Below the pieces are notes generated by a model. It ran no database searches. It saw nothing but the letters and a program-made list of their open reading frames with translations, and had not been told where the DNA came from. The position numbers were made by a program, and so were the translations under genes. Source: Bacteroidota bacterium (GTDB taxonomy: Bacteria; Bacteroidota; Bacteroidia; Sphingobacteriales; Sphingobacteriaceae). From it: DNA of 64,000 nucleotides. The DNA is taken from the NCBI GenBank assembly GCA_018828585.1, contig JAHJVW010000128.1, positions 27,187 to 91,186 of the forward strand, read 5' to 3'. Positions 1-64,000 of the stretch are shown here, in pieces (within the stretch, counting starts at the first letter, position 1; every line of letters starts with the position of its first letter).

Positions 1-537
1 AGGTAAATTTGCTTTGATGTGTTCAACTCCTTCTTGGCTGGCGATTACAGCAACAATGTGCAATGTTTTTATTTTATAATTGGCTAATAATTCTTTACAA
101 CAAAGTACCATACTTTTACCTGTGGCCAGCATTGGATCTGAAATAATAACCGTTTTTCCTTCCAAATCTGGAGTAGAAACATATTCCATTTGAATTACGA
201 AATCGCCTGACTTCTTTGTTTTTCGATAGGCGGATATAAAAGCGGATTCAGCTTTATCAAAAACATTTAATAAACCTTGGTGTAATGGTAGGCCGGCTCT
301 TAAGATCGTCGCTAAAACCGGCATGTTAGGAAGCATATTGATGTTTGCTAAACCTAGCGGGGTTTGTACCTCAAATTCCTCATAAGTCAGTTTTTTACTG
401 ATTTCATAAGCGAAAATTTCCCCCATTCTTTCTAAATTTCTTCGAAAGCGCATACTGTCTTGCTGGACATCGCCATCTCTTAACTCAGCTAAGAAATGAT
501 TGGCAATACTATTGGTTTTGTTTAACAAAAACATCAT
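1..537 (-). CDS. upp: Uracil phosphoribosyltransferase, 3' end truncated by window edge
   Basis: Minus-strand translation MMFLLNKTNSIANHFLAELRDGD...LATILRAGLPLHQGLL...ISDPMLATGKSM matches the UPRTase PRPP-binding region. Confidence 0.9.
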   Translation of the reverse strand, partial: MMFLLNKTNSIANHFLAELRDGDVQQDSMRFRRNLERMGEIFAYEISKKLTYEEFEVQTPLGLANINMLPNMPVLATILRAGLPLHQGLLNVFDKAESAFISAYRKTKKSGDFVIQMEYVSTPDLEGKTVIISDPMLATGKSMVLCCKELLANYKIKTLHIVAVIASQEGVEHIKANLP

Positions 538-553
538 GCTCTAATTTACGATT

Positions 554-988
554 TTAGGATTGGTCTAATCCATATAATTTTAAAAATCCATTATATTCTC
601 GTTCGAATGTCTTTTTTGAATGATGTTGTTTTTGATTCTTTATATATCTAAAAACTTGATCTAATCCGGATTCGCCAATTGAAAATGCCGCATAACCTGT
701 TTGCCAAAGAAATTTATCTGGAATTAGATTTTGCTCATTAATAAAATGAGATGAACTGCCCTTAATTTGTTTAATAATTTCTGCTATTGATTTTTGTGGA
801 TTCAATAAAAATAAACAATGTATATGATCAAGCATTCCATTAATTATCCTAACTGGACAACCCAATTCTTTTAATTGACTATAAATGAAATCATGAAGAG
901 CAGTTTCTATCTCTTGTGAAATCAGAGGCTGACGGTCTTTTGTTGCCCCAATAGCATGTATCCAAATTTTATTATAGGAATGGGACAT
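554..988 (-). mobile_element. IS200/IS605-like Y1 (REP-associated, RAYT-type) transposase
   Basis: 144 aa with the Y1 transposase pattern (LDHIHCLFLLNP HUH-like motif; FRYIKNQKQHH region with catalytic Tyr); palindromes immediately upstream. Confidence 0.85.
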
Positions 989-1018
989 AATTGATATTTA
1001 AAAATAAATTTATCATTT

Positions 1019-1036
1019 AAACCATTAAAATGGTTT
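1019..1036. repeat. Short inverted repeat AAACCATT-AA-AATGGTTT
   Basis: Perfect 8-bp arms seen in the sequence, upstream of the Y1 transposase. Confidence 0.7.
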
Positions 1037-1052
1037 TTTCTATCCTATTTCA

Positions 1053-1082
1053 TATAGCCCATGGTTTAAACCGTGGGCTATA
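1053..1082. repeat. REP-like palindrome TATAGCCCATGGTTTAAACCGTGGGCTATA
   Basis: 30-nt palindrome with a single T/G mismatch pair, next to a RAYT-type transposase. Confidence 0.8.
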
Positions 1083-1114
1083 TAAATCATCATTTATTGA
1101 ATGGATTTATCCAT

Positions 1115-2371
1115 TTATTGTTCTAATTGCATTTCCATCATTTTTAGATAAACACCTCTCCAACCTTTCCAAGTGCCAAAATCATTGATCGATTCATTAT
1201 GCCAAAGGCTGATAAAATCACCCCTTACTTTTTCGACATTAATGATGAGTTCATTCAACAGATGAATAGCTTCTTCGGGCGATAAGCCCAAATATTTCTT
1301 TAATGTTTGGTCCATTACTGTGATTGGATGAACCAGTAAATCCGTAATAAATTCTTTCTCTAAATCGTACCAAAAAAACGACGTACAGGTACCTGCTCTA
1401 AAACCCGGAACATCAGCGAAAGCCATAGAGTAATCTTCTTTTATCCCAGCAGCAATTAAATTTCGATAGGTTTTGGGAAAGCTTAACATCAAATAGTGTT
1501 GTCGACTTATGCTGATTTTTCTTTCCGCTATTTTGAAAAGTGCATTCTTTTCGGTTCTAATTGCGGTTGGGTTTTCATTTGAAAAATAAGAAGGATGTAA
1601 ACCCACTGGATGATTTTCACTGAGCTCTTTAATGATGTCCTTAAAAAGCTGATGATCTATTGAAGGAGCTTGATCATTTTCATGTTGATTACTCATCAAA
1701 AAGAAATAGATGGTTTTGGTACCGAACTGCAAATCCCAATCTGATATTTGTTGATAAACATCAAAAGGATCAGCATCTAGCCGATAACGTATCTTTTTAG
1801 CTTTTTGTTTAAAAAAAGAATCTGTCAGGTAATAATAAGGTCGATCTATATCTATGGTGGGTTGAAAGTAGAATCGACGTTTTGCAATCCTAAAATCACT
1901 AAATCTGCTTCTCAATAATTTGGCAATTTCAAAAGCCCACTCATCAATTACCGGATGATATAAAAATCCATTTTTATATGCCAACGATGATTTTCCCTCA
2001 AATCGGTTATGCTCGTCTCTTTGTTTGTTTGTGTATTCTTCGTATCTGCTTAACAAGTAAAACGAGGCCGAGAAAATATCAGCATTGAAAACCGAATTTT
2101 TAACTAGAAATGGAATCTGTTTGCCATTTACGTCGGCGAAAGCTAAATCAATTTTTTGAACAGCCTTTGATAAAATAAAAGAATGGCTTTTAAAATGGAT
2201 TTCGTCTCCCAAAGGTTCCTCTGAATAAGAAATTTTCGCGTCTTCATAACTGTCGAAGGCCTCTTGAATCTGTGTAAAGGCAATATCTACCGCAAGAATA
2301 TTCTCAAATATATGCTGAAAGACATATGCAATACGAGGATTTAAATGTGGAGTGAAAACTAGTAAAGCCAT
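1115..2371 (-). CDS. Polysaccharide deacetylase-like protein (DUF7033-type)
   Basis: Start taken at MALLVFTPHLNPRIAYVFQHIF; HPVGLHPSY and FQPTIDIDRPYYY motifs. Confidence 0.7.
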   Translation of the reverse strand: MALLVFTPHLNPRIAYVFQHIFENILAVDIAFTQIQEAFDSYEDAKISYSEEPLGDEIHFKSHSFILSKAVQKIDLAFADVNGKQIPFLVKNSVFNADIFSASFYLLSRYEEYTNKQRDEHNRFEGKSSLAYKNGFLYHPVIDEWAFEIAKLLRSRFSDFRIAKRRFYFQPTIDIDRPYYYLTDSFFKQKAKKIRYRLDADPFDVYQQISDWDLQFGTKTIYFFLMSNQHENDQAPSIDHQLFKDIIKELSENHPVGLHPSYFSNENPTAIRTEKNALFKIAERKISISRQHYLMLSFPKTYRNLIAAGIKEDYSMAFADVPGFRAGTCTSFFWYDLEKEFITDLLVHPITVMDQTLKKYLGLSPEEAIHLLNELIINVEKVRGDFISLWHNESINDFGTWKGWRGVYLKMMEMQLEQ

Positions 2372-2476
2372 GGAAAAGTAAAAATGCGATAATAATCCGA
2401 GCCTTCCTAAACCAAATGGCACTTATTTTCGTCTTTGTAAGTGAGCATTAATTGTTCATGTATAAGGTTTGACGAG

Positions 2477-2509
2477 GGGATTTGTCTGTAAAGACGAATC
2501 CCTTTTTTT
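2477..2509 (+). terminator. Terminator-like hairpin in the uvrB leader
   Basis: GGGATTTGTCT-GTAA-AGACGAATCCC followed by T7, 37 nt upstream of the uvrB ATG. Confidence 0.75.
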
Positions 2510-2545
2510 ACGATTTCTCTACTGATTTTAATTTTATCTTTGAAA

Positions 2546-4579
2546 ATGGATTTTAAAATTTCTTCTGATTATTCCCCAACTGGCGATCAACCAACTGCTA
2601 TCAAACAATTGGTATCAGGTGTAAAGTCAGGAGAAAATTATCAAACATTATTAGGAGTAACCGGCTCTGGTAAAACATTTACCATAGCCAATGTAATTGA
2701 GCAAACACAAAAACCAACACTCATCCTAAGTCATAATAAGACATTGGCAGCTCAACTTTACGGTGAGTTTAAGCAATTTTTTCCTGATAATGCGGTGAAT
2801 TATTTTGTTTCTTACTATGATTATTACCAGCCCGAAGCATTTTTACCAACCACCAATACTTACATAGAAAAGGATCTTCAAATCAACGAGGAGATTGAAA
2901 AATTACGTTTAAGGACAACCTCCTCTTTAATGTCTGGTCGAAGAGATGTAATTGTGGTTTCATCTATTTCTTGTATTTATGGTATGGGTAATCCCGAAGA
3001 TTTTTCAAACTCGGTTTTCCGTTTTGGCGTGGGAACCAAAATTAGTCGGAATGCGTTTTTACATCGCTTAGTGGAGATTTTATATTCTCGAACTACGGCC
3101 GATTTTAAGCGAGGAACATTCCGTGTAAAAGGCGATACTGTCGATATTTATCCTGCCTACTTAGATTTAGCTTATCGCATTTCTTTTTTTGGTGATGATA
3201 TTGAAGAGATGACAGTAATAGATCCAGCGAGTGGAAAAACTATTGAAAAAATGGATCAGGTTGCGATTTTCCCAGCAAATTTATTCGTTACGCCAAGAGA
3301 TCGATTTACCTCGGTAATGCATGAAATTGGAGAAGATATGGTGTCCAGAAAGGCACAATTTGAAACTGAAGGACGCTTTTTAGAGGCTAAAAGGTTAGAG
3401 GAGCGCACCAATTACGATATGGAAATGATGCGAGAATTAGGTTATTGCTCTGGAATTGAAAATTACTCTCGCTATTTTGATGGTCGTAAACCCGGAGCTA
3501 GACCTTTCTGTTTGCTAGATTATTTTCCGGATGATTATCTGATGGTGATTGATGAAAGTCACGCTACTGTTCCACAAATCAGAGCAATGTATGGCGGTGA
3601 TAGATCAAGGAAATTATCGTTAGTTGAATATGGTTTCCGTTTACCAGCAGCTTTAGATAACCGACCTTTAAATTTTAACGAATTTGAAACTTTAGCACCA
3701 CAAACTATTTATGTAAGCGCCACACCTGGTGATTATGAAATGGAAAAAACTGAAGGTGTTTTTGTGGAGCAAGTGATTCGACCAACAGGCTTATTAGATC
3801 CGATAATAGATGTTCGTCCGGTTGGAAACCAAGTGGATGATTTATTGGAAGAAGTAGATAAAACCATCAAAATGGGTGATCGTATTTTGGTGACAACTTT
3901 GACCAAAAGGATGGCTGAGGAGTTAGCGAAATATATGGATCGTTTAAACATTAAAGTGCGATACATCCATTCGGAAATAAAGACTTTAGAGCGTGTGGAA
4001 ATTTTGCGTGGTCTGCGCTTGGGCGAGTTTGATGTTTTAATTGGGATCAACCTATTAAGGGAAGGCTTAGATTTACCTGAAGTTTCTTTGGTCGCTATTT
4101 TAGATGCAGATAAAGAGGGTTTCCTTCGGTCAGAAAGGTCATTGATTCAAACGATTGGTCGGGCGGCAAGAAACGATAGGGGTAGAGTAATTATGTATGC
4201 CGACAAAATCACGGATTCTATGCGAATCACGATGGATGAGACCAACCGACGTCGCGAAAAACAAATCAAATACAATGAAAAGCATGGGATTACACCTAGA
4301 ACCGTGGGTAAAACCCGTAGCGAAATTATCGAGCAAACTTCCATAATGGATTTCAAAGGTGGTGTTCAGCAAATCTATCAAGAAGATACTGCCGAAGCGA
4401 CTTTGGCGGCCGATCCAATTGTTCAATACATGACCAAGCCCGAGTTGAAAAAATCACTCGAAAACACTAAAAAAGAAATGTTGACTGCCGCGAAAGAGAT
4501 GAATTTTTTATTGGCTGCAAAACTTCGCGACGAAATGTTTGCGCTCGAGAAAATGATTGAAGAGAAATTCGAGAAGTAA
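2546..4579 (+). CDS. uvrB: Excinuclease ABC subunit UvrB
   Basis: GVTGSGKTFT Walker A, YYDYYQPEAF, IGRAARN, C-terminal UVR motif. Confidence 0.98.
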   Translation: MDFKISSDYSPTGDQPTAIKQLVSGVKSGENYQTLLGVTGSGKTFTIANVIEQTQKPTLILSHNKTLAAQLYGEFKQFFPDNAVNYFVSYYDYYQPEAFLPTTNTYIEKDLQINEEIEKLRLRTTSSLMSGRRDVIVVSSISCIYGMGNPEDFSNSVFRFGVGTKISRNAFLHRLVEILYSRTTADFKRGTFRVKGDTVDIYPAYLDLAYRISFFGDDIEEMTVIDPASGKTIEKMDQVAIFPANLFVTPRDRFTSVMHEIGEDMVSRKAQFETEGRFLEAKRLEERTNYDMEMMRELGYCSGIENYSRYFDGRKPGARPFCLLDYFPDDYLMVIDESHATVPQIRAMYGGDRSRKLSLVEYGFRLPAALDNRPLNFNEFETLAPQTIYVSATPGDYEMEKTEGVFVEQVIRPTGLLDPIIDVRPVGNQVDDLLEEVDKTIKMGDRILVTTLTKRMAEELAKYMDRLNIKVRYIHSEIKTLERVEILRGLRLGEFDVLIGINLLREGLDLPEVSLVAILDADKEGFLRSERSLIQTIGRAARNDRGRVIMYADKITDSMRITMDETNRRREKQIKYNEKHGITPRTVGKTRSEIIEQTSIMDFKGGVQQIYQEDTAEATLAADPIVQYMTKPELKKSLENTKKEMLTAAKEMNFLLAAKLRDEMFALEKMIEEKFEK

Positions 4580-4631
4580 CAATTCACAAGAATTAAGGTC
4601 AAATTGCGTTAAAGAATTATATTTGCAAACC

Positions 4632-4904
4632 ATGGGATTATTACGTTTTTTATTCATAACCATCACCGTAATTTATATCATAAGAATTCTGGCTCGCCTT
4701 TTTATGCCTTTTTTATTCAGAAAGGCAGCTGAAAAGATGACCGAGAAGATGAATAATCAATCCGGACAACAACAAGCTAACTATCAAAGTACCACTAAAA
4801 AACCAGAAGGAACCATCTCTGTAGATTATGTTCCGCCTAGGGAGAAAAAAAAGCCGAAGCTGGATAATGCAGGTGACTTTGTAGATTATGAAGAAGTGAA
4901 ATAA
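4632..4904 (+). CDS. DUF4834-like small membrane protein
   Basis: Start at MGLLRFLFITITVIYIIRILARLFMPFLF; N-terminal TM and low-complexity tail. Confidence 0.65.
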   Translation: MGLLRFLFITITVIYIIRILARLFMPFLFRKAAEKMTEKMNNQSGQQQANYQSTTKKPEGTISVDYVPPREKKKPKLDNAGDFVDYEEVK

Positions 4905-4949
4905 ATCTAAAATTAACTTTAGTAAGCAATTTTATCTAGGTTTGGATAT

Positions 4950-5735
4950 TTACGCTTCTAGCTCTCCTTCAAAAACCATTTTTGCTGGCCCTTCTAAAAA
5001 TATATTGGTGAATTTTTTTCCATCATAATCAAAACGGATATTCAATTCGCCACCTAAAACTTTTATGGAAGTTTCGATTTTACCAGTCTGATTTTTGGCA
5101 AGGGCATTTGCTAAGGCAACAGCTGTGACACCAGTTCCACAGGCGTAAGTTTCATCTTCGACACCGCGTTCGTAAGTACGCACAAAAAGATGATCACCTT
5201 TATCTTCAACAAAATTAATGTTGATTCCTTCTTTCTTGTAGGTGTCATTGTATCTGATCGCCCGTCCTTCTTCAAAAACATTTTTATCAGTAATCGTCAA
5301 ATCAAATTTGATATAATGTGGCGATCCAGTATTGATGACATAAGCATCACCATCTCTTTTGATCACATCAACATCAATCATTTGTAAACTTACCCAGTCC
5401 CCAGAATCTGCAATTTTGGCATAATGTGGTCCGTCAACTGCCACAAAATTTGTCTCCGAATCAATAATTCCCAATTGTTTTGCAAATGCCACAATGCAGC
5501 GCCCGCCGTTGCCACACATACTGCTGGGTTGTCCATCAGCATTGTAATAAACCATTTTAAAATCAAAACCTTCGGCGGGTTCAATAAACATAATCCCATC
5601 TCCACCAACGCCAAATCTACGGTCACAAATTTGTTCCAAAATTTTTGGTTGGTGGTGATTAAAGCTTAAATCACGGTTATCCACCATGATAAAGTCATTC
5701 CCGGCTCCCTGATATTTAAAAAAAGATAATTTCAT
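4950..5735 (-). CDS. dapF: Diaminopimelate epimerase
   Basis: KYQGAGNDFI, MCGNGGRC, ACGTGVTA motifs. Confidence 0.97.
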   Translation of the reverse strand: MKLSFFKYQGAGNDFIMVDNRDLSFNHHQPKILEQICDRRFGVGGDGIMFIEPAEGFDFKMVYYNADGQPSSMCGNGGRCIVAFAKQLGIIDSETNFVAVDGPHYAKIADSGDWVSLQMIDVDVIKRDGDAYVINTGSPHYIKFDLTITDKNVFEEGRAIRYNDTYKKEGININFVEDKGDHLFVRTYERGVEDETYACGTGVTAVALANALAKNQTGKIETSIKVLGGELNIRFDYDGKKFTNIFLEGPAKMVFEGELEA

Positions 5736-5905
5736 TTCTCATACAAAAATCCACAAAAATAAAACATAAAACAATTTGCCTGTTAATTCCTTGTTTTAGC
5801 TGGGTGCGTTTTTTACTTTCCAATTATTACAATAGATTAAGTTTTTTAACACTTTTTAACACTAACTTAAATAACATATACTTGCAAAAAACGTCTATTA
5901 GGTAT

Positions 5906-5913
5906 TATTTTTG
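5906..5913 (+). promoter_or_regulatory. Bacteroidota-type -7 element TATTTTTG with TTG at 5882-5884
   Basis: Matches TTG-N(17-23)-TAnnTTTG, upstream of the DegP-type protease. Confidence 0.5.
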
Positions 5914-5943
5914 ATGAATATTTGAACATAAAAGGAAAAAACA

Positions 5944-7482
5944 ATGAAAGGTAATATGAAAAAAATAGGAATTACACTTTTAACAGCATTTGTAGGAGGA
6001 GCTGTTGCATTGGGTGCTTACATGTTTATTGCCAATAAATCAATGAACGGAATGAGTTTGGCAGATCGACAGAAAGTTTATTTCGCCAATAACCCTTTAG
6101 ACGTTCCTGAACCAACAGGTACGCTAGATTTTTCACAAGCGGCAGCAGCGGTTTCGCCTGGCGTTGTCCATGTAAGGACAACTTATAATAGGTCAATGGC
6201 GCAAAATGGAGGCAATGATGCATTTGGCGACATGTTTCAGGATTTCTTTGGCAAAAGAAGACAACAACAATCTCAAGATTCTCCGCCCCCAATGGGAAAA
6301 GGATCCGGTGTGATTGTCACTCAGGATGGTTATATCATGACCAATAATCATGTCGTTAAAGACGCGGAAAAGATTGAAGTAATTTTAACTGATAAAAGAG
6401 TTTTACAAGCTAAAGTAATTGGAAGAGATGAAAACACTGATTTAGCATTAATAAAAGTAAACGCAAGTGATTTGCCAATTGTTAAGTTAGGTAATTCTGA
6501 TGATGTGAAAGTGGGTCAATGGGTTTTAGCAGTAGGCTATCCATTAACTTTAGAATCAACAGTTACGGCGGGTATTGTAAGTGCAAAAGCTCGTCAGATT
6601 GGAATTTTAGCACCAGAAATAGATAGAAATAATTATGACCCTAGTAATCCACCAACAAACTCATCCATCGAATCATTTATTCAAACTGATGCGGTAATTA
6701 ATCGTGGTAACAGCGGTGGCGCTTTGGTAAACACAAAAGGAGAACTGATTGGAATTAACTCTGCTATTGCCTCTCAATCAGGCGTATACGAAGGGTATGG
6801 TTTTGCTATTCCAGTAAATTTAGCCAGAAAAGTGATGGATGATTTCTTGAAATATGGAGAAGTTAAACGTGGTTTTATTGGCGTAACTTTTCAAGAATTG
6901 AATGCAGATAACAATAAGCAATTCAATACTTCAGAAATTGATGGTTTGTATGTAAACTCTACTATAAAAGATGGCGCAGCAGACAAAGCAGGAATCGAGA
7001 AAGGTGATATCATTAAAAAGTTAGATGGAAATGATATCAGCACTTCAGCAGAGCTACAGGTTAAAGTTGCATTACTTCATCCTGGAGATAAAGTGAGTTT
7101 AGGAGTTTTAAGGGATGGAAAAATGAAAACTTTTAACCTTACCTTAAAGGGTGACGAAGGTATGAAGTTGGCAGGTAACTCAAATGCACCAGCTGTTGAA
7201 GAAGTAGTGAATAGCTTAGGCGGAACATTTGCTCCTTTAAATGATAATTTGAAGAAGAAATATGGTGTAGGGTCTGGAGTGGTTGTTACCAGTGTTTCGC
7301 CTGGCAAAGTATTCGATATGTACGATATGCCAAAAGGAACAGTAATTACATCTATTAACGGCAAGGGAGTTAATAATAATGATCAGATTATGTCGGCATT
7401 AAAATCTGACGATAAAATGGTTTCTCTACAGGGTTTTGTACCTGATGGAAGTCGTTTCAGGGTAACATTCCCCATAAAATAA
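5944..7482 (+). CDS. degP: Do/DegP-family periplasmic serine endoprotease
   Basis: His/Asp/Ser triad motifs (TNNHVV, DLALIK, GNSGGAL) and two PDZ-like regions. Confidence 0.93.
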   Translation: MKGNMKKIGITLLTAFVGGAVALGAYMFIANKSMNGMSLADRQKVYFANNPLDVPEPTGTLDFSQAAAAVSPGVVHVRTTYNRSMAQNGGNDAFGDMFQDFFGKRRQQQSQDSPPPMGKGSGVIVTQDGYIMTNNHVVKDAEKIEVILTDKRVLQAKVIGRDENTDLALIKVNASDLPIVKLGNSDDVKVGQWVLAVGYPLTLESTVTAGIVSAKARQIGILAPEIDRNNYDPSNPPTNSSIESFIQTDAVINRGNSGGALVNTKGELIGINSAIASQSGVYEGYGFAIPVNLARKVMDDFLKYGEVKRGFIGVTFQELNADNNKQFNTSEIDGLYVNSTIKDGAADKAGIEKGDIIKKLDGNDISTSAELQVKVALLHPGDKVSLGVLRDGKMKTFNLTLKGDEGMKLAGNSNAPAVEEVVNSLGGTFAPLNDNLKKKYGVGSGVVVTSVSPGKVFDMYDMPKGTVITSINGKGVNNNDQIMSALKSDDKMVSLQGFVPDGSRFRVTFPIK

Positions 7483-7502
7483 TATTTTTGAATGATAAAT
7501 TA

Positions 7503-7536
7503 AAGTCCTGATGTTTAATCCCTTCAGGACTTTTTT
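7503..7536 (+). terminator. Rho-independent terminator
   Basis: AGTCCTGA...TTCAGGACT followed by T-tract. Confidence 0.85.
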
Positions 7537-7548
7537 ATTTTTTTGGTT

Positions 7549-8196
7549 ATGCTAAAAAAAGCTTGTGCTTTCCGTTTTAGAGGAGAAGAATTGTTGCTAC
7601 TCGCCGAAAAGGGAATTTGGTTTCCTGCTTATCAGACTTTAATGGTTTCTGATACGCACCTTGCAAAAGGAGCTCATTTTAGAAAATCTGGTATTGCCAT
7701 ACCTAAAGCGCTGGCTCAACAAGAACTTTCTCTTTTATCCGACATGATAGATCAAATCAACCCTAAAAGGTTGATTTTTTTAGGTGATCTTTTCCATAGC
7801 GACATCAATAACGACTTTTCTTGGTTTAGCCTCTGGCGAGAAATGCATCAACAAATTGAAATGGTCCTCATTAAAGGGAATCATGATTTCTTACCTATTC
7901 ACTTTTATCAAACTTTAAAAATGGAGGTTATCGATACAATGATCTTAGGTCCTTTCAAATTGATGCATGCACCACCTAAACAAGACACAGAAAAGTATCT
8001 CTTAACTGGGCATATACACCCCGGAATAAGAATTAATGGAAAAGCTAGACAGGGAATTACGTTGCCCTGTTTTTACTTTGGAGACACTTTTGGTATTCTT
8101 CCCGCCTTTGGAAAGTTTACCGGCAAAGCATTATTAAAGCCTAAATCAACAGACAAAATATTTGCTATCGTTGGTGATAAAGTAATGTTACTTTAG
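7549..8196 (+). CDS. pdeM: Metallophosphoesterase, ligase-associated DNA damage response endonuclease PdeM-like
   Basis: SDTHLAKGAHFR, GDLFHS, KGNHD, LTGHIHPG motifs. Confidence 0.8.
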   Translation: MLKKACAFRFRGEELLLLAEKGIWFPAYQTLMVSDTHLAKGAHFRKSGIAIPKALAQQELSLLSDMIDQINPKRLIFLGDLFHSDINNDFSWFSLWREMHQQIEMVLIKGNHDFLPIHFYQTLKMEVIDTMILGPFKLMHAPPKQDTEKYLLTGHIHPGIRINGKARQGITLPCFYFGDTFGILPAFGKFTGKALLKPKSTDKIFAIVGDKVMLL

Positions 8197-8339
8197 AGCT
8201 GAGAGGTGATAATTTTAACGAATATTATTTATAACGTTTCTAAATAGTTGTTAAATTACCAAATACACTAAGGTTAGTGAATATTTTATTTTATAATAAA
8301 TACTTTTGCAGTTCAAAAAAACCTTTTAAATACCAAATA

Positions 8340-9107
8340 ATGAGTAATTTTTCAAAAGCTTTCTCTTCAACACTCGGGAGAAAATTGATCATGTGCTTAA
8401 CCGGTCTATTTTTATGTTCTTTCTTGATCGTTCATTTAACTGGTAATTTTCAGTTGTTTAAAAATGATGGCGGATTAGCATTTAACCAATATGCTCATTT
8501 CATGACTCACTTTACACCAATCAAAGTGGTTTCTTATCTGTTGTATAGCTCCATCCTTATTCATACGATTTGGGCTTTAATCATTACCCTAAAAAATAAA
8601 AAAGCAAGACCAGTGGCTTATGCTATCACTCCAAAAGACGGAAGTATTTGGTCTTCTAGAAATATGGGGGTTTTAGGTACCATCTTATTCGTTTTTATTG
8701 TGGTTCACATGGCGAATTTTTGGTACAAATATCATCAAGGTTATACGCCACTTATAGAATACAGAACAGATTTAAACTCAGGTGCGACAATGAGCCGCAC
8801 CATCAGTGAATCAGAATTTACTGGTTACGTAAGTTATATTGACAATGGAATAGAAATCACAAAATCAGAAGATTTATATCTGGAAGTTTCTAATGCTTTT
8901 CAGCAGTGGTGGCTAGTTTTGTTTTACGTCATTGCAATGGCTGCACTATCATTTCACTTGGTGCATGGTTTCCAAAGTGCTTTTCAAACTTTAGGTTGGA
9001 ATAATAGCAAATATAGACCGCTAATAAAATTTATTGGAGTATGGATCTTTTCGATTTTAATCCCAATTGGTTTTGCAGCAATGCCCATATATTTCTTTTT
9101 TAAATAA
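8340..9107 (+). CDS. sdhC: Succinate dehydrogenase/fumarate reductase cytochrome b subunit
   Basis: Start at MSNFSKAFSSTLGRKLIMCLTGL; five TM segments; precedes flavoprotein and Fe-S subunits; TACTTTTG at 8301. Confidence 0.92.
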   Translation: MSNFSKAFSSTLGRKLIMCLTGLFLCSFLIVHLTGNFQLFKNDGGLAFNQYAHFMTHFTPIKVVSYLLYSSILIHTIWALIITLKNKKARPVAYAITPKDGSIWSSRNMGVLGTILFVFIVVHMANFWYKYHQGYTPLIEYRTDLNSGATMSRTISESEFTGYVSYIDNGIEITKSEDLYLEVSNAFQQWWLVLFYVIAMAALSFHLVHGFQSAFQTLGWNNSKYRPLIKFIGVWIFSILIPIGFAAMPIYFFFK

Positions 9108-9172
9108 GATAATCAGGTAATGCCTAAACAATTAGATTTTACTTTTTGTTAGGTTAAATAAAATAGATTAAG

Positions 9173-11180
<2,008 letters not shown>

Positions 11181-11186
11181 AAAAAA

Positions 11187-11945
11187 ATGAGTGGACACAT
11201 GAACTTGACGTTAAAAGTATGGCGTCAAAAAAATAGTACATCAACAGGAAAATTCGTGACTTATAAAGCCGAAGAAATTTCGCCTGATATGTCATTTTTA
11301 GAAATGCTGGATGTAGTGAACGAAGGTTTGGTAAAGAAAAAAGAAGAACCTATTCAATTTGACCATGATTGCCGCGAAGGAATTTGTGGGATGTGTTCTT
11401 TGGTGATTAACGGAGAGCCTCACGGACCTAAACGAGCAACTACTACTTGTCAACTGCACATGCGTTCTTTTAAAGATAAAGATACCATTGTAATTGAACC
11501 GTGGAGAGCCAATTCTTTTCCTGTGGTAAAAGATTTAGCGGTGGATCGTTCTGCATTTGATAGAATTCAACAAGCGGGAGGTTATGTTTCTGTGGGAACT
11601 GGTGGTGTACCAGATGCTAATGAAATCGCAATTCCTAAAGTAATTGCTGACGAAGCTTTTAATTCGGCTACTTGTATTGGTTGTGGCGCTTGTGTTGCAG
11701 CCTGTAAAAACGCCTCAGCTATGCTATTCGTTTCTGCTAAAATTTCTCAATATGCGATGCTACCACAAGGTCAGCCAGAGCGTTACCAAAGAGCAGAAGC
11801 TATGGTGATGAAAATGGACGAAGAAGGTTTCGGAAGTTGTACCAATACTTACGCATGTGAAGCACAATGTCCTAAAGAAATTAAAGTAACAAACATTGCA
11901 AGAATGAATCGCGAGTTCTTTACAGCGGAATTCATAAAGGGATAA
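11187..11945 (+). CDS. sdhB: Succinate dehydrogenase/fumarate reductase iron-sulfur subunit
   Basis: [42 protein letters not shown]. Confidence 0.97.
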
Positions 11946-11971
11946 TAAACGATTTTTTGTTAATTTTTGAG

Positions 11972-12005
11972 AACGCATTTCCATTTTGGAGATGCGTTTT
12001 TGTTT
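11972..12005 (+). terminator. Rho-independent terminator after sdhB
   Basis: AACGCATTTCC-ATTTT-GGAGATGCGTTTTT. Confidence 0.8.
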
Positions 12006-12111
12006 TAATGATATTTAAGATTGATAATTGTATTATTTCTATCACTTTAAGTAATGATTTTGTTTATTCTGCAGCACTTTGTTAGCTTTAGGTATAAAAA
12101 TTTATAACGAC

Positions 12112-13107
12112 ATGAAACTTATAAAATCAATTGCCTCATTAATTTTAATAGCTGGAACAACCTGCTCTTTAAAAGCACAAACCTATAAAGCCGATGAACC
12201 TTTTGCACACACTTTTTCTATTGTAGCTCGTGATCCTGTAACTGGTGAAATGGCTGTTGGCGTTCAAAGTCATTGGTTTTCGGTAGGTACCTCAGTTTCT
12301 TGGGCCGAGGCTGGTGTTGGGGCCGTAGCGACTCAATCCTTCACCAATAAATCTTTTGGAATACGTGGTTTAGCTTTATTAAAATCAGGAAAAACCGCAC
12401 AAGAAGCTTTAGATATTTTATTGAGTGATGATCCCGGTAGAGAAGTTCGTCAAGTGGCAATTGTTGACAATAAAGGAAATGTAGCTGTACATACCGGAAG
12501 CGGTTGCGTTCAGTACGCCGGACACATCAAAGGGGATCAATATTCAGTTCAATCCAATATGATGCTAACTGATAAAGTTCCAGCAGCGATGTCTAAAGCT
12601 TTTGAGGCTTCAAAAGGAAAGCCCTTGGCTCAGCGAGTAATGACCGCTTTAAAGGCAGGGCAAGCAGCGGGTGGAGATATTCGTGGTAAGCAAAGTGCAG
12701 CAATGTTGGTTGTTCCGGCAGTGTCGAAAAACGAGCCTTGGAACGAGCGGACAGTTGATTTACGTGTGGACGATTCTACCGCTCCGCTCCCAGAATTAGA
12801 AAGATTACTGAAAGTTCATGAAGCCTATCAGTTTATGAACGAAGGAGATTTAGCGGTAGAGCATAACGACATGAATAAGGCGATGCAATTATATGGATCA
12901 GCCATGAAGATGTTTCCAAATAATTTAGAAATGCAATATTGGACAGCCGTAACACTTGCGAACGATAAGCAAGTTGCTAAAGCTTTACCTATGTTCAAAA
13001 AAGTTTTTGCTCAAAATAGTAATTGGAAAGAGATGACCAAAAGACTTCCTAAAGTGAATCTCCTAACAGTTTCTAATTCAGAATTAAAACTAATATTAGC
13101 TCAATAG
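12112..13107 (+). CDS. DUF1028 domain-containing secreted protein
   Basis: Start at MKLIKSIASLILIAGTTCS (signal peptide); HTFSIVARDPVTGEMAVGVQSHWFSVG typical of DUF1028. Confidence 0.85.
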   Translation: MKLIKSIASLILIAGTTCSLKAQTYKADEPFAHTFSIVARDPVTGEMAVGVQSHWFSVGTSVSWAEAGVGAVATQSFTNKSFGIRGLALLKSGKTAQEALDILLSDDPGREVRQVAIVDNKGNVAVHTGSGCVQYAGHIKGDQYSVQSNMMLTDKVPAAMSKAFEASKGKPLAQRVMTALKAGQAAGGDIRGKQSAAMLVVPAVSKNEPWNERTVDLRVDDSTAPLPELERLLKVHEAYQFMNEGDLAVEHNDMNKAMQLYGSAMKMFPNNLEMQYWTAVTLANDKQVAKALPMFKKVFAQNSNWKEMTKRLPKVNLLTVSNSELKLILAQ

Positions 13108-13124
13108 AACTGGGTTGTTTAAAG

Positions 13125-13152
13125 GCCTTATCATTTTGGTAAGGCTTTTTTT
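13125..13152 (+). terminator. Rho-independent terminator
   Basis: GCCTTA-TCATTTTGG-TAAGGC followed by T7. Confidence 0.75.
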
Positions 13153-13225
13153 GCTTTCCTACTCATTACAAAACAACGAGGTTATCAATTTGTAATTATC
13201 ATATAAATCATCAATTAAAAATATC

Positions 13226-14245
13226 ATGAAATATAATATTTTAGGAAATACAGGTTTAAAAGTATCTGAATTGTGCTTAGGCACCATGACTTTTGGAGGC
13301 GGTGATGGAATGTGGAAAGCGATCGGTCAACTACCACAAAAAGAAGTAAACGAAATTGTAAAACTTTCTACAGATGGCGGAATTAATTTTATTGATACCG
13401 CAAACGTTTACAGTGAAGGAATTAGTGAGCAAATGACAGGAAAAGCCATCAAAGACTTGGGTTTGAATCGACACGATTTAGTAATTGCTACCAAAGTGCG
13501 AGGAAAAATGAATGAAGGTCCAAACGGAAGTGGATTAACCAAAAAGCATATCCTTCAACAAGCAGATGAAAGTTTAAAGCGTTTGGGTATGGATTATATC
13601 GATCTATATCAAATACATGGTTTTGATCCAATTACACCATTTGAGGAAACTTTAGCAGCTTTAGATAATTTAGTTAGCAGTGGTAAAGTAAGATATATTG
13701 GTTGTAGCAATTTGGCTGCTTGGCATATCATGAAAGCTTTAAGTGTTTCAGAAAGGGAACGTTTTGTTAAATTCATTTCCTTACAAGCTTATTATACCAT
13801 TGCAGGGAGAGATTTGGAACGTGAAATAGTTCCGCTTTTATTAGATCAAAAGTTAGGTTTGATGGTTTGGAGCCCTTTGGCAGGCGGATTATTGAGCGGT
13901 AAATTTGATAGAAACTCTTCTCCTGAAGATAGTAGAAGAGTAAATTTTGATTTCCCTCCCGTAAATAAAGATAAAGCGTTTGATATTGTAGATGTGATGC
14001 GTCCGATTGCTGAAAGTAAAGGTGTTTCGGTTGCTCAAATTGCATTGGCTTGGTTGCTACATCAAAAGGTAGTGAGTTCTGTCATTATTGGTGCTAAAAA
14101 AGTGTCCCAGTTAGAAGATAATTTGAAAGCTGTTGATGTGAAATTAACAGAAGCAGAATTATTTAATTTGGATGAAGTTAGTAAATTACCAGCAGAGTAC
14201 CCAGGGTGGATGATTGAACGACAAGGTGGGGATAGAAGAGCATAA
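13226..14245 (+). CDS. Aldo/keto reductase
   Basis: LCLGTMTFGG, FIDTANVY, GCSNLAAWH, SSVIIGAKK. Confidence 0.93.
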   Translation: MKYNILGNTGLKVSELCLGTMTFGGGDGMWKAIGQLPQKEVNEIVKLSTDGGINFIDTANVYSEGISEQMTGKAIKDLGLNRHDLVIATKVRGKMNEGPNGSGLTKKHILQQADESLKRLGMDYIDLYQIHGFDPITPFEETLAALDNLVSSGKVRYIGCSNLAAWHIMKALSVSERERFVKFISLQAYYTIAGRDLEREIVPLLLDQKLGLMVWSPLAGGLLSGKFDRNSSPEDSRRVNFDFPPVNKDKAFDIVDVMRPIAESKGVSVAQIALAWLLHQKVVSSVIIGAKKVSQLEDNLKAVDVKLTEAELFNLDEVSKLPAEYPGWMIERQGGDRRA

Positions 14246-14271
14246 TTTTAGCATAAAATCTTCATGTCGGT

Positions 14272-14312
14272 GCGAAGTCGAAGCCTCTTTACATTTCGAC
14301 TCCGCTAAATGT
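14272..14312. repeat. REP-like palindromic element between convergent genes
   Basis: GCGAAGTCGAA ... TTCGACTCCGC (one mismatch) overlapping ACATTT...AAATGT. Confidence 0.55.
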
Positions 14313-14325
14313 GATCTATATTTTT

Positions 14326-15159
14326 TTATTGAAGCGCAGCTTCCCACCCAATAATAGCAGTTTTTCTTGTTGGTCCCCATAGATAACCACCAAATTCACC
14401 CGTAGATTGAATGACCCGGTGACATGGAATTAAAAATGCAACGGGGTTGCTTCCAATAGCTGTTCCAACAGCTCTGGATGCTTTTGGGTTTTCGATTTCC
14501 TGCGCTATTGTACCATATGTAGTTAAGTTTCCTATAGGTATTTTCAGAAGTGCTTCCCAAACTTTTAGTTGAAATACTGTTCCTTTCAAATGCAGCTTTA
14601 ACTGACTTTTCTCTTTCCAATCTTTAGAAAAAATGAGTAGTGCTTGTTGATGTAATTTATTTGAAAGTTGGTAAAATTCGGCATTTGGAAAATGCGATTT
14701 CAGATTTAATATTTCCTTTTCTTTGTCATCGGCGAAAGCCATAAAACAAATTCCTTTTGCTGTACATGCGATTAGAATACCCCCGAAAGGGCTTTGATAG
14801 AATTGATAATCGATATTTAAATTTTCGCCACCATTTTTAAACTCTCCAGGAGTCATCCCCTCGATACTGACAAACAAATCATGCAAACGAGAAGTACCAG
14901 ACAGCCCAGTTTGAAAAGCTACATCAAAAAGAGTGCTTTCTTTCTTTTGTAATAACTGCTTAGCATGTTTGAGACTGATGAATTGCAGAAACTTTTTAGG
15001 ACTTACACCTGCCCAATCAGTAAAAATCTTTTGAAAGTGAAATGGACTTACGTTTATCCTTTCAGCGATTTCATCTAAACTGGGTTGCTGTTTATAATTT
15101 TGCCTGATATAGTCAATGGCCTCAGCAATGCGCTGATAGTTAATTTGCTCCTGATTCAT
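14326..15159 (-). CDS. AraC-type HTH fused to methylated-DNA--protein-cysteine methyltransferase (Ada-like, without the N-terminal zinc domain)
   Basis: N-terminal AraC HTH (DEIAERINVSPFHFQKIFTDWAGVSPKKF) and C-terminal IPCHRVI methyltransferase motif. Confidence 0.92.
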   Translation of the reverse strand: MNQEQINYQRIAEAIDYIRQNYKQQPSLDEIAERINVSPFHFQKIFTDWAGVSPKKFLQFISLKHAKQLLQKKESTLFDVAFQTGLSGTSRLHDLFVSIEGMTPGEFKNGGENLNIDYQFYQSPFGGILIACTAKGICFMAFADDKEKEILNLKSHFPNAEFYQLSNKLHQQALLIFSKDWKEKSQLKLHLKGTVFQLKVWEALLKIPIGNLTTYGTIAQEIENPKASRAVGTAIGSNPVAFLIPCHRVIQSTGEFGGYLWGPTRKTAIIGWEAALQ

Positions 15160-15273
15160 TTCAAAATAAAGGTATCAGCAAATGTTCAATTTTAAAATCT
15201 GTTTCTTGCGCTTTTTATCTTAATTTTTGCCTTAATGCCGAATATTCCCATCTTTATAGCACAAGATCAAAGT

Positions 15274-16299
15274 ATGAAAATTACAGCTAAAGCTTTTGAG
15301 CTCCAATTAAAATATCCATTTACCATTGCTAAATTTTCTAGAACTTCTACTCCATTAATGTTGCTAGAGATACAACATGAGGGTTTTAAAGGTCTGGGCG
15401 AGGCATCAATGGTTCCATACATGGGTGAAAGTTTAGAAACAGCGACTGCTTTTTTAAAAAAAGTAGATTTGTCTGGATTTTCTTTTCCTTTCAATATGGA
15501 AGAAATTATTACCTATTTGGATGATTTAGCTCCAGGACAACCAGCAATTAAGGCAGCTATTGATATTGCTTTACATGATTTATCTGGAAAAATTTCTGAT
15601 CGACCTTGTTATCAAATGTTTGGGTCTTCGCCGGATTTAATGCCGCTAACAACCTTCACGATTGGTATTGATATTCCGGAAGTTATCATTAAGAAAGTAA
15701 ATGACGCTCTGGCAGATGACTTTCGATTAATTAAAATTAAATTAGGTAGAGATACCGATAAATTACTCATTGAAACCATTAGGTCTGTAACAGATTTACC
15801 TTTATATGTAGATGCCAATCAAGGCTGGACAGACAGAAATGAGGGACTAGAAATGGCGCATTGGTTAAAAGAGCAAGGAGTTTTATTGATAGAACAACCT
15901 ATGCTTAAAGATGATATTGATGGAAATGCATGGTTAACAGAAAGAAGCCCAATCCCAATTATAGGAGACGAGGCTGTACAGCGCTTGGCTGATGTTCCAA
16001 AAGCAAAAGGTGTTTACCACGGAATCAATATTAAACTCATGAAATCTGCAGGAATGTATGAGGGTTTTAAAATGATTAAAGCCGCTCGCGAAAATAATTT
16101 AAAAATATTAATAGGTTGCATGAGCGAAACAAGTATAGGGACTTTAGCTGGAGCAGCACTAGCGCCACTTTGTGATTGGGCGGACTTAGATGGTCCTTTC
16201 TTAACATCAAATAATCCTTATCAAACGCCTAAATTTAAAAAGGGAAAGTATATCTTGAATCACAAACCAGGCTTAGGAGTTGAGTTAAAATCTAGCTAA
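15274..16299 (+). CDS. Dipeptide (L-Ala-D/L-Glu) epimerase, enolase superfamily
   Basis: Start at MKITAKAFEL; IKIKLGRD, VDANQGW, IIGDEAV motifs. Confidence 0.88.
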   Translation: MKITAKAFELQLKYPFTIAKFSRTSTPLMLLEIQHEGFKGLGEASMVPYMGESLETATAFLKKVDLSGFSFPFNMEEIITYLDDLAPGQPAIKAAIDIALHDLSGKISDRPCYQMFGSSPDLMPLTTFTIGIDIPEVIIKKVNDALADDFRLIKIKLGRDTDKLLIETIRSVTDLPLYVDANQGWTDRNEGLEMAHWLKEQGVLLIEQPMLKDDIDGNAWLTERSPIPIIGDEAVQRLADVPKAKGVYHGINIKLMKSAGMYEGFKMIKAARENNLKILIGCMSETSIGTLAGAALAPLCDWADLDGPFLTSNNPYQTPKFKKGKYILNHKPGLGVELKSS

Positions 16300-16370
16300 A
16301 AATTCACATAAACTTAACTGTTATATTGCTTTTAGATTAACTAAAACGTCCTTTTCATTATTATAAATGA

Positions 16371-16378
16371 TAACTTTG
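16371..16378 (+). promoter_or_regulatory. -7-like element TAACTTTG upstream of gltX
   Basis: Matches TAnnTTTG. Confidence 0.4.
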
Positions 16379-16434
16379 TGTGATATCAAGAAATTGCATG
16401 GTTTTTGTAATTCCTTACAAAAATAATTTATCAA

Positions 16435-17958
16435 ATGGAAAGTACAGTAAGAGTAAGATTTGCCCCCAGCCCTACTGGAGGTCTTCATATAGGTGGCGTA
16501 AGGACTATTTTGTTCAATTACCTTTTCGCTAAGCAAAATAATGGAAAGTTTATTCTAAGAATAGAAGATACGGACCAAACCCGTTTTGTAAAAGGCGCCG
16601 AAGATTATATTTATAGTTGTTTAGATTGGTGCGGCATAAAAGCCGATGAAAGTACGAGAGCGGGTGGTGATTATGGGCCTTATCGCCAAAGTGAAAGAAA
16701 ATCTATCTATCGTCAATATGCAGAGCAATTGGTTAAATCGGGTTATGCTTATTATGCGTTTGATACTTCGGATGAACTGGAGTGCAAAAGGCAAGTGACC
16801 GAAAATTTTAGATATGATCAAAATACACGTCAAACACTTAGAAACTCCTTAAATATTCCGCATGAAGCGGCTGAGAATTTAATTAAAGAAGGAGCTCCAC
16901 ATGTCATAAGAATCAAAATGCCAAAAGATGAGCAAATTCATTTTACAGATATGATTCGTGGTGATGTTAGCTTTAGCAGTAACGATGTTGATGATAAAGT
17001 TTTATTAAAAGCTGATGGAATGCCGACCTATCATTTAGCAGTTGTGGTTGATGATTATTTGATGAAAATCACGCATGCTTTTAGGGGCGAAGAGTGGTTG
17101 CCATCTGCTCCAATTCATATTTTATTATGGAGATATTTAGGATGGGCCGCTGATATGCCACAATGGGCTCATTTACCATTAATTTTGAAGCCAAACGGAA
17201 ATGGAAAACTGAGTAAACGCGATGGAGAAAAGTTTGGTTTCCCCGTTTATCCCATCAATTGGATTGATCCTGCAAGCAGAAAAAAAGCAGACGGATTTTT
17301 AGAGGTGGGTTTTTTGCCCGAAGGCTTTATCAATATGTTAGCCATGTTGGGCTGGAATGATGGTACCGAGCAGGAAATCTTTAGTATGGATGATTTAATT
17401 GCTAAATTCTCAATGGAAAGGATCCACAAAGGAGGAGCTAAATTCGATTACGAAAAAGCAAAATGGTATAATCAAGAGTGGATTAAAATAAGCAGTGCAA
17501 AACGACTTTTGAGCCCAGTTAAAGATGCTCTAAATAATGCTCATATTCAGGATTTCTCAGATAATCAATTGCTCAGTGTCATAGATTTGGTGAAAGAGCG
17601 ATGTGTTTTATTAACCGATTTTGTTGAACAGGGTTCTTTCTTTTTTAAAGCACCAGATAAATACGACACCAATTCTGTAAAACCAAAATGGAATGATGAT
17701 AAAGAAGAATTTTTTAAAGCTTTCGCTGATGAATTAAAATCAGGTGAATTTTTGGATAGTGCCTCGTTAGAAACTAATTTTAAAGACTTAGCCACTAAAA
17801 AAGGTCTAAAAGTAGGGGACGCAATGTTGCCCTTCAGGATCATGTTGGTTGGAGGAAAATTTGGTCCACAAGTGTTTGATATTGCTCATCAAATAGGCAA
17901 AGACGAAACGATAAACAGAATAAATCAAGCTTTAGAGGCTTTTGAAAAATATAAATAA
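16435..17958 (+). CDS. gltX: Glutamate--tRNA ligase
   Basis: RFAPSPTGGLHIGGVRT (HIGH) and KLSKRDG (KMSKS) motifs. Confidence 0.98.
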   Translation: MESTVRVRFAPSPTGGLHIGGVRTILFNYLFAKQNNGKFILRIEDTDQTRFVKGAEDYIYSCLDWCGIKADESTRAGGDYGPYRQSERKSIYRQYAEQLVKSGYAYYAFDTSDELECKRQVTENFRYDQNTRQTLRNSLNIPHEAAENLIKEGAPHVIRIKMPKDEQIHFTDMIRGDVSFSSNDVDDKVLLKADGMPTYHLAVVVDDYLMKITHAFRGEEWLPSAPIHILLWRYLGWAADMPQWAHLPLILKPNGNGKLSKRDGEKFGFPVYPINWIDPASRKKADGFLEVGFLPEGFINMLAMLGWNDGTEQEIFSMDDLIAKFSMERIHKGGAKFDYEKAKWYNQEWIKISSAKRLLSPVKDALNNAHIQDFSDNQLLSVIDLVKERCVLLTDFVEQGSFFFKAPDKYDTNSVKPKWNDDKEEFFKAFADELKSGEFLDSASLETNFKDLATKKGLKVGDAMLPFRIMLVGGKFGPQVFDIAHQIGKDETINRINQALEAFEKYK

Positions 17959-18111
17959 AGACTCTTGAAAAATGCAGCGCCTTTATTTATTCAGTATTTA
18001 AAAAATTCAGAATATACTCAATATTATATTGAATATTTAAGCGTTATCTCTCAAACTTTATTGAGGGTAAACTCAGCATTACACGGTTAAGTTATTAAAC
18101 AGCATTAAATC

Positions 18112-18534
18112 ATGGATAGGAAAGATTTTTTAACCGCAATTGGAATGGGTGCGGCATCTGTCGCGGTTTTTAATTGTATAGGTTGTGCAAAGGGCTCAAC
18201 AGGCAGTCCTTCAACTCCAGCGCCTACAAATGTAAATTTCACTTTAGATTTAACGACAGCGGCAAACGCTGCATTAACTAATAATGGTGGTTATATTTAT
18301 AATAATGGGGTTATTGTAGCCCGTACCACAACAGGCGCTTATATTGCCGTGTCACAAACTTGCCGACATGAGAGTACCTCTGTTATTTATAGAGCTAATC
18401 AAAATCAGTTTTACTGCCAAAGACATGGTGCTACTTATTCAGAAACTGGTGTTTCTGCAGGTATAATAACTAATCTACCTTTAACTAAATACAACACGCA
18501 ACTTACTGGTACAAATCTTCGTATCTTCTCTTAG
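18112..18534 (+). CDS. Rieske (2Fe-2S) domain lipoprotein
   Basis: Lipobox-like NCIGC; Rieske C-x-H...C-x2-H motifs (CRH...CQRH). Confidence 0.82.
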   Translation: MDRKDFLTAIGMGAASVAVFNCIGCAKGSTGSPSTPAPTNVNFTLDLTTAANAALTNNGGYIYNNGVIVARTTTGAYIAVSQTCRHESTSVIYRANQNQFYCQRHGATYSETGVSAGIITNLPLTKYNTQLTGTNLRIFS

Positions 18535-18552
18535 CATACTAAATTAAAAATC

Positions 18553-18981
18553 ATGAAATTATTGAGTATCTTTTTTTTATCCTTAGTGGTATCAGGAAAC
18601 ATTTGGGTTTTAGATTTTAAACAAGCAGAAACAGAAGCTAAGCAAAGTCATAAATATATCTTGATTAACTTTTCGGGGTCTGATTGGTGCGGCCCATGTA
18701 TTCGTACACACAAAGAAATTTTTGAAAAAGACGCTTTCGAGGATTATGCCAATAAAAATTTGATCTTAGTTAGAGCTGATTTTCCACGATTGAAAAAGAA
18801 TCAACTTTCGGCTGATCAGCTGAAGAAAAACAATGATTTAGCCGTTAAATACAATCCAGATGGAGACTTTCCTTTAACTGTCTTAACAGACGAAAATGGT
18901 AAAGTGATCAAAGAATGGAAAGGATTTCCTGATTGTTCTCCAGAAGAATTTGTAAAGAAAGTGGAAAATGCCATTAACTGA
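18553..18981 (+). CDS. Periplasmic thioredoxin-family protein
   Basis: Signal peptide and SGSDWCGPC active site. Confidence 0.88.
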   Translation: MKLLSIFFLSLVVSGNIWVLDFKQAETEAKQSHKYILINFSGSDWCGPCIRTHKEIFEKDAFEDYANKNLILVRADFPRLKKNQLSADQLKKNNDLAVKYNPDGDFPLTVLTDENGKVIKEWKGFPDCSPEEFVKKVENAIN

Positions 18982-19915
18982 TTCATCCAAACTTCAGGTT
19001 TTTAAGCAAGCAATGAAATTGATGGGTAATCAATTCGAGATTTCTGTGGTTGCTGAAGATGAAGCTTTCGCCGATGAAAAAATAAACGACGCTGTTGCTG
19101 AAATTAAACGAATTGAGCAATTACTCACCACTTTTAGGCATGATAGTCAAACGAATCAAATCAATGAAAACGCAGGAATTAAACCTGTCAAGATAGATTC
19201 AGAAGTTTTTCACTTAATTCAACGCTCTTTACGTATTTCAGAAATTAGTCAAGGAGCATTTGATATTACTTATGGCTCCTTAGATAAACGTTTCTGGAAT
19301 TTCGATAAAGACATGGATAGCTTACCCGATAAAGAATTAGCAAAACAATCCGTAGCGTTAATCAATTACAAAAACGTCATTTTAGATGCTGAGGGTCAGA
19401 CAGTTTTTTTAAAAGAAAAAGGAATGCGAATTGGCTTTGGTGGTATAGGCAAAGGTTACGCAGCCGATCGAGCAAAAAGACTTTTGCAAGAGGCTGGTGT
19501 AGCAAATGGTATTGTAAATGCCTCAGGAGATTTAGTAACTTGGGGATTACAGCCCAATGGTCAACCCTGGACAGTGGGCATTGCAGATCCTGAACATAAA
19601 TTAAAGTCCTTTTCTTATATGAATATCAGTAATATGGCCATTGCCACCTCTGGTAATTACGAGAAGTTTGCAGTAATTAATGGTAAAAAGTATTCCCATA
19701 CGATTGATCCTCATACTGGTTTTCCGGTAGCTGGAATTAAAAGTGTGAGCATTATCTGTCCACAAGCTGAGCTCGCAGATGCATTGGCTACTCCTGTTAC
19801 AGTGATGGGTGTTGAGGTTGGATTAAATTTAATTAATCAATTAAATAATGTTGCATGTATTATTATTGATGATGATAATAAGCTGTATACATCAAAAAAT
19901 ATAAATATTAACTAA
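18968..19915 (+). CDS. apbE: ApbE-family FAD:protein FMN transferase
   Basis: GGIGKGYAADRA, NASGDLVTWG, HTIDPHTGFP motifs; overlaps the thioredoxin gene. Confidence 0.93.
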   Translation: MPLTDSSKLQVFKQAMKLMGNQFEISVVAEDEAFADEKINDAVAEIKRIEQLLTTFRHDSQTNQINENAGIKPVKIDSEVFHLIQRSLRISEISQGAFDITYGSLDKRFWNFDKDMDSLPDKELAKQSVALINYKNVILDAEGQTVFLKEKGMRIGFGGIGKGYAADRAKRLLQEAGVANGIVNASGDLVTWGLQPNGQPWTVGIADPEHKLKSFSYMNISNMAIATSGNYEKFAVINGKKYSHTIDPHTGFPVAGIKSVSIICPQAELADALATPVTVMGVEVGLNLINQLNNVACIIIDDDNKLYTSKNININ

Positions 19916-19948
19916 ATAAAAAGCTGAATGCAAATCGTTCATATAAAA

Positions 19949-20167
19949 ATGAAAAGAATAACCCCTTATGTAATTTTGGCATTATCACTCGTTGCCTTTA
20001 GTTCTTGTAGTCATGTTAAAGCTTATGAGAAAATGAAATTAAAAGATGCTGAAATGGAGCTTGGTGCTAGAAGAGCTGAAAAGTTTGAGCAAAATTTTCA
20101 GCTTTATCGAGAGGGTTCATCTGGCGCAAATGGTGGAAAAAGTGGTGGTGGTTGTGGTTGTAACTAA
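19949..20167 (+). CDS. DUF4266-type small lipoprotein with GGGCGCN C-terminus
   Basis: Start at MKRITPYVILALSLVAFSSC (lipobox); SGGGCGCN tail; ApbE and DUF3570 neighbours. Confidence 0.8.
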   Translation: MKRITPYVILALSLVAFSSCSHVKAYEKMKLKDAEMELGARRAEKFEQNFQLYREGSSGANGGKSGGGCGCN

Positions 20168-20184
20168 ATCTTTTAATTGTTGAT

Positions 20185-21387
20185 ATGAAATACATTTCAT
20201 TAACCTTAGTTACACTCTATTTAAGTATAGCGGCAAGCTTTGCACAGACCATTAAAAGGGATACTGTGCCATATGAAAAGCAAAAATTAAAGTTTGAGCA
20301 AGCAGACTTGGTGAATAGTTACTACCATCAAGACGGTAATAATTCCGCTGTAACAGGTGGAATAGGAACAGAAAAATTAACTGATTTTTCAAATACATTC
20401 GATTTACAATTATCGCGTTACGGTAAAACAGGTTTAAAACACACTTATAATTTTGAAGTCGGTTTCGACGCTTATACTTCAGCTTCATCAGACAATATTG
20501 ATCCTAATACCCGTACTGGTCCATCCTATTCCGACGTGAGAATATATCCTTCCATTAGCTGGGATATTGCCAATGAACAAAAAGGACATAGTTTTGGATT
20601 TGATGTTTCTACGTCACATGAGTTTGATTATTCTTCTTTTGGAGGAGGCTTGCATTATTCTAAATCTTCAAAAGATAAAAACACTGATTTTGATATTAAA
20701 ATAAAGGCGTTTTTTGATACTTGGAAAGTAATTCTTCCAATAGAGCTTAGACCAGATAATTTTGGTGGTCCAGGCTACCAACAAAATGACCGGGCACCAA
20801 GAAATTCTTTTAGTGGGGCATTAAGTTTGTCACATGTTTTCACCAAGAATTTTCAAGCCCTTATAATGGTTGAACCTGCTTACCAGCAAGGATTATTGGC
20901 TACCAGATATCAAAGGGTATATTTTAACAACTTGGCATCTAGAGCTGAATATTTACCAGATAACCGACTAAAATTACCAATAGGGGCAAGATTAAATTAC
21001 TTTTTAGGAGATAATTTAGTATTCCGTTCTTTCCTTAGATATTATACGGATGATTGGGGAATTAAATCTGAAACAGCCGAGTTAGAAACGGCAATTAAAT
21101 TAAATCCTTTTGCATCAATAAGCCCATTTTACAGATATTATCAACAATCAGCAGCAGATTATTTTGCCGCCTACGCAAAACACTCTGCTAACGATAACTT
21201 TTATACAAGTGATTATGATCTATCTAAATTTCATAGCAATTATTATGGCGCTGGAATTAGATTTGCACCACCAACAGGAGTTTTGGGTATATCGAGAGTC
21301 TCTATGATTGAACTGCGATATGGACATTATACGAGGAGTAATGGTTTAAACTCCAATATAGTGAGTATTAACCTCCGATTTAAATAA
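20185..21387 (+). CDS. DUF3570 domain outer-membrane beta-barrel-like protein
   Basis: Signal peptide, alternating aromatic strands, terminal IVSINLRFK, DUF4266 neighbour. Confidence 0.8.
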   Translation: MKYISLTLVTLYLSIAASFAQTIKRDTVPYEKQKLKFEQADLVNSYYHQDGNNSAVTGGIGTEKLTDFSNTFDLQLSRYGKTGLKHTYNFEVGFDAYTSASSDNIDPNTRTGPSYSDVRIYPSISWDIANEQKGHSFGFDVSTSHEFDYSSFGGGLHYSKSSKDKNTDFDIKIKAFFDTWKVILPIELRPDNFGGPGYQQNDRAPRNSFSGALSLSHVFTKNFQALIMVEPAYQQGLLATRYQRVYFNNLASRAEYLPDNRLKLPIGARLNYFLGDNLVFRSFLRYYTDDWGIKSETAELETAIKLNPFASISPFYRYYQQSAADYFAAYAKHSANDNFYTSDYDLSKFHSNYYGAGIRFAPPTGVLGISRVSMIELRYGHYTRSNGLNSNIVSINLRFK

Positions 21388-21390
21388 AAA

Positions 21391-21416
21391 AAGCCTCGAT
21401 TAATATTCGAGGTCTT
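21391..21416. terminator. Bidirectional terminator between convergent genes
   Basis: CCTCGA-TTAATAT-TCGAGG with A-run on one side and T-rich sequence on the other. Confidence 0.75.
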
Positions 21417-21432
21417 TTCTACTTACAGCAAA

Positions 21433-22143
21433 TTATCCCATCGGAACTTCAATAATTAACACTTTAGAATCAAGCTTTGTGTTAATCTTGACTTCAGTAA
21501 TCTCATAAATACCAATCGCATCTCTATTTTTTAATTCCTTTTGGCCAGTTTCTATACCTCCTTCTAAAAGGAAAATATATACTCCATTATTCTTATCCTT
21601 TAGTTGATAGGTAAATTCTTTTTCTGCATCTAAATTTCCTAAAGAAAAATAAGCATCTTGGTTAATCCAAATGCTTTTAGCATCTTTTTCTGGTGAAACT
21701 ACAGTTAAAAAGTTGTTTTTCTTTTCATCCTCTGTGAAAGATTTTTGCTCATATCTTGGAGCAATGTTAACTTCCTTAGGGAAAACCCAAATTTGCAAGA
21801 ATTTTACAGCATCTTCTTTCGAAGCATTATATTCAGAATGAGAAATACCAGTTCCTGCAGACATGATTTGCACATCTCCTTGCTTGATGATCGCTTCTCT
21901 TCCTGTACTGTCATTATGTATTAAAGCTCCTGATAATGGAATGCTAACGATCTCCATGTTATCATGAGGATGTGTTCCGAAACCCATTCCTTTCTCAACA
22001 TGATCATCATTTAAAACTCTTAACAAACCAAAATTCATCTTTTCTGCGTTGTGAAACTTGCCAAAACTAAATGAGTGGTAACTGTTTAGCCAACCGAAAC
22101 TATTGAAGCCTCTGCCGCCTGCTGGGTGAAATACTGTTTTCAT
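21433..22143 (-). CDS. Pirin family protein
   Basis: FNSFGWLNSYHSFSFG, GFGTHPHDNMEIVSIPLSG. Confidence 0.93.
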   Translation of the reverse strand: MKTVFHPAGGRGFNSFGWLNSYHSFSFGKFHNAEKMNFGLLRVLNDDHVEKGMGFGTHPHDNMEIVSIPLSGALIHNDSTGREAIIKQGDVQIMSAGTGISHSEYNASKEDAVKFLQIWVFPKEVNIAPRYEQKSFTEDEKKNNFLTVVSPEKDAKSIWINQDAYFSLGNLDAEKEFTYQLKDKNNGVYIFLLEGGIETGQKELKNRDAIGIYEITEVKINTKLDSKVLIIEVPMG

Positions 22144-22235
22144 AATTTCTAATTTATAATCAATTATACGTGTTTAAACATACAATTTTTATACCAAAAC
22201 AATAATAATTAAGTTTACATCATAAATAACTGTAA

Positions 22236-22895
22236 ATGAGTAATAAAAAATCAATAATACTTGGCGCTAGCGGACTAATTGGCAGTAAATTATTGCTAAT
22301 TTTACTTGAAAACGAAAACTACTCTGAGGTTAAAATCTTCATCAGAAAACTATTACCAATAGAGCATCCTAATCTTATTCAAATCATTACGGATTTCGAC
22401 CACCTGGAAATGATCAATTCAGAAATTAATTCCCATGTGATTTTTTGTTGTCTGGGTTCAACTAAGAAAAAAACTCCGGACTTAACTGAGTATAGAAAGA
22501 TAGACCATGATTATCCCTTATATTTTGCTAAACAGGGTTTAAAAAGTGAATTAATCCAATACCATATCGTTTCTGCATTAGGTGCAAATGCTCAATCTTC
22601 AAATTTCTATACAAAAATGAAGGGAGAGACAGAAGATGATTTAAAAGAGTTAGGAATACCCGCTTTATACATTTATCAACCTTCCTTTTTAGAAGGAAAC
22701 AGAAAAGAAAATCGTCCCTTAGAAAAAATCATGATGCCAATCATGAAGCTTGTTAACATTCTTTTGGTTGGTGGTTTAAGAAAATATCAAAGCATTTCTG
22801 CAAAAAGTGTTGCCAAAGCGATGTTAAATGAATCAATTAAAAATAAAAGCGGCATCTTTGTACTTGAATCAGATAAAATCAAAGAATTAGCGTGA
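22236..22895 (+). CDS. NAD(P)H-binding oxidoreductase (atypical SDR)
   Basis: LGASGLIGSKLL nucleotide-binding motif. Confidence 0.82.
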   Translation: MSNKKSIILGASGLIGSKLLLILLENENYSEVKIFIRKLLPIEHPNLIQIITDFDHLEMINSEINSHVIFCCLGSTKKKTPDLTEYRKIDHDYPLYFAKQGLKSELIQYHIVSALGANAQSSNFYTKMKGETEDDLKELGIPALYIYQPSFLEGNRKENRPLEKIMMPIMKLVNILLVGGLRKYQSISAKSVAKAMLNESIKNKSGIFVLESDKIKELA

Positions 22896-24751
22896 GTATC
22901 GTATCAGCAGAACAATTAGGACATGCCTTTAATGATTATTGGCTTTTTAAAAATTTAACATTTGGTATCCAACAAGGCCAGAGAGTGGCGCTAGTTGGTA
23001 TAAATGGGGCGGGGAAATCCACTCTATTAAAGTTATTGGCAGAAAAAATTACACCAACAGAAGGAAAAGTGGTAAAAGCTAAAGATATCCGTTTTGGATA
23101 TTTAGAACAAGATCCTCAATTCCAATCTGGTCAATCTATCAGCGACTTTATTTTTAGTTTAGATAACCGACAACAACAAATTATTAGAGAGTACGAAGAG
23201 CTCTTAGAAAATGAAAACCCAGACGTTGATGAAATTAACAGATTGACGGAAGAGCTAAGTAATTTAGAAGCTTGGGAATATGAGCATCAAATCAAGACGA
23301 TTTTAGGACGGTTAGATATTCATCATTTGGATCAAAAAATAGACACCTTATCGGGTGGCCAGAAAAAGCGATTAAGTTTGGCTAAACTGCTAATAGACGA
23401 CCCAGATGTTTATGTAATTGATGAGCCCACCAATCATTTAGATATTGATACCATAGAGTGGTTAGAGAGCTTTCTTACTTCAGGAGGAAAAACAATTCTA
23501 ATGGTTACCCACGACAGGTATTTCTTAGATAATGTTTGTAATGAAATTATAGAATTAGAAAATGGCAATGTATATACCTATAAAGGTAAATATGCTTATT
23601 ATCTAGAGAAAAAGGCAGAGCAAGACGCAATCAACAGTACTGTTTTAGCAAAGAATAAAAATTTGTTAAAAAAAGAATTAGAATGGATGCGCAGAATGCC
23701 GCAAGCTAGAGGAACAAAATCAAAAGCAAGAATTGATTCCTTTTATGATTTAGAAAATAATACAAAAGGTCAGTTTACGAAAGAGACTGTTTTGTTAGAC
23801 GTTAAAGTAAGTCGACAAGGAAAACAAATTCTGGAAATTGAACATATTTCCAAAATCTTTCAAGGAAAAGAAATCTTAGAAAACTTTTCTTATGTCTTTA
23901 AAAAAGGTGATAAAATTGGTCTGACTGGTAAAAATGGGACGGGAAAATCCACTTTATTAAATATCATCACCAATGAGTTAAAACCAGATTCGGGTCGTGT
24001 TAAAAAAGGGGAAACAACTGTTTTTGGCTATTATCATCAATCTGGTTTAAGTTTCGATGAAAGCGAAAGAGTGATAGACGTCATAAAAAACATTGCTGAA
24101 TTTATAGTAATGTCTGATGGTAAAACTATTTCCGCTTCTCAGCTTTTGACACATTTTCTATTTCCCCCTAAAAAGCAGCATGGATTTGTGAGTTTATTAA
24201 GTGGTGGAGAAAAGAAAAGACTCCACTTAATGAAAGTATTAATCAAAAACCCAAATTTTCTAATTTTAGATGAGCCCACTAATGATTTAGATATAGACAC
24301 TTTGAATGTTTTAGAGGAGTTTTTAGAAAATTATCCTGGCGTTTTAGTCTTGGTTTCTCACGATAGATATTTAGTGGACAAATTAACAGAGCAGCTATTC
24401 GTTTTGGAAGGAAATGGTCAAATTCGAATTTATAACGGAAATTATTCTTCTTATAGAATCGAACAAGAACAATTAAAGACTCAGCAAAAGGAAGCAAAGA
24501 CAAGCCCAATTATAGAAATTAAAAAAGAAAGTACGAAACCAAAGTTATCTTATAAAGAACAAAGGGAATTAAAGACGCTGGAAGAAGAAATTGAAGTGGT
24601 TGAAAAACAGATTGAAGATTTAACCAATAAACTCAATAATCCCAAAGCTAACCACGAAGATTTAAGTTCTTTAGCTCAGGAAATTGAAGAACGAAATAAA
24701 TCGTTAGAAGCGAAGTCATTTAGATGGATTGAGTTAAGTGAATTAATATGA
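22892..24751 (+). CDS. ABC-F family ATP-binding cassette protein
   Basis: Two ABC domains (GINGAGKST, GKNGTGKST, LSGGQKKR, LSGGEKKR); GTG start overlapping upstream stop. Confidence 0.93.
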   Translation: MSIVSAEQLGHAFNDYWLFKNLTFGIQQGQRVALVGINGAGKSTLLKLLAEKITPTEGKVVKAKDIRFGYLEQDPQFQSGQSISDFIFSLDNRQQQIIREYEELLENENPDVDEINRLTEELSNLEAWEYEHQIKTILGRLDIHHLDQKIDTLSGGQKKRLSLAKLLIDDPDVYVIDEPTNHLDIDTIEWLESFLTSGGKTILMVTHDRYFLDNVCNEIIELENGNVYTYKGKYAYYLEKKAEQDAINSTVLAKNKNLLKKELEWMRRMPQARGTKSKARIDSFYDLENNTKGQFTKETVLLDVKVSRQGKQILEIEHISKIFQGKEILENFSYVFKKGDKIGLTGKNGTGKSTLLNIITNELKPDSGRVKKGETTVFGYYHQSGLSFDESERVIDVIKNIAEFIVMSDGKTISASQLLTHFLFPPKKQHGFVSLLSGGEKKRLHLMKVLIKNPNFLILDEPTNDLDIDTLNVLEEFLENYPGVLVLVSHDRYLVDKLTEQLFVLEGNGQIRIYNGNYSSYRIEQEQLKTQQKEAKTSPIIEIKKESTKPKLSYKEQRELKTLEEEIEVVEKQIEDLTNKLNNPKANHEDLSSLAQEIEERNKSLEAKSFRWIELSELI

Positions 24752-25005
24752 GTTTATCAAACTGGATAGCTTCATTTGGCGTAGGTATTTTACTAATTGC
24801 ATTCTTCTTAAACATTTATGGATTTATAGACAATAAAAATAAAGTTTATGTTTTATTAAATGCTATTGGTGGTATAATTAGCGGCTATGCGTCTTGGATG
24901 ATTGGCTTCTATCCGTTTGTTGTTTTAAATATTATATGGTCTTTCACCTCTATATTATCGCTGTTTAAAAAATCTGTTCCACGTGAAACATTCAAACCCG
25001 AGTAA
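24748..25005 (+). CDS. Small membrane protein (CBU_0592-like)
   Basis: 85 aa, TM segments; ATGA overlap with the ABC-F gene. Confidence 0.6.
   Translation: MSLSNWIASFGVGILLIAFFLNIYGFIDNKNKVYVLLNAIGGIISGYASWMIGFYPFVVLNIIWSFTSILSLFKKSVPRETFKPE
24975..24990. promoter_or_regulatory. parS-like centromere site TGTTCCACGTGAAACA
   Basis: Exact match to the ParB-site consensus TGTTNCACGTGAAACA. Confidence 0.85.
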
Positions 25006-25041
25006 AGAAAACAAGATAAATTTTTATAAGAAAGATAAGCT

Positions 25042-25049
25042 TATCTTTG
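25042..25049 (+). promoter_or_regulatory. -7-like element TATCTTTG upstream of mnmG
   Basis: Matches TAnnTTTG. Confidence 0.45.
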
Positions 25050-25060
25050 TAACTTAAGTA

Positions 25061-25076
25061 TGTTTCACGTGAAACA
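25061..25076. promoter_or_regulatory. parS centromere site TGTTTCACGTGAAACA
   Basis: Perfect 16-bp palindrome identical to the canonical parS. Confidence 0.93.
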
Positions 25077-25087
25077 AAGAATAAATT

Positions 25088-26950
25088 ATGTTTAAGCAAT
25101 ACGATGTTATAGTTGTTGGTGGAGGTCATGCCGGATGCGAAGCTGCTGCTGCCGCAGCGAATCTTGGATCTTCTGTTCTACTAGTAACCATGAACATGGG
25201 AACTATTGCACAAATGAGTTGTAACCCAGCAATGGGCGGAGTAGCTAAGGGACAAATATTAAGAGAGATTGATGCAATGGGCGGTTATTCTGGAATTATT
25301 GCCGATAAAACCACCATACAATTCAGAATGCTTAATCGTTCAAAAGGACCGGCGATGTGGTCTCCTCGTACACAAAACGACAGAATGAGATTCGCTGAAG
25401 AATGGCGCTTGGCTTTAGAAAAAACACCAAATGTAGACTTTTGGCAAGATATGGTGTCTGGCTTATTGGTTGAGAACGGTGTGGTTTGTGGTGTTAAAAC
25501 AAGTTTGGGGGTAGAAATTACTGCCAATGCGGTAGTCTTAACAAACGGCACCTTTTTGAATGGAATTATACATATTGGTGAAAAGAAGATGGGCGGTGGA
25601 AGAACAGGGGAAAAAGCCGCAACAGGAATTACTGAGCAATTAGTAGAACTTGGATTTGAATCAGGTAGGATGAAAACCGGAACTCCTCCCAGAGTGGATG
25701 GAAGATCTCTAGACTATTCTAAAATGGAAGAACAATGGGGAGATGAGGATGGTGGCAAATTTTCCTATACAGACACAGAAACTCCAAAAGAACAAAGATG
25801 CTGTTGGATTACTTACACCAATGCTGCTGTTCACGAAACCTTGAAAGAAGGCTTCGAAAGATCTCCAATGTTTACAGGTAGAATTAAAGGATTAGGACCA
25901 AGATATTGCCCTTCCATTGAGGATAAGATCAACCGTTTTGCAGAAAGAGAAAGACACCAAATATTTGTTGAGCCAGAAGGTTGGAATACGGTAGAGATTT
26001 ACGTTAACGGATTTTCTACTTCTCTTCCAGAAGATATACAATTAAAAGCACTGAGGTTAATCCCTGGTTTTGAAAACGCTAAAATGTTTAGACCTGGTTA
26101 TGCGATTGAATACGATTTCTTCCCTCCTACTCAATTGAAATTAAGTTTAGAAACAAAATTAATAAAGAACCTTTTCTTTGCAGGACAAATTAATGGAACA
26201 ACAGGTTATGAGGAGGCGGCAGCACAAGGGTTTATTGCTGGATTAAATGCACATCAAAGTATTAATAATAAAGAATCGGTCGTTCTAAAGCGCTCCGAAT
26301 CTTATATTGGTGTTTTAATAGACGACTTAGTAACGAAAGGAACTGATGAACCCTATAGAATGTTCACATCTAGGGCCGAACATCGTCTTTTATTAAGACA
26401 AGACAACGCAGACGAAAGATTAACACCTCTAGCTTTTAATTTAGGCTTAGTAAATGAAGAAAGATTAGATAAGGTCAAAGAGAAAGTGAAAAATTCGGAA
26501 AAGATAATTTCATTAACAAAAGAAATTTCCATTTCTGAGGCAGACGCAAATTCAATTTTAGAAGAATTAGGAACATCACAAATCTCACAACGTTTTAAAC
26601 TCTATGCTTTACTAGGAAGACCTCAGGTTAATATTAAAGATCTTAGAAGGATGAGTCCTGATTTTGATTCCAAATTAAATGAATTTGATAAAGAAACTAT
26701 CGAACAAGCAGAAATTAAAGTGAAGTATAATAGTTACTTTGAAAAAGAGTTAGAGATTGTAGAGAAGATGAAAAAAATGGAAGACAAAGATATTAATCCT
26801 GAATTTAATTATCATAATTTACAATCGCTATCTAAAGAAGCAAGAGAAAAATTAATGAAGATAAAACCGAAAACTTTAGGGCAAGCATCAAGAATTTCTG
26901 GTGTTACACCTTCGGATATCTCAGTTTTAATGGTTCATCTTTCAAGATAA
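25088..26950 (+). CDS. mnmG: tRNA uridine-5-carboxymethylaminomethyl(34) synthesis enzyme MnmG
   Basis: [47 protein letters not shown]. Confidence 0.98.
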
Positions 26951-27077
26951 GATAAAATACTGTTAATCAGTTAATTATAAATTTTGTGTTTAAGCGGTTA
27001 TTTTTTAATCCGAGACATAATCTTCATAAAAACAAAAAAATTAAATATAAAGCTTAAAAACAGGCTCAAATAAAAAA

Positions 27078-28691
27078 GTGAAAAAACCATCTGTTTATAT
27101 CGTCCTATTTTGCTCTCTTTTGCTATTTTCTTGCGCAAGTTTGCAGCAACCTCAAGGCGGACCAAAAGATATGCTAGCGCCAAAAGTTTTAGAAGAGTCT
27201 CCAAAAAATTTAAGCACCAATTTTAAAGGAGATAAGATTGATATCACTTTTGATGAATATTTTAAACTGTCAAGTGAATTTACTGAGATCAGTATCTCCC
27301 CGTCTTTAGAAATTACACCAGTCTATAAAATAAAGAAAAAAGTTTTAGAAATAGTATTCAAAGATTCTCTTGAAAAAAACACCACTTACACCATAAACTT
27401 TGGAAAGGCAATTCAGGATGTTAATGAGTCTAACGTCTTAAAAAATTACAGTTATGTTTTTGCTACTGGGCCTGTCTTAGATTCGCTACAGATAAGTGGA
27501 ACAATTATTAGCTCTAACGATATTAAGCCTGTTAAAGATGCAACAGCTTTTCTTTTTCATATAGAACAAGATACTTTATTCGGAAAAAAGAAATCATCAC
27601 TTTTTACGACAACAGATAGTGCCGGTCATTTTAGTCTTAAAAATTTAAAAGAGGGAAAGTATACCATTTATGGACTGAAAGAAGCTAATCCTGACAGAAT
27701 TTACAATTCACCAAATGAGGAAATTGCTTTTTTGAGAGATCCTATAAATTTAGTAAAAGATACTTCTGATATTATATTAAAATTATTTAAAGGAATTCCC
27801 GAACGACTTAGAATACTTGATAAAAAGATAGAAAAGGACGGTAGAATAACCTACATTTTTAATAAACCCATTAAAAAACCTTCGATTACTTTTATAGACC
27901 CAATAAATCTGAAAGATCCTATTATTAATTTTTCTAACAAAGGCGACACCGCATCGGTTTGGTTGAGAAGTTATGATTTTGATTCGCTTAAAGTAGCTAT
28001 TAACTCTGACAAGGTAGCCCTAGATACTATTAAACTGACCAGAAGTAAAAAGGATACTTATGAGAGAACCATTTTATTTAGTAATAATTTATCTGGTGGG
28101 AAAATAACACCTGGAAAATCTTTACAACTGACTTTTAATTTACCTATTGAAAATATCAGCAAGCAGTCTGTAGAGTTGCTAGAAGATTCTATTCCAAAAA
28201 CTGGATTTGTCATCAATCAATTAAGTCAATCAAATCTGGTTTATACCGTATCATATCCATGGAAAATAAAAAAACTATACACCCTGAAATTCAATGAAGG
28301 AGCAATTAAAGACATTTACAATACGGCTAACAAGCCACTTAAATTAGATTTTGAATTAGACGAAGTAGAAAATTATGGCAATCTTTCCTTAAATATTGTT
28401 AAAGAAGACAGTACAAAAACCTATATTCTTCAATTGTTTAATTCAGCCAAAAACCTTTATAAAGAAGAAATAATTAAAGAAAATAAAACTATTATTTTTA
28501 ATAATATCCCTATTAGCAAATATACATTGAGAGTTATTGAGGATGCTAATAATAACGGTGAATTTGACACTGGAAATGTGAAGCTAAAAACTCAACCTGA
28601 AAAAGTTTGGTTTTTTGATAAGGAAATTATTACAAGGGCTAACTGGGATAGGGAGGAGAAAATTATTATTCCTAAAAAATTTTCTGATTAA
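27078..28691 (+). CDS. Ig-like (SbsA-type) domain lipoprotein
   Basis: GTG start, lipobox LLFSCA, QQPQGGPKDMLAPKVLEESP typical N-terminus. Confidence 0.75.
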   Translation: MKKPSVYIVLFCSLLLFSCASLQQPQGGPKDMLAPKVLEESPKNLSTNFKGDKIDITFDEYFKLSSEFTEISISPSLEITPVYKIKKKVLEIVFKDSLEKNTTYTINFGKAIQDVNESNVLKNYSYVFATGPVLDSLQISGTIISSNDIKPVKDATAFLFHIEQDTLFGKKKSSLFTTTDSAGHFSLKNLKEGKYTIYGLKEANPDRIYNSPNEEIAFLRDPINLVKDTSDIILKLFKGIPERLRILDKKIEKDGRITYIFNKPIKKPSITFIDPINLKDPIINFSNKGDTASVWLRSYDFDSLKVAINSDKVALDTIKLTRSKKDTYERTILFSNNLSGGKITPGKSLQLTFNLPIENISKQSVELLEDSIPKTGFVINQLSQSNLVYTVSYPWKIKKLYTLKFNEGAIKDIYNTANKPLKLDFELDEVENYGNLSLNIVKEDSTKTYILQLFNSAKNLYKEEIIKENKTIIFNNIPISKYTLRVIEDANNNGEFDTGNVKLKTQPEKVWFFDKEIITRANWDREEKIIIPKKFSD

Positions 28692-28723
28692 TCTTTAGTA
28701 GTATTATTCCTAATACCTAAAGC

Positions 28724-29233
28724 TTATTTAAACCAACCCGAATACATTACATAGTTGTGAGGAAGCTTTTTCAACATTTCCTTTTGTTCCTCTGTTAGCG
28801 GCTTAATTTTCTTCGCTGGGACACCTGCGTATAAATATCCCGATTCACAAATAGTGTTCTCTAGAACAACAGCTCCTGCAGCAATAATGACGAATTCATT
28901 AACCATTGCATGGTCCATTACAATTGCTCCCATACCGATCAAAACGTGGTCTTTCAAAGTGCAACCATGAACCAAAGCATTATGTCCAATAGATACATAA
29001 CTCCCAATAGTGGTTGCCGCTTTTAAATAAGTGGCGTGGATAACTGCACCGTCTTGAATATTTGTAAAGTCTCCAATTTTAATAAAATTTACATCTCCAC
29101 GAATAACTGCGTTAAACCAAACTGAACAATTGTTCCCCATAGAAACATCGCCAATAATCGTACAATTCTCAGCAATGAAACAATCTGTTCCCCATGATGG
29201 ATTTTTATCCTCAACTGGTAAAATAAGTGCCAT
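28724..29233 (-). CDS. Gamma carbonic anhydrase family protein (left-handed beta-helix)
   Basis: Hexapeptide repeats (NCTIIGDVSMGNNCSVWFNAVIRGD, IGHNALVHGC). Confidence 0.93.
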   Translation of the reverse strand: MALILPVEDKNPSWGTDCFIAENCTIIGDVSMGNNCSVWFNAVIRGDVNFIKIGDFTNIQDGAVIHATYLKAATTIGSYVSIGHNALVHGCTLKDHVLIGMGAIVMDHAMVNEFVIIAAGAVVLENTICESGYLYAGVPAKKIKPLTEEQKEMLKKLPHNYVMYSGWFK

Positions 29234-30828
29234 TATAAAATAGTATCTGTTAATGTTTCTTGGTGATTTGGATAATCTGTTGTATAGTGTAAACCCCTAC
29301 TCTCTTTACGTTCCATTGCTGATTTAATGACAATGTAAGAAACTTGAATGAGGTTTCTTAATTCACAAAGTTTTACAGATAATTTTGTCTTCTTATAGAA
29401 ATCTTCAGTTTCCTCATACAAGAGACCTAATCTCCTCATTGCTCTCTCTAATCTGAAATCAGAACGAACGATTCCTACATAATCACTCATCATCTTTTGC
29501 ATTTCGCGAATGTTATGGGTAACTAAAATGTCTTCATTAGAAAGTTGGGTGTTTTTATCGTTCCAGTCTGGTATATTTTCAGGAATATTGAATTCACTTA
29601 ACCTATCTTTTGCATCTAAATATATACGATGCGCAAAAACTAGTGCCTCTAGTAAAGAATTGGAAGCCAATCGATTAGCACCATGCAAACCTGTTGAAGT
29701 TACTTCCCCACAAGCATACAATCTTTTTATGGAAGACTGGCCATTTTCATCAACCATTACGCCACCACACATATAATGACAAGCTGGTGTAACTGGTATC
29801 ATATCTTTGGTCATATCTAACCCAATTGACAAGCATTTAGCATAAATATTAGGAAAATGAATTAACAAATCTTCCTTTTTACGATGTCGAATATCTAGAT
29901 AAACAAAGTCATCTCCAGACTTTTTCATCTCATTATCAATAGCTCTTGCAACAATATCGCGTGGAGCTAAAGATCCACGCTCATCGTATTCATACATAAA
30001 CTCTACACCGTCTTTTCTTTTTAAGACACCACCAAAACCTCTAACCGCTTCGGAAATTAAAAAAGAGGGATATTCTCCAGGATTATACAAAGCAGTTGGG
30101 TGAAACTGGATAAATTCCATATTTCTAATTTTTGCTTTTGCCCGATATGCCATAGCAACACCATCACCTGTGGCAATTGTTGGATTAGTAGTAGAGCTAT
30201 AAATATGACCAGCACCTCCGGCTGCTAATAATGTAACCTTAGATAGAAATTTATCAATTTTACCTGTTTTAGTATCTAAGGCGTAAGCTCCGTAACATTC
30301 AATATCATTAGAATGGCGATTTACAAAATCGCCTAAATGGTGTTGCGTAATTAAATCAACCACAAAATAGTGTGACAACAATTCTATATTAGTATTCTCA
30401 TGTATTTCAGCCAATAAGGATCTTTCTATCTCAAAACCCGTTATATCTTTATAATGAAGTACCCGATGTTCTGAATGTCCACCTTCTTTAGCTAAATCAT
30501 AAACTCCACCTTTGGTTTTATCAAAGTTTGCACCATACTCAATAATCTCATTAATACGGGCAGGACCTTCCCTTACAACAACTTCAACAACCAATTTATC
30601 ACAAAGACCGTCTCCTGCTATTAAAGTATCTTGTATATGCTTGTCAAACGAATCATCCTTTTTATCCACAACAACTGCTACTCCACCTTGAGCATACTTA
30701 GTGTTAGATTCATCCTCATTAGATTTTGTAACTATCAGAACCTTACCATATTGTGCAGCCTTAATGGCAAAACTAAGACCAGCTATTCCAGATCCTATTA
30801 CTAAGAAATCAACATTTTTTATTTTCAT
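29233..30828 (-). CDS. nadB: L-aspartate oxidase
   Basis: FLVIGSGIAGLSFA, NTKYAQGGVAVV, GGHSEHRVLH, LHGANRLASNSLLEALVF. Confidence 0.96.
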   Translation of the reverse strand: MKIKNVDFLVIGSGIAGLSFAIKAAQYGKVLIVTKSNEDESNTKYAQGGVAVVVDKKDDSFDKHIQDTLIAGDGLCDKLVVEVVVREGPARINEIIEYGANFDKTKGGVYDLAKEGGHSEHRVLHYKDITGFEIERSLLAEIHENTNIELLSHYFVVDLITQHHLGDFVNRHSNDIECYGAYALDTKTGKIDKFLSKVTLLAAGGAGHIYSSTTNPTIATGDGVAMAYRAKAKIRNMEFIQFHPTALYNPGEYPSFLISEAVRGFGGVLKRKDGVEFMYEYDERGSLAPRDIVARAIDNEMKKSGDDFVYLDIRHRKKEDLLIHFPNIYAKCLSIGLDMTKDMIPVTPACHYMCGGVMVDENGQSSIKRLYACGEVTSTGLHGANRLASNSLLEALVFAHRIYLDAKDRLSEFNIPENIPDWNDKNTQLSNEDILVTHNIREMQKMMSDYVGIVRSDFRLERAMRRLGLLYEETEDFYKKTKLSVKLCELRNLIQVSYIVIKSAMERKESRGLHYTTDYPNHQETLTDTIL

Positions 30829-30829
30829 A

Positions 30830-31268
30830 ATTTCTATTTACACACTTATATAATTTTATGTGTATAAAGTACTTAAAGGTGTTAATTATAGGTGAGCAAA
30901 TTATCAAAAGTTTTAATAAATGTGAATAACCTTGATTAATGTTATAACACACTTAAATTTTTCAATTACTTACTACAAGTATTAGTATAAGTAGTTAACT
31001 TTTCTAAAATTAAATCGATTAACGGTATAAAATTTTAAAATAATTTTTGCTTTTTAAAATACTCCTGATAATCAGTGTGATAATATTAAATTAATGTTAA
31101 TAAAATGTTAGCCTTATTTAAATTTTGATATTTCAAACAAAAATAGAGCAAACTTATACACCAAACTAACACCTTAATAAATAATAAGTTCTTCTAATAA
31201 AGTAAATTGTTTGTTATTAAATTAGTGGATAAAGCTAATTTTGAATTGTTAAATTTGTTCAACGAAAA
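30830..31268. other. Very AT-rich intergenic region with DnaA-box-like 9-mers (candidate oriC or divergent nad promoter region)
   Basis: TGTGTATAA (30859-30867) and TGTGAATAA (30921-30929) fit TTATNCACA; TTATACACC (31154-31162) and AGTGGATAA (31224-31232) are one-mismatch. Confidence 0.4.
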
Positions 31269-32261
31269 ATGAATATAGCAGAGGAAATTAATTTAAAAGG
31301 TTTTGTTGATGAAGCCATCAGTCCAACTTTAGATCTTTTTAGTGAAATTGAAAAGTTAAAAAAAGAAAAGAACGCAGTTATTCTAGCGCATTACTATCAA
31401 GAAACTGATATACAAGATATTGCAGATTATATAGGTGATAGTTTAGGATTATCGCAAGAAGCTGCTAAAACAGATGCTAAGGTGATAGTTTTTGCTGGAG
31501 TACATTTTATGGCCGAAACGGCAAAGATTTTATCTCCAGATAAAAAGGTTTTATTACCTGATAGTAAAGCAGGTTGTTCACTTTCTGATAGTTGCCCACC
31601 TCATTTATTTAAAAAATTTAAAGAGAAATATCCAGATCATTTAGTAATTACTTATGTAAATTGTACTGCAGAGTTAAAAGCTTTGAGTGATATTGTTTGT
31701 ACCTCGAGTAATGCTGTTCAAATTGTAGAATCATTACCTAAAGATCAGAAAATAATATTCGGACCTGATAAAAATTTAGGTGCTTACGTGATAAAGAAAA
31801 CAGGACGCGATATGGTATTGTGGAATGGTGCATGTATGGTTCATGAAATATTTGCCCGAGAAAAAATATTTAAATTAAAACAAAGACATCCAAATGCTAA
31901 ATTTATTGCACATCCTGAGTGTGAGGAGGTTGTGTTAGAAATGGCTGATTATATTGGTTCTACAACTGGATTATTAAAATATACGATCAACAATCCTGCA
32001 AAAGAATTTATAGTTGCAACCGAGTCAGGTATTATCCACCAAATGGAAAAATCAAATCCTGATAAAACTTTCATCCCAGCTCCACCCAATAACAGTTGTG
32101 CTTGTAACGATTGTCCACACATGAAACGCAATACTTTAGAAAAGCTTTACTTATGTTTAAAAAATGAGCTGCCAGAAGTTGATGTTCCACGTGAAATAAT
32201 TGAAAAGGCAAGGAAACCCATTGAGCGAATGTTAGAAATTTCTGCTAAATTAGGTTTGTAA
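31269..32261 (+). CDS. nadA: Quinolinate synthase
   Basis: [53 protein letters not shown]. Confidence 0.97.
32183..32198. promoter_or_regulatory. parS-like site TGTTCCACGTGAAATA inside nadA
   Basis: One mismatch from TGTTNCACGTGAAACA. Confidence 0.5.
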
Positions 32262-32380
32262 ACCTGAAACTTTTTAAAGGGTTTTAGTATATATATTTTT
32301 ATAATCCTAAGCTATATAAATAGCAAACTAAAAGAACAAAAAAAAAGGGATGTCGATTCAATATTTAATGCGAACTGTCT

Positions 32381-33955
32381 ATGAAACAATTATTTTTATT
32401 GATTTTTATAGTAGAAATATTTACCGCCTGTCTATCCACAAAACAGTATAATTCAAAAATAAAAGCTAAGCATGCACCTGAAGAGTTAAAGCGTGATTTA
32501 GATATTATTAAAAACTCTTTAGAAGAGGCACATCCAGGAGTTTATTGGTATATATCTAAACCTAATTTAGATTTTAAATTCGATAGTGTAAAAAATCTGT
32601 TAACAGATTCCTTATCGAGCATAGAATTTTATAGAATGATTGCACCTGTTGTTGCAGCTGTAAAATGTGGACATACCCGATTGGTTTATCCTGGTATTAA
32701 ACTAAGTAATTCACAAAAAGATAGTATTAAAAATGAAGGTAAAGCACCATTATCTCAACTCTATTATTTTGTAGATAACGATAGAATTTATGTTCCATTT
32801 GTTAATGATAGGAATTTCATAAAACCTATAAAAGGAGCAGAAATATTAGCTATTGACAGTGTTCCCTCATCAGAAATTATCAAACAAACTAAAAGACTAT
32901 TTTCATCTGATGGTTATAATAAAACCTTTTATAATCAAGTATTAGATCAGTCATTTGCAGCGTATTATTATCTAAAATACACTAGAAAAGATTCTTCATT
33001 ACTTACTTTGAAAAAAGCGGATAGCACCTATAACTATTATATAAAAACCATTAAACCTCAAAAGCGCAAAGAAAAACCAAAGATTTTATCAGCTGAAGAA
33101 AATAAAAAGGATAAGGAGCAGAAAAAGTTGGCTAATAAAATTAAGAATAGAAACAGGTATAAAGGAATAGATAGTGAAGGTAAGTCAATTTTAAACTTAA
33201 GTTACGATTCAATTGTAAATAATACCGCTATCATTAAAGTAAAAAGCTTCTCTTTCGATCACTCTAACTTTCATCGATTTTTTAGAGAAAGCTTTAAAGA
33301 AATCAAAGAGAAACAGATCCAAAATGTAATTTTAGATTTAAGAGACAACGGGGGTGGAAATTTAATGAGTTGTAATCTACTATTTAGGTATTTATATAAT
33401 CAACCACATCAATACACAGGGAGAGCATACATTAAAAATCTAAATTTCGAAAATTCTAAATATTTAGATGATCCATTATTTTATAAAGTTTTAGGAAAAG
33501 TTTTTTATCCATCTTTTTGGTTGGCCTCTCAAATTTTAACCAGAAAAGATAGTATAGGGAAATACACTTATATTCTGACTGGTCGTTCTATTAAACCTAA
33601 AAAGTATGTTTACAACAAAAACTTAACTGTTTTAATAAATGGGTATTCTTTTTCTGCGACTTCGCTTTTATCGGCAAACTTGCAGCAGGTTAACCGTGGA
33701 ACTTTTATCGGCGAAGAAACAGGCGGTGGGTATAATAAATGTACAGCTGGAAGTATCCCCTTTCTCGTTTTACCAGAGACAAAATTAAAACTTCGCTTAC
33801 CTTTAAAAGTGATACAAACCGTTAAACAAAGACTTTTAGAAGGTAGAGGTGTTTTTCCAGAATATCCCGTAGAAGAAAATTTCATAGATGTTTTAAATAA
33901 AAGGGATAGATATCTAGAAAAAGCGAGAGAGTTGATTAAGGTTAACAGTAGATGA
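32381..33955 (+). CDS. S41 family peptidase
   Basis: VILDLRDNGGGN and INGYSFSATSLLSANLQQ; GEETGGGYNKC. Confidence 0.87.
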   Translation: MKQLFLLIFIVEIFTACLSTKQYNSKIKAKHAPEELKRDLDIIKNSLEEAHPGVYWYISKPNLDFKFDSVKNLLTDSLSSIEFYRMIAPVVAAVKCGHTRLVYPGIKLSNSQKDSIKNEGKAPLSQLYYFVDNDRIYVPFVNDRNFIKPIKGAEILAIDSVPSSEIIKQTKRLFSSDGYNKTFYNQVLDQSFAAYYYLKYTRKDSSLLTLKKADSTYNYYIKTIKPQKRKEKPKILSAEENKKDKEQKKLANKIKNRNRYKGIDSEGKSILNLSYDSIVNNTAIIKVKSFSFDHSNFHRFFRESFKEIKEKQIQNVILDLRDNGGGNLMSCNLLFRYLYNQPHQYTGRAYIKNLNFENSKYLDDPLFYKVLGKVFYPSFWLASQILTRKDSIGKYTYILTGRSIKPKKYVYNKNLTVLINGYSFSATSLLSANLQQVNRGTFIGEETGGGYNKCTAGSIPFLVLPETKLKLRLPLKVIQTVKQRLLEGRGVFPEYPVEENFIDVLNKRDRYLEKARELIKVNSR

Positions 33956-34009
33956 AATCTATCATTCCAATAAAATTTAGCATTTTTGTAATCAAAAAAT
34001 CGAATAAAG

Positions 34010-35059
34010 ATGTTTGAGCAAACAGAAAAGACTGAGATCCAAAAATTAGGTGAATTTGGTTTAATTGACCATTTGACAAAACATATCCAAATCAAAAATA
34101 AAAGTACTACAAAAGGTGTGGGTGATGATGCGGCAGTACTAGATTTTAGTGGAAAAAAGATCTTGATTTCTACTGATATGTTGCTAGAAGGAATTCATTT
34201 TGACTTAGCTTTTACACCATTAAAGCATTTGGGTTATAAAGCAATCCAAGTGAACCTTAGTGACATTTATGCCATGAATGGTATTGCTTCTCAGGTTACT
34301 GTTTCCTTAGGTTTTTCCAGCAAATTTCCTTTAGAAGCTATTGAAGAATTATACGCTGGTATGTTATTGGCTTGTGAAAAATTCAATGTGGACTTAGTAG
34401 GCGGCGACACGACTTCTTCCCGCCAAGGCTTAGTGATTTCTGTAACCAGCATAGGCTATGCCGAAGAAAAGGACATTGTGTATAGAGATGGAGCTGAGGA
34501 AGGGGATTTGATATGTGTTTCGGGAGATTTAGGAGGGGCTTATGTAGGATTACAATTACTAGAAAGAGAAAAACAAGTTTTTTTAAGTAACCCAAACATT
34601 CAGCCTGATTTAGAAGGGAAAGATTACATCGTTGAAAGACAATTAAAACCTGAGGCTAGATTAGATATTGTGGATTTATTAAATAAAATGGGGATTAAGC
34701 CAACAGCTATGATTGATGTTTCAGATGGTTTAGCTTCTGAAATTTTACACATTACGCGTCAATCAAAAAAAGGATGTAAAATATATGAGGAGAAAATCCC
34801 TTTAGACCCAATGACCGTGGAAACGGCTAGGGAATTTGGTTTAGACCCAACCGTTTGTGCATTGAATGGCGGCGAAGATTATGAGCTTTTGTTTACTATC
34901 AAGCAAGCTGATTATGACCGCATGAAGCATGATGTAGATATTTCAATCATAGGATATATTACAGAAGAAAGTGCTGGTAATTATTTGATTACAAAAGCAG
35001 GAAATATCCACGAATTGAAAGCACAAGGCTGGAATGCATTTACTTCAACACAAAGTTAA
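34010..35059 (+). CDS. thiL: Thiamine-phosphate kinase
   Basis: GVGDDAAVLD, MLLEGIHFDL, NLSDIYAMNG, LVGGDTTSS, MIDVSDGLASE. Confidence 0.96.
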   Translation: MFEQTEKTEIQKLGEFGLIDHLTKHIQIKNKSTTKGVGDDAAVLDFSGKKILISTDMLLEGIHFDLAFTPLKHLGYKAIQVNLSDIYAMNGIASQVTVSLGFSSKFPLEAIEELYAGMLLACEKFNVDLVGGDTTSSRQGLVISVTSIGYAEEKDIVYRDGAEEGDLICVSGDLGGAYVGLQLLEREKQVFLSNPNIQPDLEGKDYIVERQLKPEARLDIVDLLNKMGIKPTAMIDVSDGLASEILHITRQSKKGCKIYEEKIPLDPMTVETAREFGLDPTVCALNGGEDYELLFTIKQADYDRMKHDVDISIIGYITEESAGNYLITKAGNIHELKAQGWNAFTSTQS

Positions 35060-35063
35060 TAAC

Positions 35064-35522
35064 ATGGTTACAATTAATAATTATGAAGAGTTTGAAGCCT
35101 ATTTAGGTAAAGAAATGGGAGTATCTGAATGGCATAGAATTGAGCAGCCTCAAATCAATTTATTTGCTAATGCGACCTTAGATCATCAATGGATTCATAC
35201 TGATGCTGAAAGAGCAGCAACAGAAAGTCCTTTTCAAAAAACAATTGCGCATGGTTATTTGACGCTTTCTTTGATTCCGTTTTTATGGAAACAAATTGTG
35301 AGTATTCAAAATCTTAAAATGGAAATCAACTACGGAATTGAAAAATTAAGGTTTGCCCAAGCCGTAACGGTTGATAGTGAAGTAAGGTTAAAAGTTAAAT
35401 TGACATCAATAGCCAATTTAAGAGGCGTAACTAAAGCAAATATTGGTATTGAATTAGAAGTGAAAGATCAAAAAAAGCCAGCGTTTTCTGGTGAGGTTGT
35501 TTTCTTATATCATTTTATTTAA
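35064..35522 (+). CDS. MaoC family dehydratase
   Basis: FANATLDHQWIHTDAERAA...TIAHGYLTLSL hot-dog motif. Confidence 0.92.
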   Translation: MVTINNYEEFEAYLGKEMGVSEWHRIEQPQINLFANATLDHQWIHTDAERAATESPFQKTIAHGYLTLSLIPFLWKQIVSIQNLKMEINYGIEKLRFAQAVTVDSEVRLKVKLTSIANLRGVTKANIGIELEVKDQKKPAFSGEVVFLYHFI

Positions 35523-35551
35523 TAGCTTTAGTATCATTTTACTTTAATGTC

Positions 35552-36853
35552 TTGCCAAAATCTAAAAATAATATTAGAGCATATTGGAACTTCTTAATAG
35601 GAGACGCTAAACATTTTACTTTAGAGAGCAGGGTTTTTCATTCCTTTTCTATCACTGGACTTATAATTTGTGTTTTAGAAGTTTTAATAAATATTGGTAT
35701 AAATTTTTATGAATCAGCAATCATCTGTGTAGCCATTTTTTTAGTTCACGGATCTATTTTTTTATTAAGCAGGAAAAGGAATAACCTAAATTTAGCCATA
35801 TTATTAACAGGATTTGAGTGTAATATTTTTCTGGGAGTAGCTTATTTTATAAGTGCAGGTATAGAGGGGCCTGTTATGCTTTTTTTTATATCTACATTAT
35901 TCTTAATGTCTAGCATATCTAAAGCTAAACAAGTTAAATTTTGGGTAGTAGTAAACATTTTTACTGCCATTTCAATTGGTTTAATAGAATATTATTATCC
36001 GAAATCTATTATAAGTACCTATTCTTCAAGATCGGACTTATTTATAGATAATATTTCCACGTATGTTGTTTGTGTTATTTTAGTTAGTTCGGGGATATAT
36101 TATATTAAATCCGCTTATCGCAAACAAAATAAACACCTAAAAGAAAATACGGCTCAACTTATCAATTCTAATAAAGAGAAAGACAAACTTTTTTCAATTA
36201 TTTCTCATGATGTAAAAGCCCCTTTAAATGCAATAAAGCAATACTTGGAGTTTTTAAATGAGGGCTTGCTAACACCACAAGAGAAAAATTATATGGAAGG
36301 AGAACTTTTAAAAACAACCACAAGCACTCAAAACTTATTAGAAAATTTATTAGAGTGGTCCAAAATTCAAATAGACGGAATACCAATTAGTATAGATTAT
36401 TTGAATCTTTTTGAAACGCTGAGGGATACTTTGGATTATGCAAAGAGTATGTGTGCTAAAAAAAAAATAATTTTTATTACAGACATCAATAAGGATTTAG
36501 TGTGCTTTTCGAATAGCTATATGATACAATTGGTTCTTAGAAACCTGTTAAATAATGCTATAAAATTTACACCAAAAGAGGGTTTAATACATATAGGAAC
36601 TATTATAGAAGACAAACAATGTAAAATTTATATTAAGGATAACGGGGTTGGTATAGCTGAAGATAAAAAAGACCAAATATTTTCTTTAAATGTTAAATCG
36701 ACAGCGGGAACTGAAAACGAATCGGGGACAGGATTAGGCTTAGTATTGTGTAAAGAATATATGGATAAGCTGGGCGGAGCGATTACTTTTGAAAGTGAAC
36801 CAAAATTAGGAACAACCTTTTACGTAACGTTACCCTGTAAAGAACTAACTTAA
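35552..36853 (+). CDS. Membrane sensor histidine kinase
   Basis: N-terminal TM region; FSIISHDVKAPL H-box; NAIKFTP N-box; GTGLGLVLCKEY; TTG start. Confidence 0.9.
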   Translation: MPKSKNNIRAYWNFLIGDAKHFTLESRVFHSFSITGLIICVLEVLINIGINFYESAIICVAIFLVHGSIFLLSRKRNNLNLAILLTGFECNIFLGVAYFISAGIEGPVMLFFISTLFLMSSISKAKQVKFWVVVNIFTAISIGLIEYYYPKSIISTYSSRSDLFIDNISTYVVCVILVSSGIYYIKSAYRKQNKHLKENTAQLINSNKEKDKLFSIISHDVKAPLNAIKQYLEFLNEGLLTPQEKNYMEGELLKTTTSTQNLLENLLEWSKIQIDGIPISIDYLNLFETLRDTLDYAKSMCAKKKIIFITDINKDLVCFSNSYMIQLVLRNLLNNAIKFTPKEGLIHIGTIIEDKQCKIYIKDNGVGIAEDKKDQIFSLNVKSTAGTENESGTGLGLVLCKEYMDKLGGAITFESEPKLGTTFYVTLPCKELT

Positions 36854-38959
36854 AAGCTGATAGACAACAAAGCTAGAAACGTAAGCCAAAACTAGCATAT
36901 AAGCAAACTGGATTAATGGCCATTTGATGTTTTTTGTTTCACGATAGACGACAGCCATAGTACTCATACACTGCATTGCGAAAGCATAAAAAATCATTAA
37001 AGAAAATGCTGTAGCTGTTGTGAAAACAGTTAAACCTGTTTCGGTATTTTTAGCATTAGCCATTTTTTCTTTTACTGATTCCATTTTTGAAGCATCACCA
37101 TCTACCGAATAAAGTGTTGCCATAGTCCCCACAAAAACTTCACGAGCAGCAAAAGAAGTGATTAAGGCAATCCCTATTTTCCAATCAAAACCCAAAGGTT
37201 TAATACTGGGTTCAATGCTTTTTCCTAAAAGACCTGCATAAGAATTCTCTAGTTTTTCAGAAGATTTAAAACGTTTAATTTGATCTGCAGAATAGTTTTT
37301 TGTAAAATCTGTCGATTGATATTTTTGGTCAATTTTATCAAATTTATTTGATGGTCCGTAGCTCGCCAATACCCACAAAATAATAGAAACAGCGATAATT
37401 ACTTTTCCAGCTTGAGTGACAAAAGTTTTCACACTCTCCAGCATCGTAATACCTACATTATTCCATCTTGGCATCCGATAAACCGGTAATTCCATAATAA
37501 AATAGCCTTTCAGTTTACTTCTGATAAGCCCCTTCATTACCCAAGCCACTAAAATAGCCATGAAAACACTTAAAAAATATATAGACATGAGCGCAATACC
37601 TTGAAGGTTGATAAAACCCAAAAGCATTTTTTTAGGAACTACCAAAGATATTAGCAAGGTGTAAATAGGTAGTCTGGCCGAGCAACTTACCAAAGGCGTA
37701 ACCATGATGGTAATAATTCTATCCTTCCAATTTTCAATGGTTCTGGCACTCATGATAGAAGGAACTGCACATGCCAAACCGCCAATTAAGGGGACTACAG
37801 ATCTTCCGTTTAATCCTACTTTCCGCATCAATCGATCCATCATAAAAGTAACACGAGACATATAACCCGTATCTTCTAAAATAGAAATAAATGCAAAAAG
37901 CAAAGCAATTTGAGGGATGAAAACCATTACTCCACTTAGGCCAGCCAATACGCCATCAACTAATAAATCAGTCAAAATACCGGACGGTAGATATTGATGA
38001 CCCATTTCTGCTAGCCACACAAAAACCGTTTCTATAATCGCCATTGGATACTCAGACCAAGCGAAAATAGACTGGAAAATGGCAAATAGAATTGCGATGA
38101 AAATCACAAAACCCCAAACTTTATGGGTTAAATAATGATCTATTTTATTACTGATGTTTTCCTCTAAAGCAACGGATTTATAAGTAACCGTGTCTATTAA
38201 AACCTCGTTGATGTAGTTATAACGAGCAATTGTTTCGGCTGCTTGAGACTTTTGAGTATGGAAATCATATTTTTCCTTTAAGGATTCAATCTGATTAATT
38301 CGTGCTTTGCTCAGATATTTCAAATTCTTATACTGATGCGCAATTTGTAAGGCCACATAAGGATTATCGACACCTAATAAGTCAGAAAGATCTTTAATTA
38401 GATCTGGAGCAATTACCTCAACATCAATGGTGCTATTTTGTAAAGGAATTAAAGATTGAAACTCAATCGCTTTTTTAAGCCCTTCAATACCCTGTGATTT
38501 TCTTGCTGCTAATTCTACCACTTGTACATTTAAAAGCTTAGCAAGCGTATCTACGTCAATTTCCATATTGCTTTTGAGGGCTAAGTCCATCATGTTTAAA
38601 GCAATAATAACGGGTAAGCCTAAATCAGAAATTTGAGTGTAGAGTAATAAATTTCTTTTGAGGTTAGTTGCGTCTGCAACAATAACCACCACGTCTGGGT
38701 GAGAGGAATTATTTTTATCTGATAAAACTTCGAAAACAATAGTTTCGTCAGCACTTTTTGGGTAAAGACTATAGGTGCCGGGTAAGTCAACAATTTCTAT
38801 AGCTCTACCATCAGCAAGTTTAGAAACACCCGATTTTTTATCTACAGTAACACCAGGAAAGTTTCCGATTTTTTGATTGAGACCAGTAAGTGCATTGAAA
38901 ATGGTAGATTTTCCGGTATTGGGATTACCAACTAATGCAACTCTTAGTTTGTTTTTCAA
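36845..38959 (-). CDS. feoB: Ferrous iron transport protein B
   Basis: GNPNTGKSTIFNALTG, DLPGTYSL, two Gate domains. Confidence 0.97.
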   Translation of the reverse strand: MKNKLRVALVGNPNTGKSTIFNALTGLNQKIGNFPGVTVDKKSGVSKLADGRAIEIVDLPGTYSLYPKSADETIVFEVLSDKNNSSHPDVVVIVADATNLKRNLLLYTQISDLGLPVIIALNMMDLALKSNMEIDVDTLAKLLNVQVVELAARKSQGIEGLKKAIEFQSLIPLQNSTIDVEVIAPDLIKDLSDLLGVDNPYVALQIAHQYKNLKYLSKARINQIESLKEKYDFHTQKSQAAETIARYNYINEVLIDTVTYKSVALEENISNKIDHYLTHKVWGFVIFIAILFAIFQSIFAWSEYPMAIIETVFVWLAEMGHQYLPSGILTDLLVDGVLAGLSGVMVFIPQIALLFAFISILEDTGYMSRVTFMMDRLMRKVGLNGRSVVPLIGGLACAVPSIMSARTIENWKDRIITIMVTPLVSCSARLPIYTLLISLVVPKKMLLGFINLQGIALMSIYFLSVFMAILVAWVMKGLIRSKLKGYFIMELPVYRMPRWNNVGITMLESVKTFVTQAGKVIIAVSIILWVLASYGPSNKFDKIDQKYQSTDFTKNYSADQIKRFKSSEKLENSYAGLLGKSIEPSIKPLGFDWKIGIALITSFAAREVFVGTMATLYSVDGDASKMESVKEKMANAKNTETGLTVFTTATAFSLMIFYAFAMQCMSTMAVVYRETKNIKWPLIQFAYMLVLAYVSSFVVYQLLS

Positions 38960-38968
38960 ACCGCTGGA

Positions 38969-39184
38969 TTATATCAGTTCTATAGTAGACGCTTCTTTTC
39001 TTCTTAACGAAAGTTGATAACCGGATATAGAAACCGCTATTGGATCGCCCAAAGGAGCAACACGATCAACTTTTACAACTTCACCAGGCAGGCAACCCAT
39101 TTCCATTAATTTCACAGACATTTCTAAATCTGTAAACTCTTTAATAATTCCCTGTTCTCCTATTTCTAATTGCGATAGCGTCAT
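38969..39184 (-). CDS. feoA: FeoA family protein
   Basis: SH3-like fold, MEMGCLPGEVVKVDRVAPLGDPIAVSISGYQLSLRRKEA. Confidence 0.93.
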   Translation of the reverse strand: MTLSQLEIGEQGIIKEFTDLEMSVKLMEMGCLPGEVVKVDRVAPLGDPIAVSISGYQLSLRRKEASTIELI

Positions 39185-39293
39185 AGCTTATTGATTAACA
39201 ACGCTACGAAATTAAACCTTATTTATATTAAATCCAAATAAGAAAAAGTGATTTGCGTCACATCATTCCAATTTATGAAAAAAGGAGACGCAA

Positions 39294-39434
39294 TTATTTT
39301 ATAACGGAGTAACCAGCAGGTAGTTTTTGCTGATCAAATTTTGGGCAATGACAACCCTTTTTAAAAATCCCACACGAGCTTAACGTAGCGAATAGAATAA
39401 AAATCAAATAAAATTTTAGGATGTTTTTTATCAT
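39294..39434 (-). CDS. Small (46 aa) putative lipoprotein, not in the supplied ORF track
   Basis: MIKNILKFYLIFILFATLSSCGIFKKGCHCPKFDQQKLPAGYSVIK*: signal peptide, lipobox LSSC, CHC motif; 5' of the feoAB operon on the same strand. Confidence 0.65.
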   Translation of the reverse strand: MIKNILKFYLIFILFATLSSCGIFKKGCHCPKFDQQKLPAGYSVIK

Positions 39435-39437
39435 TTT

Positions 39438-39836
39438 TTATTTTTTGAGAGGTTTTAAAGCTTTTCGATGAAGCAATAGGTATCCAAAAACTCCCATTCC
39501 GTAGCCCACCATATCTACAAAAAAATCCCACCAATCGCCATCTCTGTAAGTGAAGACTTTCCATTGCAAAAGTTCAATTCCTCCACCCAAAGTCACACAA
39601 ATTAGTGTGATTTTAATGATAGTTAGGATACGATAGTCATAGCTGTTTTGTTGCCTAATTTTTCCAAAAAATAATAAAACTGCTAACACAAAGAAAAAAC
39701 CAAGATGAACCACCTTGTCAAAACCCGGAAAGAAACGCGAGGCTTCGGGTAAGTCGCTTCCTGGAAGAAAGCAAAGTATCAGCACCAGAATCGACCAAAC
39801 TATTGCTGGTAACTGATACTTTAATGTTTTTAACAT
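39438..39836 (-). CDS. VanZ family membrane protein
   Basis: FPGFDKVVHLGFFFVLAVLLFF, ELLQWKVFTYRDGDWWDFFVDMVG. Confidence 0.85.
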   Translation of the reverse strand: MLKTLKYQLPAIVWSILVLILCFLPGSDLPEASRFFPGFDKVVHLGFFFVLAVLLFFGKIRQQNSYDYRILTIIKITLICVTLGGGIELLQWKVFTYRDGDWWDFFVDMVGYGMGVFGYLLLHRKALKPLKK

Positions 39837-39840
39837 ACTA

Positions 39841-40215
39841 TTATGCGCCTATTAGGCTTTTATAGTCATCAGCAGACAGTAAACCTTCCGTTCCCTCGGC
39901 CAAAGAAATCTTTACCATCCAACCTTCACCGTACGGATCGCTATTTACCAGCTCAGGGTTTGCGTCTAAATTAGCATTTACTTCTATAACCGAACCTTTA
40001 ATCGGCATAAACAAATCAGAAACTGTTTTTACCGCTTCAATGGTACCAAATACCTCGCCTTCAGCTACTTCGCTACCAACGGTATTGATATCCACATAAA
40101 CAATATCACCCAATTCGCGTTGCGCAAACTCAGTAATACCAATAACAGCATGGTCGCCTTCAACCTTGATCCACTCGTGATCTTTTGTGTACTTTAATTC
40201 TGCAGGGAAATTCAT
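39841..40215 (-). CDS. gcvH: Glycine cleavage system protein H
   Basis: [31 protein letters not shown] lipoylation site. Confidence 0.97.
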
Positions 40216-40281
40216 GATCTTAAAATTTGAGGTAAAAATAAGAGGAAATTTTTAATCCTATGGCAAACAATGGTTTTTAAT

Positions 40282-41067
40282 TTATTTCAATGCCTTCACA
40301 AACTCAGCCATAGCCAATCCTGGATTTTCAGTCCGCATAAAGTTTTCTCCAATTAGAAAACCATTAAAACCTGCTGCTTTCAATAATTTAATAGTTTCAA
40401 TAGCACTTATGGCACTTTCAGATATTTTTAAAAATTCAGCAGGAATAGTTTCGGCTAAACTTAAGGAGGTTTCTATACTTACAGTAAAGTCTTTTAAGTT
40501 CCGGTTATTTACCCCGACCACATCCAAATAAGGATTTAAACTTCTGTCCAATTCTTCTTGGTTGTGCACTTCCAAAAGTGTACTTAAACCTAACGATTTA
40601 GCCAGTTTGGCAAATTTTAGAATTTCATCAGGAGTTAAACAAGCGGCAATTAACAAGATAATATCGGCGCCTAAAGATTTAGCTTCCACAATCTGGTATT
40701 CATCCACCATAAAATCTTTACGTAAAATGGGAATTTCATTGACTTTTCTGGCAGCAATCAAATCATCTTCATGCCCCATAAAAAAATCATGGTCGGTTAA
40801 AACTGATAAAGCCGAAGCACCCGCAGCAGCATAGCCGGTGGTAACTTCTTCTACCGAAACGCGGTCGTTAATAATACCTTTAGAAGGAGATTTTCTTTTG
40901 AACTCAGCAATTATACCAGTTTTATTAGGGTCGGTTAAAAAATCTTTTAAAGCATAAGTTGCTCTTGAAAAAGCAATAGATTTTTCTAATTCGCTTACAC
41001 TTGTTTTGGCTTTCGCCGATGCTACTTCTTCTTTTTTACGAGCTACTATTTTATCTAGAATGTTCAT
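40282..41067 (-). CDS. trpC: Indole-3-glycerol phosphate synthase
   Basis: IIAEFKRKSPSKG, LRKDFMVDEYQI, VGVNNRNLKDFTV. Confidence 0.97.
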   Translation of the reverse strand: MNILDKIVARKKEEVASAKAKTSVSELEKSIAFSRATYALKDFLTDPNKTGIIAEFKRKSPSKGIINDRVSVEEVTTGYAAAGASALSVLTDHDFFMGHEDDLIAARKVNEIPILRKDFMVDEYQIVEAKSLGADIILLIAACLTPDEILKFAKLAKSLGLSTLLEVHNQEELDRSLNPYLDVVGVNNRNLKDFTVSIETSLSLAETIPAEFLKISESAISAIETIKLLKAAGFNGFLIGENFMRTENPGLAMAEFVKALK

Positions 41068-41073
41068 TCTTAT

Positions 41074-41175
41074 AAGCTAAAGGCTTAAAGCGGAAAGCTG
41101 AATGCTAACCGAACGCCTAATTTATATTTATCAATTTAATTGCTTTTAGCCTTTTGCATTAGGCTTTTAGCTTTC
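41074..41175. repeat. Degenerate heptanucleotide arrays forming an imperfect inverted repeat between trpG and trpC
   Basis: Plus strand: AAGCTAA|AGGCTTA|AAGCGGA|AAGCTGA|ATGCTAA ... TTAGCCT|TTTGCAT|TAGGCTT|TTAGCTT; right arm runs over the trpG stop codon. Confidence 0.8.
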
Positions 41176-41733
41176 CAACCAATTCTTCATCATTTCTTTT
41201 CCAAAATCTGTTAATATAGATTCCGGGTGAAATTGAACCCCCCTAACGTCTAAAGATTTATGTCGCAGCGCCATCATTACACCATGTTCATCTTCCGCAG
41301 TGATTAATAGTTCAGCGGGTAAATTTTCTGATTTCACGGCCCATGAGTGATACCTACCCACCTTAAACTCATTTGGTAAACCCTTAAAAAGTATTTCGGA
41401 TGGGTCTTTGATTTGAATATTGGTTGCCGTACCATGTACCGGTTTAGCTAAGTTGTATAATTCCCCACCAAAAACCTCGGCAATAGCCTGCTGACCCAAA
41501 CATACACCCAAAATACTTTTTTTATCTGCATAAGTTTTAATAACATCTAGTAAAAGACCTGCTTCTGATGGAATCCCTGGTCCAGGAGAAAGTAAAATTT
41601 TATCAAATGCAGCCACATCTTCCAGCTTAAATTTGTCGTTTCTCCAAACCTCAGCATCATGATCTAATTCATTTAACAAATGCACCAAATTGTAGGTAAA
41701 AGAATCGTAATTGTCTATAACGAGTATGTTCAT
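41167..41733 (-). CDS. trpG: Anthranilate synthase component II (glutamine amidotransferase)
   Basis: DNYDSFTYNLVHLL, GVCLGQQAIAE, VQFHPESILT. Confidence 0.96.
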   Translation of the reverse strand: MNILVIDNYDSFTYNLVHLLNELDHDAEVWRNDKFKLEDVAAFDKILLSPGPGIPSEAGLLLDVIKTYADKKSILGVCLGQQAIAEVFGGELYNLAKPVHGTATNIQIKDPSEILFKGLPNEFKVGRYHSWAVKSENLPAELLITAEDEHGVMMALRHKSLDVRGVQFHPESILTDFGKEMMKNWLES

Positions 41734-41740
41734 TTTTTTT

Positions 41741-41803
41741 AAAGTTGAAGGTTGAAAGTTGAGGGTTCAAAGTTCTTTAAACTTTAAATCTTTCACTTTA
41801 AAC
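41741..41803. repeat. Degenerate heptanucleotide array between trpE and trpG
   Basis: AAAGTTG|AAGGTTG|AAAGTTG|AGGGTTC|AAAGTTC|TTTAAAC|TTTAAAT|CTTTCAC|TTTAAAC. Confidence 0.82.
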
Positions 41804-41808
41804 GTATA

Positions 41809-43215
41809 TCATATTTCTTGAGCTTGTTTAATCGCATTTCTTAATGCAGCAATTTTGTTATTTACTTCATTTAATTCTGATTCTGGATTAGAATCAGCTA
41901 CAATTCCAGCACCAGCTTGATAGTGTAATTTGTTGTTTTTACTCAAGAACGAGCGAATCATGATGGCATGATTAAAATCTCCGTTGAAACCCATAAAACC
42001 AATGGCCCCACTATAAAAACTGCGTTTTCCTTTTTCATAGGCGTCAATCAATTCCATTGCTCGGTATTTTGGAGCGCCGCTTAAAGTGCCGGCAGGGAAA
42101 GTATCGGCTACAATTTTAAATGGATTAACACCTTCTTTTAAGGTACCGCTCACTTTAGAAACCAAGTGAATTAAATGCGAGTAAAATTGAACTTCTTTGT
42201 AAGCTTTCACTTCCACATTCTCGCAATGGCGACTCAAATCATTTCTGGCTAAATCAACCAACATCACATGCTCAGCAGATTCTTTTGGGTCATTTTCTAA
42301 TTTTTCGGCGATGATTTTATCTTGTGCATCGTTACCCGATCTTTTAAAAGTTCCTGCGATTGGATAGATGGTAGCGACTCTATTTTTTATTGTTAGTTGG
42401 GCTTCGGGCGAAGATCCAAAAATCTTAAAACTTCCATAATCAAAATAAAAGAGATAGGGCGATGGGTTGATGGAACGCAAAGCTCTATAAACGTTAAACT
42501 CATCCCCTAAAAACGAAGTTTGAAAAGCTCTTGATGGCACAATCTGAAAAACATCACCTCGGAAAATATGGGTTTTCATTTTCTCTACTAGCGCCTTAAA
42601 CTCCTCATCCGTTAGATTAGAACGCTCCTCTCCTTTGGTTTCAAAATGATATTCAGGAAAGTTCTTGTTCTGAATGAGGTATTCAATTTTTTCTAAGCCG
42701 TTGAGTTCTTTTTCAAACTCACTTTCATTTTTTACGATATAGAGTTCATTTTTGAAGTGATCAATGGCGATGATATATCTGTAAATATGATATTGAAAAG
42801 TAGGAATCTCTCTTTCGTTAAACGTTTCTTTTTTGAGTTTGATATCTTCAAAATACTCAACAGCTTCATGGGTGAAATAACCAAATAAACCATCAGTAAT
42901 AAACTTTAAACGGGTATCGGCATTACTTTCGAAATTTTTTCTAAAAGCGTAAACCTCATCTGTTAAGTTAAAATCTTTTAATGTTTCAGAACTTCCATCT
43001 GGATAGTTTTTTTTCAACTCAGCATTCTGGATTAAAATTCCCGCAATTGGGTCGCAGCAAACATAACTCATGCTATTTTCGCGGCTATGGTAATCAGAGC
43101 TTTCTAGCAACAAGCTATTTGGAAACACATCGCGTAAGCGTAAATAAATACTTACTGGTGTTGTAGTATCTGCTAAAAGCTTTTTAAAACTAACGTTGAT
43201 TTTAAATTTCTTCAT
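41809..43215 (-). CDS. trpE: Anthranilate synthase component I
   Basis: GDVFQIVPSRAF, PSPYLFYFDYG, GTFKRSGNDAQD, GTLSGAPKYRAMELID. Confidence 0.96.
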   Translation of the reverse strand: MKKFKINVSFKKLLADTTTPVSIYLRLRDVFPNSLLLESSDYHSRENSMSYVCCDPIAGILIQNAELKKNYPDGSSETLKDFNLTDEVYAFRKNFESNADTRLKFITDGLFGYFTHEAVEYFEDIKLKKETFNEREIPTFQYHIYRYIIAIDHFKNELYIVKNESEFEKELNGLEKIEYLIQNKNFPEYHFETKGEERSNLTDEEFKALVEKMKTHIFRGDVFQIVPSRAFQTSFLGDEFNVYRALRSINPSPYLFYFDYGSFKIFGSSPEAQLTIKNRVATIYPIAGTFKRSGNDAQDKIIAEKLENDPKESAEHVMLVDLARNDLSRHCENVEVKAYKEVQFYSHLIHLVSKVSGTLKEGVNPFKIVADTFPAGTLSGAPKYRAMELIDAYEKGKRSFYSGAIGFMGFNGDFNHAIMIRSFLSKNNKLHYQAGAGIVADSNPESELNEVNNKIAALRNAIKQAQEI

Positions 43216-43243
43216 TTTTATTATTTTGAGGCAAATTTAATCC

Positions 43244-43276
43244 AAAAAAAAAAACCCGACGGTTTAGCGTCGGGTT
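43244..43276 (-). terminator. trp attenuator: intrinsic terminator in the trpE leader
   Basis: Minus strand AACCCGACG-CTAAAC-CGTCGGGTT followed by T-tract (T11 counting the arm end), 29 nt upstream of the trpE ATG. Confidence 0.9.
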
Positions 43277-43307
43277 ATATTTGTTTAGGTTTGGGTTTGA
43301 ATTCTTT

Positions 43308-43388
43308 TTAAAACGATACAAATAAGTTTTCCGATGCTGCTTTTAACGAGCGCCACCAACTATTGTTTGTATATCTATTTTTATTCAT
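43308..43388 (-). CDS. trpL: trp operon leader peptide (26 aa)
   Basis: MNKNRYTNNSWWRSLKAASENLFVSF*; tandem TGG codons at 43353-43358; ends 31 nt before the terminator hairpin upstream of trpE. Confidence 0.85.
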   Translation of the reverse strand: MNKNRYTNNSWWRSLKAASENLFVSF

Positions 43389-43395
43389 TGCGATG

Positions 43396-43403
43396 CAAAA
43401 ATA
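43396..43403 (-). promoter_or_regulatory. -7-like element TATTTTTG immediately upstream of trpL
   Basis: Matches TAnnTTTG; would place the transcript start at or within a few nt of the trpL ATG. Confidence 0.45.
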
Positions 43404-43459
43404 TAAAGAAAAATGACTTTTGGAATTTTTTTGATAAAAATATCTACGCAAACGTTTTG

Positions 43460-43888
43460 TTACATCGTCCACTGGCTTCTACCTTTCATGGTAAAAATGG
43501 CCAGCAAAACAATCACGATAGCCAACGTATAAAAGATATAAATTGCCCTATGTTTTGCCTTATCCTCTTTTGCTCGCTTTGATTTAGAATATCCGATCGT
43601 GATTAAGGCAATAGCCAAAATCATCATCGTGATGTGTTCCACATTCCAATACCTAAAAATTGGATCACTCATTTTAGAGAAATCAACATTAGGACTAATA
43701 AAATAAAGTATTAAACCAATTACCAATTGCAAATGCGCTGAAATTAAAGCAAATAAGTTTATTTTTTTGTTTGTTGGCGTGTAAGGTTTGTTACCAGCAG
43801 TAATTGCTTGAATAATGGCTAGTAAAACCAATACTAAAACCACATACCTTAAAGCGGAGTGAAGGTGTAATAATCCTGTATACATCAT
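43460..43888 (-). CDS. Small multi-TM membrane protein (cytochrome b-like)
   Basis: Start at MMYTGLLHLHSALRYVVLVLVLLAIIQ; four TM helices. Confidence 0.65.
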   Translation of the reverse strand: MMYTGLLHLHSALRYVVLVLVLLAIIQAITAGNKPYTPTNKKINLFALISAHLQLVIGLILYFISPNVDFSKMSDPIFRYWNVEHITMMILAIALITIGYSKSKRAKEDKAKHRAIYIFYTLAIVIVLLAIFTMKGRSQWTM

Positions 43889-43912
43889 GTTTTTTTTAAG
43901 CAAATATAAGAT

Positions 43913-43947
43913 AAAAAAAGGCAGAGTTTGAATTTTCAAACTCTGCC
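43913..43947 (-). terminator. Terminator-like hairpin upstream of the 43460-43888 gene
   Basis: Perfect 13-bp stem GGCAGAGTTTGAA/TTCAAACTCTGCC followed on the minus strand by T7. Confidence 0.75.
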
Positions 43948-44118
43948 AAATCATTACAAACCTCTAAACTAGAATTTTGATTATTAAAACTTAACTAACT
44001 TGTAATAACTAACGAGGATTCTTTCAATTAAGATTTTTAAACTCAAACAAAAAAATTACAGTCTCAATTGAAAAAAGTTTTAAAATCTGATTAAATTTAA
44101 AATCTAAACTCTTTTTAC

Positions 44119-47100
44119 ATGAAAAAAACGCTCCTCTTAATTTTTACATTGTTTACGTTTTTTATAGCTAATGCTCAGGAAACGTACCCAGTGAACGGCT
44201 CATTCGATATTCGTTCAGGGCAATTTGCATTTACTAACGCTAACATTGTTGTTAGCGCCAATCAAATGATCAAAGCCGGCACATTGATTATTAAGGATAA
44301 AAAAATCGAAAGCGTTGGGACAGGCATTGCTATTCCGAAAGGATATGTAGTGATTGATTTAAAAGGAAAATATATTTATCCTTCCTTAATTGATGCTTTC
44401 TCTAGTTATGGTTTGCCAGATGCGCCTCGACAAAGTTTTAGTTTTAGGGGTAGCCAACCGGTATTTACCAGCACTAAAGATGGGGCTTATGCTTGGAACG
44501 AGGCCATTAGGCCCGAAATGAAGGTGAATACTATTTTTAATATTGATGCTAAAAAATCAGAAGAACTGAAGAAAAATGGTTTTGGAACAGTAAACAGCAT
44601 TATTAAAGATGGTATTGCTCGCGGAACTTCCTCGGCGGTAACTTTAGGCACCGAAAGCGCTAACGAAGTGATGATAAACCCATCTACCGCAGCAAATTAT
44701 TCTTTCAATAAGGGTACTGCAAAAACAGATTATCCACAATCTTTAATGGGTGCTATCGCTCTGTTGCGACAAACCTATTTGGATGCTTCATGGTATAAAA
44801 ATCAGAATAAAGAATATAATATTTCTTTAGATGAATTTAACAAACAACAAAGTTTACCTCAGATTTTCGAGGTGAGCAATTGGGAAGATGTTTTAAGAGC
44901 AGATAAAGTGGGGGATGAATTTGGAAAACAATATATTTTCAAATCTGGTGGTGATGAATACCAAAGAATAGCTGCAATGAAAGGTACTGGAGGTAAATTT
45001 ATAATCCCATTAAATTTTCCGAAAGCGTATGATGTGGAAGATCCAGCGGATGCTAAAAGCGTGACTTATGCACAAATGAAAAACTGGGAATTGGCACCTA
45101 CAAATCCTGCAGCATTAGAAAAAGCTGGAATTGAATTCGCTATTACTACAGCAGATTTAGAAAGCAGTAAAGATTTCTGGACCAACCTAAGAACCGCAAT
45201 TGATAATGGATTAAGCGAGCAACAAGCACTAAAATCTTTAACTGAGATACCTGCAAAAATGTTGGGTATTGATGCTGAAGTTGGAACATTAAGCAAAGGA
45301 AAAGACGCAAACTTCTTAATCACTTCAGATTCATTATTCAAAAAAGGAAATATCATTTTCGAAAACTGGGTGCAAGGAAGCAGATTTATTGTTTCTCAAA
45401 TGAATGTGAAAGATTTGAGAGGAGATTATAGTTTGATCATCGCAGGAGTTGGAAATTTAACCATGAAAGTGGGCGGTTCGGTTGGCGCTTACGACTTGAA
45501 TTTAGAAAGAACAGGAACCGATAGCGTTAAAGTAAAAGGAACTTTAAGCAGAAACGGTGACCTTGTGAGTATGTTCTTCGATTTGAAGAAAAATCCTAAA
45601 GGAGACATCAGATTAACCGGTTACCTAGATAAATCAGAGCCAATTACATTTAAAGGTGAGGCTGCTTTAGCCGATGGATCTAATACAAATTGGTCGGCGA
45701 GTTTAGTCGCCCCCTTTAAAGAGAAAGCTAAAAAGGAAGAGCCAAAAGCTAAAATTGTGTTAGGTAGCGTGATTTATCCTTTTGTAGCTTATGGATATAC
45801 CGAAGCCCCAAAACAAGAAACTGTTTTATTTAAAAACGCCACCGTTTGGACTAATGAAAAAGACGGAATTCTTCAAAACACAGATGTGTTGATTGAAAAT
45901 GGTAAAATTAAAGCAATCGGAAAGAATTTAGCTGCCGGAAGTGCGAAAGTAATTGATGCAACAGGTAAACATTTAACGCCTGGAATTATTGATGAGCACT
46001 CGCACATTGCAATCAGTCGTGGTGTAAACGAAGGAACGCAAGCAGTTACTGCGGAAGTAAGAATTGGAGATGTGGTTGATGGAGAAGACATCAACATTTA
46101 TCGTCAATTAGCTGGTGGTGTCACCACTTCACATTTATTACATGGATCAGCAAATCCAATTGGAGGCCAAACACAACTGGTAAAATTACGCTGGGGCCAA
46201 ACACCCGAACAAATGAAGTTTGCAGGTTGGGAAGGTTTCATCAAATTTGCCTTGGGGGAAAACGTAAAGCAAAGTAATTGGGGCGATTTCAATACCATCC
46301 GTTTCCCTCAAACTCGTATGGGTGTTGAGCAGGTTTATGTGGATGCTTTCACAAGAGCAAAAGAATATAAAGCACAATGGGAGACCTATAATTCGGCAAA
46401 AAACAAATCAGGTTTAACCGCCCCAAGAAAAGATTTAGAATTAGATGCTTTGGTAGAGATTTTAAATGATACTCGCCACATCACTTGTCACTCATATGTG
46501 CAATCAGAAATAAACATGTTGATTCATGTTGCAGATAGTATGGGTTTCAAAATCAACACCTTCACGCATATTTTAGAGGGTTATAAAGTTGCTGATAAAA
46601 TGGTAGCAAGAGGAATTGCCGGTTCAACCTTTGCTGATTGGTGGGCTTACAAGATGGAAGTTTGGGATGCTATCCCGTACAACGGAAAAATTATGCATGA
46701 TGCTGGTGTTTTAGTGGCTTTCAATTCGGATGATGCTGAAATGGCTAGAAGATTAAACCAAGAAGCAGGGAAAGCAGTGAAATATGGCAATGTGAGTAAA
46801 GAAGAAGCTTTTAAATTCGTTACCTTAAATCCCGCAAAAATGCTTCATATTGATAATAAAGTGGGTAGTCTCAAAGTGGGTAAGGATGCAGATTTAGTGT
46901 TGTGGTCTGACGAACCTCTTTCTGTTTATGCAAGAGCAGAAGAAACGTACGTAGACGGTATTAAATATTGGGATATTGATAAGGATGCAGATCAACAAAA
47001 AACGATAAAATCTGAAGAAGCTCGTTTAATCCAAAAAATGTTGGATTCTAAAAACGGAGGTTCAAAAACGCAACGTCCATCTTTTACTAAACCAAGTTTA

Positions 47101-47148
47101 AACACTTGCGATACAATTGAAGAGAATTATCAAACCCAAACAAACTAA
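44119..47148 (+). CDS. Secreted tandem amidohydrolase-like protein (1009 aa)
   Basis: Signal peptide; two amidohydrolase-like modules, the second with HxH (TPGIIDEHSHIAIS). Confidence 0.87.
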   Translation: MKKTLLLIFTLFTFFIANAQETYPVNGSFDIRSGQFAFTNANIVVSANQMIKAGTLIIKDKKIESVGTGIAIPKGYVVIDLKGKYIYPSLIDAFSSYGLPDAPRQSFSFRGSQPVFTSTKDGAYAWNEAIRPEMKVNTIFNIDAKKSEELKKNGFGTVNSIIKDGIARGTSSAVTLGTESANEVMINPSTAANYSFNKGTAKTDYPQSLMGAIALLRQTYLDASWYKNQNKEYNISLDEFNKQQSLPQIFEVSNWEDVLRADKVGDEFGKQYIFKSGGDEYQRIAAMKGTGGKFIIPLNFPKAYDVEDPADAKSVTYAQMKNWELAPTNPAALEKAGIEFAITTADLESSKDFWTNLRTAIDNGLSEQQALKSLTEIPAKMLGIDAEVGTLSKGKDANFLITSDSLFKKGNIIFENWVQGSRFIVSQMNVKDLRGDYSLIIAGVGNLTMKVGGSVGAYDLNLERTGTDSVKVKGTLSRNGDLVSMFFDLKKNPKGDIRLTGYLDKSEPITFKGEAALADGSNTNWSASLVAPFKEKAKKEEPKAKIVLGSVIYPFVAYGYTEAPKQETVLFKNATVWTNEKDGILQNTDVLIENGKIKAIGKNLAAGSAKVIDATGKHLTPGIIDEHSHIAISRGVNEGTQAVTAEVRIGDVVDGEDINIYRQLAGGVTTSHLLHGSANPIGGQTQLVKLRWGQTPEQMKFAGWEGFIKFALGENVKQSNWGDFNTIRFPQTRMGVEQVYVDAFTRAKEYKAQWETYNSAKNKSGLTAPRKDLELDALVEILNDTRHITCHSYVQSEINMLIHVADSMGFKINTFTHILEGYKVADKMVARGIAGSTFADWWAYKMEVWDAIPYNGKIMHDAGVLVAFNSDDAEMARRLNQEAGKAVKYGNVSKEEAFKFVTLNPAKMLHIDNKVGSLKVGKDADLVLWSDEPLSVYARAEETYVDGIKYWDIDKDADQQKTIKSEEARLIQKMLDSKNGGSKTQRPSFTKPSLNTCDTIEENYQTQTN

Positions 47149-47155
47149 AAACGAC

Positions 47156-48463
47156 ATGAGAAAATTTATATATCAATTTATTGCCCTGAGTTTTGCAACA
47201 ACTGCAACTTTTGCGCAAGCCACCATTTCTCCCGCAAAACCACAATCAGGAACCATCGCTATTGTTGGCGGAACCATCCATGTGGGTAACGGACAAGTCA
47301 TCCAAAACGGAACTGTCATTTTTTCTAAGGGAAAAATCATTTCTGTAAAAGAGGGCAATGCAGTTCCACAAGATATTGCCATTGTTCATGCCGAGGGTAA
47401 GCAAATTTATCCGGGTTTTATTGCACCCAATAATGCCTTGGGTTTGGTAGAGGTACAATCTGTACGGGCAACGCGTGATGCCCAAGAAACAGGAACCATT
47501 AACCCCCATGTAAGATCATTGATTGCCTATAATACAGAGTCTAGGATTATCCCAACAGTTCGCTCTAACGGAACGCTTTTATCGCAGCCTACACCAGAAG
47601 GCGGATTGGTTTCGGGCACTTCTTCCATCGTTCAGCTCGATGCTTGGAATTGGGAAGACGCCGCTTATAAGAAAGACATGGCCGTACATTTCAATTGGCC
47701 AACTTCAAAACAACCAGCTGAGGGTAGAAGATTTGGAGGTGCCACTTTAACAGAGGAGCAGCAAAAAGAACGTTACCAAAAGCAATTAACAGAGCTGAAT
47801 AACTATTTTGCAGAAGCAAAAGCCTATGCAAGTACAGAAAAGCCAAATACTTTTAATGCCCGTTTTGATGCCATGAAAGGTTTATTTAACGGCACCAAAA
47901 AAGCAATGGTCAACGTAAACAATCAAAAAGACATCATTGTAGCAGTAAAATTCTTTGAAAGTTTTGGGATTACCCCAGTTTTGGTTGGAGCCGAAGATGC
48001 TGTCGAAATTACTGGGTTTTTGAAAGATCACAACGTTCCCATTATCATGTACGAAAGCCAATCGTTACCAGCAAATGACGACGACGATGTTTATTTGCCT
48101 TATAAAAACGCTAAAATTTTGCATGATGCTGGCTTGTTGATCGCGATGAGTGCTGATGGATATTGGCAACAACGCAACTTGCCTTTCATGGCGGGTGTAA
48201 GTGCTGCTTACGGTTTGACTAAAGAAGAAGCTTTGGCTACCATCACTTCAAACACTGCTAAAATTTTAGGAATTGATAATATGACAGGTACTTTAGAAGT
48301 AGGTAAAGATGCCAATATCATCATTTCAGAAGGGGATGCTTTAGACATGATGACTAACAACATCACCACTGCTTTTATTCAAGGCAGATCCATTGATTTA
48401 AATAACGTACAAAAACAATTGTACAAAAAGTATGCAGAAAAATACGGCATCAAAGCTGATTGA
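47156..48463 (+). CDS. Secreted amidohydrolase-like protein
   Basis: Signal peptide; amidohydrolase composite-domain motifs (GGTIHVGNGQVIQNGTVIFSKGKI; GTLEVGKDANIIISEGD). Confidence 0.83.
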   Translation: MRKFIYQFIALSFATTATFAQATISPAKPQSGTIAIVGGTIHVGNGQVIQNGTVIFSKGKIISVKEGNAVPQDIAIVHAEGKQIYPGFIAPNNALGLVEVQSVRATRDAQETGTINPHVRSLIAYNTESRIIPTVRSNGTLLSQPTPEGGLVSGTSSIVQLDAWNWEDAAYKKDMAVHFNWPTSKQPAEGRRFGGATLTEEQQKERYQKQLTELNNYFAEAKAYASTEKPNTFNARFDAMKGLFNGTKKAMVNVNNQKDIIVAVKFFESFGITPVLVGAEDAVEITGFLKDHNVPIIMYESQSLPANDDDDVYLPYKNAKILHDAGLLIAMSADGYWQQRNLPFMAGVSAAYGLTKEEALATITSNTAKILGIDNMTGTLEVGKDANIIISEGDALDMMTNNITTAFIQGRSIDLNNVQKQLYKKYAEKYGIKAD

Positions 48464-48464
48464 T

Positions 48465-48580
48465 TTTCGAAAAGCAATAGCATTGCGTTTGGCGGCGGAT
48501 AGTCCCGTCTTCCGCTAAATCTTTTGCCGTTTGTGAAAAACAAACAGCAAAAGGATATCGCTTCAACCGGGTTTAGCCAC
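48465..48580. repeat. Putative dispersed palindromic intergenic element
   Basis: ATCTTTTGCCGTTTG-TGAAAAA-CAAACAGCAAAAGGAT hairpin with flanking GGCGGCGGATAGTCCCGTCTTCCGC and CGCTTCAACCGGGTT. Confidence 0.5.
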
Positions 48581-48597
48581 AAAGGTTAACCTATTTT

Positions 48598-48632
48598 AAC
48601 TCCCCGAGAATTAATTTTTTCAGGGAGTTTTT
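48598..48632 (+). terminator. Rho-independent terminator
   Basis: AACTCCC...GGGAGTT followed by TTTTT. Confidence 0.7.
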
Positions 48633-48657
48633 ATTTGGGATTATTTTACAAGCTTAA

Positions 48658-48690
48658 AACACCGACAGGGTTCTAAACCCCATCGGTGTT
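48658..48690. terminator. Palindrome/bidirectional terminator between convergent genes
   Basis: AACACCGACAGGGTTCTAAACCCCATCGGTGTT. Confidence 0.65.
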
Positions 48691-48707
48691 TATAATAGAT
48701 ACTAATT

Positions 48708-48881
48708 CTAAATATCTTTAAAAGTAGTTCCTGCAGCTAAAACTAGAAATCCAACTAACAAAAGTTGAAAACTGTATTCAGTTAAAAATTGAACGTTAGT
48801 AAAATGACCTATTATACCGGCAAAGCCTGTAACTAAGCCAATAATCCAAGTAATTTGTTTTGGAGACGATGGTGCTTTCAT
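48708..48881 (-). CDS. Small two-TM membrane protein
   Basis: MKAPSSPKQITWIIGLVTGFAGIIGHFTNVQFLTEYSFQLLLVGFLVLAAGTTFKDI. Confidence 0.55.
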   Translation of the reverse strand: MKAPSSPKQITWIIGLVTGFAGIIGHFTNVQFLTEYSFQLLLVGFLVLAAGTTFKDI

Positions 48882-49015
48882 AATTTTAATTTCTGATTCG
48901 AAAACAATAAACGAACCGAGATCATTAAACACTATTTAAAGCTACGCGGAAGCCTATTGTTGATGAGGTTAAGATTGGATACAAATTTAACTGACCCATA
49001 AAAAGAACAGATTTT

Positions 49016-49147
49016 TAACGGTTGGCTAATTTGTACTGAAATGGCATTCCTAGCAAAACCATTTTCAGCCTGCACTAAATTAAGTAAATAACTGATGAAT
49101 TAAAGTAAACCACCGTCAGCCATTTTTGTACAAATTTGCTGTTAGGG
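49016..49147 (-). repeat. attC-like imperfect palindrome downstream of the 49148-49816 gene
   Basis: 49119-49139 and 49025-49045 are inverted repeats matching at 18/21; ends read TAAC...GTTA on the minus strand. Confidence 0.5.
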
Positions 49148-49155
49148 CTAGTTCT
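49141..49155. repeat. Left boundary inverted repeat GTTAGGGCTAGTTCT
   Basis: Pairs with 49820-49834 with one mismatch. Confidence 0.8.
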
Positions 49156-49816
49156 TCTTTATTTCGGGATAATGGTTTTCAAAGTCCAATAAAAACTCAA
49201 CTAAATCACCTTGGTCAAAAAATGAAGTTGTATCTTCTTTATGTTCCATAATCAGATATAAACCATTCATTGAGGCTTTTATTTCAAAGTTTTCCCATTT
49301 AGCTATCTTTAAGAGTTCACCTTCTTTATTTAAAACTTTTTTATGGAAATGAAATTTTCCATTATGAGCAGAAGCATTTCTTACATGCCTAAAAAATTCG
49401 AAAACATCTCCTGACAAATTAAGGTCAGCTATTTTCTCAAAAGCTTTTAATATAGTCATATGTGTCAGTTCAATATTTGCTGAAGTTCTCCCACCAGTAT
49501 CATTAACAAATTCTACAGCCGATTGATATGGATCAAATTCATAAGCTATTGTTTTGTCTTTCTTCAAAAAGCCTGGCACAAATATCAAAGGAGTAAAATT
49601 TCTTGCCTTAAATATTTCGTTATTGATTGAAGAATTAAAACCAAAGGAAAAGATATATTTTTGAAAACCTTCAAAATCATTTTTATGAGTTACCCAAGCT
49701 TTGGTCATAAAACCTCTAGAAAACATTTCATTTATGCCAAACTGAGCGTAGACTAAAGTTGTAATTGAACTATAGAAAAAGTTGTTTTTGTCAATGTTAT
49801 GTATGAAGTTCGTCAT
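49148..49816 (-). CDS. Hypothetical protein with HEPN-like R-x4-H motif (pEK499_p136-like)
   Basis: FEFFRHVRNASAHNGKFHF motif; 222 aa. Confidence 0.6.
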   Translation of the reverse strand: MTNFIHNIDKNNFFYSSITTLVYAQFGINEMFSRGFMTKAWVTHKNDFEGFQKYIFSFGFNSSINNEIFKARNFTPLIFVPGFLKKDKTIAYEFDPYQSAVEFVNDTGGRTSANIELTHMTILKAFEKIADLNLSGDVFEFFRHVRNASAHNGKFHFHKKVLNKEGELLKIAKWENFEIKASMNGLYLIMEHKEDTTSFFDQGDLVEFLLDFENHYPEIKKN

Positions 49817-49819
49817 TTT

Positions 49820-49834
49820 AGAATTAGCCCTAAC
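49820..49834. repeat. Right boundary inverted repeat AGAATTAGCCCTAAC
   Basis: Pairs with 49141-49155; lies 3 nt upstream of the ORF start codon. Confidence 0.8.
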
Positions 49835-50010
49835 TTAAATATACGTATCATAAACATTCCATCATATAGCCGAATTCTGTTATGTTACGGAGTGTTTTAA
49901 TAAGTAGTAAACTAAATTAACTTTTTTCCAACAGAAAACATTTTAAACCCTGAACACATTTAAAAATCCATTTCTCAAACTTGACATTAAAAACATAAAA
50001 GTTTAATTAC

Positions 50011-50040
50011 AATCCTTGGATTTAACATCCATGGATTGTA
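50011..50040. promoter_or_regulatory. Putative MarR operator 1
   Basis: AATCCTTGGATTTAACATCCATGGATTGTA with palindromic core ATCCATGGAT (50027-50036). Confidence 0.65.
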
Positions 50041-50050
50041 AATTTGTTGA

Positions 50051-50488
50051 ATGAAAATTGAAGAAGAGTTAAAACACGAGTTTGGCAGTCCGCAACAACG
50101 GGCGTTTACCAATATCATCTTCACTTCCAATTGGGTTTTAAATAAAATTTCTGTCGCTTTAAAACCAACAGGCTTGTCTCTTCAACAATTTAATGCTTTA
50201 TCTATATTAGATGGACAACCTGAAAAAGCGGCAACAGTTAATCTTATCAAAGATCGTTTGATTGATCGAATGCCCAATGTTTCTAGGCTATTGAATAAAC
50301 TCATGGAAAAAGGCTTTATTCAAAAAGAGCGATACAGTATTGATCAACGAGTGGTGACTATCAAAATCACGTTAAAAGGAATAGCTATAAAAAAGATTGG
50401 ACGTGAATTGATTGACGACGTAGTTATTGATTTAAATGATGAGCAATCCAATCTATTAAACGATTTATTAGAGAAAATAAGAAGATAA
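50051..50488 (+). CDS. MarR family winged-helix regulator
   Basis: TVNLIKDRLIDRMPNVSRLLNKLMEKGFIQKERYSIDQRVVTIKIT. Confidence 0.92.
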   Translation: MKIEEELKHEFGSPQQRAFTNIIFTSNWVLNKISVALKPTGLSLQQFNALSILDGQPEKAATVNLIKDRLIDRMPNVSRLLNKLMEKGFIQKERYSIDQRVVTIKITLKGIAIKKIGRELIDDVVIDLNDEQSNLLNDLLEKIRR

Positions 50489-50503
50489 AAAAATTTAATA
50501 AAA

Positions 50504-50521
50504 TAACATCCATGGATGTTA
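50504..50521. promoter_or_regulatory. Putative MarR operator 2
   Basis: Perfect 18-nt palindrome TAACATCCATGGATGTTA between marR and the oxidoreductase. Confidence 0.75.
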
Positions 50522-50545
50522 AGTCCTGGATTTAAAATAAGTATC

Positions 50546-51541
50546 ATGAACAAAGTAATTGTATTAAATAGTCGTCCGGTTGGAAAACCAACGTTAAAAG
50601 ATTTCAAATTTATTGAAGAAGACAACCCTACTTTAAAAGATGGAGAAGTTTTGTTAAAGACGCTTTATGTTTCTGTTGATCCCTATTTACGTGGTAGAAT
50701 GAGTGAGGCAAAATCTTATGTTGCACCTTTTGAACTCAACAAACCTATTCAGTCTGCAATTGTAGCAGAAGTTACTGATTCGAAAAACGGTGATTTTAAA
50801 ATAGGTGATTTTATAACGGGCGGGTTAGATTGGAAACAGTTTCAAACATCAAGTGGAAAAGGTTTAACGAAAGTGGATGCGAATGCTGCCGACCTTTCTG
50901 CTTATTTAGGCATTTTAGGAATGACAGGTTTAACCGCTTATTCTGGATTGATAAATATTGCAAATCCTCAAAAAGGAGAAACGCTGGTTGTTTCTGGCGC
51001 AGCAGGAGCTGTTGGAAGTGTAGTTGGTCAAATTGGAAAAATATTAGGCTGCAAAGTGATTGGCATAGCTGGTTCAGATGAAAAAGTAGAAATGCTGAAA
51101 TCTAAGTTTGGTTTTGATGAAGGCATCAATTATAAAACTACAACTGACATGAAAAAGGCGATTAAAGATGCTGCTCCAAATGGCGTTGATATTTATTTTG
51201 ACAATGTTGGCGGCGAAATATCGGATGCTGTTTTAGCCAACATTAACAAATTTGGGCGAGTACCGGTTTGCGGCGCAATAGCTACTTATAATGATACTGA
51301 AATTCCTATGGGACCAAGAGTACAATCAACTTTAGTAAAAAACAGTGTATTGATGCAGGGTTTTATAGTTTCTAATTATGCCGATAAATTTCCAGAAGCC
51401 ATCAAAAAATTAAGTGGCTGGTTAAAAGAAGGTCAGTTAACTTATTCAGAAACTATTGTTAATGGTTTTGAGAATATTCCGCAAGCATTTATGGATTTGT
51501 TTGAAGGAAAAAACGAAGGTAAAATGGTGGTTAAAGTTTAA
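50546..51541 (+). CDS. NADP-dependent oxidoreductase (MDR family, CurA/LTB4DH-like)
   Basis: SVDPYLRGRM, VVSGAAGAVGSVVGQIGKILG, DIYFDNVGG. Confidence 0.92.
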   Translation: MNKVIVLNSRPVGKPTLKDFKFIEEDNPTLKDGEVLLKTLYVSVDPYLRGRMSEAKSYVAPFELNKPIQSAIVAEVTDSKNGDFKIGDFITGGLDWKQFQTSSGKGLTKVDANAADLSAYLGILGMTGLTAYSGLINIANPQKGETLVVSGAAGAVGSVVGQIGKILGCKVIGIAGSDEKVEMLKSKFGFDEGINYKTTTDMKKAIKDAAPNGVDIYFDNVGGEISDAVLANINKFGRVPVCGAIATYNDTEIPMGPRVQSTLVKNSVLMQGFIVSNYADKFPEAIKKLSGWLKEGQLTYSETIVNGFENIPQAFMDLFEGKNEGKMVVKV

Positions 51542-51545
51542 GAAA

Positions 51546-52211
51546 ATGAATAAAATTAAAATAGATATCGTATCTGATTTAGTTTGCCCGTGGTGTTACA
51601 TTGGTCAGAAAAGGCTTAATGATGCTTTGGCGCAATCAGATTATGAAGCGGAAATTTCTTGGAAACCGTTTCAACTTCATCCAGAGTTGGAGAAGGAAGG
51701 TATGGAAAAAAATGCTTTCCTATTTAAAAAATTCGGGCAACAAGGAGCAAACATGTTCGATCAGATTAAAAGCGTTGCAGATTCAGAATCATTAGCAATG
51801 AATCCAGAAAAAATCACAAACATCCCAAATACAGTAGATGTTCATCGGTTAATGTGGTTTGCTAAAAAACAACACAAAGATTTAAAGTTGGCGAATAGTT
51901 TGTTTGAAGCCTATTTTACAGCCGGTAAAGATTTCTCAAACCCAGAAACCTTATTAGATTTAGCTGAAGCATGTGGACTTTCTAGAATGGAAACTGAAGC
52001 CTTTTTAGCATCTGAAGAAGGAAGGACTGAAGTTTTAGCTGAAGAAAAAATGTACAGAGAAGCAGGTATTCAAGCCGTTCCTACTTTTATCATCAATGAT
52101 AAATATATGATTCAAGGAGCACAAACACCAGCTGTGTTTTTAGATGCTTTTAAACAATTGGTTTTAGAAAATCAAGACCAAACTTTTCAATGCACCGGCG
52201 ATAATTGTTAA
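51546..52211 (+). CDS. DsbA family (FrnE-like) oxidoreductase
   Basis: DIVSDLVCPWCYIGQKRL, GIQAVPTFIINDKYMIQGAQ. Confidence 0.93.
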   Translation: MNKIKIDIVSDLVCPWCYIGQKRLNDALAQSDYEAEISWKPFQLHPELEKEGMEKNAFLFKKFGQQGANMFDQIKSVADSESLAMNPEKITNIPNTVDVHRLMWFAKKQHKDLKLANSLFEAYFTAGKDFSNPETLLDLAEACGLSRMETEAFLASEEGRTEVLAEEKMYREAGIQAVPTFIINDKYMIQGAQTPAVFLDAFKQLVLENQDQTFQCTGDNC

Positions 52212-52240
52212 ACATCAATAAATATTAAAAGAAATAGAAC

Positions 52241-53401
52241 ATGTTAAACTTTGAATTTAAAAATCCTACCAAAATCATTTTTGGAAAAGGACAAATAGAA
52301 AAAATAGCTACAGAAATTCCTGCGAATGCAAAAGTATTAATGCTTTATGGAGGTGGTAGTATTAAAAAGAATGGGATTTATGAGCAGGTAAAAAATGCTT
52401 TAAAAAGTTTCGAAGTGATTGAATTTGGCGGTATTCCTGCAAATCCTGAATATGAGATTTTAATGGATGCATTGAAAGTGATCAAAGAAGAAAAGATCAC
52501 TTATATGCTAGCTGTAGGTGGCGGATCCGTTATTGATGGCACAAAATTCCTTTCCTCTGCCGCATTATATGAAGGTGAAACGCCTTGGGATATTTTGAAG
52601 AATGGAATCAAAACAGAAAAAGGACTACCATTTGGAGTGGTTTTAACTTTACCTGCAACAGGTTCAGAAATGAATTCAGGGTCTGTAATTACCAGAAGAG
52701 AAACACAAGAAAAATTAGGAATGGGTGGTCCAGGATTATTTCCTCAATTCTCTATTTTAGATCCGGAGGTAGTACAATCGATTCCTCAGCGCCAATTGGC
52801 AAACGGAATTACCGATGCTTTTACCCACGTTTTAGAACAATACATGACTTATCCAATTGGTGCGGCGTTGCAAGATCGTTTTGCGGAAAGCATCATGCAA
52901 ACATTAATTGAGTTGGCGCCAAGAATCACTAATAATCCATCTGATTATGAAGCGGCATCTAATTTTATGTGGAGTTGCACCATGGCTTTAAATGGCTTAA
53001 TACAAAAAGGAGTGCCAACAGATTGGGCAGTGCATGCAATCGGGCATGAGTTAACAGCACAATTTGGAATAGACCATGCAAGAACTTTGGCGGTAATTGC
53101 ACCTAGTCATTACAGATATAATTTGGAAGCTAAAAAAGAAAAATTGGCTCAATATGGTAAAAGAGTTTGGGGCATCAATGAAGGTGATACACTCGCTATT
53201 GCTAAGGCAGCCATTATTAAAACAGAAGATTTCTTTAAATCCTTAGATATTGACATCAAACTTTCTGACTATACTGATGACTATAAAGGAACGGCAGAAA
53301 AAATTGCTAAAAGATTTACAGAAAGAGGTTGGGTTGGTTTAGGCGAGCACAAGACATTGGCTCCGGCAGATGTAGAGAAAATTGTAGAAATGAGTTATTA
53401 A
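52241..53401 (+). CDS. Iron-containing alcohol dehydrogenase (YqhD-like)
   Basis: GGGSVIDGTKF, ATGSEMNSGSVIT, DAFTHVLEQYMT, AIGHELTAQFGIDHA. Confidence 0.93.
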   Translation: MLNFEFKNPTKIIFGKGQIEKIATEIPANAKVLMLYGGGSIKKNGIYEQVKNALKSFEVIEFGGIPANPEYEILMDALKVIKEEKITYMLAVGGGSVIDGTKFLSSAALYEGETPWDILKNGIKTEKGLPFGVVLTLPATGSEMNSGSVITRRETQEKLGMGGPGLFPQFSILDPEVVQSIPQRQLANGITDAFTHVLEQYMTYPIGAALQDRFAESIMQTLIELAPRITNNPSDYEAASNFMWSCTMALNGLIQKGVPTDWAVHAIGHELTAQFGIDHARTLAVIAPSHYRYNLEAKKEKLAQYGKRVWGINEGDTLAIAKAAIIKTEDFFKSLDIDIKLSDYTDDYKGTAEKIAKRFTERGWVGLGEHKTLAPADVEKIVEMSY

Positions 53402-53427
53402 TTTAAAAAATGAAAACAATAATTATG

Positions 53428-54111
53428 AAAGTATTAATCGTATTAACATCACATAGTGATTTAGGTTACACAGGTGAAAAAACAGGTTTTTGGGTAGAAG
53501 AATTTGCAGCACCTTATTATGTAATGGCAGATGCAGGTGTAGAGTTAACCATTGCTTCACCAAAAGGTGGACAACCACCAATCGATCCAAAAAGTGAGGC
53601 AGATGGTGCTCAAACGGATGCTACAAAACGTTTTTATGCAGATGAAGCCTTAAAAACAAAATTGGCGCATTCTGTTAAATTAGCGGAAGTAAATCAAGCG
53701 GATTACGATGCCGTATTTTACCCAGGCGGACATGGTCCCCTTTGGGATTTAGCGAATGACGAAACTTCGATTGCTTTAATAGAAAATTTCTATAAGCATG
53801 AAAAGCCAGTTGCTTTTGTTTGTCACGCTCCCGCTGCTTTGGTCAAAGTGAAAGCACCTAACGGTGAGCCATTGGTAAAAGGGAAAGAAGTTACGGGATT
53901 CTCTAATTCAGAAGAAGAAGCCGTACAATTAACTAAAGTAGTGCCTTTTCTTTTAGAAGATGAAATGAAAAAATTGGGTGGAAATTATAGCAAAGGAGCT
54001 GATTGGAGTTCTTATGTGAAGAAGGATGGTTTATTGATCACCGGACAAAACCCTGGTTCATCAGAAGAAGCAGCGAAAGTGCTTTTAGAGACTTTAAAAG
54101 CGTCTAAATAG
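53428..54111 (+). CDS. DJ-1/PfpI family (Hsp31-like) protein
   Basis: YDAVFYPGGHGPLWDL, VAFVCHAPAALV nucleophile elbow. Confidence 0.92.
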   Translation, partial: KVLIVLTSHSDLGYTGEKTGFWVEEFAAPYYVMADAGVELTIASPKGGQPPIDPKSEADGAQTDATKRFYADEALKTKLAHSVKLAEVNQADYDAVFYPGGHGPLWDLANDETSIALIENFYKHEKPVAFVCHAPAALVKVKAPNGEPLVKGKEVTGFSNSEEEAVQLTKVVPFLLEDEMKKLGGNYSKGADWSSYVKKDGLLITGQNPGSSEEAAKVLLETLKASK

Positions 54112-54130
54112 GTTAATATTATAAATTAAG

Positions 54131-54159
54131 AAGGGGGAAGATTATGTTTCCCCTTTTTT
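54131..54159 (+). terminator. Rho-independent terminator at the end of the MarR-linked gene run
   Basis: AAGGGGGAA-GATTATG-TTTCCCCTTTTTT. Confidence 0.75.
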
Positions 54160-54162
54160 GTT

Positions 54163-55164
54163 TCAATACAACGACTTAAGCTTGATCGAGTTTATCTCTT
54201 TTAATTCTTCTTCAGAAAATTGAATATTATCCAAAGCTTTTATAGAGTCTAAAACTTGTTCTGGTTTACTAGCACCAATTAAAACCGAAGTAATTCTTTC
54301 ATTTTTTAAAATCCAGGATAAGGCCATTTGTGCTAATTTCTGTCCTCGCTTTTGAGCGATGGCATTCAGCTTTCCAATCGCATCTAAACGTTCTTTAGTC
54401 AAGTGCCTTTCATTCAAGAAAACCCCGCTTGTCGCTACTCTAGAATCTTCGGGAACGCCATGTAGATATTTATCGGTCAATAAACCCTGAGCTAATGGAG
54501 AGAATGGAATACAACCCACGCCTTCTTCTTCTAATAAATTTAATAAGCCGTCTTCCACCCAACGTTCAAACATCGAGTATCTGGGTTGGTGAATTAAACA
54601 GGGTGTTCCTAAATCTTTTAAAATTTGGAAGGCTTTTTTAGCTTCTTCTGGTTGGTAATTGGAAATGCCAATATACAATGCTTTTCCTTGACGAACGATC
54701 AAGTCTAAAGCACCCATGGTTTCTTCTAGTGGTGTATCAGGATCTGGGCGATGATGATAGAAGATGTCCACATAATCTAATTGCATCCGCTTTAAGCTTT
54801 GATCTAGGCTGGAAACCAAATATTTTTTTGAGCCCCACTCTCCGTAAGGACCTTCCCACATGTAATATCCTGCTTTCGACGAAATAATCAGTTCATCGCG
54901 ATGAGCAGAAAAATCTTGTTGTAATAATTTACCAAAATTTTCCTCGGCCGACCCGGGAGGCGGACCATAATTGTTTGCTAAATCAAAATGAGTGATACCC
55001 GCATCAAATGAAGTACGTAAGATTTTTCGACTGTTCTCAAAATCATTAGCATGTCCGAAATTATGCCATAAACCTAAGGAAAAGGCTGAAAGTTTTAACC
55101 CGCTTTTACCACATCGGCGGTATTGCATATTTTGGTAACGATCAGGAGAGGCTATATAGGTCAT
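54163..55164 (-). CDS. Aldo/keto reductase (YghZ-like)
   Basis: NMQYRRCGKSGLKLSAFSLGLW, HFDLANNYGPPPGSAEENFG, SVLIGASKPEQ. Confidence 0.93.
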   Translation of the reverse strand: MTYIASPDRYQNMQYRRCGKSGLKLSAFSLGLWHNFGHANDFENSRKILRTSFDAGITHFDLANNYGPPPGSAEENFGKLLQQDFSAHRDELIISSKAGYYMWEGPYGEWGSKKYLVSSLDQSLKRMQLDYVDIFYHHRPDPDTPLEETMGALDLIVRQGKALYIGISNYQPEEAKKAFQILKDLGTPCLIHQPRYSMFERWVEDGLLNLLEEEGVGCIPFSPLAQGLLTDKYLHGVPEDSRVATSGVFLNERHLTKERLDAIGKLNAIAQKRGQKLAQMALSWILKNERITSVLIGASKPEQVLDSIKALDNIQFSEEELKEINSIKLKSLY

Positions 55165-55273
55165 GTTTAATATGTTTGTGATAAAGTTAAAAGGTTTTTA
55201 GAATATTTAATCTGTATGAAGTGAATTTAAAATAGCTATTTACTTTTTCTAATTTATCTTTACCAAAAATCAA

Positions 55274-56077
55274 TTGAGGTATTTCTTTCACATAGGGTAT
55301 AGAGGTTTAAATTATCAGGGCTGGCAAAAGAATGCGCTTTACAATAGTGTTCAAAAAGTCATAGAAGATAAAATTGCTCAGGTTTTAAAATTTCCTGTAA
55401 GTATTAATGGCTGCGGGAGAACGGATGCAAAGGTGAATGCGAGTCAGTTCTTTTTTCATGCGGATATTGATGAAGACTGTGACGCTACGTTCTTTTTTCG
55501 GTTAAATAAAAGTTTACCTGAAGATATTGCTATTTTTGATATCATCCCGATGGTAGGTTTACCACACGCCCGATTTGATGCCGTCCATAGGCAATATGAT
55601 TATTTCATTCACACTTACAAAGACCCATTTTTAACTGGCTGTAGCGCTCAATATTTAGGATTAGCTATGGATCTTGAAAAACTAAAATCAGCGACAGCTT
55701 TATTATTGAAATATAATGATTACCGTCCTTTTTGTACTTCACCAGATAAGAATGACTATACTGTTTGCCACGTTTCTAAAGCGGAATGGCTGATTTCTTC
55801 AAATGAGCAAAGACTGCGGTTTCAAATTTCATCTAATCGCTTTTTAAGTAAGATGATTCGGATTTTGGTAGGGCAATTGTTAAAAGTTGGAATAGGAAAG
55901 TTGAGTTTAATTGAATTTGAAGGCTATTTTATAAATCAAGAAACGCCCAAGATTTTATCACCAGCACATCCACAAGGTTTATATTTATCCAAAGTGTCTT
56001 ATCCTTATTTAGACATGGAACCGAAATCTGATTTTTTGAATTTAAATTTTGAGAATTCTATTTGGGATAAATTATAA
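55274..56077 (+). CDS. truA: tRNA pseudouridine synthase TruA-like (TTG start)
   Basis: MRYFFHIGYRGLNYQGWQ, GCGRTDAKVNASQFFFHAD catalytic motif. Confidence 0.85.
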   Translation: MRYFFHIGYRGLNYQGWQKNALYNSVQKVIEDKIAQVLKFPVSINGCGRTDAKVNASQFFFHADIDEDCDATFFFRLNKSLPEDIAIFDIIPMVGLPHARFDAVHRQYDYFIHTYKDPFLTGCSAQYLGLAMDLEKLKSATALLLKYNDYRPFCTSPDKNDYTVCHVSKAEWLISSNEQRLRFQISSNRFLSKMIRILVGQLLKVGIGKLSLIEFEGYFINQETPKILSPAHPQGLYLSKVSYPYLDMEPKSDFLNLNFENSIWDKL

Positions 56078-56136
56078 ACTAGCACCGCATTAGCTTAACC
56101 GAATTTTGATAAATTCGTTTCTCTAAAAAATATACA

Positions 56137-56685
56137 ATGAAAGAAGAAAACCCCTGGAAAACCAAATCAAGTGAAGAAATTTATCAAAATCCATGGATTG
56201 GTTTAACCGAACATCAGGTAATTAATCCTTCTGGCGGAGATGGAATTTATGGCGTTGTTCATTTTAAAAACTATGCCATTGGAATCATTGCGATTGATGA
56301 GAATGATAATATTTTTTTGGTAGGGCAATACCGATTTCCGTTGAAACAGTACAGTTGGGAGTTGCCAGAAGGCGGTGGACCGTTAAATGGAATTCCATTA
56401 GATTCAGCTAAAAGAGAATTGTTAGAAGAAACGGGTTTGGTGGCTAAAGAATGGAAAGAAGTTCTGCGAATGCACCTTTCCAACTCGGTAAGTGATGAGC
56501 TGGGGATTTTATATTTGGCAAAAGATTTCGAACAATTTGAAGCTGAGCCAGAAGAAACCGAGCAATTAGCAATAAAAAAAATACCATTTGAGCAAGCTTA
56601 TCAAATGGTAATCAACGGAGAAATTACAGATTCGCTAAGCGTTGCGGGAATTTTAAGGGTAAAGCTGATGAGGGCAGGTTTTTAA
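56137..56685 (+). CDS. NUDIX hydrolase (ADP-ribose pyrophosphatase-like)
   Basis: GGPLNGIPLDSAKRELLEETGLVAKEW Nudix box. Confidence 0.92.
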   Translation: MKEENPWKTKSSEEIYQNPWIGLTEHQVINPSGGDGIYGVVHFKNYAIGIIAIDENDNIFLVGQYRFPLKQYSWELPEGGGPLNGIPLDSAKRELLEETGLVAKEWKEVLRMHLSNSVSDELGILYLAKDFEQFEAEPEETEQLAIKKIPFEQAYQMVINGEITDSLSVAGILRVKLMRAGF

Positions 56686-56701
56686 TTTTAGGGTGCTTAT
56701 A

Positions 56702-57451
56702 TTTGTAGTAATGAGAAGAGTTTTAGGATTTGTTTTAAGTCCAATACATCATTTTATATTCTTTTTCTTTTTAGGAATTTTTCATCCCATACAATGGCTG
56801 TGTTTAAAATTTGGTGGCTATGCTGCTCATAAAAAATCAGTTGATGTGATGAATTTCTTTTTGTTGAGTTCTTACTATCCACTGGGTGTGACTCTTAGTT
56901 TCCAAAATAAATTCAACTTACCAACCAATCGACCTATAATTTTTGTTTCTAATCACCAAAGTATGTACGATATTCCTCCGTTGATTTGGTTCTTAAGAAA
57001 ATACCACGTAAAATTTATTTCTAAAATAGAACTGACCAAAGGAATTCCTTCAATTTCATTTAACTTAAAGTATGGTGGTGGTGCCAATATTGATAGAAAT
57101 GATAAGAAGCAAGCAGTTGCAGAAATATTGAAACTAGGTATCCGGATGCAGCAAAACAATTGGTCGGCAGCTATTTTTCCAGAAGGCACAAGATCAAAAA
57201 ATGGGAAGTTGAAAGAGTTCCAAGTTGGAGGAATAGCCACCATCTTAAAGAAAGCTCCAAATGCGTTAATTGTCCCTATTGCGATAGAAAACTCTTGGAA
57301 GGTTGTTCGTTATGGCTTGGTTTGGTTAAACACTTTTATCCCAATGAAAATTACCGTTTTACAACCTATGGAACCTCAAGAAAAATCATATGAAGATTTA
57401 GTAAAAGAAGCTGAAGAAGCCATCAAATTAGTGGTAGAAAAATCAGCTTAA
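56702..57451 (+). CDS. Lysophospholipid (1-acyl-glycerol-3-phosphate) acyltransferase family
   Basis: NHQSMYDIP (NHx4D) and FPEGTRSKNGKL. Confidence 0.92.
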   Translation, partial: FVVMRRVLGFVLSPIHHFIFFFFLGIFHPIQWLCLKFGGYAAHKKSVDVMNFFLLSSYYPLGVTLSFQNKFNLPTNRPIIFVSNHQSMYDIPPLIWFLRKYHVKFISKIELTKGIPSISFNLKYGGGANIDRNDKKQAVAEILKLGIRMQQNNWSAAIFPEGTRSKNGKLKEFQVGGIATILKKAPNALIVPIAIENSWKVVRYGLVWLNTFIPMKITVLQPMEPQEKSYEDLVKEAEEAIKLVVEKSA

Positions 57452-57473
57452 CTATTTTTATCTTTACTTAACT

Positions 57474-57674
57474 ATGGAAAACATTAAAAAGAAAAAATCT
57501 TTACAAATCATTTATTTAGCAATGATTCCTGTTACTTTAAGTACTTTAAAACAGGGTATTGAAAGCGGCGTTTTATGGAGGATCGTTTTATCAGCCCTTT
57601 CTTCGTTAGTTTTCATCATTTGCTCTATCATTATCTATTTCAGTAATCGAAAAAGACAACAAACAGTTAGTTAA
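57474..57674 (+). CDS. Small hypothetical two-TM protein
   Basis: 66 aa, hydrophobic segments. Confidence 0.45.
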   Translation: MENIKKKKSLQIIYLAMIPVTLSTLKQGIESGVLWRIVLSALSSLVFIICSIIIYFSNRKRQQTVS

Positions 57675-58405
57675 ATATTTTTATCCTCAATCATTTTAAA
57701 AAAACAATCTCGGTGAGTATCTCCTATCGGGATAATTTTATCAGCAATAGAAATCCGACTACGCTCTATACTTTCTATTTTATCTAAAGCAACGATATAG
57801 GATTTGTGCACTCGGACAAACCGATGATCGGGCAAACCCTCATCAATTTTTTTCATGCTTTGCAGGGTGATGATACGCTCAGTTTCAGTGTAGATAGAAA
57901 CGTAATCTTTTAAGCCTTCGATAAATAGGATATCATTCAAATAAATCTTTTGAATTTTATACTCGGTCTTTACAAAAATGAAATCGTTAGCAATAGGTTG
58001 TGCTACTAAAACCGGGGCTTGTATTTCTTGTGTACTTTGAGGTGCTAAACCCATTAACCACTGAACTTTTTCGGCGGCTTTGTAAAAACGATCAAAAGCA
58101 ATTGGTTTCAATAAGTAATCAACCACGTTATGTTCATAACCTTCTACCGCATATTGTGGATAAGCAGTAGTTAAAATCACACGACATTTATTATTCGCAA
58201 TCTTCAAAAATTGAATGCCTGTAAGCTCTGGCATTTGGACATCTAAAAACACCAAATCAACGCCGCCTTCTTGTACAATCGTAAGGGCCTCAATGGGGTT
58301 TTGGAAGCTTTTAACCAACTGTAAAAAAGGAATTTTATCGATATAATCATTAATAATATCAATAGCCAAAGGCTCATCATCAACTACAATGCAATTAATC
58401 ACCAT
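57671..58405 (-). CDS. LytTR-type response regulator
   Basis: Receiver CIVVDDEPLAIDII, DVQMPELTG; C-terminal LytTR (FIEGLKDYVSIYTE...HRFVRVHKSYIVAL). Confidence 0.94.
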   Translation of the reverse strand: MVINCIVVDDEPLAIDIINDYIDKIPFLQLVKSFQNPIEALTIVQEGGVDLVFLDVQMPELTGIQFLKIANNKCRVILTTAYPQYAVEGYEHNVVDYLLKPIAFDRFYKAAEKVQWLMGLAPQSTQEIQAPVLVAQPIANDFIFVKTEYKIQKIYLNDILFIEGLKDYVSIYTETERIITLQSMKKIDEGLPDHRFVRVHKSYIVALDKIESIERSRISIADKIIPIGDTHRDCFFKMIEDKNI

Positions 58406-58406
58406 G

Positions 58407-59432
58407 CTATAAATTTAGATATAATTCGCAATAATAGTCATGCTCATGATTTTCTATTGAGAGTTTATATTTTTCAGGATAGGTTAATTCTAACCTTCGC
58501 TTAACATTCACCATTCCAATTCCACCAGTTTGGTCTTTATTCACATTGTTCTTTTTGTTTTTGACAGTAAAGAGCAAATTATCCTCAAAAACAGAAATGT
58601 TGATATAAATTGGATTTTTTTTATCTGAAGCAAGCCCATGTTTAAAAGCATTTTCTACAAATGAAATCAGAATTAAAGGTACTATTTGCTGATTAGAGAT
58701 ATTTCCTTCTACTTCTAAAACAACGTAAGAATTTCCTTTAAAACGCAACTTTTGTAACTCAATGAAGCTTTTTAAATAGGTGATTTCTTTTTCTATAGCT
58801 ACACGATTATCATTACTTTCATAAAGCATGTACCGCATAATTTCTGAAAGTTTTAAAATGGCATTGGGTGTTTCTTCTGACTTTTGATAAGCTAAGGAAT
58901 AAATGTTGTTTAGCGAATTGAATAAAAAATGAGGATTAATTTGAGATTTTAAAAAGGCTAATTCGGCAGTTAAACTTTGCTTCTCTAAATCAGATTTTTC
59001 ACGTTCGTTAAAAAACCAATCTACTGTGAATTTATAGGCCGTACTTAAAAATACAATAAATCCATTTGTCATGAAAGTACCGAGCATAAAATTTAGTGGT
59101 TCAGAAAATGACATTTCACGATCCTTCACCATCAATTTTAAACCACTTAGCTTATAGATATAAAAACTAAATCCATATTTAATAGCTAGAAATGTTGCTA
59201 TTAATATCAAGCAACTCAACATCCATAAAAAGAAACGTCTTTTATCTAATGTAATCGGAATTATAAAATAAAGATTGATATAAAATATGCAGAGGTTAAA
59301 TAATGATAACCCAACAAACAAAAAATAAAATCCTTGTGTAGAATTAAAACCAGCAGAGGCTGCAAACGTGAATATGGTGATCAAAAAGATCCACACCATG
59401 GTATGCAGTAAAAACTTTCTCAGACGATTCAT
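58407..59432 (-). CDS. LytS/YehU-type sensor histidine kinase
   Basis: LKSQINPHFLFNSLNNIYSL and VPLILISFVENAFKHG. Confidence 0.94.
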   Translation of the reverse strand: MNRLRKFLLHTMVWIFLITIFTFAASAGFNSTQGFYFLFVGLSLFNLCIFYINLYFIIPITLDKRRFFLWMLSCLILIATFLAIKYGFSFYIYKLSGLKLMVKDREMSFSEPLNFMLGTFMTNGFIVFLSTAYKFTVDWFFNEREKSDLEKQSLTAELAFLKSQINPHFLFNSLNNIYSLAYQKSEETPNAILKLSEIMRYMLYESNDNRVAIEKEITYLKSFIELQKLRFKGNSYVVLEVEGNISNQQIVPLILISFVENAFKHGLASDKKNPIYINISVFEDNLLFTVKNKKNNVNKDQTGGIGMVNVKRRLELTYPEKYKLSIENHEHDYYCELYLNL

Positions 59433-59639
59433 ATTAGTTAAAAGTAATTAAAGATATTTTAAACACTGCAATTTTAGACGAACGACCTTTTTTTATCTAC
59501 CAACTCGTTCACCACCATAAAATCATAGTTCATCAGCCCTTAACCCCGTTCGTCTTGAAATACTAACGGTTGGTCTAATACTTTTTAGCAGGTGAATATT
59601 TTGTTGAATATTTGAACTGTCAAACAAAATAACAATACA

Positions 59640-59837
59640 ATGAAAAAATTAACTACTTCAGTATCACCTTTTTTAATGATGTTCATTCCGGTGATTTTAT
59701 TTGTGGGTTTATCTTTAAGTCTAAAAAATAATGATGGTATTCAAGACGAATTTGTGAGCGGTGGTACACCCTCTAAAACAACCATTTTAGTGAAGGCGGG
59801 CGAACAATCTTTAGTTCAATTCTTATTAAAAAGATAA
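59640..59837 (+). CDS. Small hypothetical membrane-anchored protein, divergent to the LytS/LytR pair
   Basis: 65 aa, N-terminal TM, ATG start. Confidence 0.5.
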   Translation: MKKLTTSVSPFLMMFIPVILFVGLSLSLKNNDGIQDEFVSGGTPSKTTILVKAGEQSLVQFLLKR

Positions 59838-59862
59838 TATTCTTTTAAAATTCATCATATAA

Positions 59863-59910
59863 AACCCCGACACTGATTGTAATAGATGCTCAGTATCGGG
59901 GTTGTTTTTT
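59863..59910. terminator. Terminator between convergent genes
   Basis: AACCCCGACACTGA...TCAGTATCGGGGTT then GTTTTTT. Confidence 0.8.
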
Positions 59911-59920
59911 ACGGTTTTTT

Positions 59921-60976
59921 CTATTTTAAATCAACTTTTTCTTTCCCATCGTTCACGCCTTTTACAAACTTAATTAGACCTTTAAAATAAACTTGCTGAT
60001 CATCGTACATGGCCATGTGACTTCCATTCGGGCAATACAAATAACTTCCATTTAAAACCTGCTTCGACATTTTTTCCATAAACGCAGGGTCCATCGTATC
60101 GTTTTTGGCACCAATTACCAAAGTTGGCACTGTAATGTTTTTTAATTCTTCCATCCTATCCCAGTTTATTAATTTACCAGCTACACCAAATTCACTTGGT
60201 CCCTGCATGGTGACGTATAGTGATTTGTTCATTTTAGCAAAAGATCGATTTACTGGTTCTGGCCAGTCTTTTAACGGCATTCTTAAAATATGTTGCGTAT
60301 AAAAGTTGGGCATTAAAAGTTCCATATATTTTGGATTTTCATAGTCGTTGTTTGCTTCAATAGTCCTTATTTCTTTTAAAACAGCAGGATCTAATTGTTT
60401 TGCCAGCACACTATCAGCATATTTTCCATAAGCTGGAACACTAGCCATCATGTTAGAAATAATTAAACCTTTTAAGTTTTTCTGATATTTTAAGGCGTAT
60501 TCCATCGCTAAAATCCCACCCCAAGAATGACCCAACACGTAAAAATTATCAGGCGTCAAGTCTAAAGCCTGACGAACTTGTTCTACCTCTTCAACGTAAC
60601 GTGGTAAATCCCACATAGCAGTATCTTTTGGGTTATCTGAATTACCACAACCCAATTGGTCGTAATAAATAAATTCGATTCCTTCTTTAGGAAAGAAATT
60701 CTCGAAACATTCGAAATATTCGTGAGTTGCACCAGGCCCACCGTTTAATAATAAGACTTTCATTTTCGGATTATTACCAAACTTTTTGGTCCAAACATTA
60801 AATGTTCCTTTTGAGGTCTTAATGGGAATCATGGTTACTCCCCCATCTTGAACGCCAGAATCTGTTGTGTCAAAATAAGTGTTGTTTTGAGCTGATGGAG
60901 TTACGCGACTGCAGGCAGTCCAGAATAATATTCCAATGCAAAAGCTTAGGATTGAAAGGTTTTTAGAAATTCTCAT
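59921..60976 (-). CDS. Proline iminopeptidase-family alpha/beta hydrolase lipoprotein
   Basis: Lipobox WTAC; LNGGPGATHEYFE, YDQLGCGNSDNP, LGHSWGGILAMEY. Confidence 0.93.
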   Translation of the reverse strand: MRISKNLSILSFCIGILFWTACSRVTPSAQNNTYFDTTDSGVQDGGVTMIPIKTSKGTFNVWTKKFGNNPKMKVLLLNGGPGATHEYFECFENFFPKEGIEFIYYDQLGCGNSDNPKDTAMWDLPRYVEEVEQVRQALDLTPDNFYVLGHSWGGILAMEYALKYQKNLKGLIISNMMASVPAYGKYADSVLAKQLDPAVLKEIRTIEANNDYENPKYMELLMPNFYTQHILRMPLKDWPEPVNRSFAKMNKSLYVTMQGPSEFGVAGKLINWDRMEELKNITVPTLVIGAKNDTMDPAFMEKMSKQVLNGSYLYCPNGSHMAMYDDQQVYFKGLIKFVKGVNDGKEKVDLK

Positions 60977-61083
60977 TATGATTAAATATCGGTTTAAAAG
61001 AATCTACAATATCAATAAAATAATTGTTTTTTGAAACCGCTTCATTCTATTGTTCCCAAATGTTCAGCTTCGTTCAATTTTCT

Positions 61084-61091
61084 TACTTTTG
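61084..61091 (+). promoter_or_regulatory. -7-like element TACTTTTG upstream of glnS
   Basis: Matches TAnnTTTG. Confidence 0.45.
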
Positions 61092-61111
61092 TGGCTAGTT
61101 ATTTTTAAAGC

Positions 61112-62794
61112 ATGTCAGAAGAAAAGTCATTAAATTTTATTGAAGAGATTGTTGAAAACGATTTAAAAGCAGGTAAATACGATCAAATAGTTACCCGTTT
61201 TCCACCAGAGCCAAACGGGTTTTTGCACATTGGTCATGCCAGTAGTATTTGCTTAAATTTTGGATTAACTCAAAAATTTAACGGTTATACCAATCTTCGT
61301 TTTGATGATACCAACCCAGTTACAGAAGAAACCATATATGTTGATAGCATCAAAAAGGATATCGCATGGTTGGGTTTTCAATGGAAAAACGAATTATATG
61401 CTTCTGATTATTTTGATTTATTATATAGCTATGCAGTTAAACTGATTGAGAAAGGTTTGGCTTATGTGGATGAATTAGGTTCTGAAGAAATGGCAAAACT
61501 AAAAGGAACTCACACAGAGCCCGGAAAAGACAGCCCATTTAGAAATAGATCAGTAGCAGAAAATTTGGATCTTTTTGAGCGCATGAAAAATGGAGAGTTT
61601 CCGGATGGAAGTCGCACATTGAGAGCGAAAATTGATATGACGCATGTAAACATGTTAATGCGTGATCCAATTTTATATCGAATTAAGCATGCTAAGCATC
61701 ACCGTACTGGTAATAAATGGTGTGTTTACCCGATGTATGATTTTGCTCACGGCCAAAGTGATGCCATAGAGCATGTAACACATTCCGTTTGTACTTTAGA
61801 ATTTATTCCTCACCGAGAATTATATAATTGGTTAATTGCTCAGTTAGAAATTTATCCATCGCATCAGTATGAATTTGCCCGCCGCAATGTAAATTATACG
61901 GTGACCAGTAAAAGGAAATTATTGCAATTGGTAAACGAGAAATTTGTGAGCGGTTGGGACGACCCCCGTATGCCTACTATTAGTGGTTTGCGTCGTCGTG
62001 GATTTACACCATCTTCAATCCGAAATTTTTGTGAAAGAATAGGAATTGCAAAAAGAGAAAATCTGATTGAATATAGTTTATTGGAATTCTTTATTCGCGA
62101 GGATTTGAATAGAACATCATGGAGAAGGATGGCGGTTTTAGATCCGATAAAGATGATTATCACCAATTATCCGGAAGGACAAAAAGAAATGTTGCCTGGA
62201 GAAAATAATCCTGAAGTAGAAGGACATGATGGAGAAAGACAAATTCCATTTAGCAGAGAACTGTGGATTGAAAGAGATGATTTTATGGAAGAACCACCAA
62301 AAAAATTCTTCCGTTTAGGACCAGGTTTGATGAGCCGCTTGAAAAGTGCTTACATTGTTAGGTGTGATGATTTTGTGAAAGATGCTAATGGAAATGTAAC
62401 TGAAATACATTGTACCTATTTCCCAGATTCTAAGTCAGGAGAAGATACTTCCGGTTTAAAAGTTAAAGGAACGATGCATTGGGTGAGTGTTCCACATGCA
62501 AAAACTGCCGAAGTAAGATTATATGATCGATTATTTACTTCTGAAGAGCCGGATAGAGAAGAAGGCGACTTTAAGGATTATATCAATCCAGAAAGTTTGG
62601 TGGTAGTTAAAAATGCTTTTATTGAATCTGATTTAGCAAATGCATCAAAACAATTAGAAGAAAATCCAGATAGACGTTACCAGTTTATTAGAAAAGGATA
62701 TTTCTGCTTAGATGCCGACTCCACTCCCGAAAATTTGGTTTTCAACAGAACAGTCACTTTAAAAGATACTTGGGCAAAGGAATCTCAGAAGTAA
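61112..62794 (+). CDS. glnS: Glutamine--tRNA ligase
   Basis: RFPPEPNGFLHIGHA, VTSKRKL, GWDDPRMPTISGLRRRG. Confidence 0.98.
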   Translation: MSEEKSLNFIEEIVENDLKAGKYDQIVTRFPPEPNGFLHIGHASSICLNFGLTQKFNGYTNLRFDDTNPVTEETIYVDSIKKDIAWLGFQWKNELYASDYFDLLYSYAVKLIEKGLAYVDELGSEEMAKLKGTHTEPGKDSPFRNRSVAENLDLFERMKNGEFPDGSRTLRAKIDMTHVNMLMRDPILYRIKHAKHHRTGNKWCVYPMYDFAHGQSDAIEHVTHSVCTLEFIPHRELYNWLIAQLEIYPSHQYEFARRNVNYTVTSKRKLLQLVNEKFVSGWDDPRMPTISGLRRRGFTPSSIRNFCERIGIAKRENLIEYSLLEFFIREDLNRTSWRRMAVLDPIKMIITNYPEGQKEMLPGENNPEVEGHDGERQIPFSRELWIERDDFMEEPPKKFFRLGPGLMSRLKSAYIVRCDDFVKDANGNVTEIHCTYFPDSKSGEDTSGLKVKGTMHWVSVPHAKTAEVRLYDRLFTSEEPDREEGDFKDYINPESLVVVKNAFIESDLANASKQLEENPDRRYQFIRKGYFCLDADSTPENLVFNRTVTLKDTWAKESQK

Positions 62795-62805
62795 TTAGTT
62801 AAATG

Positions 62806-62868
62806 TAGAAAGTTTAAAGTTACCTCTATGTTTTCCTTAAACTTTCTACTCTACACTTTAAACTCACC
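62806..62868. repeat. Degenerate heptanucleotide array after glnS
   Basis: TAGAAAG|TTTAAAG|TTACCTC|TATGTTT|TCCTTAA|ACTTTCT|ACTCTAC|ACTTTAA|ACTCACC. Confidence 0.78.
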
Positions 62869-63686
62869 TAATACTTTTTATACAAATTAAACAATACGCA
62901 TTTATCCCAATCACTCATCTCGGGATTTAAATCCAACTTCACAAAGTGACGTTTAAAGGCAATGATTGCCGCAGGTAAATCTCTTGTATCGTACCCAATT
63001 CTGCGTAAAGCATTTTCAACATCAAAATCTGCTGGCGGAGGAGTTGTAGGATTGTCAAACCACAATCCAAATCCATTATCTGCTAATCTTTTCCATGGAA
63101 ATAAAATACTTGGATCAGGCTTTCTTTTTGGAGCGATATCAGCATGACCAATAAAATTTGCAGTGGGGATATTATAGGTAGTTTTTAGTTTTTGAAGTAA
63201 AATCAATAAGCTATTGATTTGCGCATCGCTAAAAGGTTCAGTTCCGTTATTATCAATCTCGATTCCGATAGAACAAGAATTCATATCATAATTGTTTCCC
63301 CATTTACTTAATCCTGCATGCCAAGCCCTTAACTCATCATTTAACATTTGGACTACTTGTCCGTCTCTTCCAATCACGTAATGGGCGCTAACTTGTGTGC
63401 GTTCTAAGGTGAAAGTTTTGATGGTTTGTGCTAATGAATCCTGAGCGGTATGGTGGATAATGACAAAGTCGGGTTTGCGACTGCTAAAATTTACTGTTGG
63501 TATAAATGAAGTTTGAATGGTATTACCTAAAGAATCCATTAAAATTGGCGCTGGATTCAAATCCATTTTTTCTACAACAGCTTGTATTTTTTCCGTTTGT
63601 ATCTTTTGTGCTTCCTGATAAGGTTTTGGAGAACAGGCGGCGAATAAAACTGCCGAGCTATAAACAAGTAATGATTTGAATTTCAT
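62868..63686 (-). CDS. N-acetylmuramoyl-L-alanine amidase lipoprotein
   Basis: Lipobox FAAC; FVIIHHTAQDSLAQTIKTF, IGIEIDNNG, FIGHADIAPKRKPDPS. Confidence 0.92.
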   Translation of the reverse strand: MKFKSLLVYSSAVLFAACSPKPYQEAQKIQTEKIQAVVEKMDLNPAPILMDSLGNTIQTSFIPTVNFSSRKPDFVIIHHTAQDSLAQTIKTFTLERTQVSAHYVIGRDGQVVQMLNDELRAWHAGLSKWGNNYDMNSCSIGIEIDNNGTEPFSDAQINSLLILLQKLKTTYNIPTANFIGHADIAPKRKPDPSILFPWKRLADNGFGLWFDNPTTPPPADFDVENALRRIGYDTRDLPAAIIAFKRHFVKLDLNPEMSDWDKCVLFNLYKKY

Positions 63687-63811
63687 TTCTGATTTTAATA
63701 TTGTTTGTATAAAACTAATGATTTCTTTTACGTTAATGATAATAATAACACCTTTTTTGGTTTTTAATACTAAAAAAATAATGCAAATAGCGGGTTAAAG
63801 TGTCTTAGGCT

Positions 63812-64000
63812 TTAAGCTAAAATTTCTTTAATATCAGCATCAGAAAGTGACTTAATAAAGCTTTCTTCTGTAGTGATTAAACTTTTAGCTACGCGAAGTT
63901 TTTTGTGTTGTAGGGCAAGAATTTTCTCTTCTACCGTGTCTTTTGTGATGAATTTATAGATAAACACATTTTTAGTTTGCCCTATTCGATGCGTTCTATC
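63812..64000 (-). CDS. SNF2-family helicase, C-terminal fragment (truncated by window edge)
   Basis: DRTHRIGQTKNVFIYKFITKDTVEEKILALQHKK... Confidence 0.88.
   Translation of the reverse strand, partial: DRTHRIGQTKNVFIYKFITKDTVEEKILALQHKKLRVAKSLITTEESFIKSLSDADIKEILA

Follow-up and report, generated by a model that had tools for sequence, protein, structure and literature searches.

The five genes at positions 18112-21387 of the window (the whole stretch of 64,000 nucleotides analysed here) belong to the kind of flavinylation system that is built around DUF3570, here with a putative Rieske relay added and with an ApbE that has no leader. The gene content itself is ordinary, and clusters of ApbE, DUF3570, thioredoxin and DUF4266 were already described by Meheust et al. 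in 2021 (PMC8238504); the leaderless ApbE and the Rieske accessory are undescribed in the papers searched. The earlier note had called the set a poorly characterised envelope redox system whose end function was unclear. The reading as an envelope redox system was upheld, but the core of the set is already in the literature. In the full-text literature searched, PMC8238504 was the only paper naming DUF3570 or DUF4266, and nothing was found on the function of the cluster beyond it. We believe that the predicted surface-side flavin sites and the two undescribed features make this variant worth a test.

All five open reading frames are present on the plus strand (Table 1), and their Pfam matches (Rieske, Thioredoxin_2/7, ApbE, DUF4266 and DUF3570) all lie above the family cut-offs, which bears out the claim of five tightly spaced, co-directional genes. 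The claimed overlap was also found: the thioredoxin and ApbE genes share 14 nt, and the remaining intergenic gaps are 12-18 nt. Because gltX lies upstream and a convergent pirin gene lies downstream, the operon most likely consists of these five genes. The pirin gene (21433-22143) and the operon have the terminator region in common. The gap between gltX and the Rieske gene (17959-18111) holds a near-palindromic AT-rich stretch (TCAATATTATATTGA), which could be a regulator site.

Table 1. Features of the cluster in the window.
Feature	Position	Strand	Evidence
Rieske [2Fe-2S] protein, 140 aa	18112..18534	+	Pfam PF00355 1.9e-7; PDB match 5cxm; orthologue alignment
Exported DsbH-like thioredoxin, 142 aa	18553..18981	+	Pfam PF13098/PF13899 (Thioredoxin_2/7) 8e-11/2e-9 (PF13899 1.9e-9); PDB 2ju5
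ApbE FAD:protein FMN transferase, 315 aa, without signal peptide	18968..19915	+	Pfam PF02424 1.2e-84; PDB 7esa 4e-49
DUF4266 lipoprotein, 79 aa	19928..20167	+	Pfam PF14086 2.5e-18; alignment
DUF3570 outer-membrane beta-barrel, 400 aa, expected FMN acceptor	20185..21387	+	Pfam PF12094 3.2e-25; AF2 model; Foldseek porin-type matches
First probable flavinylation site T98-S-A-S101 (DUF3570)	20476..20487	+	alignment + AF2 model
Second probable flavinylation site T111-G-P-S114 (DUF3570)	20515..20526	+	alignment + AF2 model
Intrinsic-terminator-like hairpin followed by T, closing the operon	21393..21413	+	

The window holds all four families of the published system: an ApbE with its catalytic residues, an adjoining DUF3570, a DUF4266 with a C-terminal CXC and a PF13899 thioredoxin, all in one neighbourhood. 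PMC8238504 included clusters with at least one exported protein among its four target families, and here the N-terminus of DUF3570 is hydrophobic and ends in SFAQ, as judged by sequence and hydropathy. The window cluster differs from the system of PMC8238504 in its added Rieske lipoprotein, leaderless ApbE, diverged flavin motifs and unlinked DsbD. The published DUF3570 clusters occur with or without DsbD (316 were reported without a linked DsbD), and some contain VIT1 iron transporters (PMC8238504).

Among 60 relatives, the genomes with DUF4266 were exactly those with DUF3570 (15/15); all 15 have ApbE and none has FMN_bind. In 80 loci drawn from genome contigs of many Bacteroidota families, the order thioredoxin-ApbE-DUF4266-DUF3570 was nearly always kept. 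The identical genome sets and the kept order indicate that the grouping is not due to chance. DUF4266 was found in 54 of 198 genomes sampled evenly over the phylum. In the neighbourhood check proposed earlier, the four-gene core is kept across many Bacteroidota families and in one Vibrio lineage, the only one found, which came from a plasmid collection and has the order thioredoxin-DUF4266-DUF3570-ApbE-DsbD. ApbE lies downstream of DUF3570 in L030, L040 and L046. Three further loci (L047, L049 and L051) have DUF4266-DUF3570 clusters without an adjoining ApbE and nonetheless keep the flavin motif; their ApbE may lie elsewhere in the genome.

DUF3570 is an experimentally demonstrated substrate of its ApbE in Chlorobium luteolum, where both serines had to be replaced, and its published flavin motif is two [S/T]GA[S/T] (PMC8238504). 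The ApbE substrate, which the earlier note had left unclear, is therefore expected by analogy to be the DUF3570 protein of the window. That note also saw no ApbE target motif in the neighbours; such a site is present in DUF3570 (TSAS with S101, TGPS with S114) and was missed because it has diverged, YTSAS and RTGPS standing in place of the published motif with the positions kept and the letters changed. Two sites are common to the aligned DUF3570 proteins, and in the window protein they lie 13 residues apart. The first reads TSAS, SSAS or TAAS in 97/97 aligned rows, with S101 invariant. The second reads SSAS, SGAS, TGAS, TSAS, TGPS, SSPS or SGPS in 94/97 rows, and the TGPS of the window protein may be unmodified. 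The canonical SGAS/TGAS occurs in the DUF3570 proteins of f36, another family of the phylum, and of Vibrio, the latter being a better fit to the Pfam model. The second site is lost and the first kept in the DUF3570 proteins of L011 (1647-3023), L065 (5989-7248) and L081 (5992-7248). The genome search found a single ApbE in the window genome, and family searches for FMN_bind, DUF2271 and NQR2 (NqrB)/RnfD found none, which leaves DUF3570 as the one candidate substrate within the families searched for. DUF4266 was also considered as a substrate and rejected from the alignment, its conserved SGAN having no acceptor Ser/Thr at the last position.

AlphaFold2 was run on DUF3570 with 48 homologues, and with broken strands counted as one the model is a 16-strand barrel (mean pLDDT 86.5, pTM 0.79). 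The loops after odd strands have about 14 residues on average and the turns after even strands about 5, and both termini are on the short-turn side. In outer-membrane proteins, the short-turn side with the termini generally faces the periplasm. By this rule the loop after strand 3 (99-115), which carries both flavin sites and has S101 at the top of strand 3, would be on the extracellular side; residues 102-114 of this loop have pLDDT < 50. The even strand number, the signal peptide and the long loops on one side are those of an outer-membrane beta-barrel, and DUF3570 is predicted to be a 16-strand barrel with both flavin sites in one loop on the extracellular side. No such three-dimensional model was found in the papers searched. 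Foldseek with the model returned porins, OmpG and AlgE and no specific structural relative, and no credible solved relative was found by sequence. Among the invariant residues are many charged ones (Arg, Lys, Glu and Asp) inside strands, which suggests a charged barrel lumen that might accommodate a flavin. Docking of the DUF4266 tail in the barrel found no support: L018 has a natural in-frame read-through from DUF4266 into DUF3570, and when this was modelled as one chain, the CGCN tail had pLDDT < 50 and made no ordered contact.

The thioredoxin has the active site WCGPC (18685-18699). Its closest solved relative is the chlamydial DsbH/thioredoxin disulphide isomerase (5e-16), yet its match to NCBIfam DsbH (1.9e-24) reaches 86.6 bits against a cut-off of 190. 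The C-terminal GGGCGCN of DUF4266 is kept in 81 aligned homologues, with CGCN at 20153-20164. The window genome has two DsbD_TM matches, both on other contigs and neither in the cluster. With DsbD_TM present in 59/60 relatives, a DsbD donor is at hand but has no specific tie to the cluster. Next to the window cluster itself, neither DsbD nor an iron transporter nor a cytochrome was found. Over the 80 loci, the neighbours include a VIT1-family transporter (17), cytochrome b561 (15) and, in several cases, DsbD or its N-terminal domain. In many Sphingobacteriaceae (L028, L034-L036, L038, L044 and others) the cluster has this transporter beside it, together with cytochrome b561 and the genes of a two-component pair. 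Thiol or metal maturation of DUF4266, once proposed as the purpose of the cluster, found no support.

The Rieske protein has a lipoprotein-like N-terminus with probable lipid Cys25 and the ligands C84-x-H86 and C102-x2-H105. Its best PDB match is the b6f Rieske protein 5cxm (7.5e-6), and in the alignment the positions of the disulphide cysteine pair of high-potential bc1/b6f proteins are not Cys. Rieske proteins without these extra cysteines tend to have a lower potential. In 26 of the 80 loci (Sphingobacteriaceae, Chitinophagaceae, Flectobacillaceae, Cytophagaceae and Flavobacteriaceae) the gene directly precedes the cluster and is co-directional with it. A close orthologue (at least 53% identity) occurs in 10/15 cluster genomes, each time in the cluster, vs 1/45 of the other relatives. 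Since it is missing from two thirds of the loci, the Rieske protein is an accessory and not a core part. This addition was not found in the papers searched, and the word Rieske is absent from the text of PMC8238504. In the Flectobacillus-type loci L041 (2356-5988), L043 and L045, two Rieske genes lie in tandem, and DUF4266 and DUF3570 are separated by a DsbD N-terminal domain that stands alone.

In this study, we give an even chance to a mechanism in which the thioredoxin and DUF4266, with the Rieske protein, feed a surface flavin on the DUF3570 barrel, the FMN is attached by the leaderless ApbE, and an extracellular acceptor is reduced. Synthesised in the FAD-rich cytosol, ApbE would put FMN on S101 (probably on S114 too) of DUF3570 while this is still a precursor, either ahead of Sec export or in the course of it; the flavinylated barrel would then be inserted into the outer membrane. 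DsbD, encoded elsewhere in the genome, would keep the DsbH-like thioredoxin reduced, and the thioredoxin would reduce DUF4266 at its CGC tail. Electrons would then go from this lipoprotein, the Rieske lipoprotein or both to the flavins, which would in turn reduce the acceptor outside the cell; iron uptake, with Fe(III) as that acceptor, is the most plausible use. Fe(III) is perhaps the acceptor, as suggested only by the VIT1 neighbours of other loci and the published VIT1 link (PMC8238504). We infer the electron direction, the acceptor and the flavinylation site; the weakest links, likewise inferred, are the direction of electron flow, the electron path to the surface-side flavin and flavinylation before export. 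Surface flavins would be far from the periplasmic donors, which speaks against the mechanism, as do the undocked CGC tail of the single-chain model, the departure of the window motifs from [S/T]GA[S/T] and the lack of a DsbD, iron transporter or cytochrome gene next to the window cluster. Should the flavin sites indeed face outwards, the cluster would offer soil and freshwater Bacteroidota a haem-free candidate route for extracellular electron transfer.

The likeliest of the alternatives, though still improbable, is a thiol pathway. Instead of an extracellular reductase, the barrel with its flavins, DUF4266 and the thioredoxin would form an envelope module for disulphide/thiol repair or oxidation, with FMN as an electron sink to oxygen. 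The DsbH-like thioredoxin, the strongly kept CGC end of DUF4266 and the association with DsbD (in PMC8238504, in our own loci and in Vibrio) all agree with it. However, thiol repair has no need of flavins placed in an extracellular-side loop of an outer-membrane barrel, and the presence of VIT1 and cytochrome b561 among the neighbours suggests a link to metals or respiration.

The ApbE departs from the usual periplasmic picture, a point that the earlier note did not raise. The window ApbE has the catalytic HTIDPHTG and DALAT, and neither a signal peptide nor a lipobox was found: it has no hydrophobic stretch, and its start is preceded by a stop codon only a few codons away, which leaves no room for a signal peptide upstream. 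Leaders were called by Kyte-Doolittle hydropathy and not by a trained predictor, from the 10-residue stretch with the highest value ahead of the domain. All 77 ApbEs of the window's wider clade (L002-L085) are leaderless, the maximum never exceeding 1.65. In the 12 ApbEs of the sister clade (L086-L097) the stretch reaches 1.89-3.68 and ends in Sec-type cleavage sequences, none of these ApbEs being leaderless (0/12). The thioredoxin, DUF4266 and DUF3570 N-termini of those loci are hydrophobic with few exceptions. On the ApbE tree of L002-L097, midpoint-rooted and with one long branch, the leader state changes once. With the phylum-wide additions, 48/71 ApbEs are leaderless and 23 have a signal. 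Sec-type signals occur in relatives from marine Flavobacteriaceae, Hymenobacter and others. The enlarged tree, from a short search, has two changes, in the window's clade and in f36 with Vibrio, with signal-bearing lineages between them; the Vibrio ApbE is on a very long branch and its place is unsure. It too is leaderless, with an in-frame stop just upstream. A cytosolic-type ApbE beside an exported barrel is therefore recurrent, being found in the window clade, f36 and Vibrio, and is no local error.

This feature of the cluster was not found in the papers searched, nor was any route with pre-export flavinylation of an outer-membrane barrel. Excerpts of the 2025 ApbE review (PMC12052999) pair cytosolic ApbEs with cytosolic targets only. 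The periplasmic ApbEs in these excerpts, which act on FMN_bind/NqrC-type substrates, belong to the same enzyme family and the catalytic motifs are kept, whereas the window ApbE has no signal or lipoprotein anchor, an outer-membrane barrel as its likely substrate and a genome without FMN_bind. The cytosolic Klebsiella ApbE, which the excerpts describe as acting on soluble fumarate reductase, also has no signal peptide, but its substrate is cytosolic, and the only substrate of a known type found here is exported. We consider it quite possible, at somewhat less than an even chance, that in a large part of the family a cytosolic ApbE puts FMN on the barrel precursor before secretion, and that the protein passes Sec and BAM to display two surface flavins. 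The leaderless ApbE predicts a flavin attached before export, against the usual periplasmic picture.

Against such pre-secretion flavinylation, it is also conceivable, with low probability, that ApbE acts on an unrecognised cytosolic protein, its place beside DUF3570 being historical and DUF3570 no longer flavinylated. The absent signal peptide, the diverged window motifs and the fumarate reductase precedent (excerpts of PMC12052999) would fit this. The genome has no FMN_bind domain, however, S101 is invariant in both leaderless and signal-bearing clades, and separate leaderless lineages retain ApbE together with DUF3570. It is just as improbable that ApbE reaches the periplasm in another way (partner-carried or non-classical) and flavinylates DUF3570 there like its relatives with Sec-type signals, which would spare FMN on an unfolded precursor the passage through Sec and BAM, because both a TAT motif and a hydrophobic stretch are absent and a hidden fusion giving a signal, by a programmed thioredoxin-ApbE frameshift, was rejected on the varying frame relation and the three loci with ApbE downstream of DUF3570. 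FMN attachment to the precursor in the cytosol is the reading we prefer.

Two further observations concern gene copies. The Hymenobacter plasmid copies of ApbE (L102 3464-4563) and DUF3570 (L103 4845-6097) are split over two frames, possibly by decay or sequencing error. In Chitinophagaceae and related genomes, tandem DUF3570 copies lie behind one ApbE (L064 5998-8430, L080 5968-8604, L085 5995-8579 and L078 2879-5578).

Follow-up and report, generated by a model that had tools for sequence, protein, structure and literature searches.

On the minus strand of the window, by which we mean the whole 64,000-nt stretch of DNA that was analyzed, Pfam domains identified three Trp biosynthesis genes in the order trpE-trpG-trpC. 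Between trpE and the next gene upstream on the same strand lie a short ORF containing two adjacent Trp codons and, downstream of it, a stem-loop followed by a T-tract (Table 1). An initial annotation of the sequence had placed a Trp-Trp (WW) leader ORF, an intrinsic terminator between this ORF and trpE, and a -7-like element with its end 7 nt ahead of the leader ATG in this region, and each was found at its assigned position. Only the distance from the terminator to trpE required correction, as 28 nt and not the claimed 29 nt separate the end of the T-run (43244) from the trpE ATG (43215).

Table 1 Features of the trpE upstream region and operon, listed in the direction of transcription.
Feature	Coordinates	Strand	Basis
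-7 (sigma-A, TAnnTTTG) box TATTTTTG; predicted start 43391	43396-43403	-	Box spacing in relatives
Leader peptide ORF MNKNRYTNNSWWRSLKAASENLFVSF	43308-43388	-	WW/WWW orthologous ORFs in relatives and shuffle control
Segment 1, predicted partner of segment 2 in the untranslated leader	43358-43376	-	Single-sequence fold
Tandem Trp codons TGG TGG, predicted stall site	43353-43358	-	Invariant in clade alignment
Segment 2, antiterminator 5' strand: outer arm AGCATCGG (43338-43331), inner arm TATTTGT (43324-43318)	43318-43338	-	Covariation
A/C-rich stretch CCAAACCTAAACAAATA in antiterminator loop, 5' part unpaired	43278-43294	-	Alignment
Segment 3, antiterminator 3' strand: ACAAATA (43284-43278), CCGACGCT (43273-43266)	43266-43284	-	Pairing and covariation
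Intrinsic terminator stem-loop AACCCGACG-CTAAAC-CGTCGGGTT	43253-43276	-	Fold and covariation
Terminator T-tract	43244-43252	-	Kept in close-relative and wider-family alignments
Possible bypass -7 box TAAATTTG, between terminator and trpE	43232-43239	-	TAnnTTTG match
trpE, first regulated gene	41809-43215	-	Pfam PF04715 and PF00425
trpG	41167-41733	-	Pfam PF00117
trpC	40282-41067	-	Pfam PF00218

Conservation of the leader ORF was assessed using 80 named relatives retrieved with trpE as the query. When the 350-nt upstream regions of the window and these relatives were compared, a WW leader ORF was found in 80 of the 81 sequences, a count that describes breadth and not probability since the relatives are not independent. 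Among 4050 dinucleotide-shuffled versions of these upstream sequences, 25 (0.6%) contained an ORF of the same geometry, and 20 of 5000 such shuffles of the window's own region produced a WW leader ORF. Sampling was extended to the phylum by drawing 300 genomes, from which 56 additional trpE upstream regions were examined; approximately 54 of these, distant families among them, carried a W-rich leader (again a measure of breadth). Retention of the Trp codons, which had been put forward as a check on the leader, was observed as WW or WWW across both the relatives and the phylum. Leader residues other than Trp differed widely between genera.

The terminator stem comprises 9 bp (6 GC) closed by a loop of 6 nt, with a folding energy of approximately -14 kcal/mol, and a simple terminator scan ranked this hairpin among the strongest of nine within 10 kb. 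Covariation was tested in a 38-sequence Sphingobacteriales alignment using 500 shuffles and slid registers as controls. Terminator positions were paired in 99.6% of cells, both sides of a pair had changed in 13 cells, and the covariation score exceeded all 500 shuffles and all slid controls.

Downstream of the Trp codons, the initial annotation had proposed that GCATCGG (43337-43331) pairs with the 5' arm of the terminator. This pairing is correct yet incomplete, as it forms part of a two-part antiterminator with a second, inner helix, and segment 2 has an additional predicted partner in segment 1. In the window, the outer helix joins AGCATCGG to CCGACGCT through 7 pairs with one mismatch, and the inner helix joins TATTTGT to ACAAATA. 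Since the CCGACGCT arm overlaps the 5' arm of the terminator, the antiterminator and terminator are mutually exclusive. Folding of the stretch that begins just beyond the Trp codons and ends with the 5' arm of the terminator gave a comparable two-part helix for most displayed Sphingobacteriales loci. In the 38-sequence alignment, the outer helix was paired in 76.6% of cells with 11 both-side changes, and its covariation score again exceeded all 500 shuffles and all slid registers. Compensatory changes across the Sphingobacteriales, the second check that had been suggested, were thus found in both the terminator and the outer antiterminator helix. Moreover, the shared arm covaried with both of its partners (A to G with U to C, and at the next position C to U with G to A), as expected of an RNA that alternates between two structures. 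Mismatches were tolerated in the outer helix, however, and its fraction of paired cells counts against the attenuator reading; an ungapped 9-mer search also returned weak antiterminator partners in some Mucilaginibacter-type loci.

The spacing of these elements was likewise conserved. The outer antiterminator arm begins 14 nt past the last Trp codon in the window and 10-15 nt after it in 58 of 65 loci. Single-sequence folding of the window predicted a protector fold between segments 1 and 2 (43376-43366 with 43322-43311, and 43361-43358 with 43328-43325; -13.3 kcal/mol), and similar 1:2 folds were predicted in other genera. Across loci, the stop codon of the leader lies within or near the 5' strand of the antiterminator; by a footprint estimate, a ribosome positioned at this codon would mask much of that strand in most loci and 11 of the 18 antiterminator pairs in the window. 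As a separate observation, the A/C-rich stretch CCAAACCTAAACAAATA was near-invariant in 10 close relatives, with the related TAATCAACCAAAACC present in the wider family and other genera. Its conservation exceeds what pairing requires, and the pairing model explains it only in part.

In Flavobacterium psychrophilum, the Bacteroidota sigma-A box is located at -12 to -5 (PMC9723704). Applying this spacing to TATTTTTG places the predicted transcription start at approximately 43391, 3 nt before the leader ATG, giving the leader mRNA a predicted 5' UTR of ~3 nt. The initial annotation had suggested such a nearly leaderless message, and conserved spacing between the -7 box and the ATG argues for it: the box was found within 8 nt of the ATG in 39 of 51 non-redundant Sphingobacteriales leaders (most at 6-8 nt), compared with 3 of the window's 54 large ORFs. 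For comparison, leaderless mRNAs constitute 5.5% in F. psychrophilum (PMC9723704). Many flavobacterial-type trp leaders presented a longer box-to-ATG spacing, indicating that the near-leaderless start is not phylum-wide. Within the window's own genome, it was absent from the pheA and his leaders and, as judged by eye, also appears to be absent from the ilv leader.

Overall, the trpE upstream region very probably attenuates transcription of the trpE-G-C operon by a ribosome-mediated mechanism. The initial annotation had reached the same reading, which is supported by the WW/WWW conservation, the covariation, the spacing of the arms and the estimated coverage of the antiterminator 5' strand by a ribosome at the stop codon. 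RNA polymerase would start ~3 nt ahead of the leader ATG, placing the AUG almost at the 5' end of the RNA, where a ribosome would load. When charged tRNA-Trp is scarce, this ribosome would be expected to stall on the two TGG codons and break the 1:2 fold, leaving segment 2, which begins ~14 nt past the last Trp codon, free to pair with segment 3. This pairing would block the terminator and allow transcription of trpE-G-C. Conversely, when Trp is plentiful, the ribosome would reach the stop codon at 43310 and mask segment 2 in its inner portion; formation of the terminator would then end transcription ~28 nt before trpE. In the same genome, trpD-F-B-A would be under a separate switch of the same logic, and, being independent, this second attenuator was counted in favor of attenuation at trpE. 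Clues for leader-peptide attenuation of amino-acid operons have also been reported for F. psychrophilum, where pheA and hisG are among the genes with conserved 5' elements (PMC9723704).

A more far-reaching reading is that the Sphingobacteriales trp switches are built around the near-leaderless start and that the terminated, AUG-first RNA additionally acts in trans, as rnTrpL does in Sinorhizobium. For the first part, a nearly 5'-terminal AUG would tie ribosome loading to the first transcribed nucleotides, in a lineage that initiates translation without Shine-Dalgarno sequences. The second part would involve the conserved unpaired A/C-rich stretch of the terminated RNA. We consider both parts holding together to be unlikely.

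A competing reading, in which the hairpin simply terminates the gene upstream (43954-43460), trpE is transcribed from its own promoter at TAAATTTG (43239-43232) and the leader ORF is accidental, is very improbable. Such an arrangement fits the position of the upstream gene on the same strand as trpE, and the sequence TAAATTTG/TAGATTTG agrees with the -7 consensus and is shared by the window and the five loci nearest to it. However, this box is missing from 5 of the 11 nearest loci and from 68 of 69 others (it is kept in 1 of the 69 more distant loci), and no -33 TTG was seen by eye at the usual distance from TAAATTTG in the window. This reading is further contradicted by the presence of the leader in 80 of 81 sequences, by the -7 box at a near-fixed distance before it in most relatives, and by covariation of the terminator with a segment inside or adjoining the leader ORF. 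For the attenuator, the occurrence of a possible -7 box after the terminator in the nearest relatives means that some trpE transcription may escape the switch.

It is also highly doubtful that the main role is exerted in trans, by the terminated ~140-nt RNA as a small RNA or by its peptide (cf. rnTrpL/peTrpL), with attenuation in cis being secondary. The predicted near-leaderless start resembles that of rnTrpL (PMC7298713), and the conserved unpaired A/C-rich stretch could be read in the same way. In Sinorhizobium meliloti, trpL is leaderless, only trpE(G) of the three trp operons is attenuated, and the released rnTrpL acts on trpDC (PMC7298713). Here, however, the trpD operon, the counterpart of that target, has its own cis attenuator, and the non-Trp residues of the peptide vary widely between genera. 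Finally, control of the hairpin by tRNA (T-box), a TRAP-like protein or a metabolite riboswitch, without a translating ribosome, can practically be dismissed: the leader is long and structured and a terminator is common to all such systems, but no Rfam family reached its cut-off here, no T-box or metabolite riboswitch appeared among the weak Rfam matches up to E = 10, and the conserved feature is a translated run of Trp codons.

Among known systems, the attenuator in the window shares with Escherichia coli trpL the tandem Trp codons, the alternative 1:2 (predicted here), 2:3 and 3:4 pairings and the intrinsic terminator before trpE; unlike trpL, it has a predicted ~3-nt 5' UTR, a longer leader ORF and a separate inner antiterminator helix. 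With S. meliloti trpL/rnTrpL it has in common a leader ORF at or almost at the RNA 5' end (predicted here) and split trp genes, although trpD-F-B-A carries its own attenuator in this genome, unlike in S. meliloti. The closest described family is Bacteroid-trp (RF01692), listed by Weinberg et al. 2010 (PMC2864571), which resembles the element in being a Bacteroidetes leader RNA that precedes trp genes and encodes a Trp-codon peptide. In covariance-model searches (cut-off 49 bits), RF01692 recognized flavobacterial trpE leaders (L098, 74 bits; L090, 54.4 bits) as well as the trpD leader from a sister species (L189, 49.4 bits), and the own genome's trpD leader scored just under the cut-off (42.8 bits). 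It produced no match to the trpE leader of the window up to E = 10 and none to the other Sphingobacteriales trpE leaders tested. Trp_leader (RF00513, cut-off 41 bits) scored 23.8 bits against the window. Matches to RF00506, RF00116 and STnc240 near the hairpin were far below cut-off and were taken as chance terminator similarity. The only Rfam family in the window at the gathering threshold was Flavo-1; this RNA (RF01705) lies at 48497-48578 on the minus strand (52.6 bits).

We found no published Sphingobacteriales trp attenuator in the open-licence literature. The element in the window is of a known kind, a ribosome-mediated trp attenuator, that is missed by current models, and its distinctive points are the conserved, predicted near-leaderless start and the doubled attenuator layout. 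Through it, ribosome-mediated trp attenuation is extended to a large section of the Bacteroidota in which trpE leaders escape the present Rfam family. The element also points to near-leaderless initiation as a conserved way of beginning a leader peptide, and the two operons together provide a case of a split pathway whose halves each retain a switch for the same signal. Such leader peptides are easily tested and would offer a clean reporter for ribosome loading on AUG-first messages in Bacteroidota.

The second attenuator was located by pattern search on a separate contig of the same genome (C126; L128:946-1080), where a WWW leader, MKNLNVNTIWWWHYENS, lies upstream of trpD-trpF-trpB-trpA. It has its own antiterminator, GGC(UU)AACCU paired with AGGGUUGCC, and its own terminator, GGGTTGCC-GTT-GGTAACCC-T9. 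Within the family, 27 of 30 trpD loci carried a WW leader no more than 320 nt upstream, with W-R-W in two more. The -7 box before trpD leaders reads CATATTTG, which explains why a strict TAnnTTTG count found none there. In most Cytophagales loci examined, trpD was found in the flank just after trpE/trpG, and in none of the Sphingobacteriales loci examined was it found in the trpE flank. Most simply, these positions would reflect a split of the operon in the Sphingobacteriales line, with attenuation of each half. As pattern searches of the own genome for His and Trp leaders were noisy, reading frames were checked; two leader-like Trp ORFs remained, those of trpE and trpD. Four other in-frame hits were rejected: two of them overlap with long open frames of a different frame, and the other two are themselves contained in long open frames.

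Related arrangements were observed at other loci. Two Fulvivirga loci (L073 and L077) each carry two complete attenuators in series, consisting of a WWW leader and terminator, from ~320 to 60 nt upstream of trpE (for example, leader MKNNSLNNAWWWHYTKTW followed by MRTLIYINKVWWWHFSHIGE). In the window's own genome, pheA (L220, ~1352-1480) is preceded by a Phe/Tyr-rich leader, MNSNTTYYFGYFYFKNKSRD, and a terminator, AACCCGGCTC..GTCGGGTT, with GAGCCGGG as a possible antiterminator arm. The hisG leader MKRLLTTLHHLHHHHCGDVI (L218:1220-1282) has a 5' UTR of ~40 nt and lacks an evident U-tract terminator, which may point to a different mode of termination there. At the ilv operon (L219:360-437), the leader MLFIILLIIVINLLLIGKKRKACLS is followed by the terminator GCCTTC..GAAGGC-T9, and both precede an aminotransferase-like gene and ilvD.

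Follow-up and report, generated by a model that had tools for sequence, protein, structure and literature searches.

A probable lone gene cassette in a Sphingobacteriaceae chromosome and a putative integron-like gene-capture system in Bacteroidia

In classical integrons (IntI, attI and attC), extrahelical bases mark the strand polarity of attC, and the sites of chromosomal superintegrons measure about 125 bp. Their integrase, IntI, is defined by an additional domain that is also essential (PMC9668308, PMC8138268), and group II introns associated with attC occur in these elements (PMC7923331). Integrons were previously thought to be nearly absent from Bacteroidetes: beyond Chlorobi and Ignavibacteriae, IntegronFinder 2.0 reported one complete Bacteroidetes integron, in Salinibacter ruber (PMC9024848). 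The present analysis deals with a 64-kb stretch of DNA from a Sphingobacteriaceae genome (hereafter the window), which carries a single cassette-like unit.

Read on the minus strand, this unit is made of a start arm, an ORF and a 125-bp attC-like site (Table 1), in the order ...GTATATTTAAG↓TTAGGGCTAATTCT AAA ATG ... AAC TAG CCCTAAC (site) CCG↓TTAAAAATC, and no second cassette is found in the window. Its limits are crossovers inferred at minus-strand G↓TT (49833/49834 and 49018/49019; the arrow marks the crossover), giving 49019-49833. The first-pass annotation, made from the letters of the window alone, had described 15-nt inverted repeats with one mismatch, an ATG 3 nt past the first repeat, a stop codon at the second and a palindrome downstream. 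These observations are confirmed: the repeats match at 14 of 15 positions (14/14 complementary outside the mismatch, with an arm pairing of 10/11), the ATG is in place, the TAG stop of the ORF lies inside the downstream repeat, and the palindrome arms (49025-49045 and 49119-49139) are 18/21 complementary. The same annotation had recognized in this layout the logic of a cassette, in which the core at the start pairs with the inverse core of an attC-type site located downstream, and had guessed at a lone or diverged Bacteroidota recombination cassette; this interpretation is supported by the arrays, covarying sites, associated integrase and cassette-free syntenic locus presented below. An Rfam search of the window gave no match. 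A 16-bp hairpin (AAACACCGACAGGGTT/AACCCCATCGGTGTTT) lies beside the cassette, at 48657-48691 of the window, and a similar but diverged one is present in a sister genome.

Table 1. Features of the cassette-like unit and its left junction (positions in the window).
Feature	Coordinates	Strand	Basis or remark
Whole cassette, 815 bp	49019..49833	minus	Bounded by inferred G↓TT crossovers; conserved block of relatives, CTAAC to GTTA
Cassette start arm GTTAGGGCTAATTCT, R' side of the circular cassette	49820..49834	minus	15-nt rule common to other cassettes
Cargo ORF, 222 aa, conserved R-x4-H (RNASAH)	49148..49816	minus	HEPN-like by motif only; no family match
Extended R'' arm AGAACTAGCCCTAAC, includes the ORF stop	49141..49155	minus	Inverted-repeat comparison
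Covarying attC stem, 5' half	49119..49138	minus	Alignment A2, columns 8-27; compensatory change in 16/18 pairs
Covarying attC stem, 3' half	49026..49045	minus	Alignment A2, columns 120-140
attC-like site, match to model R1	49019..49144	minus	108 bits, E 3.5e-22
attI-like left junction GTATATTTAAG↓TTA, putative secondary insertion site	49831..49844	minus	Sole ATATATNNAAGTTA match in 64 kb; attI cores; other lone cassettes

A DNA search with the window site revealed copies in most genomes of the genus, at roughly 72-89% identity, sharing a conserved block that starts with CTAAC and stops with GTTA. The window site is not a chance match, since its score with a model built from related sites (Table 1; the site is itself one of the 29 training sequences) compares with only 17 bits for the next-best match in the window. 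Many copies are in tandem on the same strand, with a spacing that ranges from a few hundred bp to roughly 2,100 bp, such as the 11 sites of a 12.9-kb contig (L022) and 11 more on another (L023). The genome that includes the window has four attC-like sites at the far end of contig C73 and three on contig C125. Both in relatives and in this genome (L214, L215), the arrays consist of single genes in the same orientation, each cassette ending in an attC. The longest ORF is on the attC strand in 59 of 66 cassettes, and median lengths are 915 bp for the cassettes and 209 aa for the ORFs. The alignment of 29 diverse sites defines a stem of 18 pairs, 16 of which show compensatory changes. Pairing is kept in 92.7% of the stem cells (62.1% in shuffles), and the covariation score is 0.745, compared to 0.183 ± 0.019 in shuffled alignments and to 0.116 or less after shifting the partner by 1-3 columns. 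Energy folding of the 140-nt site as single-stranded DNA gave a stability no better than that of shuffles (z of -0.25 and -0.36); folding of the isolated site is uninformative, and the support for its structure is therefore comparative. The sites depart from the canonical core (RYYYAAC ... GTTRRRY), of which they retain only (T/C)AAC and GTT(A/G), and the core of the window site, CCCTAAC, does not fit RYYYAAC.

The start of each of the 66 cassettes was compared with the reverse complement of its own R'' flank, all pairs being taken from sequence-model sites and not selected for complementarity. The fraction of matches is at least 0.88 at nt 1-9, 0.59 at nt 10, 0.00 at nt 11, 0.86-0.91 at nt 12-15 and at most 0.23 beyond, and the profile was the same for 35 further cassettes, nearly all from other Bacteroidia families. 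The start pairs with its own R'' over 9 + 4 nt, with a mismatch or a 1-nt bulge at nt 10-11; nt 11 of the start is an A opposed by a mismatch (AA/AG, AA/TG, CA/CG or CA/TCG). The outer arm is kept in 92 of the 93 cassettes that have a paired inner arm (1-nt bulge allowed; four pairs with unpaired inner arms were left out), and both arm criteria are met by 8.6% of re-dealt start/R'' pairs. These repeats vary in sequence between cassettes and match only within one cassette. The single mismatch initially noticed in the window thus turned out to be a general rule, the mismatch at position 11 being present in every cassette tested.

The cargoes of the cassettes include matches (Pfam, PADLOC) to YhcG/DUF1016, PDC-S02, Gp49-like, HSDR_N, PLDc and Cass2; therefore, defence-like genes occur among them, although this concerns occurrence only and no enrichment figure is available. 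The cargo of the window had been called a HEPN-like gene. Its R-x4-H motif is conserved in a 55% homologue from another Sphingobacteriaceae genus (R, N, A, A and H of RNASAH invariant in these two sequences only, in agreement with R-x4-6-H), but no family match in Pfam, PADLOC or NCBIfam supports this assignment, and a search of PHROGs gave one weak match of unknown function. This homologue and one marginal match are all that was found in 396 Bacteroidia genomes; no attC was found in the 3.65-kb locus of the homologue, and no homologue was detected in GTDB genome contigs, viral contigs or plasmids. The single-sequence AlphaFold2 model (mean pLDDT of 35) is unusable as evidence on a helical HEPN fold. 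The cargo is probably, on weak support, a putative defence- or toxin-type HEPN-like protein, any RNase activity being a prediction from the motif alone.

A de novo scan, in which loci were picked by their integrase alone and reversed controls gave zero matches, located the first cassette downstream of the stop codon of the integrase, at 84-101 bp in six loci and at 41 bp in a seventh. The leaders, in which the end follows a variable inverted repeat, terminate with ...CATATATATAAG↓TTA, CCTATAAACTAG↓TTG or similar sequences, and an attI-like core (...TATATAAG↓TT) is found ahead of the first cassette. As far as can be judged from sequence alone, an attI adjoins the integrase gene. The left junction of the window cassette resembles the attI core of the integron carried by its own genome, and attI-like left junctions were also found elsewhere in the genus, at two more lone or first cassettes. 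Since 1.3 matches to ATATATNNAAGTTA with at most one mismatch are expected by chance in the window, the informative point is not that there is a single one but that it falls on the boundary. None of the 59 other genomes in the relatives set has the cargo gene. Furthermore, the sister genome G005 keeps both flanks (94.7% and 88.4% identity) without the cassette, with an interval of 178 bp where the genome of the window has about 1.3 kb. An empty site in related strains, looked for as a check of the cassette reading, is supported by these flanks, but the exact empty joint cannot be read because the intergenic DNA has diverged. As this interval also lacks the small neighbouring ORF (48708-48932), the precise insertion of a single cassette is not proven.

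Tyrosine recombinases of about 350 aa are encoded directly upstream of the arrays of the genus and read towards the cassettes. The statement that no integrase is present holds for the window but not for the genome: the genome-wide search for intI-like tyrosine recombinases found an intact one on contig C73 (215-1255), 70% identical to the array integrase of genome G013 with an attI-like leader behind it and then the opening nucleotides of a cassette, cut short by the contig end. Two more tyrosine recombinases of the same broad clade are encoded by this genome (contigs C64 and C93 of G000; L055, L056), without detected arrays. The tested array integrases score 191-204 bits with the integron integrase profile TIGR02249, below its cut-off of 265, and 202-218 bits with the XerA profile NF040815 (cut-off 220), whose name, "site-specific tyrosine recombinase/integron integrase", is the NCBI label of some of these proteins. 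The distance from KGxKDR to LRH is 60-61 residues in array integrases (24/24), 102 in IntI (16/16) and 62-70 in Xer; by this inter-motif length, all 24 array integrases lack the IntI additional domain. Among solved structures, the best Foldseek match of the predicted structure (pLDDT 80) is the integron integrase IntI4, which aligns in two pieces flanking the absent stretch. In a quick maximum-likelihood tree, IntI forms one clade (SH-aLRT 100) and array integrases with their relatives another (92), both split from Xer (99). Membership of the array integrase in the Xer clade was considered and is not borne out by this tree (SH-aLRT 99 for the separation). However, a sister position to IntI is provisional, because the tree is midpoint-rooted and has no bootstrap. 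Array integrases share with XerA and other Xer proteins similar catalytic and core-binding domains, the absence of the IntI insert and a best profile score just under the cut-off; they differ by their separate clade, an extra N-terminal domain, an SPLD-type tail and their association with cassette arrays. The N-terminal domain gave only sub-threshold Pfam matches, including HARP (E 0.15). In some proteins (L104:9149-10825, L112), it seems to occur in as many as three copies and has a W...W motif that is faintly HARP-like at the same E-value.

Overall, the window unit is very probably a single integron-type gene cassette, put in the chromosome by an integron-like system of Bacteroidia. This conclusion rests on what can be read in the DNA, i.e., one-gene units, covarying imperfect palindromes and same-strand arrays behind a tyrosine recombinase reading towards them. 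The integrase would recognize one folded strand of the site, excise the cassette as a circle through recombination between successive sites and insert it at G↓TT, either in attI or, in rare cases, in chromosomal sites that resemble attI; the cassette of the window would be one of these rare cases. Strand polarity may be marked by the interruption in the R arm, a role that extrahelical bases play in classical sites. Catalysis of recombination by the integrase, the circle and the strand preference are all inferred, without direct observation. Several points weigh against this explanation: classical integrases depend on an insert that the array integrase does not have (PMC8138268; PMC9668308), the isolated site folds no better than shuffles, and the integrase and the window cassette are on separate contigs.

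In several arrays, also in the genome of the window, group II introns are located at the attC core. This makes them similar to IIC-attC introns; their hosts here are sites of a new attC type, and the array introns have no subclass assignment. Introns with reverse transcriptases were observed in L028 (4280-6150 and 8067-10560), L102, L215 of the window genome (2609-4475) and L151 (22722-24464), and the common 5' end of array introns, GTGCGCCTTGAATGG, abuts the attC core. An ssb gene is found within 1.2 kb of 7 of the 95 integrases of the clade, in some cases directly downstream, and was confirmed by Pfam in two (loci L055:680-1015, L104:10859-11206, L044, L183, L108, L195 and L112). It remains possible, though rather unlikely, that this is a real cassette system acting on double-stranded sites as Xer and phage integrases do, the palindrome binding a recombinase dimer without any single-strand folding. 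The absence of the IntI insert, which is tied to single-strand chemistry, the long R arms, the palindromes carried by the attI-like leaders themselves and the profile scores near XerA would all suit such sites. However, the whole stem covaries, even far from the crossover, all cassettes have a single site polarity with the interruption always on the same side, the sites are used by the attC-seeking kind of group II introns, and ssb adjoins some integrases.

Among 248 Bacteroidia genomes, 56 encode this integrase (E <= 1e-80) and 180 carry attC-like sites (E <= 1e-4; these E-values are rough and at most 14 candidates were scored per genome). Arrays of about 15-17 sites adjoin the integrases of genomes G417 and G373, and the integrase is also encoded on two Chryseobacterium plasmids, where it is followed by sites, six of them on one plasmid. 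A putative integron-like gene-capture system is thus widespread in Bacteroidia. On a Chryseobacterium oryzae plasmid (L149), a portion of the DNA that follows the array integrase lies between two copies (17969-19911 and 27830-29772) of an IS91-family transposase accompanied by a tyrosine recombinase. Canonical IntI is common elsewhere in the phylum: 88 of the 300 sampled genomes encode it, almost none of them Bacteroidia. One could imagine that a classical integron brought the cassette from elsewhere, the Bacteroidia integrase being unrelated. This seems very improbable: canonical IntI passes the cut-off in only one of the 248 Bacteroidia genomes, which is not that of the window, no site matching the model was found in the canonical IntI loci examined, and arrays with this type of site are located behind the insert-less integrase. 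In a specificity check on IntI-bearing genomes of other classes, 10 of 15 had no site match and 5 had one. Even less plausible is a transposon-like one-gene unit, suggested by the 15-bp inverted ends of 49141-49834, since these repeats are cassette-specific, the conserved part is the site outside them, and head-to-tail arrays contradict it. Finally, although AT-rich intergenic DNA yields some chance inverted repeats, an ordinary chromosomal gene followed by a fortuitous palindrome or a terminator can practically be discarded, as the site is multi-copy and the gene is missing both from the relatives and between the conserved flanks of the sister genome.

The Bacteroidia system has many traits in common with classical integrons. 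Its cassettes carry one gene each, are bounded by G↓TT and stand in arrays on one strand; the cassette start is complementary to R'', and the sites are imperfect palindromes that covary. An attI-like site lies next to the integrase, lone cassettes occupy secondary sites, group II introns are found in attC, and some versions are plasmid-borne. The system differs from classical integrons by an integrase devoid of the additional domain, by a 15-nt R arm interrupted at nt 10-11 instead of a 7-nt RYYYAAC/GTTRRRY core, and by an integrase gene that is oriented towards the cassettes and followed, past its stop codon, by the attI-like site. Scans of canonical IntI loci for classical arrays, intended for a comparison of R-arm lengths, gave no chained cassettes with the patterns used; therefore, classical attC is compared here on the basis of what is generally known of these sites and of a brief look at a single class 1 cassette. 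As a lone attC unit without nearby integrase, the window cassette is similar to CALIN/SALIN elements, but its attC is of another type and the matching integrase is located elsewhere in the genome. The system appears integron-like by its anatomy; however, it is outside the current definition because its integrase fails the domain test. We slightly favour the broader proposal that Bacteroidia harbour a second large lineage of integrons, a sister group of IntI without the additional domain, in which the interrupted 15-nt R arm gives the strand polarity; present in most genomes of the class and on plasmids, it would have escaped detection because the tools rely on the IntI domain and on canonical attC. 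A full-text search of open-access papers turned up no description of insert-less integrases or of such Bacteroidia arrays; as it did not cover preprints or subscription papers, these may have been described before.

If this system is active, a large reservoir of gene capture, plasmids included, would have been overlooked in a major bacterial class, and the capture of cassettes would be possible without a domain held to be essential for IntI. It would also provide a natural test of strand choice and of the evolution of integron integrases from Xer-like enzymes (discussed in PMC4792948).
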